Positions 1 to 33,698 of a stretch of DNA of 33,698 bases are shown one piece after another (positions within the stretch are counted from its first letter, which is position 1; each line of letters starts with the position of its first letter). Source of the DNA: Thiomargarita sp. (GTDB taxonomy: Bacteria; Pseudomonadota; Gammaproteobacteria; Beggiatoales; Beggiatoaceae); assembly GCA_020721045.1 (NCBI GenBank), contig DYNN01000022.1:1-33698 (forward strand), written 5' to 3'. Under the pieces are notes generated by a model, which had not been told where the DNA came from, made no database searches, and saw only the letters and a program-made list of their open reading frames with translations. Both the position numbers and the translations under genes were made by a program.

Positions 1-165
1 TTTCATAAGGCGAGGGGATAAAGGGTTGATACTCCCTTATTCACATCATTAAAGTATTAACTCATTTGTTGACATGTTAATAGATGTCAATAGAATTGTT
101 ATCTGATGCTTCTCTATTAACCTATCAAAATTTAAGAATGACGACTTTTTAAAGCGATGAGAACG
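1..165. other. Left-edge intergenic sequence
   Basis: No convincing coding sequence is visible. An inverted repeat TTGACAT (69-75) / ATGTCAA (84-90) with an 8-base loop could be an operator or a weak transcript end. The rest is plain AT-rich sequence running up to the mobile element that starts at 166. Confidence 0.4.
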
Positions 166-312
166 TTATTACTCACCTTACGCACAACGATGCTTGTAGG
201 GTGCATAAACGCAGTGTCATGCACCAGCAATTTCAACATCACAAAGGTGTATGACGCTTCGCTCATACACCCTACAAGCTATAAAATTTTGTCTGCGTAA
301 GGTGAGTTATTA
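166..312. mobile_element. MITE-like element, copy 1, with nested REP-like hairpins
   Basis: A 135-bp non-coding element (172-306) has perfect 13-bp terminal inverted repeats, ctcaccttacgca (172-184) and tgcgtaaggtgag (294-306). It is flanked by a 6-bp direct repeat TTATTA (166-171 and 307-312) that looks like a target duplication. Inside is a second 12-bp perfect inverted repeat, gcttgtagggtg (192-203) / caccctacaagc (268-279). It also holds two separate hairpins: ggtgcat/atgcacc (200-225) and ggtgtatga/tcatacacc (246-271). The last 30 bases of the element plus flank (283-312) are identical to 32022-32051. The right flanking repeat contains the nifX stop codon. The boundaries and repeats are seen directly; mobility is inferred. 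Confidence 0.75.
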
Positions 313-795
313 TTCTTCCCATCCTTCAGCTTCCATTTTATCAAAGCGTTGTTTTTCATCTTGATTTTGTTGACGTTTTACCGCTGCTGCCAACCAACCT
401 GATAAAGGTTCTTGTTGTAATTCTTGTTGAATTGCTTGAATTAATTGACTAATATCGCTGTCTTCTGCCACTTTAATCGGTTGAATCGCTTGAGCCAATA
501 ATTGACGAATAGCAGAACCACCAATTGCTTGGCAATAGATAGCGGCACAATCTCGTAAAAAATCAATTTTAGCCGCCAATTTATCCTCGTTACCGTCATG
601 TTGAAAATGTTCAAACTTCGCGACTTCCAATAAAGTGGCTTGTTGTGTAGTAATTTGATAAATAACAAAGCCTTGCGCTGAACCAAAATGCTGATTTACC
701 TGTTTCATATTATTGGTCGCAAACGCAACACGTAACGCAATTCCCATTGCAGAATCTCCCTGAGTGACAACTTGTAAATGTCTTGCCAATGGCAT
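310..795 (-). CDS. nifX: Nitrogen fixation protein NifX
   Basis: 161 residues from the ATG at 795. NifX binds and carries FeMo-cofactor precursors (NifB-co, VK-cluster) during nitrogenase maturation in the cytoplasm. The protein aligns by eye with Azotobacter NifX over its whole length: an RHLQV start, VAFAT...QHFGSAQGFVIY, a DGNEDKLAAKI block, the CxAIGGSAIRQLL core, and the family-typical tail RFDKMEAEGWEE. A TTG 48 bases further upstream would overlap pbpC, but the ATG matches the family N-terminus and has a GGA eight bases ahead, so it is preferred. It lies 28 bp downstream of pbpC on the same strand rather than after nifEN, an odd place for it; no other nif gene is in the window. Its stop codon lies inside the flanking repeat of the element at 172-306. 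Confidence 0.87.
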   Translation of the reverse strand: MPLARHLQVVTQGDSAMGIALRVAFATNNMKQVNQHFGSAQGFVIYQITTQQATLLEVAKFEHFQHDGNEDKLAAKIDFLRDCAAIYCQAIGGSAIRQLLAQAIQPIKVAEDSDISQLIQAIQQELQQEPLSGWLAAAVKRQQNQDEKQRFDKMEAEGWEE

Positions 796-823
796 AATTA
801 ATTCCGTAACTGATTGAATAATA

Positions 824-3022
824 TTATTTAACAATAAATTCAACTGACGGCGTTTTTAGTGGCGTTTCTGTATTAGTGAGCCATAATTTTGCTTGCGCCG
901 TATGTGTTCCGCGTTCCAAATTCCAAAGAAATTTCGTTTGATTTGCGGGTGTGATACCAATTACCTCGTCATCTACTAGCCATTCAATTGAAGTGCCTTT
1001 TTGCGTATCGCCAGCTAAAATAAAAGGAAATGCTTCCAAATCATCGGGAATACGCGGGTCTATCGCTAGTTGTAAATTATTACTGGGTTGCCGTAAAAAT
1101 AGGGGTGAAGGCGATAATTCTGTTTTTGCCAACATAGTTTGCGTAGGCTCAGTGCCAGAAATAAACCATTCGCCACGACTCGCACATTGCGGTGTTGCCA
1201 ATGTGCCGGTATCACGACAAATTTTAACATTAATCAGTTGCGGGTTAAGATACAAAGACTCACTTTCTTTATAACGATTTAATTCAGCAAACACGGCTCG
1301 CAACACTAAAGCGGGTCCGCCGGCACCTGATACTTGCGACATCGGCTGTTGATCTAAATTACCTAACCAAACACCAACTGTATAGTGATAATTAAAACCA
1401 ATTGCCCAAGCATCACGATAATCAGAAGAAGTACCTGTTTTTACAGCGGTTTGTATCGGAAAACGTAATAAAGCACCGCGTCCAAATTCCAAACGTCTGG
1501 CATCAGGATCAGATAAAATATCGGCAATAATTGAAGTAATTTTATCATCAAAAACAGTGTATTGTTTCACATAAGGATTATCACGCAATACCTGTAAATT
1601 TGAAAAATGTCCACGATTTGCCAATACAGTATATGCTTGTACTAAATCAAATAAAGTCACGCCACCATTACCTAGAGCCAAGCCATCACCATAAAAATTC
1701 GGATGGGCGGTTAGAGTTGAAAAGCCCAATTGGCGTAATTTGGTTAAAAAATAATCGGTACCAACAAATTGTATTGTACGAATTGCTGGTATATTCAAAG
1801 AATTACCTAATGCATCACGTAAACGCAATTTACCGTAATAAATTCGACTATAATTACGATAATTATGCAAACCCACACCCACCGCCTCCGCTAAGGGCGA
1901 ATCCTCAATTAAGGTTGCTGCCGTCCATCCTTTTTCCAAAGCAGACGCGTACAAAAGAGGTTTTAAGGTCGAACCTGGTTGCCGTGGTGTCGTGATTGCG
2001 TCGATATAACTTTCTGCTACTTTATCCGATGAAATACCAGAATTGACCCAAGCTAAAATTTCATTTTTTTGATGATCAACCACTAAAACAGCACCATTAC
2101 TGACATTTTTATCTTTTAAATCAATCAAACGCTGATCAAGAATGTGCTGTATAGCCGTTTGCAAAGAACCATCTAATGTAGTATGTAATTTTCCTAAAGT
2201 TTGTAATTTTTCAATTGGTTGCGACTGATAAATGTGATTAACAAAATGACTGGCTTGTACTGTTAAACTGACATCTTTTAAAGATAAGGGTGAAGTTAGA
2301 ATAGTTTCGTAATCACTCTGACTAATCTGTTGTTCTGTAAGCATTTTATTCGCTAAATATGCAATCGGTTTTTCAATTGCCTGCGTACCACGTTTTAAAT
2401 CCAAACGACTGGGGGCGCGCACTAATACTGCTAACGCCATCATTTCCTTCAAATTTAAAGTATCCAAATCGCGATCAAAATAATGACGCGCAGCTTGCAC
2501 AACACCTCGTCGTTGATGTGCGTAAGGTACTTGATTTAAATAGAATTCTAGGATATCGGCTTTAGAAAATTGTGCTTCTAACTGTTGCGCTTCAAAGCCT
2601 TCGACCCAACGCGACCAGAAAGTACGGGGACGTGGATGTAATATGCGCACACTTTGTTCACTGATAGTGCTAGCACCACGCACTACACGTAAGGACTTGA
2701 TATTTTGTAACATCGCGTGCCAGCGAGCTTTCCAATCCGGACCATGATGTTGGTAAAAACGTTTATCTTCTGCGGTAATAAAAATACGTTGTAACATTTC
2801 TGGAATGGAATGTAGTGGCACATAATCGTGAATATTCCATTGATTTTGATAAGTAATTGTTAAAGGAATATCGTTACGATCCAGAACTTGAGCTTTACGA
2901 ATTTTTGAATGAGAAAATGATAAATCGTGCGGAAAAGGCATTAATTCAGCCATCGTCAACCAAGTTAATCCACCTGCACTCAGTAGTAGGAGAAAAAAGG
3001 TAATATAAAGAAATTTACGCAT
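824..3022 (-). CDS. pbpC: Penicillin-binding protein 1C (bifunctional peptidoglycan synthase)
   Basis: 732 residues. An N-terminal membrane anchor (about 5-24) is followed by a family-51 glycosyltransferase domain: the TAEDKRFYQHHG motif with catalytic Glu85, then GASTISEQ with Glu122. Next is a penicillin-binding transpeptidase domain with the S351-T-L-K354 nucleophile motif, SLN at 408-410 and KTGT at 528-531. The C-terminal approximately 90 residues match the BiPBP_C domain typical of PBP1C. The length is close to E. coli PBP1C (about 770). The role is polymerising and possibly crosslinking peptidoglycan in the periplasm; E. coli PBP1C has weak or no detectable transpeptidase activity. No alpha-2-macroglobulin gene (yfhM), the common partner, is seen next to it. 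It is transcribed divergently from ubiA across 203 bp and is followed by nifX. Confidence 0.93.
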   Translation of the reverse strand: MRKFLYITFFLLLLSAGGLTWLTMAELMPFPHDLSFSHSKIRKAQVLDRNDIPLTITYQNQWNIHDYVPLHSIPEMLQRIFITAEDKRFYQHHGPDWKARWHAMLQNIKSLRVVRGASTISEQSVRILHPRPRTFWSRWVEGFEAQQLEAQFSKADILEFYLNQVPYAHQRRGVVQAARHYFDRDLDTLNLKEMMALAVLVRAPSRLDLKRGTQAIEKPIAYLANKMLTEQQISQSDYETILTSPLSLKDVSLTVQASHFVNHIYQSQPIEKLQTLGKLHTTLDGSLQTAIQHILDQRLIDLKDKNVSNGAVLVVDHQKNEILAWVNSGISSDKVAESYIDAITTPRQPGSTLKPLLYASALEKGWTAATLIEDSPLAEAVGVGLHNYRNYSRIYYGKLRLRDALGNSLNIPAIRTIQFVGTDYFLTKLRQLGFSTLTAHPNFYGDGLALGNGGVTLFDLVQAYTVLANRGHFSNLQVLRDNPYVKQYTVFDDKITSIIADILSDPDARRLEFGRGALLRFPIQTAVKTGTSSDYRDAWAIGFNYHYTVGVWLGNLDQQPMSQVSGAGGPALVLRAVFAELNRYKESESLYLNPQLINVKICRDTGTLATPQCASRGEWFISGTEPTQTMLAKTELSPSPLFLRQPSNNLQLAIDPRIPDDLEAFPFILAGDTQKGTSIEWLVDDEVIGITPANQTKFLWNLERGTHTAQAKLWLTNTETPLKTPSVEFIVK

Positions 3023-3225
3023 AATTAGGTCGTTGGAAATTGAGTAAAATTTGAGTTATTTTAGCATATTATGTCGTTACCTTTTTTGTATTTTGTAAAA
3101 GGGTATTTGGATGTGATTGCTTTGAAAATTAATGGTAAGATAATGACTTAGTTTTACAAAATTACATAGCACGCAGTTTATATATTCTATAAATTTAATA
3201 GTCACTTAGTTAAGAAATCATCATC

Positions 3226-4080
3226 ATGTCTATTTCAGAACGTTTACATCAATACGCCCTATTAATGCGCTTACACCGTCCTATTGGTATTTATTTATTA
3301 TTGTGGCCCACTTTATGGGCTGTGTGGATATCTGCCAGTGGCTATCCTTGTATCACTAATATTACTATTTTTTCTTTAGGTGTATTAATCATGCGATCAG
3401 CGGGTTGTGTGATTAACGATTATGCTGATCGCCATTTTGACCCGCATGTGCAGCGTACTCAAGATCGTCCGTTAGCTACTGAAAAAGTCAGTGAACGTGA
3501 AGCTCTCGGGTTATTTGCAATTTTATGTTTACTAGGATTTAGCCTAGTGTTATTAATGAATTGGTTCACTGTTTTACTTTCGTTAGTCGCAGTTTTTCTT
3601 GCCGTGACTTACCCTTTTATGAAACGTTATACCCACTTACCGCAAGTTTATTTAGGCATGGCATTTGGCTGGGCAATTCCCATGGCGTTTGCCGCACAAA
3701 TGAGTCAAATTCCCCCTATTGCATGGATTTTATTTAGCGCAAACATTTTATGGACAATAGCATATGACACTTTATATGCGATGGTGGATCGTGAGGATGA
3801 TTTAAAAATCGGTGTCAAATCTACGGCGATTTTATTTGGATCAGCTGATAAATTAATTGTTGGTATTTTACATTTAACCGCGCTATTATTATTGATAGAG
3901 GTAGGACAACAAATACGGCTAGGTGTATTTTTTTATATCGGCTTAAGTGCGGCAGCGGGTTTAGCAATTTACCAACAGTGGCTGATTAAAGATCGTTTAC
4001 CCGAACGTTGTTTCCAAGCCTTCTTAAATAATCATTGGTTTGGACTCGTTATTTTACTTGGTATTATAGGGGGATATTGA
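3226..4080 (+). CDS. ubiA: 4-hydroxybenzoate polyprenyltransferase
   Basis: 284 residues, the standard family length. UbiA attaches the polyprenyl tail to 4-hydroxybenzoate in the inner membrane, the second step of ubiquinone synthesis. Both Asp-rich, Mg-diphosphate-binding motifs are present: N64-D65-YAD68-RHFD72 and, after TM4-5, [13 protein letters not shown]. About eight or nine hydrophobic segments are evident. The start is an ATG with a poor ribosome-binding site (only AAGAAA upstream). The stop overlaps the start of the downstream protease gene (TGATG), implying translational coupling between two functionally unrelated genes. No ubiC (chorismate lyase) is adjacent. Confidence 0.95.
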
Positions 4081-5177
4081 TGAATTTTTCAACAAAAATG
4101 GTGCAATTATTGGTTTTGTCAATGACCAGCTTATTATTGACAAATACGATGGCGCAAACGCGTATTATTTGTCCTGCTCAAAAAAATTGTGACGCGAAAG
4201 AAGGGCAATGGGCATCAACAGCGGCGTTAGTTACGACTAATGAATCTGCTGCAAGTAGTGCTTTTTGTGGTGGCAGCTTAGTACATCCGTTATGGATATT
4301 GACTGGCGCACATTGTGTTGAAGGTGAATCGATTGATAGTATTGAAATTGTTTTAGGCAGAACGGTGTTGAGCGAAGAAAATAAAGGTGAAAGAATTAAG
4401 ATTGTTGAAATTATTACTCATCCTAATTTCGACAAACATCCAGAAAATCCAGTGGGCGATCTTGCGCTCATTAAATTAGCTACACCTTCTAAACAGCCTA
4501 TATTACGTGTGATTGATGCTTTTGGAGAAATCGATACGGTGGAAACGATGGCAACGGTGGTGGGTTGGGGAAGACAAAGTATGAGTGATCAGAATTTATT
4601 TGCCGATCGTTTACAGCAAACCTCTTTACCTATTATATCAAATAAGCTGTGTAATCAAGTATTTACTGACGATGTGACTGATGATATGATATGCGCTGGC
4701 TTTCAGGCGGGCGGAACAGATGCGTGTGATGGTGACAGTGGAGGTCCTTTGATGGTACAAACCGGTACAGAATGGCAACAAGTAGGTATTGTCAGTTGGG
4801 GAGAAAAATGTGCCTTACCTGATTATTATGGTGTTTACACTCGCTTAACTTCTTTTCAAGATTTTATTAGTGATACTATTTGCTCACCTGAGGATAAACC
4901 TGAAACACCACATGTCACAATAGCTACGCAAGGTACTGAAGTGACTGCAAGTTGGGACGAAAGCGCACATGCACAAGGCTATCAATTTTACTATACACCT
5001 TATGTTGAATCCCCCAATGACATTCAACTAGACGATGTCCACAGTTTTGATTTAGGGAATACAACACAGATCAGCGCAACTTTAACGCCGGAAATTGGTT
5101 TCTATGTAGCAGTACGTGCTTATTCTAGCAATTGTTATAGTGATTATTCTAATATTGCCGCTATCAAACTTGACTAA
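4080..5177 (+). CDS. Secreted trypsin-like serine protease with C-terminal Fn3-like domain
   Basis: 365 residues from the ATG at 4080, which overlaps the ubiA stop and follows a strong aggggga site. An earlier in-frame TTG at 4035 lies inside ubiA and lacks a signal sequence directly after it. A signal peptide covers about 1-25 (ending TMAQ). The S1 peptidase domain (about 40-268) has the full triad: His78 in LTGAHC, Asp127 in GDLALI and Ser220 in GDSGGP. Asp214, six residues before the serine, predicts cleavage after Arg/Lys. Cys pairs around the His, near the Ser and at 244/268 suggest disulfides and periplasmic or extracellular maturation. Residues about 275-365 look like a fibronectin type III-like beta domain (TASWDES...GYQFYYT). 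The substrate is unknown; it is convergent with the next gene with only 5 bp between stops. Confidence 0.9.
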   Translation: MNFSTKMVQLLVLSMTSLLLTNTMAQTRIICPAQKNCDAKEGQWASTAALVTTNESAASSAFCGGSLVHPLWILTGAHCVEGESIDSIEIVLGRTVLSEENKGERIKIVEIITHPNFDKHPENPVGDLALIKLATPSKQPILRVIDAFGEIDTVETMATVVGWGRQSMSDQNLFADRLQQTSLPIISNKLCNQVFTDDVTDDMICAGFQAGGTDACDGDSGGPLMVQTGTEWQQVGIVSWGEKCALPDYYGVYTRLTSFQDFISDTICSPEDKPETPHVTIATQGTEVTASWDESAHAQGYQFYYTPYVESPNDIQLDDVHSFDLGNTTQISATLTPEIGFYVAVRAYSSNCYSDYSNIAAIKLD

Positions 5178-5182
5178 TTGAT

Positions 5183-6133
5183 TTAGTTAGCATTCACAGC
5201 TTGCTCGCGCCCTAACCAATAAGATAAATTCTTTTCTAATAAAATGGGGGCGGGCAAATACTGCGTCCCTTCACACGAAAATGTCAAACCCACCATTGCA
5301 TTCATAATATTTAAAGAAGCCGTACGTAAATATACTTTATCATCAGCCACTCGCAGAATATTCAAACGTTCCAATACACGAGACACTTGCTTTTTCGCTA
5401 AAGCTGCTTTTTCAGGATAGGCATGGCGCGGATAAGAAAAATACATATCTGCACCCAATAACTGTTCTGCCGTGTATAAACGATATTGATAAGGATCATC
5501 CAGTTGCCACAAAATAATTTGACCACTGGCATAATGAATCATACAATGAAAAACCCCTTGTTCACAGATTAAACGCGCTAAAATACCTTCTAAATCATCA
5601 ATATGTCTATCTAGTAACGTATTTACTCTTTGATTGGAAAATTGCTGACAATTAGCATATTCAGTTGATTGCTCTAATAAAGGCGTGGTTTTGGGAATTG
5701 AAATTGACAGAGGTAATTGCTGTATATCAAAATCAGCAACGATAAAACCAAGAAATTGCTGCTCGTCAATCACCGGTTGCACCGTACTGATACAAGGTTT
5801 ACCAATCATTTGACTGATATAAACCGACGATAACATAAAATGTCGTTTGGGATAAAGACTGACAGAATAAGGACGACGCGATAAGTCTTGTCCACGATAA
5901 CTGGGATCAATCTCTTTTGCACTGACATTTGAACTGACTTGTTTACCAAATTTATCAATAGCATAAATCAAATGACAATGTGGAATCGTAGCAAACTGCT
6001 CACTTAACACTCCATCCAATTTTTCCATATCTGACCAAACATCGGTACATAACTTAGACAAATTTAACATTGAGGGTTCAAACAACGTTGCTAATATTTT
6101 TCGTTGTTCACCAATTGTTTTTTTAACCCACAT
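5183..6133 (-). CDS. PDC/Cache-like sensor domain protein
   Basis: 316 residues from the ATG at 6133, which has an AGGGAGGG/GGAGAA ribosome-binding region just upstream. An ATG ten codons earlier (6163) would read through that site and is less likely. Residues about 10-165 resemble the PDC/Cache ligand-sensor fold: a helical start, IYAIDKFGKQVSSNV, then a YRGQDLSRRPY segment followed by SSVYISQMIGKPCISTVQPV and GFIVADFD, the order seen in dCache-type sensors. The C-terminal half (about 175-310) is an unrecognised domain. There is no clear transmembrane helix, kinase, GGDEF or methyl-accepting domain, so the sensor appears to lack a fused output. Cytoplasmic location is likely. The ligand is unknown. 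Confidence 0.65.
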   Translation of the reverse strand: MWVKKTIGEQRKILATLFEPSMLNLSKLCTDVWSDMEKLDGVLSEQFATIPHCHLIYAIDKFGKQVSSNVSAKEIDPSYRGQDLSRRPYSVSLYPKRHFMLSSVYISQMIGKPCISTVQPVIDEQQFLGFIVADFDIQQLPLSISIPKTTPLLEQSTEYANCQQFSNQRVNTLLDRHIDDLEGILARLICEQGVFHCMIHYASGQIILWQLDDPYQYRLYTAEQLLGADMYFSYPRHAYPEKAALAKKQVSRVLERLNILRVADDKVYLRTASLNIMNAMVGLTFSCEGTQYLPAPILLEKNLSYWLGREQAVNAN

Positions 6134-6163
6134 TTCTCCATCCCTCCCTAAGCAAAATGGCAC

Positions 6164-6329
6164 CTAAGATTTAATCAACATTCTTCCAAAATCATGTAAA
6201 ATCCGCATATTCAATATTATCTTTCAATCGTATGACATCAATATGACGTTTGTCAAAATTTGATATTAAAAATCATTGTACTGTAGAATAAAACGAATAT
6301 CCACCCATCTCTATTTAGCGTTAATTATT
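6164..6329. promoter_or_regulatory. Divergent promoter region (Cache gene / P-loop kinase)
   Basis: The 166-bp AT-rich gap between the divergent starts holds a direct repeat TATGAC (twice, 11 bp apart, around 6233-6248), the second copy continuing into the inverted repeat TGACgtttGTCA (6244-6255). A regulator site is possible; no clear -35/-10 pair is claimed. Confidence 0.25.
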
Positions 6330-6788
6330 ATGGAAGCTTTATTATTTATCGGCATTCAAGCCACAGGAAAATCAACATTTTATAAACAAAATTTCATTGA
6401 CACTCACATACGAATTAATTTAGACATGCTCAAAACGCGGCATCGTGAAACAATTTTAGTCAAAGCCTGTCTTGAAGCCAAACAATCTTTTGTCATTGAT
6501 AATACTAATCCGTATCGCACTGATCGTCAAAGATATATTCCATTAGCCAAAGCGGCTGGTTTTACCGTGATTGGTTACTACTTTCAATCAAAACTCAAAG
6601 ATGCGTTAATTCGTAATCAACAACGTAGCGGTAAAGCGCGCATTCCCGAACAAGGAATTAGAGCCACCTTAACTAAATTGGAAATCCCAAATTACTCAGA
6701 AGCCTTCGATCAATTATACTATGTTACACTCGCTGACCATAATTTTCACGTGCAAACATGGGATGTAAATTATGATCCAAACAAATAA
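6330..6788 (+). CDS. Small P-loop nucleoside/polynucleotide kinase-like protein
   Basis: 153 residues from the ATG at 6330; an upstream in-frame start at 6276 would add 18 residues before the usual beta1-P-loop beginning. The sequence opens with beta1 then the Walker A GIQATGKST (8-16). A strand ending VIDNTNP follows, as in AAA_33/PNK-type kinases, and then a lid with arginines (RNQQRSGKARIPEQG). These proteins are single-domain cytosolic ATP-binding phosphotransferases related to T4 polynucleotide kinase and zeta-type kinases. The actual substrate cannot be read from sequence. It is first in a plus-strand series, 63 bp ahead of the Fe-S protein, with no obvious functional link. No antitoxin-like partner is adjacent, so a zeta toxin role is not supported. 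Confidence 0.72.
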   Translation: MEALLFIGIQATGKSTFYKQNFIDTHIRINLDMLKTRHRETILVKACLEAKQSFVIDNTNPYRTDRQRYIPLAKAAGFTVIGYYFQSKLKDALIRNQQRSGKARIPEQGIRATLTKLEIPNYSEAFDQLYYVTLADHNFHVQTWDVNYDPNK

Positions 6789-6851
6789 CACCGTTAAAAC
6801 AATATCATATAAAATTTTTCACTCTAAAGACTGGATAAGCTAAAAGCACAT

Positions 6852-7391
6852 ATGTTGAGAATCATTAAAAAAACTTTACAAATTGGGGTCATCACTGAAA
6901 AAATACCAACTCAGACCGCATCTACCATTATCATGCCTCAGCTTGACGATGATTTGGAAAAAATTGGTATACAAGTAAAGTTAGAAATTTGTCGTTGTTT
7001 TGCCGGTAGTTTAGCTATTCGACAAGTCGATGCGGGTTCTTGCAATGGATGCGAACTTGAAATTCATGCGCTAAACAATCCCTACTACGCTATTGAACGC
7101 TTTGGTATTCACTTTGTCGCATCTCCCCGTCATGCGGACTTATTACTCGTTACTGGTCCCGTTTCTCGACACATGCAAACTGCATTATTACGGGCTTATG
7201 AAACAACACCGCATCCAAAATTAGTCGCAGCAGTCGGTACTTGTGCGCATGACGGCGGCGAATTTGGAATTTCCTATGCCAGTTGTGGCGCGGTAAACAA
7301 CGTCATACCCGTTGACGCAATCATCAAAGGTTGCCCGCCAACACCGTTAGAATTAATGTTAGGTATTTTAACCCTAATTCGTCAAAAATAA
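6852..7391 (+). CDS. NuoB / group 4 hydrogenase small subunit-like Fe-S protein
   Basis: 179 residues. The core (about 45-175) belongs to the complex I 20-kDa (NuoB/PSST) and group 4 [NiFe]-hydrogenase small subunit family, which carries one [4Fe-4S] cluster. The four expected ligands are visible: C64 and C67 in GSCNGCE, C131 in GTCAHDGG and C161 in GCPPTP. The spaced CxxC form is that of hydrogenase-type subunits (HycG/HyfI), not the adjacent CC of true NuoB. The N-terminal extension of about 40 residues looks like a remnant of the 4Fe-4S ferredoxin lead-in but has no cysteines before 47. No hydrogenase large subunit, NuoD or membrane subunit is nearby, so its partner must be elsewhere or it acts alone. 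It sits 19 bp before ispG. Confidence 0.8.
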
Positions 7392-7410
7392 TTATTCATT
7401 ACAGAATCTT

Positions 7411-8496
7411 ATGCAAATTCATTCTCCTATTCAACGTCGTGTCACCCGTCAAATTCATGTAGGTCAAGTGAAAATTGGTGGTAATGCCCCTATTTCAGTG
7501 CAAAGCATGACTAACACCGATACCCACGACGTTGCCGCAACGACAGCACAAGTGTTAGCTTTAGAAAAAGCAGGTGCTGACATTGTACGTATTTCAATAC
7601 CCACATTAGAAGCGGCTGAAGCATTTGGCAAAATCAAATCCGCCGTACAGGTGCCCTTAATAGCAGACATACACTTTGACTACCGTATTGCTTTGCGAGT
7701 TGCAGAATTAGGCGTTGACTGTTTGCGCATCAATCCGGGCAATATTGGCAAAGAAGAACGTGTTCGTGCCGTCGTTGATTGTGCCAAAGATAAAAATATT
7801 CCTATTCGTATCGGTGTTAATGCCGGCTCATTAGAAAAGGAATTACTTAAAAAATATCAGGAACCGTCAGCCGAAGCGTTGGTAGAATCTGCTTTACGAC
7901 ACATTGATATTTTAGACAAACTAAACTTTCCCAATTTCAAAATCAGTCTAAAAGCATCTGAAATCTTCATGACCGTTGCTGCCTATCGTCAACTAGCAAC
8001 GCAGATCGAACAACCTTTACATTTAGGTATTACGGAAGCTGGCGGTTTGCGTGCTGGCACGGTTAAATCAGCGATTGGTTTGAGTATGTTATTATTAGAT
8101 GGAATCGGCGATACTATTCGTGTGTCATTAGCGGCTGATCCAGTGCAAGAAGTTAAAGTTGGTTTTGATATTTTGAAAAGTTTACATATTCGTCAAAAAG
8201 GTATTAACTTAATCGCCTGTCCTTCTTGTTCAAGACAAAATTTTGATGTAATTCAAGTAGTTAATGAAATAGAAGATCGTTTAGAAGACATTTTACAACC
8301 ACTAGATATTGCCATTATTGGCTGTATTGTCAATGGACCCGGTGAAGCGCGCGAAGTGCATGTGGGTTTAACCGGTGGCGATCCGAATCATTTAATCTAC
8401 GTAAATGGCAAACCCACACATAAAGTCTCAACTGAACAGTTGGTTGATCAAATCGAACAATTAGTAAGAAATCAAATTACTGGCAATTTTGATTGA
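7411..8496 (+). CDS. ispG: 4-hydroxy-3-methylbut-2-enyl diphosphate synthase (flavodoxin)
   Basis: 361 residues. IspG (GcpE) converts 2-C-methyl-D-erythritol 2,4-cyclodiphosphate to HMBPP in the MEP isoprenoid pathway. It uses a [4Fe-4S] cluster and two reducing equivalents from flavodoxin or ferredoxin. The N-terminal TIM barrel starts with [10 protein letters not shown]...ISVQSMTNT. The C-terminal ferredoxin-like domain carries the cluster ligands C270 and C273 (ACPSC) and C305 ([10 protein letters not shown]), with Glu312 as the fourth ligand. This numbering matches the E. coli enzyme. The ATG at 7411 follows the Fe-S gene closely and has a weak ribosome-binding site. The Fe-S protein just upstream could in principle supply electrons, but this is only inference from position. 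Confidence 0.96.
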
Positions 8497-8616
8497 TTGT
8501 GCGATGGCGTTGAATACCTGTATCACATTGCGTAGTATAATAAACTATTCGTAGCATATCTATTTGCTGCTAAATTTTAATATAATAGTTTTTTATCTAA
8601 ATTACTGGAGATCATC
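8497..8616 (+). promoter_or_regulatory. carA upstream region
   Basis: A 120-bp gap with two TATAAT hexamers (8536-8541 and 8581-8586) but no good -35 at the right spacing for either. The second lies 31 bp before the carA start and is the better candidate. Translation of carA is set by CTGGAG (8605-8610) six bases before a TTG start. Confidence 0.3.
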
Positions 8617-9747
8617 TTGAGATACCCCGCTTTGTTAGCATTGGCAGATGGAAGTTTGTTTTATGGCGAATCTATTGGTGTTGCTGGTGAAACGGTAGGC
8701 GAAGTTGTTTTTAACACTGCCATGACCGGTTATCAAGAAATCTTAACCGATCCCTCTTACTGTCAACAAATTGTTACCTTAACTTATCCACATATCGGTA
8801 ATGTGGGTGTTAATTCCGATGATGAAGAAGCCCATAAAATTCATGCCGCCGGTTTAGTAATTCGTGATTTACCTTTAATACACAGCAATTGGCGTGCAAC
8901 AGAATCTTTAGAAAGTTATCTACAACATCATCAAGTTGTTGCTATTGCCGGCATTGATACCCGCCGCTTGACCCGTTTATTACGAGAAAAAGGGGCACAA
9001 AACGCCTGTTTAATCGCCGCAGAACATCTTGATCCACAAATAGCTATTCAAAAAGCACAAGCATTTAGCGGTTTAAAAGGACTCGATTTAGCCAAAGAAG
9101 TGACAACACATCAATCTTACGTGTGGGATAAGGCGTGTTATCAATTACCGTGTGTAACACCTACCCATCAAAAAATTCCTGAACAATATCATATTATTGC
9201 TTATGATTTCGGCGTTAAACAAAATATTTTACGTCTGTTGGTTGATCAAGGTTGTCATGTGACTGTAGTACCTGCAAAAACACCAGCCAGTGAAGTCATC
9301 AAAGAAAAACCCCAAGGTATATTTTTATCCAATGGTCCAGGTGATCCTGAACCTTGTGATTATGCCATTGATGCAATTAAAGAAATTTTAGCCAAAAAGA
9401 TTCCGACTTTTGGTATTTGTTTAGGGCATCAATTACTTGGGCTTGCAAGCGGTGCCAAAACCGTCAAAATGAAATTTGGGCATCATGGTGCTAATCATCC
9501 CATCCAAGATTTAGCCAACAAAAAAGTCTTTATTACTAGTCAAAATCATGGCTTCGCGATTGATGAAAGCAGTTTGCCCGCTCATTTGATTCCAACACAT
9601 CGTTCTTTATTTGATGGTTCTTTACAAGGTATTCAACGCACTGATTGTCCGGCTTTTAGTTTTCAAGGACACCCCGAAGCCAGTCCGGGTCCGCATGATA
9701 TTGTTTATTTATTTGATCAATTTACTACGATGATGGCAACCTCATGA
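8617..9747 (+). CDS. carA: Carbamoyl-phosphate synthase small (glutaminase) subunit
   Basis: 376 residues, full length. CarA hydrolyses glutamine and tunnels ammonia to CarB for carbamoyl phosphate, the precursor of arginine and pyrimidines. The N-terminal domain has the family opening ([17 protein letters not shown]). The class I amidotransferase domain has the nucleophile Cys268 in GICLGHQ and the His352/Glu354 pair in [10 protein letters not shown]. The start is a TTG, chosen because the CTGGAG site precedes it and the first residues ([11 protein letters not shown]) match the family. The large subunit carB, normally next, is missing here; instead the stop overlaps an epimerase start by four bases. 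CarB must be encoded elsewhere. Confidence 0.95.
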
Positions 9748-10781
9748 AATTTCTAATCACCGGCGGATCAGGATTTTTAGGAATTAATTTAATTCGCTTT
9801 TTATTAGCCAGAAATCATCAAATCATTTCTTTGGATATTGCTGACTTTGACTATCCTGATGTTAAAGATAAAATTACTCACATAAAAGCCGACGTTCGAG
9901 AAGCTGATGCAGTTAATTATATGGCACAAGGAGTTGATATTATTGTACATTGTGCAATGGCATTACCTTTGTATCCAGCCGAAGAAATTTTATCAACCGG
10001 TGTCAAAGGTACACACACCGTGTTAGAAGCGGCGAGACGCAATCGAGTTAAACGCTTTATTCATATTTCATCAACCGCGGTATATGGCATTCCTGATCAT
10101 CATCCTTTGTATGAAACTGATCGATTAGAAGGCGTTGGTCCCTACGGTTTAGCCAAAGTAAAAGCAGAAGAAGAGTGTGTGCACTATCGCAAAAAAGGTT
10201 TATGTATTCCGGTATTACGTCCTAAATCATTTATCGGTCCCGAAAGATTGGGCGTATTTTCTCTACTATATGAATGGGCAAAAGATAAGAAAAATTTTCC
10301 CATGATTGGTAGCGGAAACAATCGTTTTCAATTGTTAGACGTTGAAGATTTATGTGAAGCAATTTACAGTTGCGTGATTTTGGATGAAAAACAAGTGAAT
10401 ACCACTTTCAATATCGGTGCAAAAGAATTTACAACCATGCGTCAAGACTACCAAGTGGTGTTAAATGAAGCAGGTTTTAATAAAAAAATCATTGGATTAC
10501 CGGCGATGCCTATTATCATGATATTGCGTGTGTTGGAAGCATTGAAAATTTCACCTTTGTACAAATGGGTTTACGAGACCGCAGCAAAAGATTCTTTTGT
10601 CTCGATAGAAAAAGCAGAAAAACTGCTGAATTATCAACCAAAATATTCCAATCAACAAGCACTATTACGTAATTATCAATGGTATTTGGCTAATTTAGAT
10701 AGTTTTAAAGAAAAGACAGGCGTTTCTCATCGAGTCCCTTGGAAACAGGGTATTTTGAAAGTAGCAAAAATCTTTTTTTAA
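9744..10781 (+). CDS. NAD-dependent epimerase/dehydratase (extended SDR)
   Basis: 345 residues. A Rossmann domain opens with GGSGFLG (7-13), then an acidic strand end (SLDIADFD) that favours NAD(H), and the SSTAVYG and YGLAK motifs that provide the catalytic Ser, Tyr and Lys of extended short-chain dehydrogenases. The C-terminal part ([19 protein letters not shown] onward) is the usual substrate domain. Sugar-nucleotide epimerisation or dehydration, or a 3-beta-hydroxysteroid-like activity, are all compatible; the substrate cannot be named. The ATG overlaps the carA stop (ATGA), so translation is probably coupled to carA. No other sugar-nucleotide gene is adjacent. Confidence 0.82.
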
Positions 10782-10811
10782 CCCAAATCATGAAACTAAG
10801 TGTGATAAATA

Positions 10812-10841
10812 ACAGGAAGGTAAATATGACAACCTTCCTGT
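10812..10841. terminator. Convergent hairpin between the epimerase and soxZ
   Basis: A perfect 10-bp stem, acaggaaggt (10812-10821) and accttcctgt (10832-10841), with a 10-base loop lies between two convergent genes. There is only a short T/A-rich stretch on either side, so it is a plausible bidirectional, imperfect intrinsic terminator. Confidence 0.6.
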
Positions 10842-10865
10842 GTTTAGAGTGATATGAAGCAACTA

Positions 10866-11186
10866 TTATTTAACTGATGCTGTGACTTCGTCTGTTTTTC
10901 CTTGATTATCTGTCCATTTTAGTGCAACAACATCACCAACTTTGCCACCTTTGATTTGAAAGGCTAAGTAAGGATTTTTGGAAATACCACCGCCCCAAAC
11001 AGCCGTCATCACGACTTGACCATTTAATTGACATTCAATTTCTTCAATAAAATGAGCAGGCGCGAGATTACCGGTTTCTTGATCTTTACGCAGACCATTT
11101 TCCATTGGATGGGTAATTAATGCTTTTACTTCAATGAAATCGCTTTTTTTCTTTGCTTTGATACGAATAGTGCTATTATCAGGCAC
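10866..11186 (-). CDS. soxZ: Sulfur-carrier complex subunit SoxZ
   Basis: 106 residues, GTG start preceded by GGAG at a seven-base spacing. SoxZ forms the periplasmic heterodimer with SoxY, which carries thiosulfate-derived sulfur during Sox oxidation. The protein is a single immunoglobulin-like domain with the family blocks IRIKAKKK...VEVKALITHPMENGLRKD-like and WGGGISKNPYLAFQIKGGKVGDVVALKWTDN-like segments. It has no signal peptide, as expected because SoxZ is thought to be co-exported with SoxY by Tat. It follows soxY by 27 bp. No soxA, B, X or CD is in the window. Confidence 0.93.
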   Translation of the reverse strand: MPDNSTIRIKAKKKSDFIEVKALITHPMENGLRKDQETGNLAPAHFIEEIECQLNGQVVMTAVWGGGISKNPYLAFQIKGGKVGDVVALKWTDNQGKTDEVTASVK

Positions 11187-11213
11187 GTTGATTCTCCATC
11201 TGTTAGCTTATTA

Positions 11214-11678
11214 TTAACCGCCACAACCACCGGCAGTCACCGTCACTGACTTTTTAGTGGAATATAATTTTCCGCCCGCTTTGACCACAGCAACAACGTG
11301 ACTGGTTTCCGCCATTTTGATGCGTGTTGATACATAAGCAACGCTATTTTTAGTCAATTTAAACTGACCAATCAAGGGCACTGCATTTTTTTCAGCGATA
11401 ATAGTGATTGTTTCCACATCCGCCAATTGGGTAGAAACAGTAACAGGAACAACTGCACCGTTTTCTGCAACATCGGGTGCTTCTAATTTGATATCAGGAC
11501 TATTAGTGACATCAAGACTGGAATACAAAACTTTTAAAGCATCACTTACCGTTTTTGCTTCAAAAGCAGCCTTAGGCCAATCTGCCATCGCCGCAATGGG
11601 CAAGGCGCCCAACGCGACTGTACTACTTGCAGCAAATGTCGCCTTTAAAAAAGTTCTACGTGCTATACTCATTATCAT
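11214..11678 (-). CDS. soxY: Sulfur-carrier protein SoxY
   Basis: 154 residues. The N-terminal Tat signal has the twin arginine in ARRTFLKATF and a hydrophobic stretch ending ALPIAAMA. The mature domain is the SoxY beta sandwich. The protein ends in GGCGG with Cys152, the swinging-arm cysteine that is covalently loaded with sulfur intermediates in the periplasm. The first ATG (11678) has AGGA five bases ahead; a second ATG two codons on has poorer spacing. It leads the soxYZ pair. soxYZ apart from soxB and soxXA is common in sulfur-globule-forming organisms that lack SoxCD, and the dsr operon in the same window fits that pattern. Confidence 0.94.
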   Translation of the reverse strand: MIMSIARRTFLKATFAASSTVALGALPIAAMADWPKAAFEAKTVSDALKVLYSSLDVTNSPDIKLEAPDVAENGAVVPVTVSTQLADVETITIIAEKNAVPLIGQFKLTKNSVAYVSTRIKMAETSHVVAVVKAGGKLYSTKKSVTVTAGGCGG

Positions 11679-11869
11679 TTGATTCCTAGGATACGGGATT
11701 AATCCAAAATGGTGACTTTATGTTATCAAACACAAATAACAAATGTCTAAAATTGAGTAAATCTAAACGGCGTAAAAAATCTGAGCTTTTGTTAATCATG
11801 GTTAGCAGAAATGTAACAGATATAATCTTTACTCACACTGAATAATATAGGTAACTTTGGTTAATTTTC

Positions 11870-11890
11870 AAGTATTCGTATACAATACTT
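11870..11890 (-). terminator. Weak hairpin after the TPR gene
   Basis: aagtatt (11870-11876) and aatactt (11884-11890) pair around a 7-base loop, 48 bp downstream of the minus-strand TPR gene and upstream of soxY. On the minus strand it is followed by gaaaattaac, so termination would be weak. The rest of the 11679-11937 gap shows nothing else clear and should hold the soxY promoter. Confidence 0.35.
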
Positions 11891-11937
11891 CGGATAGAAC
11901 CACACAGCGACAGCCTTACGGATTACGCCTTACACGT

Positions 11938-13644
11938 TCAATTGATAACTCTATTCATCTGTAAATTTTTTGCTAATTGCTCTAATGCACTACTCCAATC
12001 AAAATTGCTTGTTTGATGATAAAGTGAAAATCCCGGAAACCAAGGTGATTCACTACTTTCGTACAACCAACGCCAATCTGCTGGAAAAGGAATGAGTACA
12101 TGTGCGGTTTTTCCTAAACCTGCTAATAAATGCATGTTGGTATTACTAACTCCCACGTAACTATCTAATAAACTTAACAAAGCCAGCATATCTTCTAAAT
12201 CTTCGTTTAAGTGACTTAGATCATGTACAGGTTGTTGACATAAGCCTTTTAATTGATTGATTTCATCAGGTTGTGGATGACGTTGTAATATAAGAAGAGT
12301 TGCTGGTATTGACATCAAAATAGATGCCAATTGTGATAAATCAACTTCTTTATACAAAGAACGCTTCATAGCCCATTGTTTTTGTTGTGTACCGGCGCGC
12401 CACGTAAATCCTAAATAAGGCGGCGGTCCCAACTGTGCTAATTGGGTACGCATCGCAGCCAAACGGTTTGGTAAGACAGAAAGAGATAAAGGAAACGGTG
12501 TTGAAATAGAAGAAAAAGCACTGGTTATGAGTGGTAAATCGCCAATATACAATTTATAATCAATAGGTTGTTTAATTTCCTGTTGAGATAAAACGACTTG
12601 TTTAAAAATTTTTTGTCGATTCAGTAACGGTTGTAGTTTATGACCACATTCATAAATTAATTGCGCTCCTTTGGCGTGTAAAAATGGCGCAAAACGTAGA
12701 AAAAATAACTCATCACCCAATCCTTGTTCTTTTATTAACAAGATTCTTTTTTTATGCAATGTTTTTTGCTGCATAATCATCTTGAAGTAGTGTAATTCAG
12801 TTGGAATATCCCGCTTTGGAATACTGTGTCGCCAAATATGTTCTTGCCATGCCTGTTTAAATTGTCCGAGAGATAAAAATGCAACAGCCTTGTTAAAATG
12901 TGTCATTGCTGCATTAAAATCTAACGCCAATGCTTGTTCATATACGCTGAGTGCTTCTTTTAATTGTCCTTTTCTTGCTAAAGCAATACCTAAATTTTGG
13001 TAACCATTGGGTAAACTAGGTTCTAATTGAATAGCTTGCAGACACAATGCAATTGATTCATCTATCTGTCCAAGATGAAATAATGCGTCTCCAAGTCCAG
13101 CATAAGCACCTGCTAAAGAAGGCATTAAGGTAATCGCTGTTTGATAATGTGTAATCGCTTCATCAATCTTGTCGAGTTTGACTAATGTGTTGGCTAAATT
13201 ATTGTGTACTTTGGCATTATTGGCTTCAATATCCACTGATTGCCGAAAACACTGCGCAGCCATTTCCCATTGTTCTAATTCATGAAAACACGTACCCAAA
13301 TCATTTAAAATACCGGCATCTTGTGGTTTCATTTGTAAAGCTTTTTGATGATAACCAATCGCTTCCGAAAGACGATTTTCCGCAGCTAATATTTTTGCTA
13401 AATGAGTGTAATAAATAGCATCGTGAGGATTATATTTAATCGCACGGTGTAACAGTTCAATTCCCGTTTTATATTGTTGTGTTTGAAAAGCAACCATGCC
13501 TAACCAATGTAAACTCTCCGCATGATCGGGTTGTATTTGTAATATTTGTTGATATAAATGACTTGCTTGCATTAATTGATTTGCTTGATGATATTGTAAT
13601 GCTGAATCAAATAATTGTTTTATATAAATTTCTTGTTGTGACAT
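11938..13644 (-). CDS. TPR-repeat protein with glycosyltransferase-like C-terminal domain
   Basis: 568 residues. Seven consecutive 34-residue tetratricopeptide repeats occupy about 11-248, with the usual A/G/Y/P spacing (for example HNNLANTLVKLDKIDEAITH), plus a partial eighth. Residues about 290-560 resemble a GT9/heptosyltransferase- or OGT-like GT-B fold: KKRILLIKEQGLGDELFFLR, a mid strand LGFTWRAGT, and VGVSNTNMHLLAGLGKTAHV near the nucleotide-binding end. This TPR plus GT-like architecture is common in filamentous sulfur bacteria and cyanobacteria and is usually annotated only as a TPR protein. Protein or surface-sugar glycosylation is possible, but the donor and acceptor are unknown. 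No signal peptide is visible, so cytoplasmic. It stands alone, 258 bp downstream of nothing transcribed with it. Confidence 0.83.
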   Translation of the reverse strand: MSQQEIYIKQLFDSALQYHQANQLMQASHLYQQILQIQPDHAESLHWLGMVAFQTQQYKTGIELLHRAIKYNPHDAIYYTHLAKILAAENRLSEAIGYHQKALQMKPQDAGILNDLGTCFHELEQWEMAAQCFRQSVDIEANNAKVHNNLANTLVKLDKIDEAITHYQTAITLMPSLAGAYAGLGDALFHLGQIDESIALCLQAIQLEPSLPNGYQNLGIALARKGQLKEALSVYEQALALDFNAAMTHFNKAVAFLSLGQFKQAWQEHIWRHSIPKRDIPTELHYFKMIMQQKTLHKKRILLIKEQGLGDELFFLRFAPFLHAKGAQLIYECGHKLQPLLNRQKIFKQVVLSQQEIKQPIDYKLYIGDLPLITSAFSSISTPFPLSLSVLPNRLAAMRTQLAQLGPPPYLGFTWRAGTQQKQWAMKRSLYKEVDLSQLASILMSIPATLLILQRHPQPDEINQLKGLCQQPVHDLSHLNEDLEDMLALLSLLDSYVGVSNTNMHLLAGLGKTAHVLIPFPADWRWLYESSESPWFPGFSLYHQTSNFDWSSALEQLAKNLQMNRVIN

Positions 13645-13701
13645 TTCATTTTTTAAGGTGTTCTGCTTATTTAGAACAATTTGTATTTTAGTAATATTGA
13701 T

Positions 13702-13820
13702 GAAACTTTTGCACGAATCAGTTGTAATTTTGCCAAAATTTTAGTAAAAACAATCAATTGCAATATTTTTTGCTAACTGATTGTAATATAACAAATTGTA
13801 CTTACTCGTGCAAAGGTCTC
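13702..13820. mobile_element. MITE-like element with GA(A/G)AC(T/C)TTTGCACGA ends
   Basis: In the 300-bp gap 13645-13944, gaaacttttgcacgaatc (13702-13719) and the reverse complement of the segment at 13804-13820 (gagacctttgcacgagt) match at most positions, giving imperfect terminal inverted repeats about 119 bp apart. The interior is AT-rich and non-coding. The same GAGACTTTTGCA start occurs at 17929-17940, the outer end of a decayed transposase unit, so this could be an internally deleted relative of that insertion sequence. The remainder of the gap (13821-13944) shows no gene. Confidence 0.5.
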
Positions 13821-13944
13821 TAAATAATAAAATCTTCTATGGGCATGGGTTTTTCCTCAGGGTTATTTGAATTGTTTCTTTCTATCCATTATCCCTGTCC
13901 ATGCCCTCTTTTTCAATTACTTGGAAAGTTGCCATCGCGTTAAA

Positions 13945-16900
13945 TTATCTAATTTCAAGTGTGGTTGTTCCCAACTCCCACTTATCTACGTTTTGCATAG
14001 GATTTAACCCAGTTTGTACACGTAACAAATATAGGCTATACTGTCCTTTCTTAAATAAATGTGCTGGTAAATTCATAATCTGTTCATTACCTTGCCATGG
14101 AGTCAAATCGATTCCATTAAATAACGTAAATTTATTAAGATCGGTCAACACTAAAATAGTTTGATTATCCGCGAGACCTAATCCTACATATTGCGTTTGT
14201 CCTTCTGGTAGTGCAGGTAAAAAGGCTTGTACTATATCTCCTTTTTGATAATCATATTTTTCTATTATCGGTTTTGTACCAATAGGCTGTACGGCTTGTT
14301 GAGTTAGGGTAGTGGATTGAGAAGGGGTAATAAAACCGTCTTGATCTTCTGCTATAAAAGTGACTGTGTAATTACCTTTCTCTGTAAACTCACTAAATTC
14401 ACCTTGCCATAATGTGCTATCATCTGGGTGTGGGGCTAGAGGTATTGAAGGGACAGGTGTTATCGAAAATCCGCCATCACTGCGCTGACGTGCGTTTTCT
14501 GGTGTGATTATCAATGCTGATACCCGTTGTATAGTACCTTCTGAAATTCCGACACGTACTTTTAAAGACACTTTTTCACCAACATTAACCGTCGTAGTTT
14601 TATCAATCTCAGGACGCAAATTAACTTCACCAGCCAACGCACCAAAACAACTATTCAAACAATATTCATGGGCACGTTTACCGTCACGACTTGTGTTAGC
14701 AATACCATCTCCATCATCATCCAATTGTGGTATTTGTTTTTCAAATGGTTGTCCTTGTGCCTGAAGTTTACGAGTAGTATTTTCGAAAGCGGTAGAAAAA
14801 TCATCACCTCGCCTTAAATTGTCAAAGTAAAATTTGCTAAATGATATACTGCCTAAACCGTCATAAAATGCTCTTTCCCCATCTGTGCTAGTGACAATAA
14901 GTCTGTCTTGGGCAGACAGTGTTTTAATGAAACTACCTGTATGACAAGCTTCAAAAAAAACAATTACTTGGTTACCTGTCACTTGCTGATAATCATCTAA
15001 CAAACTTTTGAGCGCATCAGCAGTGAGTACTTCATTATATGGATTTAGACGTAATTGCCTTGGTAACGCATGATCAACAAAAGCAATAAATAACGGATAA
15101 TCTAATTTTTGCTGTTGCTTTGCCCATGTAAAAGCATCTTGCACGTCTTGATAAGTTAAATCACGTAGTGGTGCTACACCATTCGCAAGTTGGGATACGG
15201 AAACAGGCGCATCAACGACTCCAGCATCAGAAATGTTATCCCCATTAATATCTAAGCTGAGTTTATAAGACAAAAGATAAATTTCATCGTGATCGAATCC
15301 ACGTGTTTGCAAAGTTTTATAAATAAGTGATGTCATAAACTCAATGGATATATCTTGGTTGCGTCCTTCACTTTCCCCACGCGAATGAATAATTAAAGCG
15401 GCTCTTTGGTTATTCAACAGATCACCCTGCGCTGAATTCCCCGTCATTTTATTAATAATCTGATTCTTTTGACTGTAACTTAACTTTGCTACACCATGAT
15501 CTGTGGTCATCCATATATTTTGTTGTTCATCTATGCTTAAATCATACACTTCATTACCGGGAATGCTAGAATTTGCAGTGACAAAAGCAATTTCCCATTC
15601 ACCATTAGGCTTACGGTGAGTAATCCCGCCTCTATAACTACCAACCCATAAACCACCACGCCCATCTGGTTGAATACTTTGCACACTATTTTGTAACATG
15701 ACAGTTTCTTTATTAAAGATTTCCCAAGTTCCATCACTAAATCGATGTGCAATTCCACCAGCCTCGCCAATATACTCACTATACCTTTGATAACCAGTAC
15801 CTACCCACAGTTCATTGGTATACTGATCGAAATAAAGGCTTTGAATATCATTAGCTGGTAACCCATTCGTTTTATTAAAAGTTATCCACTGCCCATCGCT
15901 TGTCATATGTAACAAACCAAGGCCAGGCAAAACTACAGTGGGTTGTGAAGGATCGTCTTCAATACGATATAAAGAAGCAGTTCCTATCCATAATCCGTCC
16001 TCATGATCAGTTGATAAAGCTGTAATATTCGCATTACTTAAGACTGGCGTATTTTCTGATGAAAAAATTTCCCAAGTACCAGAAGCAGTTTGATGCGCAA
16101 GCCCACCAAACATTGCAGCTTGCGAACCTAATCCAACCCACAAATATCCCTGTTTGTCCAAATGCAGTGCAGTAACATTATTACTGGGAAATCCAACTGT
16201 TTCACGCGAATAGATTTGCCAATCTAGGGTATCAAGATTAAAATGGGCTAGTCCGTTATCTGTGCCTACCCATACATTTCCTTCGCTGTCTGAAAGTATA
16301 GTTTGCACTACATTACTAGGTAATGCAGAATTGGCTTTATTGTAAATTTGCCAATTTCCTTTTGTTGTAAGATGTACAATTCCTTTGTCTTTTGTTGCAA
16401 TCCACTGCCCTTTTTTTGTATAAATAATTTTACGCGTATAGTTACTAGGTAATGCCGATGTATCCGAATGAAACCAAGTATCAGATTTATTATCAAAGTA
16501 ACTTAATCCAGTTTCTGCATTACCAAACCAAATTCTTTGTTGTGCATCTACAAAAAAGCTCCTTGTATTAAAACTATCTTCCTCAGAATATTGCATTTTG
16601 GAATCGGCCAACACTTTCCACTGCCCATCTACTGTATATTTAAGTAGGCGTCCATCTGCTATTCCAATCCATAAATCACCGTTTTCCGCAAAAATCAAAT
16701 TATGTAAGCGATCGTTGGGTAATCCAGTTTGAGTATTAAAAACCTGCCAAGAACCATTAACATCACGGTGCGCTAAGCCCTTATCGCCAGTACTTATCCA
16801 TAAACCACCAATACTATCAAACTGAAAATCTTGAATATAATTGCTTGGTAAACCAGAATTGCTGGTATTAATTGTTTCCCAACTACCATCACTTTTACGA

Positions 16901-17808
16901 TGCATTAATCCTATGTTAGATGGCGGAATTAGCGTGAAACGACCATTACTATCTTCACGATAAATTTCAACATCACCATTATAAGCACTAGCCCACAATT
17001 CACCGTTTAAATCAAGTTTAATACTTTGTACATCATTTGTAGGTAAGCCAGTTAGCTGATTATTTTCAAATTCCCATTGTTGATTAGCAGTATAATGTGC
17101 TAAGCCACCATTTTCTAAGCGAGGATAAGCGATAGTACTCAACCAAAATCCACCAGATTTATCAGAGGTAATGTCTGTAATGAAATAACTAGGAAGTGGA
17201 GAATTATCGGGCGTAACGAGTGTTACATTTTGATTCACATCCAGATAAGCAAGTCCTCCTGCAGTACCCATCCATAATCCATCATCACTATCTCGATAAA
17301 GAGTCCCAATACTGCCTATTAATCCATCTATATTACTAAATATTTTTAATAAACGTCCTGTAGTAGCGTCACGTTGTTCTAGCCCACCATTGGTCGCCAC
17401 CCACATAATTTTACTGTCATTAGATAATGTAATTTTATTAATACCTTTGCGACTATTAAATATTTGCCAAGAGGCATTATCACGTACCATTAGGTCTGCA
17501 AATTGTAATTCCGAAACAATTTCGATACGTAAAGTATCTACTTGACCGTTATTACTATCAATAACAGTAACTACATCAAAACCAGGAATACTTGGTGCCG
17601 TATAGAGAACTTGATATTTTCGATGAGGATGATTTTGGATAATTCCTTTTGCTGTTCGCCAATCCAAATCATCCACCGTATCTAGTATAGACAAATCAAT
17701 CTTACCATTAACGGGCACAACAGGAGATACGGGCGAAAACGTAAAAGCAGCAACAGCAACGGGAAACCATAAAAAAAGTAACAAAGACACATAAATACTA
17801 TTGTACAT
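13945..17808 (-). CDS. Exported double beta-propeller protein with C13/caspase-like peptidase domain
   Basis: 1287 residues. A signal peptide covers about 1-21 (hydrophobic, ending AVAA) and a short beta domain about 22-95. Residues about 100-800 hold fourteen copies of a two-component-regulator-type propeller motif, each with an xWxGTxxGGLA-like blade end and a GLPSNxV linker. Fourteen fits two seven-bladed propellers. Then comes a peptidase domain (about 815-1050) of the C13/caspase-like clan CD type: RAALIIHSRGE strand, KTLQTRGFDHDEIYLLS, a candidate catalytic His913 in FVDHAL and Cys955 in FFEACHTGSF, 42 residues apart. Two DxDGD-type calcium loops occur, near 870 (DINGDNISD) and 1030 (DDDGDGIANT). 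The last approximately 230 residues are beta-rich and Ig-like. No kinase follows, so the propellers are not the usual sensor-kinase input. Periplasmic or surface location is expected. AGGA precedes the ATG. Unusual: His is followed by Ala rather than Gly. Confidence 0.82.
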   Translation of the reverse strand: MYNSIYVSLLLFLWFPVAVAAFTFSPVSPVVPVNGKIDLSILDTVDDLDWRTAKGIIQNHPHRKYQVLYTAPSIPGFDVVTVIDSNNGQVDTLRIEIVSELQFADLMVRDNASWQIFNSRKGINKITLSNDSKIMWVATNGGLEQRDATTGRLLKIFSNIDGLIGSIGTLYRDSDDGLWMGTAGGLAYLDVNQNVTLVTPDNSPLPSYFITDITSDKSGGFWLSTIAYPRLENGGLAHYTANQQWEFENNQLTGLPTNDVQSIKLDLNGELWASAYNGDVEIYREDSNGRFTLIPPSNIGLMHRKSDGSWETINTSNSGLPSNYIQDFQFDSIGGLWISTGDKGLAHRDVNGSWQVFNTQTGLPNDRLHNLIFAENGDLWIGIADGRLLKYTVDGQWKVLADSKMQYSEEDSFNTRSFFVDAQQRIWFGNAETGLSYFDNKSDTWFHSDTSALPSNYTRKIIYTKKGQWIATKDKGIVHLTTKGNWQIYNKANSALPSNVVQTILSDSEGNVWVGTDNGLAHFNLDTLDWQIYSRETVGFPSNNVTALHLDKQGYLWVGLGSQAAMFGGLAHQTASGTWEIFSSENTPVLSNANITALSTDHEDGLWIGTASLYRIEDDPSQPTVVLPGLGLLHMTSDGQWITFNKTNGLPANDIQSLYFDQYTNELWVGTGYQRYSEYIGEAGGIAHRFSDGTWEIFNKETVMLQNSVQSIQPDGRGGLWVGSYRGGITHRKPNGEWEIAFVTANSSIPGNEVYDLSIDEQQNIWMTTDHGVAKLSYSQKNQIINKMTGNSAQGDLLNNQRAALIIHSRGESEGRNQDISIEFMTSLIYKTLQTRGFDHDEIYLLSYKLSLDINGDNISDAGVVDAPVSVSQLANGVAPLRDLTYQDVQDAFTWAKQQQKLDYPLFIAFVDHALPRQLRLNPYNEVLTADALKSLLDDYQQVTGNQVIVFFEACHTGSFIKTLSAQDRLIVTSTDGERAFYDGLGSISFSKFYFDNLRRGDDFSTAFENTTRKLQAQGQPFEKQIPQLDDDGDGIANTSRDGKRAHEYCLNSCFGALAGEVNLRPEIDKTTTVNVGEKVSLKVRVGISEGTIQRVSALIITPENARQRSDGGFSITPVPSIPLAPHPDDSTLWQGEFSEFTEKGNYTVTFIAEDQDGFITPSQSTTLTQQAVQPIGTKPIIEKYDYQKGDIVQAFLPALPEGQTQYVGLGLADNQTILVLTDLNKFTLFNGIDLTPWQGNEQIMNLPAHLFKKGQYSLYLLRVQTGLNPMQNVDKWELGTTTLEIR

Positions 17809-17928
17809 AATTTTTTCCTTTGTAATTAAGTGGTAATTAAAATAACCATTAAATTCAATTTATTGAATAAATTTTATCCAATTCAAATTACTTGTTCTTC
17901 CCCAATGGTTCGAACGGTTTATATTACA

Positions 17929-18243
17929 CGAGACTTTTGCAAAAGCATCTAAGTTTTTGCTTAGAAGGCAATTAGAATCATTGTTTGAGGTTGTTTTGCA
18001 TTTTTTCACGTATTTTCATGATATGGGATCATTTTTTTGCGTATTTTACCGCTTTTTATGGGTGCAGCCCAAATTTTGGGCCACCAACCCTTAGGCATCA
18101 TGCAGATGCCCTCTGAATCGAAACAGCTTGTTTCAAATTATGCATAATACCACTTATCGTCAACCGCGCTTGATTTCTCTTAATCCTTCATGTACTTCGC
18201 TTTGGCTAGACCATAGTATCTTCTCTATAAAGAAATCAAGCAT
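17929..18243 (-). pseudogene. Degenerate transposase C-terminal fragment with IS end
   Basis: On the minus strand a reading starting near 18243 gives MLDFFIEKILWSSQSEVHEG and continues LREIKR before a stop. A shift of frame near 18170 then continues KRNQARLTISGIMHNLKQAV and ends SIQRASA with a stop at 18098-18100. The joined text resembles the HGLRxxKYRG...NLK(R/Q)L end of IS1182/IS5-like DDE transposases. Downstream non-coding sequence runs to gagacttttgcaaaag (17929-17944), which looks like the terminal repeat. The N-terminal and middle thirds are gone. It also holds a perfect hairpin gcccaaattttgggc (18067-18081). The family assignment is tentative. The rest of the 17809-18260 gap shows no gene. 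Confidence 0.55.
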
Positions 18244-18260
18244 TTGTGCGCAAATAATTT

Positions 18261-19139
18261 CTAATCAATGCGATCATAACAACGAATACGATAGAGTAAT
18301 CGATGGTGGGCGGGATTATCGCTGTCGGTAAAACCGCTGCGATTATGCAACACATTGTTACAAATAACACCTTGTCCCGGCATTAATCGATGATGTAGCA
18401 CATGAGGCGAATTAACTGTACATAATTGATTCAAATAACTAATTGCTTCTTGCACTAACGTTGATTGTTTCCAAATGATATTACGCTTACGAGCAGTATA
18501 ACGCATTTGTAATGTCCCGTTAGGATTGATAAAAAATACAGGACCCGTTTGCGCTGGACGTAATTCGACACCTTCTTGCACATTTGCCGGAATGGTCATA
18601 ACGTCATTTTCCATCAATGCTGCAATATAATTAGGATTTTGGTCTCGTAATTTAATATACACAATTTCATGATCAAGCAACATGTTATCGCCGCCTTCCA
18701 ATGCTTGACGTTCACAATGTAGTAAAACCGAACGCACCTGTTGGTTGTCCGCGTTGTAATAACCATCAGTATGCCAATTAATCGCTTTATTAGTATATGG
18801 AATATAATCGTGAGCTTGCCCTTGATTTTCTACTTGTAAAGCGGTGATTCCATCATCTTCTTCGCAACACAAAGTACGATCGATCTGTGTTAAACCAAAC
18901 TGTTGGCAAAAAGCTAAAAGTGCATTTTTTTCAATGCTAACATTAGAACTCACTTGGTAAAAAGCCATATTAATTTTGCGACATGAAGATAAAATATGTT
19001 TTTTTTCCTGTATTGTCAATTGGTAAGGATTGTTAATGGGAACTAATAAATCTTTTATATCCACAGGATAAAGAGCTAATTTTTCTGTTTTCCAAGCGAG
19101 ATATGCTTGATTATCTTGTAATAAAAATGGATTTGTCAT
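18261..19139 (-). CDS. TauD/TfdA-family Fe(II)/2-oxoglutarate dioxygenase
   Basis: 292 residues. The iron-binding facial triad is visible as His123 and Asp125 in NWHTDGYY and the distal His265 in NNVLHNRSGF. An arginine near 280-284 in HHRLLYRIR is placed to bind 2-oxoglutarate. The double-stranded beta-helix length is normal for the family. Members hydroxylate taurine, other sulfonates or sulfate esters, gamma-butyrobetaine or amino acids; this one cannot be assigned to a substrate. Being next to the dsr operon suggests, weakly, an organosulfur substrate whose cleavage would give sulfite, but no ABC transporter or sulfonate genes are adjacent. It is transcribed divergently from dsrA across 586 bp. 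Confidence 0.84.
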   Translation of the reverse strand: MTNPFLLQDNQAYLAWKTEKLALYPVDIKDLLVPINNPYQLTIQEKKHILSSCRKINMAFYQVSSNVSIEKNALLAFCQQFGLTQIDRTLCCEEDDGITALQVENQGQAHDYIPYTNKAINWHTDGYYNADNQQVRSVLLHCERQALEGGDNMLLDHEIVYIKLRDQNPNYIAALMENDVMTIPANVQEGVELRPAQTGPVFFINPNGTLQMRYTARKRNIIWKQSTLVQEAISYLNQLCTVNSPHVLHHRLMPGQGVICNNVLHNRSGFTDSDNPAHHRLLYRIRCYDRID

Positions 19140-19725
19140 AAAATTTGCGCAACTTGGTGTATTGATAGATAATGATACTTTTTTACGCTTGCGACACTAT
19201 TTTGCGTTTAAGCGAAAGTGTTATACAATAAAGTCTAATTTGGAACGATTCCAAACGAACTGATGCGTGTGCTTTTATTACGATTTCGTAATTCGTTAAA
19301 AAAAGCTTGACTAATTAAATTAATTTGGTTATTAATAACCGAGTATTATGCTAGGTAAAGATTTTTTTCCTAATTTTACTATAAAACCGTATTAAAAACC
19401 AGTGAAATTTTAAATATAATTGCTTGTTTTAAAAATGGAAAAATTTTACTTGACTAATCATTGCTAAATAACTACTTTAGTATATTAGATATAAATGATT
19501 TAGATCGTTATGTTGCGCTGCAATATGATTTTTTAGCAATACGCACCAAAATAAAAAATTGATCGTTTTACTTCAATAAAGTAAATTTTTGGTGAATTCG
19601 AGTGATTTTGAAATATAAATTTACTGTGAGTTCTTATGATTGAGTCTTACGCATTATTCTTTTTGTGGGAAAGCGTATTGATTTAACCGTGTGATAAAGA
19701 TTTTTATTCAACAGGAGACTGTGCG
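19140..19725 (+). promoter_or_regulatory. Long leader / control region upstream of dsrA
   Basis: No open reading frame is convincing in these 586 bp. Two perfect palindromes stand out: TTTGGAAcgaTTCCAAA (19239-19255) and GGTTATTAATAACC (19327-19340). A sigma-70-like pair TTGACT (19450-19455) and TACTTT (19473-19478) with a 17-bp spacer is the best promoter guess and would give a leader of about 240 nt. The dsrA ribosome-binding site is AGGAGA (19713-19718). Which protein binds the palindromes is unknown. Confidence 0.4.
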
Positions 19726-20970
19726 ATGGCTAAAGAAATGCACAAAACACCCATGCTTGATCAACTCGAAAGCGGTCCTTGGCCCAGTTTTGTTACGGGA
19801 CTAAAACGCCTTGCTCAAGATGAGGGTAAACCATATCAAAATATGATGATTGACTTACTCGGTCAATTGGAACATTCATACGAAACTAAAAAAGGTTATT
19901 GGAAGGGCGGTACAGTTGGGGTCATCGGTTATGGTGGCGGTGTTATTCCCCGTTTTTCTGAAGTGGGTCAAAAATTTCCAGATTCTAAAGAATTTCATAC
20001 ATTACGCATCCAACCGCCTGCTGGTATGCACTATACAACTGATATTATTCGTAAAATGTGTGATATTTGGGAAAGATATGGTTCAGGCTTAGTCGCTTTT
20101 CACGGACAAAGCGGTGATATCATGTTCCAAGGTGTGACTACTGATAATGTTCAACCTGCATTTGATGAATTTAATGAATTAGGCTTTGACCTCGGGGGCG
20201 CAGGTCCTGCAGTACGCACTGGAATGTCTTGTGTCGGTGCTGCACGTTGTGAGCAATCTTGTACTAATGAACAAAAAGTTCATCGCACTTTAGTAAACCG
20301 CTTTTTAGATGACATGCATCGTCCCGCCTTACCTTACAAATTCAAATTTAAAGTTTCTGGTTGTCCAAACGATTGTATGAACTCGATTGAACGTGCTGAT
20401 ATGGCAGTTATTGGTACGTGGCGCGATGACATGAAAGTCAATCAAACCGAAGTTAAAGCTTTTGTTGCTAGCAAATCCCGCAAATATGTCATTGATAACG
20501 TTGTTACCCGTTGTCCTACCAATGCACTTTCCCTTAATGATGATGATACACTCGCGGTTGATAATCGCAACTGTGTTCGCTGTATGCACTGTATCAATGT
20601 CATGACTAAAGCGTTGTCAGTCGGTGATGATAAAGGTGTGACCATTTTGATGGGTGGTAAACGTACTTTAAAAATTGGTGATTTAATGGGTACCGTTGTT
20701 GTACCATTTATGAAATTAGATACCGAAGAAGATTTTGAAGCACTGACCGAATTGGCAGAAAGAACCATTGAGTTTTTTGCCGAAAATGCACTAGAACACG
20801 AGCGTACTGGTGAAATGATTGAGCGAATTGGTTTGGTCAATTTCTTAGAAGGCATAGAGTTGGAAATTGATCCTAATATGATTGTTGAACCTCGTCAAAG
20901 TTCTTATGTCAGAATGGATACTTGGGACGAAGAAGTTGACAAGTGGAATGAGAGAAAAGCAGCAAGTTAA
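19726..20970 (+). CDS. dsrA: Reverse-type dissimilatory sulfite reductase alpha subunit
   Basis: 414 residues, against 417 in Allochromatium vinosum. DsrA with DsrB forms the cytoplasmic alpha2beta2 siroheme enzyme which, in sulfur oxidisers, converts DsrC/DsrL-delivered sulfane sulfur to sulfite. The siroheme-[4Fe-4S] ligand cysteines are present in CVGAARCEQSC and in GCPNDC. An inserted ferredoxin domain carries CPTNAL and CVRCMHCINV for a further [4Fe-4S] cluster. The start has AGGAGA eight bases upstream. It begins a thirteen-gene operon. I call it the oxidative type because dsrEFH and dsrL are in the same operon and dsrD is absent. Confidence 0.97.
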   Translation: MAKEMHKTPMLDQLESGPWPSFVTGLKRLAQDEGKPYQNMMIDLLGQLEHSYETKKGYWKGGTVGVIGYGGGVIPRFSEVGQKFPDSKEFHTLRIQPPAGMHYTTDIIRKMCDIWERYGSGLVAFHGQSGDIMFQGVTTDNVQPAFDEFNELGFDLGGAGPAVRTGMSCVGAARCEQSCTNEQKVHRTLVNRFLDDMHRPALPYKFKFKVSGCPNDCMNSIERADMAVIGTWRDDMKVNQTEVKAFVASKSRKYVIDNVVTRCPTNALSLNDDDTLAVDNRNCVRCMHCINVMTKALSVGDDKGVTILMGGKRTLKIGDLMGTVVVPFMKLDTEEDFEALTELAERTIEFFAENALEHERTGEMIERIGLVNFLEGIELEIDPNMIVEPRQSSYVRMDTWDEEVDKWNERKAAS

Positions 20971-21078
20971 GTTGGCTCTTTGTTAATTTGAATTAATTTC
21001 ATTTATCCATTTCACCTGTAATTTTGGTGGATATGGGTTAAAATAAGCATTATAATATTAGAATATTCGGAGATTATT

Positions 21079-22149
21079 ATGTCCGCACCCCGTATGCCAG
21101 TAGAGAGCGGAGTTCCAGATCCGTTCCCTTATATGCACCCAGTCATGCAAAAGAATTTTGGTGCTTGGAGTCATCATGAGCGTCCACGTCCTGGTGTTTT
21201 GTGTCACACTGCTAAAGGTGGCGATAAGCTTTGGACGGTACGCGCAGGTACCCAGCGTCAAATGGATTTATACACTGTTCGCAAATTGTGTGATATCGCT
21301 GATCAATTTGGTGAAGGTTTTGTCCGTTTTACCATTCGCAGCAATATTGAATTTTTATTAGCGGATGGTGGCAAAGTTGATCCATTAATCAAGAAATTAC
21401 AAGATGAAGGTTTTCCAGTCGGTGGCACCGGACCTTCTGTAACCATGATTGCACATACGCAAGGTTGGTTACACTGTGATATTCCCGGTACTGATGCCTC
21501 TGGTGTTGTGAAAGCATTAATGGATGAATTACACGAAGAATTCATTCGCGAAGATATGCCTAATCGGGTACATATCACCACCTCTTGCTGCCAAATCAAC
21601 TGTGGCGGTCAAGGTGATATTGCTATCAATATTCAACACACTAAACCACCCAAAATTAACCATGATTTAGTGGCTAATATCTGCGAAAGACCTACCGTAG
21701 TAGCACGTTGTCCAGTTGCAGCTATTCGTCCTGCATTAGTGAATGGTAAACCTTCGTTAGAAGTTGATGAGAAGAAGTGTATCTGTTGCGGTGCTTGCTA
21801 TCCACCTTGCCCACCTATGCAAATTAATGATCCTGTTCATTCTAAATTAGCGATTTGGGTGGGTGGTAATCATTCTAACGCACGTAGCAAACCAACTTTC
21901 CAAAAATTAGTGGCTGCTGGCTTACCTAACAATCCACCGCGTTGGACTGAAGTTGCTGCAGTGGTTAAGAAAATTTTGCATGTTTACAAAGAAGATGCTA
22001 AAGATTGGGAACGCTTATCCGATTGGGTTGCGCGGATTGGATGGTCTCGTTTCTTTGAATTAACTGAATTGCCCTTCACCAAATTCCATGTGGATAATTG
22101 GCGTGGTGCAAGACGCAGCTTAAACGCTTCGGCTCATATCCGGTTTTAA
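21079..22149 (+). CDS. dsrB: Reverse-type dissimilatory sulfite reductase beta subunit
   Basis: 356 residues. DsrB carries the catalytically active siroheme-[4Fe-4S] site. The ligand region SCCQINCGGQGD and the ferredoxin-domain motif KKCICCGACYPPCPPM are intact, and the paralogous relationship to DsrA is clear along the length. The ATG is preceded by CGGAGA. The 108-bp gap after dsrA has no gene. A strong hairpin (22156-22194) follows the gene, which could stabilise a dsrAB transcript. Confidence 0.97.
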   Translation: MSAPRMPVESGVPDPFPYMHPVMQKNFGAWSHHERPRPGVLCHTAKGGDKLWTVRAGTQRQMDLYTVRKLCDIADQFGEGFVRFTIRSNIEFLLADGGKVDPLIKKLQDEGFPVGGTGPSVTMIAHTQGWLHCDIPGTDASGVVKALMDELHEEFIREDMPNRVHITTSCCQINCGGQGDIAINIQHTKPPKINHDLVANICERPTVVARCPVAAIRPALVNGKPSLEVDEKKCICCGACYPPCPPMQINDPVHSKLAIWVGGNHSNARSKPTFQKLVAAGLPNNPPRWTEVAAVVKKILHVYKEDAKDWERLSDWVARIGWSRFFELTELPFTKFHVDNWRGARRSLNASAHIRF

Positions 22150-22155
22150 TTTGTA

Positions 22156-22194
22156 GTACGCTTATTTTTCTCTAAAATGAGAGAATAAGCGTAC
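22156..22194 (+). promoter_or_regulatory. Strong intra-operon hairpin after dsrB
   Basis: gtacgcttatt (22156-22166) pairs perfectly with aataagcgtac (22184-22194), an 11-bp stem with extra CTC/GAG pairing in the loop. It is followed by atggtttgg rather than a T-run, so a partial terminator or an RNA-processing/stability element that raises dsrAB relative to downstream genes is more likely than a full stop. Confidence 0.6.
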
Positions 22195-22228
22195 ATGGTT
22201 TGGCTATTAAAATACGAAGGAGACCACG

Positions 22229-22621
22229 GTGAAGTTTTCTATTATGGTCAATGAAGGACCTTATCAACATCAATCTTCTGATTCTGCTTACCAATTTACC
22301 AAAGCAGCATTAGAGAAAGGGCATGAGATTTTTCGCGTGTTTTTTTATCATGATGGCGTAAACAACGCGACTTGCTTGACGGTTCCTCCTCAAGATGATC
22401 GTCATGTTGTCAATCGTTGGTCTGAATTATCCAAAAAATATAATTTAGATTTAGTCGTTTGTATTGCTGCTGCTCAACGACGCGGTATTTTGGACGACAA
22501 TGAAGCTAAACGTCAGGGAAAAAATGCAAGTAATATTGCTGAAGGTTTTCGAATTTCTGGTTTGGGACAGTTAATTGAGGCAGGAATCCAAGCCGATCGT
22601 CTAGTTGTTTTTGGTGATTGA
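22229..22621 (+). CDS. dsrE: Sulfurtransferase subunit DsrE
   Basis: 130 residues with a GTG start behind AAGGAGA. DsrE is the catalytic subunit of the cytoplasmic DsrE2F2H2 sulfur-transfer complex (TusBCD-like) that hands persulfide sulfur to DsrC. The active-site cysteine is Cys78 in LVVCIAAAQRRGI, the same number as in A. vinosum. The N-terminal MVNEGPYQHQSSDSAY segment is typical of the DsrE fold. It is followed by dsrF after an 80-bp gap. Confidence 0.95.
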   Translation: MKFSIMVNEGPYQHQSSDSAYQFTKAALEKGHEIFRVFFYHDGVNNATCLTVPPQDDRHVVNRWSELSKKYNLDLVVCIAAAQRRGILDDNEAKRQGKNASNIAEGFRISGLGQLIEAGIQADRLVVFGD

Positions 22622-22701
22622 TCACGACAAGTCACATCCATTAACGATTGGGTGTGTAAATCAGAACAAATAAATAGACACGTAACTAACGCGGGGAATA
22701 T

Positions 22702-23103
22702 ATGGCGGAAGATATGATGGATGGCGAAGGTGGCGTAATCAAGAAATTTTTGTACGTAAATCGTAAGGCACCTTATGGCACTATTTACGCCCTAGAATCA
22801 TTAGAAGTAGTCCTTATTGGTGCTGCATTTGAGCAAGATGTCAGTTTGGTTTTCATTGATGACGGTGTTTATCAACTGAAAAAAGGTCAGCAGACAACAG
22901 TCGATTCTGGTATTGGCGTGAAAGATTTCTCTAAAACCTACCGTGCTTTGGAAGGTTATGATGTTGAAAAACTTTATGTTGATAAGAAATCGATGGAAAT
23001 GCGCGGTTTGAGCACAAGTGACTTAAATGTTGATGTGGAAGTATTAGATGACGCGCAAATGGCTGATTTGATGGCACAACAAGATATTATCTTAAGTTTT
23101 TAA
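22702..23103 (+). CDS. dsrF: DsrEFH complex subunit DsrF
   Basis: 133 residues, TusC-like. The fold opens with KKFLYVNRKAPYGTIYALE and has the LIGAAFEQDVSLVFIDDGVYQL strand-turn that is highly conserved in the family. There is no cysteine in the protein, in line with a structural rather than persulfide-carrying role. The ribosome-binding site is CGGGGA. It is followed by dsrH after 18 bp. Confidence 0.95.
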   Translation: MAEDMMDGEGGVIKKFLYVNRKAPYGTIYALESLEVVLIGAAFEQDVSLVFIDDGVYQLKKGQQTTVDSGIGVKDFSKTYRALEGYDVEKLYVDKKSMEMRGLSTSDLNVDVEVLDDAQMADLMAQQDIILSF

Positions 23104-23121
23104 GCGGGAGATCAAAGAACA

Positions 23122-23424
23122 ATGTTACATACAGTGAATAAATCGCCGTTTGAAAAAAACTCGTTAGAAAGTTGCTTGCGTTTATCCAAAGAAGGTTGTG
23201 CTGTTTTGTTATTTGAAGATGCGGTTTATGGTGCTTTAAAAGGCACACAGTTGGAAGCAACCGTTGTTGAAGCATTAAAAAGCAAAAAAATGTATGTGCT
23301 ATTGCCCGATATCGAAGCACGGGGTATGCGAGCAGAAGATGTAATTTCTGGGGTACAGACAGTTGATTATGCGGGTTTTGTTGATTTAGTGGCGGAGAAG
23401 GCTACCGTCCAAGCGTGGCTTTAA
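23122..23424 (+). CDS. dsrH: DsrEFH complex subunit DsrH
   Basis: 100 residues, TusB-like. The N-terminal HTVNKSPFEKNSLESCL includes Cys18, corresponding to the conserved DsrH cysteine (Cys20 in A. vinosum). The rest shows the LLFEDAVYGAL strand and VLLPDIEARGM segment of the family. A GGGAGA site precedes the ATG. It completes the DsrEFH hexamer genes and is followed by dsrC after 54 bp. Confidence 0.94.
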   Translation: MLHTVNKSPFEKNSLESCLRLSKEGCAVLLFEDAVYGALKGTQLEATVVEALKSKKMYVLLPDIEARGMRAEDVISGVQTVDYAGFVDLVAEKATVQAWL

Positions 23425-23478
23425 TGTCGAGTGTAATTAATTATTTGATTTAAATTAAACGTATAATGAGGTGTTATT

Positions 23479-23814
23479 ATGGCAGTTGTTACAGCAAATG
23501 GTAAAGATGTTGAAGTGGATGAAGAAGGTTATTTGACCGATTTGAATACTTGGGATGAAGATATTGCTAAAGTGTTAGCTGACCAAGATAAATTAGAATT
23601 AACTGAAAGTCATTGGGAAGTTATTCACTTTTTGCGTGAATATTATAACGAATACCAAATTGCGCCAGCAGTGCGTGTATTGACCAAAGCGATTGGCAAA
23701 AAGTTAGGTCCAGAAAAAGGTAATAGTAAGTATTTGTACGAATTATTTCCTTATGGTCCTGCTAAGCAGGCTTGTCGTTTTGCAGGTCTTCCTAAACCAA
23801 CAGGTTGTATCTAA
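23479..23814 (+). CDS. dsrC: Sulfur-carrier protein DsrC
   Basis: 111 residues. DsrC is the soluble persulfide/trisulfide carrier that links DsrEFH, DsrAB, DsrL and DsrMK. The flexible C-terminal arm is intact: Cys99 and the penultimate Cys110, ten residues apart, in KQACRFAGLP...TGCI. The remainder (GYLTDLNTWDEDIA, LTESHWEVIHFLREYY) is the canonical winged-helix-like core. The site GAGGTG precedes the ATG. A second, cysteine-free member of the same family lies three genes downstream at 26311. Confidence 0.96.
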   Translation: MAVVTANGKDVEVDEEGYLTDLNTWDEDIAKVLADQDKLELTESHWEVIHFLREYYNEYQIAPAVRVLTKAIGKKLGPEKGNSKYLYELFPYGPAKQACRFAGLPKPTGCI

Positions 23815-23940
23815 AACTGTAGGGTGCAGTGATGCCTTTTTCCTGAGTCATTTTGGAAAAGGCGGAACTGCGCTCCTGCTCAATTGCTTGCTACGATTAA
23901 TGTCATCTATTTTGTTAGATGAATATGGATTGAAACAAAC
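23815..23940 (+). promoter_or_regulatory. dsrC-dsrM spacer with hairpin and REP-like start
   Basis: A stem of gcctttttcc (23834-23843) and ggaaaaggc (23855-23863), with outer gcagt/actgc pairing, forms a hairpin shortly after the dsrC stop. The preceding gtagggtgca (23819-23828) matches the start of the REP-like hairpin arm in the left-edge element (gtagggtgcat at 196-206). It may be a processing or attenuation site leaving dsrC more abundant than dsrM, which would fit the known high DsrC level in sulfur oxidisers. Confidence 0.45.
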
Positions 23941-24678
23941 ATGGACTTCATAAGTGTTGTTTACGCACTATTATTTTATTTAGCTTCAGTAATATTCGTT
24001 GTATTTGTGGCACGTAAAATTTATCAATATGCCACGGTGCCCGCACCTTTAAAAATACCAACAATGCCAGCACCTTTAACAACTTCAGGTGTTGCGTTGC
24101 GTCTCGCGCGTGAAGTGGTTTTTTTTGAAAGCTTATTTCGTTCAAATAAGTGGATTTGGTTGTTTGGTTGGATGTTTCATCTCGCTTTATTGGTCGTTTT
24201 ACTTCGTCATTTACGCTATTTTATTGATCCTGTTTGGATGTGGGTTGCATTGATCCAACCTTTTGGTAAATATGCCAGTTTCTTTATGTTGATAGGCTTA
24301 GCTGGTTTATTAGCGCGCCGTATCGTGGTAGAACGCATTCGCTATATCAGCAACCCTTCTGATTATTTGATGTTGTTGTTGTTGCTGTTGATTGGTATGA
24401 GTGGCACTATGCTTACTTTTGTATTGCATACTGATATTGTACAGCTAAAAGCTTTTACATTAGGTTTACTTTATTTTGATTGGCAGCCACTTCCTAAAGA
24501 CCCCGCTGTGTTAGTTCATTTGGGGGCAGTGATTGTGTTAATGATTATTTTTCCATTTAGTAAATTATTACATGCACCGGGCATCTTTTTTAGTCCGAGT
24601 CGCAATCAAGTCGATAATGCACGTGAAAAGCGGCATATTGCTGAATGGGCAACCAAACTTGAAACTCCAAATAACTGA
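23941..24678 (+). CDS. dsrM: DsrMKJOP complex cytochrome b subunit DsrM
   Basis: 245 residues. DsrM is a NarI-like membrane subunit that holds two b hemes and exchanges electrons with the quinone pool. About five hydrophobic segments are visible (for example FISVVYALLFYLASVIFVVFV at the N-terminus). Candidate heme-ligand histidines lie in MFHLALL, LLRHLRYF, VLHTDIV and LVHLGAV. The short N-terminal sequence before TM1 indicates the cytoplasm-out topology of the family. The ribosome-binding site is weak. It is followed by dsrK after 11 bp. Confidence 0.94.
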   Translation: MDFISVVYALLFYLASVIFVVFVARKIYQYATVPAPLKIPTMPAPLTTSGVALRLAREVVFFESLFRSNKWIWLFGWMFHLALLVVLLRHLRYFIDPVWMWVALIQPFGKYASFFMLIGLAGLLARRIVVERIRYISNPSDYLMLLLLLLIGMSGTMLTFVLHTDIVQLKAFTLGLLYFDWQPLPKDPAVLVHLGAVIVLMIIFPFSKLLHAPGIFFSPSRNQVDNAREKRHIAEWATKLETPNN

Positions 24679-24689
24679 GGAAAAGGATT

Positions 24690-26180
24690 ATGGCTGCTTT
24701 TGATGTTCCTCCATTTAGACCTTATCCCATTATTCCTGAGTTGAAACCTGATGCAATGAAAAAAGACGGGCCCTTTATTGCTAAGCCCGATCATCAAGAA
24801 GCATTAGGTTTTCCGGGAAAGTTGGTCGACAATTGGCAAGAAAAAGCTATTGAGAAAATGGGCGATTTGCTAAAAAGATTTCGTTCTTTTCAAGTGTATA
24901 TGGATGCATGCGTAAAATGTGGTGCCTGTACTGACAAATGTCACTACTTTATTGGTACGTCTGATCCCAAAAATATGCCTGTTGCTAGACAAGATTTGTT
25001 ACGTCAAGTTTATCGTCGTTACTTCACTTTTGCGGGTAAATATTTTCCTAAGTTGGTTGGCGCAAAAGACTTGACCAGAGAAATACTTGATGAGTGGTAT
25101 AACTATTATCATCAATGTTCGCAATGTCGTCGTTGCTCTGTTTTTTGTCCTTATGGTATTGATACTGCTGAAATTTCTATGGCAGCTCGTGAAATTATGG
25201 ATTCTATTGGACATGGACAAAAGTATTGTAACGAAATCATTGCAAAAGTTTATAAAATTGGTAACAACTTAGGACTGCCTGAGCCAGCTTTACGTGATAC
25301 TTTGGAAGGATTAGAAGAAGACATTTTAGATGCGACTGGAGTTGCGGTGCGGCTACCAATTGATGAAGAAGGGGTTGATGTATTGCTTGTTACGCCCTCA
25401 GCTGATTTTTTTGCTGAACCTCATGTTGATGGTTTAGTTGGTTATGCAAAGGTTTTTCATCAAGCTGGTATTTCTTGGACTATCAGTTCTTATGCATCTG
25501 AAGCAGCTAATTTTAGTATGTTTATTGGTAGTTACGAAAATATGCGCAAAATTGCCCTACGTATTCGTCAAGCAGCGATTGATCTAAAAGTTAAACGCAT
25601 TGTATTTGGTGAATGTGGACATGCATGGCGGGTTGCTTACAGTTTCTTAAACACATTAGCCGGTCCTTTCGATTTTCTTGATCCCAAGTATCCTGTACCG
25701 CAACATATTTGTGAATTAACTTATGATCTGATTCAGCGTGGCGCGCTTAAATTAGATAAAACTGCTAATGATCATATGAAATTGACTTTTCATGATTCTT
25801 GTAACGTGGCGCGTGCAACCCGAATGGGCAGTATGCCGGGTGGACAGTTTGTTATTCCGCGTGAAGTGATCAAAGCTGTTTGCAATCACTACTATGATAT
25901 GCCTAGCGACACGATTCACGATGGTACTTTTTGTTGTGGCGGTGGTGGCGGTCTATTAACCGATGATTTAATGGAAGTGCGGGTTAAAGGGGCTTTACCT
26001 CGTATGGAAGCTTTGAAACAAGTCACTGATGATCATGGAGTGACTCATATGGCTGCAATTTGTGCGATTTGTAAGAGCCAATTTACCAAAGTATTGCCTT
26101 ATTATGGATTTAGAATGGATCAAATTGTGAGTGTGCATCAATTGGTTAGTAATGCAATTGTGTTATCACCACCTGAGTAA
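24690..26180 (+). CDS. dsrK: DsrMKJOP complex Fe-S subunit DsrK (HdrD-like)
   Basis: 496 residues, cytoplasmic face. Two [4Fe-4S] ferredoxin motifs are complete: C74, C77, C80, C84 and C143, C146, C149, C153. The C-terminal part has the CCG-type, HdrD-like cysteine set (FGECGHA, HDSCNVAR, FCCGGGGG, ICAICKSQF) that binds the special [4Fe-4S] cluster reacting with the DsrC disulfide/trisulfide. The strong AGGAAAAGG site precedes the ATG. A 130-bp gap with a small GGTGCA/TGCACC hairpin (26196-26216) separates it from the DsrC-like gene. Confidence 0.95.
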   Translation: MAAFDVPPFRPYPIIPELKPDAMKKDGPFIAKPDHQEALGFPGKLVDNWQEKAIEKMGDLLKRFRSFQVYMDACVKCGACTDKCHYFIGTSDPKNMPVARQDLLRQVYRRYFTFAGKYFPKLVGAKDLTREILDEWYNYYHQCSQCRRCSVFCPYGIDTAEISMAAREIMDSIGHGQKYCNEIIAKVYKIGNNLGLPEPALRDTLEGLEEDILDATGVAVRLPIDEEGVDVLLVTPSADFFAEPHVDGLVGYAKVFHQAGISWTISSYASEAANFSMFIGSYENMRKIALRIRQAAIDLKVKRIVFGECGHAWRVAYSFLNTLAGPFDFLDPKYPVPQHICELTYDLIQRGALKLDKTANDHMKLTFHDSCNVARATRMGSMPGGQFVIPREVIKAVCNHYYDMPSDTIHDGTFCCGGGGGLLTDDLMEVRVKGALPRMEALKQVTDDHGVTHMAAICAICKSQFTKVLPYYGFRMDQIVSVHQLVSNAIVLSPPE

Positions 26181-26310
26181 AATATATATCTGATTGGTGC
26201 ATGGTGTTTGTGCACCTACGTCATTTGAACGCATTAATCACATATTTGTTAGTATAGCAGGTAATGAATTTAGAGTAGTTTGATGATTAATTAAAAGAAG
26301 GATTCATGAG

Positions 26311-26652
26311 ATGAATTATAAATTTGATGGAAATACAATAGAAGCAAATGACAATGGATTCCTAAATAATGTAGATGACTGGAGCGAACAATTAGCAGAG
26401 GTGATTGCTGCTGCTGAAGATGTGCAGTTAACCGAACGTCATTGGGATGTCATTAATTACTTACGCGATGAATATATCAATAATGCAGGACATCAACCTA
26501 ACATGCGTAAAATTGTCAAAGCCATGGGAGACGCGTGGGGTGATAAAAAACTAGAAGCTAAGGCATTGTATGATCTGTTTCCCCTTAATCCAGATAAACA
26601 AGCCAGTAAAATTGGGGGACTGCCTGATACCAAACGTAAGGGTGGTTACTAA
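26311..26652 (+). CDS. Cysteine-free DsrC/TusE family paralogue
   Basis: 113 residues, clearly of the DsrC family over its full length: ANDNGFLNNVDDWSEQLAEV, LTERHWDVINYLRDEY, and a C-terminal DLFPLNPDKQASKIGGLP that lines up with the arm of the true DsrC at 23479. Both redox cysteines are absent: Ser99 replaces Cys99, and the terminal cysteine is replaced by a KRKGGY tail. The protein has no cysteine at all, so it cannot carry persulfide. Homologues lacking both cysteines have been grouped as presumed regulatory proteins (RspA), but I know of no case placed between dsrK and dsrL. AAGAAGGA sits at good distance to the ATG at 26311; a competing ATG at 26306 makes only a two-codon reading. It probably binds DsrC partners as a non-reactive mimic (inference). 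Confidence 0.9.
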   Translation: MNYKFDGNTIEANDNGFLNNVDDWSEQLAEVIAAAEDVQLTERHWDVINYLRDEYINNAGHQPNMRKIVKAMGDAWGDKKLEAKALYDLFPLNPDKQASKIGGLPDTKRKGGY

Positions 26653-26727
26653 GTAAATTTACCCATAATGGGTATTTGAATATTCTGAAAATCCTGACAA
26701 CAAAACTTTTAGCAAGAAGGAGAAATC

Positions 26728-28674
26728 ATGTCCTCCCAAACGACTGCTTCAGAAAAAAAAGCATTGACTTTTCGCCGATTTAAAGAAGATGATACATCTT
26801 TTGATGCTTGGAAAGATCACATTTTTCAAGCCAGTTGGTCACATAAATGTCCGACCTATGTGCATCGTACCGCACCTTGTCAAGGCAGTTGCCCAGCGGG
26901 TGAGGATATTCGCGGTTGGTTAGGTGTGGTCAGAGGAATGGAAAAGCCACCACAAGATATGGAATGGCAAGAATATGCTTTCCGCCGTTCTACTAACGCG
27001 AATCCTTTTCCTTCAATTATGGGACGAGTTTGTCCAGCACCTTGTCAAACGGGTTGTAACCGTAATGCTGTTGAAGATTATGTAGGTATTAATGCAGTTG
27101 AACAGTTTATTGGTGATACAGCGTTAACCAAAGGATATAAATTAGTCCCACCAGGCGAATCCACTGGCAAAAAAGTGGCTATTATTGGTGGTGGTCCCGC
27201 CGGTTTATCTGCCGCTTATCAATTGCGCCGTTATGGACACGCGTGTACTGTATTTGATGATCATGCTGATTTAGGCGGTATGATGGTTTTTGGTATTCCT
27301 GGTTATCGGACACCACGCGATGTTGTCAAAGGCGAAATTCAACGTATTTTGGATATGGGTGTAGAAACTCGTATGAATACGCGCGTTGGTAAAGATATTT
27401 CTATTGCTGAATTAGAAAAAGAATTTGACGCTGTTTTATGGGCAATTGGCTGCCAATCAGGTCGTCCACTGCCTGTGCCCAATTCAGATGCACCTAATTG
27501 TATTTCTGGTGTTGCTTTCTTGAGTGATTTTAATCAAGGACGTATCGGTCATGTACCACAAAAAGTAGTCGTCGTTGGCGGTGGTGATACTTCGATTGAC
27601 GTTGCCTCTGTTGCTCGCCGTTTGGGTCATAGTGAAGGTGACGCACCAGAAATGGGTTATGTTGCACATGATGTTGCCGCTTTAGGTACCCGTGCTGGTG
27701 CTCAAGTCACCTTGACTTCGCTATTTCCAATTGAAAACATGACTGCAGCTCAACATGAAATACAAGATGCGTTGAGAGAAGGGGTTGATATTCAAGCCGG
27801 TGTAATGCCAACTGAAGTTGTGTTGGGTGCTGATGGTAAAGCAGTTGGTTTAAAAATGGCAAAATGTACCGTCGATAAACGTGGCGTGCCCACTAAGATT
27901 GAAGGTACAGACTACGTGATTGAAGCCGATGTGATTGTTTCTGCCATTGGACAATACGGCGATTTGACTGGTAATGGATTAGATGAACTGAATAATGGAC
28001 GTGGTTTTATTGATGCTGATCCTTTTTATCGCGTTAAAGGACGGGATAAACATTTTGTAGCGGGTGATATTATTCGTCCACATTTATTGACAACTGCTAT
28101 CGGTCACGGTTCCATCGTCGCTAATACCATTGATCGTTATTTGTCTGGCGTTGAATTGACCAAACGCCCTAAAGTGGATGTCCATCATTTCAATTTATTA
28201 GCCAAATTAAATGAAGCTAATTTAGCACCGGAAGCCTTTATTCCTGAAGAAAGAGGTGATTTACGCGGTACGTCTTTAGCAAACTACGCTGTTCACAATT
28301 ATGAAGATCGTTCTACTGTAGAAATTATTCCTTCTAAAGCGTTATTTTTAGGTCATTTTTCTCATACGCCCCGTTTATTACGTGATGAAGTACATATTTC
28401 CTCTGAAGAAGTTTTAGGCAACTTCCAAGAACGGATTAAATGTTTAACTGATGCGCAAGCAATTGCTGAAGCCAAACGTTGTATGAGTTGTGGTCTTTGT
28501 TTTGAATGTGACAATTGCGTAGTTTTCTGTCCACAAGAAGCTGTCAAGAAAACACCAAAGAAAGAAATGACAACGGGACGTTATGTCTACACTGATTATT
28601 CACGTTGTATCGGTTGTCATATTTGTGCAGATGTATGCCCAACGGGTTACATTAATATGGGAATGGGTGAATAA
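26728..28674 (+). CDS. dsrL: DsrL, NAD(P)H:acceptor oxidoreductase of the rDsr pathway
   Basis: 648 residues. DsrL is an iron-sulfur flavoprotein, like the glutamate synthase small subunit, that interacts with DsrAB and couples the reverse-Dsr reaction to NAD+. N-terminal cluster cysteines are C51, C55, C102, C106 and C110. The FAD dinucleotide-binding site is IIGGGPAGLSAA (152-163), and the NAD(P) site VVVGGGDTSIDVA lies near 283. The C-terminal extension carries two ferredoxin [4Fe-4S] motifs: C585, C588, C591 (with C601) and C627, C630, C633, C637. The AAGGAG site precedes the ATG. Its stop is directly followed by the dsrJ start with no gap. Confidence 0.95.
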   Translation: MSSQTTASEKKALTFRRFKEDDTSFDAWKDHIFQASWSHKCPTYVHRTAPCQGSCPAGEDIRGWLGVVRGMEKPPQDMEWQEYAFRRSTNANPFPSIMGRVCPAPCQTGCNRNAVEDYVGINAVEQFIGDTALTKGYKLVPPGESTGKKVAIIGGGPAGLSAAYQLRRYGHACTVFDDHADLGGMMVFGIPGYRTPRDVVKGEIQRILDMGVETRMNTRVGKDISIAELEKEFDAVLWAIGCQSGRPLPVPNSDAPNCISGVAFLSDFNQGRIGHVPQKVVVVGGGDTSIDVASVARRLGHSEGDAPEMGYVAHDVAALGTRAGAQVTLTSLFPIENMTAAQHEIQDALREGVDIQAGVMPTEVVLGADGKAVGLKMAKCTVDKRGVPTKIEGTDYVIEADVIVSAIGQYGDLTGNGLDELNNGRGFIDADPFYRVKGRDKHFVAGDIIRPHLLTTAIGHGSIVANTIDRYLSGVELTKRPKVDVHHFNLLAKLNEANLAPEAFIPEERGDLRGTSLANYAVHNYEDRSTVEIIPSKALFLGHFSHTPRLLRDEVHISSEEVLGNFQERIKCLTDAQAIAEAKRCMSCGLCFECDNCVVFCPQEAVKKTPKKEMTTGRYVYTDYSRCIGCHICADVCPTGYINMGMGE

Positions 28675-29151
28675 ATGTTAGTACGCCGTTTGTTTCGCAT
28701 CATAATGCAGTTGGGTGTTGGCTTGATATTCAGTCTCGCCGTGAATGCAGATAATGGTGAAACGGCGGCAGGACGTGTTCCCCTGCCCACGTTGCCAACT
28801 GCTAAAATGGATTTTTCAACAGAACAAAAGTGTGTGGCACCGACCGATATTATGCGCCGAATGCATGGAACTTTTTTGAAACATAAACGCAATGAAACTA
28901 TGCATCAAGGTATCCGTACCCCAGCGTATAGTTTGGTTGAGTGTATTAGTTGCCATGTAACACCTAAAGAAGATGGCAGCTATACCAAGATTCAAGAAGA
29001 CCCACAACATTTTTGTCGCTCTTGTCATGCATATGCTGCGGTACAACCTGACTGTTTTCAATGCCATGCAAGTACGCCTGAAAAAGAAGCAGTGTCTACT
29101 GATTCTGTACCAGCAAATGTCGAAGAAATGTCTATGAGTATGTCTAAATAA
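28675..29151 (+). CDS. dsrJ: DsrMKJOP complex triheme cytochrome c DsrJ
   Basis: 158 residues. An N-terminal uncleaved signal anchor (about 5-24) places it in the periplasm. Three CxxCH heme motifs are present: CISCH (90-94), CRSCH (114-118) and CFQCH (127-131). Cys53 in KCVAPTDIMRRMH is at the position of the unusual cysteine heme ligand described for A. vinosum DsrJ. The start abuts the dsrL stop (TAAATG), so translation is coupled. A 262-bp gap with a hairpin separates it from dsrO. Confidence 0.94.
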   Translation: MLVRRLFRIIMQLGVGLIFSLAVNADNGETAAGRVPLPTLPTAKMDFSTEQKCVAPTDIMRRMHGTFLKHKRNETMHQGIRTPAYSLVECISCHVTPKEDGSYTKIQEDPQHFCRSCHAYAAVQPDCFQCHASTPEKEAVSTDSVPANVEEMSMSMSK

Positions 29152-29413
29152 TGTGTAAATAAATTTCCCCCTGAACTGAGGGGGAACCAAATAGATGGGA
29201 CTGTGTTCAAGACTTTAGTTATCGTATGTGGGCTCCGGTGGCGTTTTTTTTAATGAAGTTGTATTAGCATATTACTATATACCAACCTAATAAACAGTTT
29301 CTACAGCTTGTTAGCCATACCCAACAATTTTTAAGAATAAAATTTGTCCAACCCATTAATTATTATATTTCAGTAACTTAGGAAAAAAGATCGTTTTGAA
29401 AGAGCGCCTAATT
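29152..29413 (+). promoter_or_regulatory. dsrJ-dsrO spacer with GC-rich hairpin
   Basis: ttccccct (29165-29172) and agggggaa (29179-29186) form an 8-bp stem with a 6-base loop 13 bp after dsrJ. No T-run follows on the plus strand, so an mRNA-stability or partial-termination role is more likely than a full stop. The rest of the gap has no gene. It is the widest spacing within the operon, so a second promoter for dsrOP is possible, though none is clear. Confidence 0.5.
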
Positions 29414-30151
29414 ATGAAAGAACAACATTCACCAAATCAAAGTCGCCGTGATTTTATTAAAACTACAGCAACTGTAATGGGTGTCACCACAATTGCCCCT
29501 GGTATCTTATTTTATAGCACCTCTCAAGCACGTTCAATTGATCAAGCGGTCACATCCGAAGTGAGATGGGGAATGCTAATCGATACGACTCGCTGTACGA
29601 AAGATTGCGATGATTGTGTTAACGCCTGTGGACAAGAACATGGTTTAGTGGGACATGATCGCCCACAAACAGATGCAAAATGGATACGTAAAGTCGACTT
29701 ACGTGACAAACAAACCGGTCGCGAATACCATTTACCCATGATGTGTCAACATTGCGAATCACCGCCTTGTGCTGATGTATGCCCTACTGGTGCTTCGTTT
29801 AAACGTGCTGATGGTATCGTCTTAGTTGATAAACATATTTGTATTGGTTGTCGTTATTGTATGATGGCATGTCCTTATAAAGCACGTTCTTTTGTACATG
29901 AAGAAGTCACAGAACAAAAGACACATACGCCACGTGGAAAGGGAACTGTAGAAGCCTGTACTTTATGTGTGCATCGCGTGGATCAGGGAAAACTGCCTGC
30001 TTGTGTAGAAGCCTGCCCGAGTCAAGCCATTTTATTTGGCGATATTAATGATCCTAATAGTGAAATTGCAAAAAAATTAAAGGAAATTCATAATATTGCT
30101 TTGCGAGCAGATTTAAAATTAAATCCTGGCGTGCGTTATCAAGGAATTTGA
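29414..30151 (+). CDS. dsrO: DsrMKJOP complex periplasmic Fe-S subunit DsrO
   Basis: 245 residues from the ATG at 29414; a TTG at 29396 with AGGA 11 bases upstream would add six residues and cannot be excluded. A Tat signal with SRRDFIK (10-16) and a hydrophobic stretch ends near SQA. The mature part is an NrfC/HybA-like ferredoxin with four cysteine clusters: CTKDCDDCVNAC, CQHCESPPCADVC, CIGCRYCMMAC and CTLCVHR...CVEAC. It passes electrons between DsrJ and DsrP on the outer face of the membrane. It is followed by dsrP with only 2 bp between. Confidence 0.94.
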   Translation: MKEQHSPNQSRRDFIKTTATVMGVTTIAPGILFYSTSQARSIDQAVTSEVRWGMLIDTTRCTKDCDDCVNACGQEHGLVGHDRPQTDAKWIRKVDLRDKQTGREYHLPMMCQHCESPPCADVCPTGASFKRADGIVLVDKHICIGCRYCMMACPYKARSFVHEEVTEQKTHTPRGKGTVEACTLCVHRVDQGKLPACVEACPSQAILFGDINDPNSEIAKKLKEIHNIALRADLKLNPGVRYQGI

Positions 30152-30153
30152 CG

Positions 30154-31374
30154 ATGAAAAAAATTGCTTACACTCAGTTAGAAGGTCGTAGCCTTGGCTT
30201 TTACAGCCTAATCGCTATTTTAGGCGTTATCATATTAGCAGGCTTGGGTGCCACTTATTACATGGAACACCATGGACATTATGTAACTGGCATGACCAAT
30301 CAAGTTGTGTGGGGAATGCCACATGTTTTTGCTATCTTATTAATTTTAGCTGCATCTGGTGTATTAAATATTGCCTCAGTAGGCACGGTTTTTGGAAAAT
30401 CTCTATACAAGCCATTAGGTCGTTTATCTGGATTGATGGCAATTACTTTATTAATCGGTGGATTATGCGTTCTAGTGCTTGATTTAGGACACCCTGATCG
30501 CTTGATTGTTGCCATGACTTCTTACAATTTTAAATCTATTTTCGCGTGGAACATCTTCTTATATACCGGTTTTATGGTTATTGTCGGTATTTATTTATGG
30601 TGGATGATGGAGCGTTCAATGCACCGTTACTATCCTAAAGCAGGTTTAGTCGCATTCATTTGGCGTTTGATTCTAACCACTGGTACAGGTTCTATTTTTG
30701 GTTTTTTAGTGGCGCGCGAAGCTTATGATGCAGCTATTTTAGCCCCTTTATTTATTGCAATGTCTCTATCGTTAGGACTAGCCTTCTTTCTCATCACACT
30801 GATTGCAACTTATCATTGGGCTAAAAAACAACTGGGTAACGCGGTTTTATTTAGATTAAAGAACTTACTAGGCGTATTTGTTGCTGTTGTTTTATACTTC
30901 GTGGCTGCCTATCACTTAACTAACTTATACATTACCGAAAACCATGATGTAGAACGTTTTATTTTAATTGATGGCGGCGTTTACACCTTATTATTCTGGT
31001 TAGGACAAATCGCTTTAGGCAGTATACTACCTCTTATCTTGTTATATTCGCCCATTGGTAACACAAAAATGGGAATTGTGACCGCTTCTTTGCTTGTGTT
31101 GTTAGGCGGAATTGCCCAACTTTACGTTATTATCATTGGTGGACAAGCTTATCCTTTAGAAATTTTCCCCGGTATGGAAGTGGTGTCTTCCGGTTTCTTT
31201 GACTTATCATTGACAGAATATCATCGTTATGTACCAACCCTGTGGGAAATCATGTTAGGAGTTGGCGGTGTTGCGTTTAGTTTATTGGCAACAATATTTG
31301 CATTACGAGTTTTGCAATTCTTGCCAGTTAGTTTAGCAGATGCCGATATTGATCCACATACTAAAAAAGCTTAA
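30154..31374 (+). CDS. dsrP: DsrMKJOP complex membrane subunit DsrP (NrfD family)
   Basis: 407 residues including the start, from the ATG at 30154 with AAGGAA seven bases ahead. A TTG two codons earlier overlaps the dsrO stop and is less likely. About ten hydrophobic helices are seen, as in the NrfD/PsrC quinone-interacting family. It would exchange electrons with the quinone pool and pass them to DsrO. It is the last gene of the operon: a hairpin follows and no dsrN, dsrR or dsrS is found downstream. Confidence 0.94.
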   Translation: MKKIAYTQLEGRSLGFYSLIAILGVIILAGLGATYYMEHHGHYVTGMTNQVVWGMPHVFAILLILAASGVLNIASVGTVFGKSLYKPLGRLSGLMAITLLIGGLCVLVLDLGHPDRLIVAMTSYNFKSIFAWNIFLYTGFMVIVGIYLWWMMERSMHRYYPKAGLVAFIWRLILTTGTGSIFGFLVAREAYDAAILAPLFIAMSLSLGLAFFLITLIATYHWAKKQLGNAVLFRLKNLLGVFVAVVLYFVAAYHLTNLYITENHDVERFILIDGGVYTLLFWLGQIALGSILPLILLYSPIGNTKMGIVTASLLVLLGGIAQLYVIIIGGQAYPLEIFPGMEVVSSGFFDLSLTEYHRYVPTLWEIMLGVGGVAFSLLATIFALRVLQFLPVSLADADIDPHTKKA

Positions 31375-31383
31375 CTAATTATT

Positions 31384-31414
31384 TTGACTGTGGTTAATTA
31401 TTGATCACAGTCAA
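31384..31414 (+). terminator. dsr operon terminator hairpin
   Basis: ttgactgtg (31384-31392) and cacagtcaa (31406-31414) form a perfect 9-bp stem with a 13-base AT-rich loop, 10 bp after the dsrP stop. The tail is gctaaactctt, so not a strong T-run, but the position and stem suggest the operon end. The following 31415-31577 holds no gene, only a small tcacaa/ttgtga hairpin near 31493. Confidence 0.6.
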
Positions 31415-31561
31415 GCTAAACTCTTACCTGAAAACGCCAAAACTACCAAAAAATAGTAGGATTAGTTATGTTTAAGAAGTAAGTTCCCTAGATCACAAAA
31501 ACTCCTTGTGACTTGTTATGTATAATATACAATAGATTTTGAAGATAATTTTATCTTTTTG

Positions 31562-31580
31562 TGCGTAAGGTAAGTCATTA
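31562..31580. repeat. Solo terminal repeat of the left-edge MITE family
   Basis: tgcgtaaggtaag (31562-31574) differs in one base from the 13-bp right end of the two complete elements (294-306 and 32033-32045). No matching left end was found in the preceding 150 bp, so it is a solo or decayed end. It ends beside the DUF2283 stop codon, just as copy 1 ends beside the nifX stop. Confidence 0.5.
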
Positions 31581-31778
31581 AGTAATTTCAAAATCTACAT
31601 ATTTTAATTGAGACATAGGAATATATTCATTCACTTTTAGAAGTTCTATCCCAATCACCTGACCCATAGCACTAAAATCAAGAATCACACCTGATTGAAT
31701 TTGTTCAGAATCAATCGCTTTACTATCAAAAAAACGAATATATAATGTTTTTTCTTGTTCATCAAAATGAATTTTCAT
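31578..31778 (-). CDS. DUF2283 family small protein
   Basis: 66 residues. The sequence MKIHFDEQEKTLYIRF...SGVILDFSAMGQVIGIELL is the DUF2283 pattern. Its function is unknown; members often sit next to DUF4258 proteins in apparent toxin-antitoxin-like pairs. I looked for a DUF4258 reading frame in 31779-31930 and found only broken sequence, so this copy seems to be single. Cytoplasmic, with no signal. Flanked on both sides by ends of the left-edge MITE family, a sign of a mobile-prone region. Confidence 0.78.
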   Translation of the reverse strand: MKIHFDEQEKTLYIRFFDSKAIDSEQIQSGVILDFSAMGQVIGIELLKVNEYIPMSQLKYVDFEIT

Positions 31779-31924
31779 TATTTATTTACATCAAAATTAT
31801 AAAGCTAATTTAGATTCTTTAGTTTCACTACAGAAACTCTGAGTCTCACTCTCTGGTTATACGAAATGAATTCTTTTATGATAATAATGTAGTTTAATCG
31901 TATCTAAAACAGGATACAAGATTT

Positions 31925-32052
31925 TTATTAACTCATGTTACGCAAAAAAATTCTCTCTCACGAAGAATCAATAACTTATAAAACCATCTCTACAATATAA
32001 CTCATTGATTTATGGTTCTACAAAATTTTGTCTGCGTAAGGTGAGTTATTAA
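31925..32052. mobile_element. MITE-like element, copy 2
   Basis: A 114-bp element (31932-32045) has terminal inverted repeats ctcatgttacgca (31932-31944) and tgcgtaaggtgag (32033-32045), matching at 11 of 13 positions, and the 7-bp direct repeat TTATTAA on both sides (31925-31931 and 32046-32052). The last 30 bases before 32051 are identical to 283-312 of copy 1. The interior is AT-rich, not the REP-type interior of copy 1, with only a 7-bp aatcaat/attgatt inner inverted repeat. No coding capacity. The rest of the 31779-32068 gap shows nothing else. Confidence 0.72.
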
Positions 32053-32068
32053 CATAAGGAAATAGTTC

Positions 32069-32470
32069 ATGAAGTTATTAAAAATGCTGCTATTATTTTT
32101 CTCGGTTAGTATTAGTATCTCAGCAAATGCAAGTCAATCAACTAGTCATATGCTGAAACATTGTCATTGCTACCAAAATGCAACCGATTTATTCAATGCA
32201 GTAGAGCAACAGTACAGTTACTATTTCCCACCAGATAATAGAGTTATTTTTTATTACTCAGGTGGTTCTACTCCCGTATATCAGGATGTAGAAAAAACTC
32301 AAGAAACAGGAGGAACAACGCCTAAAACTACCATGATATATCGTTGTTATAACAACTATCAATCATGTCTTGTTACTTGGGAAGATAAAGATTTTTACTA
32401 TATGTATCAAGGAAATTGGTATTACTTTGATTCTATAGTAAATTCTCTCAAATATTTTGGGGCAAGATAA
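32069..32470 (+). CDS. Small secreted protein of unknown function
   Basis: 133 residues. A signal peptide covers about 1-22 (hydrophobic, ending ANA), so export is expected. The mature part has four cysteines (HCHC, YRCYN, SCLV), likely two disulfides, and many aromatic residues (YYMYQGNWYYFD). I do not recognise a family. AAGGAAATA precedes the ATG, which lies 17 bp after the right flank of MITE copy 2, so the insertion must carry or displace its promoter. It may share a transcript with the lipoprotein gene 96 bp downstream. Confidence 0.6.
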   Translation: MKLLKMLLLFFSVSISISANASQSTSHMLKHCHCYQNATDLFNAVEQQYSYYFPPDNRVIFYYSGGSTPVYQDVEKTQETGGTTPKTTMIYRCYNNYQSCLVTWEDKDFYYMYQGNWYYFDSIVNSLKYFGAR

Positions 32471-32566
32471 TTTTAGAAATAAACTTGGGATAAGAGTAAT
32501 TGTACTCCATTACTTCAAACCTCAAGTTTATTTAATCAAATATTCTGTACGTTATTAGGATCGTTT

Positions 32567-33511
32567 ATGTTAAAAATACTCAGAACTTTTATAATTTATA
32601 CATTATTTATATTGCTTACTGGTTGCGCAGATTTTTTTAAAAAAAGTGAAGATTTATATCATACAATGTACAGTAGTATAACTTCATTTTCATTAAAACC
32701 ACCTGCAATCACTACTAGTTTTTCTGATGTTAATACAAGCAAAGTTTCTATCGGTAAGGCAAAACTCAAGAAATCAAAGAAATTATGCTCTATGCCAAGA
32801 AATAATGATGGTAGCTATATTTTGTCTGCTGGATATTATGAAATAACTGTAAAAAGTTTTTGCTTAATGGCAGGAACTCATGGGCCTAGCCAAGGGGATG
32901 GGTATCTGTATGCTCCCTTAAAAGGCGATAAAAGCGAGTTAATAAAAAGGATTCTGACAAATATGGAATACTACCCAAATATAGCACAACATGATGTTCA
33001 GCTATTACTATGGGCAATCATTTCTCAAACAGAATTTAAAAATTTATCAATTGAACTGCAAGGTATAGCTTTGCAATTACTCGGTAACGAAGGAATTTTA
33101 GAATTCAGTGGTGGTGTATTAGGAATAATACCAGATACGGTTATGGCTCAATTAACCTCACATCTGCCACCTAGTCTGAAAAAAATCGCTGAAGTAGAAA
33201 ATAAAATGCGCTCTCTATTTTCAAAAGCAGGAAGTACATATGCCGATATTGAAAGATTAGCAGTTTTATCTGGTGCGGCAGTGATAGATCATCCTGAATA
33301 TGAAAGAGGTGTATGGTCTAAGCATATTGGTGGATACTCTGTTAGATATCTTCCGTCTGGTTATTCTAAAGTAAAAATAGAAGTATACATCCCTAAAGAA
33401 TTAGGAACTGTAATTTTCAATGCAGTTAGTGATGTAGCCATGCCAGCAAATACTGATGCACAAAGATTAGGATTAAGCAATATTCCTGTTAACCAAAAAG
33501 GGTGTAAGTAA
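32567..33511 (+). CDS. Lipoprotein with unrecognised conserved-looking domain
   Basis: 314 residues. The N-terminus MLKILRTFIIYTLFILLTGC gives a lipobox LTGC with the lipidated Cys at 20, so an envelope lipoprotein. The body holds a motif-like stretch YYEITVKSFCLMAGTHGPSQ (about 87-106), then GDGYLYAPL and QHDVQLLLWAII, followed by a helical region and a C-terminal beta-rich part ending VAMPANTDAQRLGL. The GTHGP...GDGYLYAPL signature looks like a real conserved family but I cannot name it. The short hydrophobic-alternating helices suggest binding rather than catalysis. Reads with the secreted protein upstream, and lies just before an insertion sequence. Confidence 0.65.
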   Translation: MLKILRTFIIYTLFILLTGCADFFKKSEDLYHTMYSSITSFSLKPPAITTSFSDVNTSKVSIGKAKLKKSKKLCSMPRNNDGSYILSAGYYEITVKSFCLMAGTHGPSQGDGYLYAPLKGDKSELIKRILTNMEYYPNIAQHDVQLLLWAIISQTEFKNLSIELQGIALQLLGNEGILEFSGGVLGIIPDTVMAQLTSHLPPSLKKIAEVENKMRSLFSKAGSTYADIERLAVLSGAAVIDHPEYERGVWSKHIGGYSVRYLPSGYSKVKIEVYIPKELGTVIFNAVSDVAMPANTDAQRLGLSNIPVNQKGCK

Positions 33512-33540
33512 AAAATTTATGATCTAATTTAACTTGAATA

Positions 33541-33698
33541 GGACTTACGCATTGACGGCAGTCCGAAATTGTGGATTGAGATAATCTTTACCGGGAATAA
33601 AGCTACTGATGAAAGCAGCCACCACATCCTTAAACAAATCACGTTTCCAAGCATAGGCATGTTGAATGACATCAGTAAATTGCATTTCTTGAAGATGG
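33541..33698 (-). mobile_element. Partial insertion sequence at window edge (transposase 3' end)
   Basis: Minus-strand coding from the window edge to a TAA at 33545-33547 gives the last 50 residues of a transposase-like protein (begins HLQEMQFTDVIQHAYAWKRD, ends LNPQFRTAVNA). The stop lies within ggacttacgcattgacg (33541-33557), the likely terminal inverted repeat, a compact arrangement typical of insertion sequences. The family cannot be named from this piece. Its TTACGCA core also appears in the MITE-family end ctcaccttacgca, a possible but weak link. Confidence 0.5.

Follow-up and report, generated by a model that had tools for sequence, protein, structure and literature searches.

DsrC is central to dissimilatory sulfur oxidation. 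A functional DsrC carries two cysteines in its C-terminal arm, at position 99 and at the penultimate position, and a functional TusE, a small partner-binding protein of the same family, carries the penultimate one (retained, for example, in E. coli TusE). A cysteine-independent group of the DsrC superfamily was reportedly named RspA ("regulatory sulfur-related protein") in a 2014 review by Venceslau et al., which is said to have suggested that it acts in regulation, a notion that the name reflects. To our knowledge, this group has not been studied, and in the literature searched, no paper was found in which "RspA," "DsrC," and "cysteine" occurred together. TusE acts with MnmA in tRNA modification (PMC3397948).

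Here, we analyzed a 33,698-nucleotide stretch of Thiomargarita sp. DNA, referred to as the window in its whole length, which contains a dsr operon with an additional DsrC-family gene, labeled C2. The gene order in the window is dsrABEFHCMK-X-LJOP, with C2 in the place of X. The features considered below are as follows.

18261-19139, minus strand: gene for a TauD-like 2OG-Fe(II) dioxygenase, divergent from dsrA, with an HTD motif at 123-125 (PF02668, 79.8 bits)
19726-20970, plus strand: dsrA (TIGR02064, 585.6 bits)
21079-22149, plus strand: dsrB (PF01077/PF03460)
22229-23424, plus strand: dsrE, dsrF, and dsrH (named by order and similarity to other dsr loci)
23479-23814, plus strand: true dsrC with Cys99 and Cys110 kept (profile matches, sequence)
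23941-24678, plus strand: dsrM (PF02665, order)
24690-26180, plus strand: dsrK, directly upstream of C2 (NF045796, 614 bits)
26311-26652, plus strand: C2, a cysteine-less, RspA-like DsrC paralogue of 113 amino acids (translation, Pfam/NCBIfam, tree, model)
26635-26649, plus strand: codons for the C-terminal RKGGY of C2 (residues 109-113), Gly112 being aligned with the catalytic Cys110 of DsrC (alignment)
26728-28674, plus strand: dsrL, directly downstream of C2, named by gene order and family (NF009410 subfamily, 719 bits; DsrL-type NAD(P)-binding protein)
28675-31374, plus strand: dsrJ (named by order; no Pfam match), dsrO, and dsrP (order, Pfam)
Contig C185, L171:5704-6390, minus strand: Cas6-like gene of the same genome (PF09559, 199.7 bits)

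Translation of 26311-26652 yielded a protein of 113 amino acids without a single cysteine, and a ribosome-binding-like AGAAGGA was present 5' of its ATG. The product belongs to the DsrC/TusE/DsvC family, with 118.1 bits against PF04358 (cutoff, 24.9) and 102.6 bits against TIGR03342 (cutoff, 53.5). Its AlphaFold model had the DsrC fold (pLDDT 89.2; the last four residues were of low confidence), and the best PDB match was Allochromatium vinosum DsrC (1yx3; E value, 1.7e-8; TM score, 0.85). An earlier note on this DNA had described a second DsrC-family member devoid of cysteine, with Ser99, a KRKGGY tail, and an intact DsrC core, next to a true DsrC at 23479-23814 that keeps Cys99 and Cys110; the translations, profile matches, and model agreed with this description in each respect, the true DsrC having two cysteines. 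With Ser99 and Gly112, C2 lacks both cysteines of a functional DsrC as well as the one of a functional TusE, but retains the core and the arm and is tied to the oxidative dsr system, so that the term "redox-dead" used in the earlier note was apt. Compared to DsrC of A. vinosum (1yx3) and D. vulgaris (2v4j, chain C), the fold and most arm residues of C2 are alike, whereas the two arm cysteines are missing, the arm is two residues longer, and a Tyr forms its end. A third DsrC-family member of the source genome, located on contig C184, has a TusE-type end and one cysteine.

C2 matches what we take to be the definition of RspA, namely, a DsrC-family protein of sulfur oxidizers that lacks the conserved cysteines, and the gene probably is a member of this already named group. 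However, several other DsrC relatives without the penultimate Cys are present in the same genomes, so RspA may differ from the C2 clade. Such relatives, separate from C2, were seen at L091, L094, L127, and other loci in the order of the window; their ends are different (e.g., RRTKGEH or AGMRRP...WSTG).

To compare the arms, 65 C2, 48 DsrC, and 16 TusE-type sequences were aligned. C2 and DsrC have K96, Q97, G103, L104, P105, and the Gly that precedes the tip in common. In contrast, the catalytic penultimate cysteine (Cys110) was replaced by Gly112 in all 65 C2 rows, the position of Cys99 was most often occupied by Gly (58%; Ser in the window), and C2 ended with RKGGY instead of the TGC(V/I) of DsrC. 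RKGGY was invariant in 40 of 40 rows that had been selected by RKGGY; since C2 was first recognized by this end, its fixation in the alignment is by construction, and rows found by profile served as a check. All 42 distinct profile-found rows with at least 144 bits ended with RKGGY and had no Cys within the last 18 residues; three of their genomes (G000, G020, and G035) were already in the alignment, and others may share species with named loci. Four weaker profile-found rows had the RKGGY end together with one Cys at arm position 104, a noncatalytic position. Moreover, dsrA loci of three further genomes (G626, G653, and G677) contained a C2-like gene ending with GKGGY that adjoined a Cas6-like gene, and the G677 protein had a Cys at the place of Cys99. 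Owing to the rows with Cys104 and the Cys99 of G677, complete absence of cysteine applies to most, not all, C2 members examined.

In a tree of 99 family members, a branch with an SH-aLRT value of 99 separated the 39 C2 rows from DsrC and TusE; this was a quick tree of 118 columns in which neither DsrC nor TusE formed a single group. The median dN/dS of C2 was 0.084 (range, 0.008 to 0.225; 65 nonindependent pairs), indicative of purifying selection. With each species represented by a single genome, a search returned 40 related loci, of which 36 ended with RKGGY; these came from Gammaproteobacteria (SUP05-like bacteria, Thiothrix, Thiomargarita, Halochromatium, Lamprobacter, and others) and from Rhodobacteraceae or other Alphaproteobacteria, and the remaining four (Chloroflexi and Mobiluncus) had other ends. 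RKGGY loci numbered 70 once 42 genomes of the order of the window were added. At the Chloroflexi and Mobiluncus loci (L069 to L072), a different DsrC-type protein adjoins a DsrE2-like protein (family checked for L069). Two phage records, one of which carries a TusE annotation, also matched C2 with identities of 42% and 35%; judged by these records, a phage origin of C2 seems unlikely.

The loss of the catalytic residues is what a decaying dsrC copy or an assembly error would display, and the earlier note had named a recent pseudogene within a cysteine-bearing DsrC clade and a sequencing error concealing a cysteine as outcomes that would speak against its proposal. Neither was found. C2 occupied a clade of its own, and relatives carried the same kind of residues at the positions in question, which makes such an error very unlikely. 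Together with the spread over several proteobacterial groups, the separate clade, the low dN/dS, and the uniform C-terminal end ruled out both outcomes and reduce the chance of decay or misassembly to practically nil. C2 is not a broken gene: it has long been preserved alongside the enzymes of sulfur oxidation in many bacteria and appears to be a real, dedicated part of that pathway.

Co-occurrence was assessed in a class sample of 369 gammaproteobacterial genomes as raw counts that ignore kinship. The C2 matches listed had about 114 bits or more, with up to 12 candidates scored per genome, so that weaker C2-like genes may be missed in these counts. Among the matches listed, C2 was present in 110, dsrA in 117, a Cas6-like gene in 118, and all three in 99 genomes. 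C2 and dsrA were both found in 103 genomes, C2 only in 7, dsrA only in 14, and neither in 245; the corresponding numbers among the matches listed were 106, 4, 12, and 247 for C2 and the Cas6-like gene and 110, 8, 7, and 244 for the Cas6-like gene and dsrA. The 110 C2 genomes among the matches listed comprised 100 with at least 136 bits and 10 with 118 to 125 bits reaching the profile end; the ends of 4 of these 10 weaker matches were read, and all were RKGGY, the arm in each case having a single Cys, at position 104. When the seven genomes that had C2 and lacked dsrA were each inspected (G337 among them), two showed a piece of dsrA at a contig end. Of the 14 dsrA genomes without C2, 11 carried the Cas6-like gene (among the matches listed), and no C2 was seen in the stretches read in each of the 14 around the Cas6-like gene or dsrA, some of which stop at a contig end.

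Among Alphaproteobacteria, 11 of 12 genomes with C2 also had dsrA (one as contig-end fragments only), and none of the 12 had a Cas6-like gene. In a phylum sample of 359 genomes, 52 of them with dsrA, a strong C2 match was obtained in five, including that of the window, all with dsrA. Three more dsrA genomes, first counted as lacking C2, were those with the GKGGY form (G626, G653, and G677). In nine of the other 44, whose dsrA is of a lower-scoring kind, neither C2 nor a Cas6-like gene was seen at 11 dsr loci that were read, and the same was true of the dsr locus of a tenth (G697).

Within the order of the window (42 genomes), C2 was found in 34, one copy being cut by a contig end, the Cas6-like gene in 34, and a TusE-type gene, labeled by its end, in 17. 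Three near-complete genomes from two genera without dsrA (G005, G006, and G022) had neither C2 nor the Cas6-like gene but retained dsrC with dsrEFH, a pattern that weakly suggests a dependence of C2 on DsrAB or its expression rather than on DsrEFH or DsrC. One genome (G014, 92% complete) had C2, and no dsrA was found in it. Conversely, dsrA was present and no C2 was found in G033 and G034 (both 99% complete); given these two and the 14 without C2 among the 117 class-sample genomes that have dsrA (among the matches listed), C2 is dispensable in some genomes.

The earlier note had placed the paralogue between dsrK and dsrL. This is correct for the window, but the position is not typical: in 67 of 72 class-sample genomes in which C2 and dsrA share a contig (among the matches listed), C2 lay within 8 kb of dsrA and was divergent from it. 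Because the gene is thus mostly located outside the operon, the suggestion that C2 acts as a structural spacer within it found no support. According to other suggestions of the earlier note, C2 may compete with DsrC for DsrK, DsrL, or DsrAB or may be a regulator. In 88 of the 106 genomes with both (among the matches listed), a Cas6-like gene preceded C2 by at most 1 kb in the same orientation, and a TauD-like gene lay between dsrA and the Cas6-like gene in 31 of 41 fetched loci in which the two were at most 8 kb apart. These two neighbors, which accompany C2 in most of the Gammaproteobacteria examined, had escaped the earlier note. In the window, only the TauD-like gene of this usual cluster is still in its place, divergent from dsrA, the Cas6-like gene of the genome being on another contig, and dsrK-X-dsrL therefore looks like a relocation. 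Among the fetched C2 loci of the order, C2 and the Cas6-like gene were side by side only in G003 and G004 and about 3 kb apart in G014. C2 was found without a Cas6-like gene in G007, G009, G011, and G029 (63 to 90% complete), and the Cas6-like gene without C2 in G016, G024, G033, and G034. A link between C2 and dsrL exists in a second genome, since G020, of the same family, has a C2-dsrL-dsrJ run on a contig other than that of its dsrA. The most parsimonious interpretation is that the TauD/Cas6-like/C2 cluster broke up in this order and that, in the lineage of the window, C2 was relocated to the operon.

All members of the Cas6-like family that were scanned scored as Cas6 in Pfam, NCBIfam, and PADLOC, and three relatives exceeded the TIGR02807 cutoff. 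The model had the Cas6 fold, with the Cas6 of a type I-B CAST as the best PDB match (8fcj_B; E value, 5.5e-16). His34, Arg82, Arg88, and Lys162 were kept in 39 of 39 aligned rows, and in the G-rich loop two glycines were present in all 39 rows and two others in 36 and 38. From its place in the first helix, we infer that His34 would be catalytic. Family and fold are thus those of Cas6/Cmx6 (TIGR02807, PF09559), but this protein is encoded beside dsr genes, and a simple scan, looking for three identical copies of an 18-mer at intervals of 45 to 95 bases, detected no CRISPR-like array in 97 loci holding the Cas6-like gene (816 kb, some overlapping, many about 3 kb long). On contig C185, a gene for a membrane protein, resembling a TauE/SafE-type permease by sequence, is located near the Cas6-like gene on the same strand (L171:6938-7726). 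C2 and the Cas6-like gene each seem able to work without the other, as C2 occurs without the Cas6-like gene in Alphaproteobacteria and the Cas6-like gene occurs in some Gammaproteobacteria in which no C2 was found. The surprising part is the link to the Cas6-like gene, which is absent in Alphaproteobacteria.

Several features of the dsr operon itself were also recorded. The dsrC-dsrM spacer (window positions 23815 to 23940) is predicted to form a very stable hairpin (-44.2 kcal/mol). Of 43 homologous spacers, 37 were folded; the z score was below -2 in 33 of these, including 23 in which it was below -3 (some loci are near-copies); five of the six unfolded ones were only 27 to 32 bases long, too short for a hairpin of that size. 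The hairpin is possibly a stabilizer that raises the level of dsrC mRNA. Cleavage by the Cas6-like protein at this site is unsupported, because G005 and G006 have the hairpin but no Cas6-like gene. Further hairpins were predicted in the dsrB-dsrE spacer (22150 to 22228; 16 predicted pairs) and in the dsrJ-dsrO spacer (29152 to 29395). An Rfam scan of the window gave no match at the gathering score. When five stretches from four relatives were scanned, group I introns (RF00028) above this score were detected in two of these relatives, interrupting dsrA near residue 193 at L295:1395-1658 (G038) and L296:746-1385 (G033); none reached the gathering score in G026 and G034. In several other genomes of the order, dsrA is split at the same place.

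As our preferred reading, with a probability of roughly 45%, we propose that C2 is a twin of DsrC that does not carry sulfur and has an accessory or regulatory function in the oxidative (reverse) DsrAB pathway. Its fixed arm end suggests a fit to a specific pocket, for which the sites that bind DsrC are the obvious candidates. The flexible arm would still enter a docking site of the DsrC type, most likely in DsrAB or a DsrAB-bound protein, where Gly in place of Cys and the Tyr carboxylate at the tip may tune or block the site or help assembly. C2 would thereby act without carrying sulfur or electrons. The fold of C2 is also consistent with nucleic-acid binding, and gene content cannot separate a protein-partner role from a regulatory role. 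Alternatively, C2 might be a nucleic-acid-binding regulator: through DNA or RNA bound by its winged-helix-like core, it would control the transcription of dsr genes or a later step of their expression, together with the Cas6-like RNA-binding partner and perhaps the TauD-like oxygenase as a sensor, a proposal we regard as somewhat unlikely. The usual divergence of C2 from dsrA argues for it, as does the gene of an RNA-binding family just upstream on the same strand, the model of which is nearest to a type I-B CAST Cas6 and which keeps its four conserved residues and G-rich loop. A match to the LexA DNA-binding domain points the same way, with E values up to 0.1 in 12 of 40 members; at 19.5 bits, however, it lies under the cutoff of 23.7, the phage protein family PF23986 matched equally weakly in 20 of 40 members, and a LexA structure appeared among the fold matches only at an E value of 0.85. 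In addition, DNA binding does not obviously need a fixed C-terminal arm. The Cas6-like gene, for its part, is missing from all 12 alphaproteobacterial C2 genomes and present in most class-sample dsrA genomes without C2 (11 of 14, among the matches listed), and strong dsrC-dsrM hairpins (z < -3 in 23 of 37 folded) extend to G005 and G006, which lack it.

Two further alternatives were considered. Membership of TusE in the same family and the neighbor from an RNA-binding family would fit C2 as a TusE-like adaptor in RNA modification or thiolation, tied to RNA via the Cas6-like protein, and TusE works with MnmA in tRNA modification (PMC3397948). This is improbable, however, as C2 has no sulfur-carrying cysteine, a separate TusE-type gene exists in 17 of 42 genomes of the order, and the association found is with dsrA. 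The thiocarboxylates of ThiS, MoaD, and QbsE are precedents for a different kind of carrier, in which Tyr113 of C2 would be trimmed and the Gly-Gly end would take up the sulfur. The fixed -GGY end is located exactly at the place of the DsrC cysteine, but C2 has the fold of DsrC and not that of the beta-grasp carriers, and we consider this reading very improbable. Beyond the accessory or regulatory role preferred here, C2, the stand-alone Cas6-like protein, and the TauD-like oxygenase could be imagined as a unit that controls the oxidative Dsr pathway: an RNA endonuclease of the CRISPR type would have been co-opted to control energy metabolism (e.g., by acting on dsr mRNA), with the DsrC twin linking it to the state of the Dsr enzymes. 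We put this forward as a speculative and doubtful extension.

No description of a C2/Cas6-like pair, or of a coupling of C2 to Cas6-like and TauD-like genes, was found in the literature searched, which did not include most subscription papers. Counts of PF04358 matches overcount functional DsrC, and annotation of the Cas6-like neighbor as a CRISPR protein may mislead. In the sampled Gammaproteobacteria, C2 is about as frequent as dsrA (110 versus 117 of 369 genomes, among the matches listed) and usually located beside a Cas6-like gene, which suggests an unstudied layer of the sulfur-oxidation pathway.
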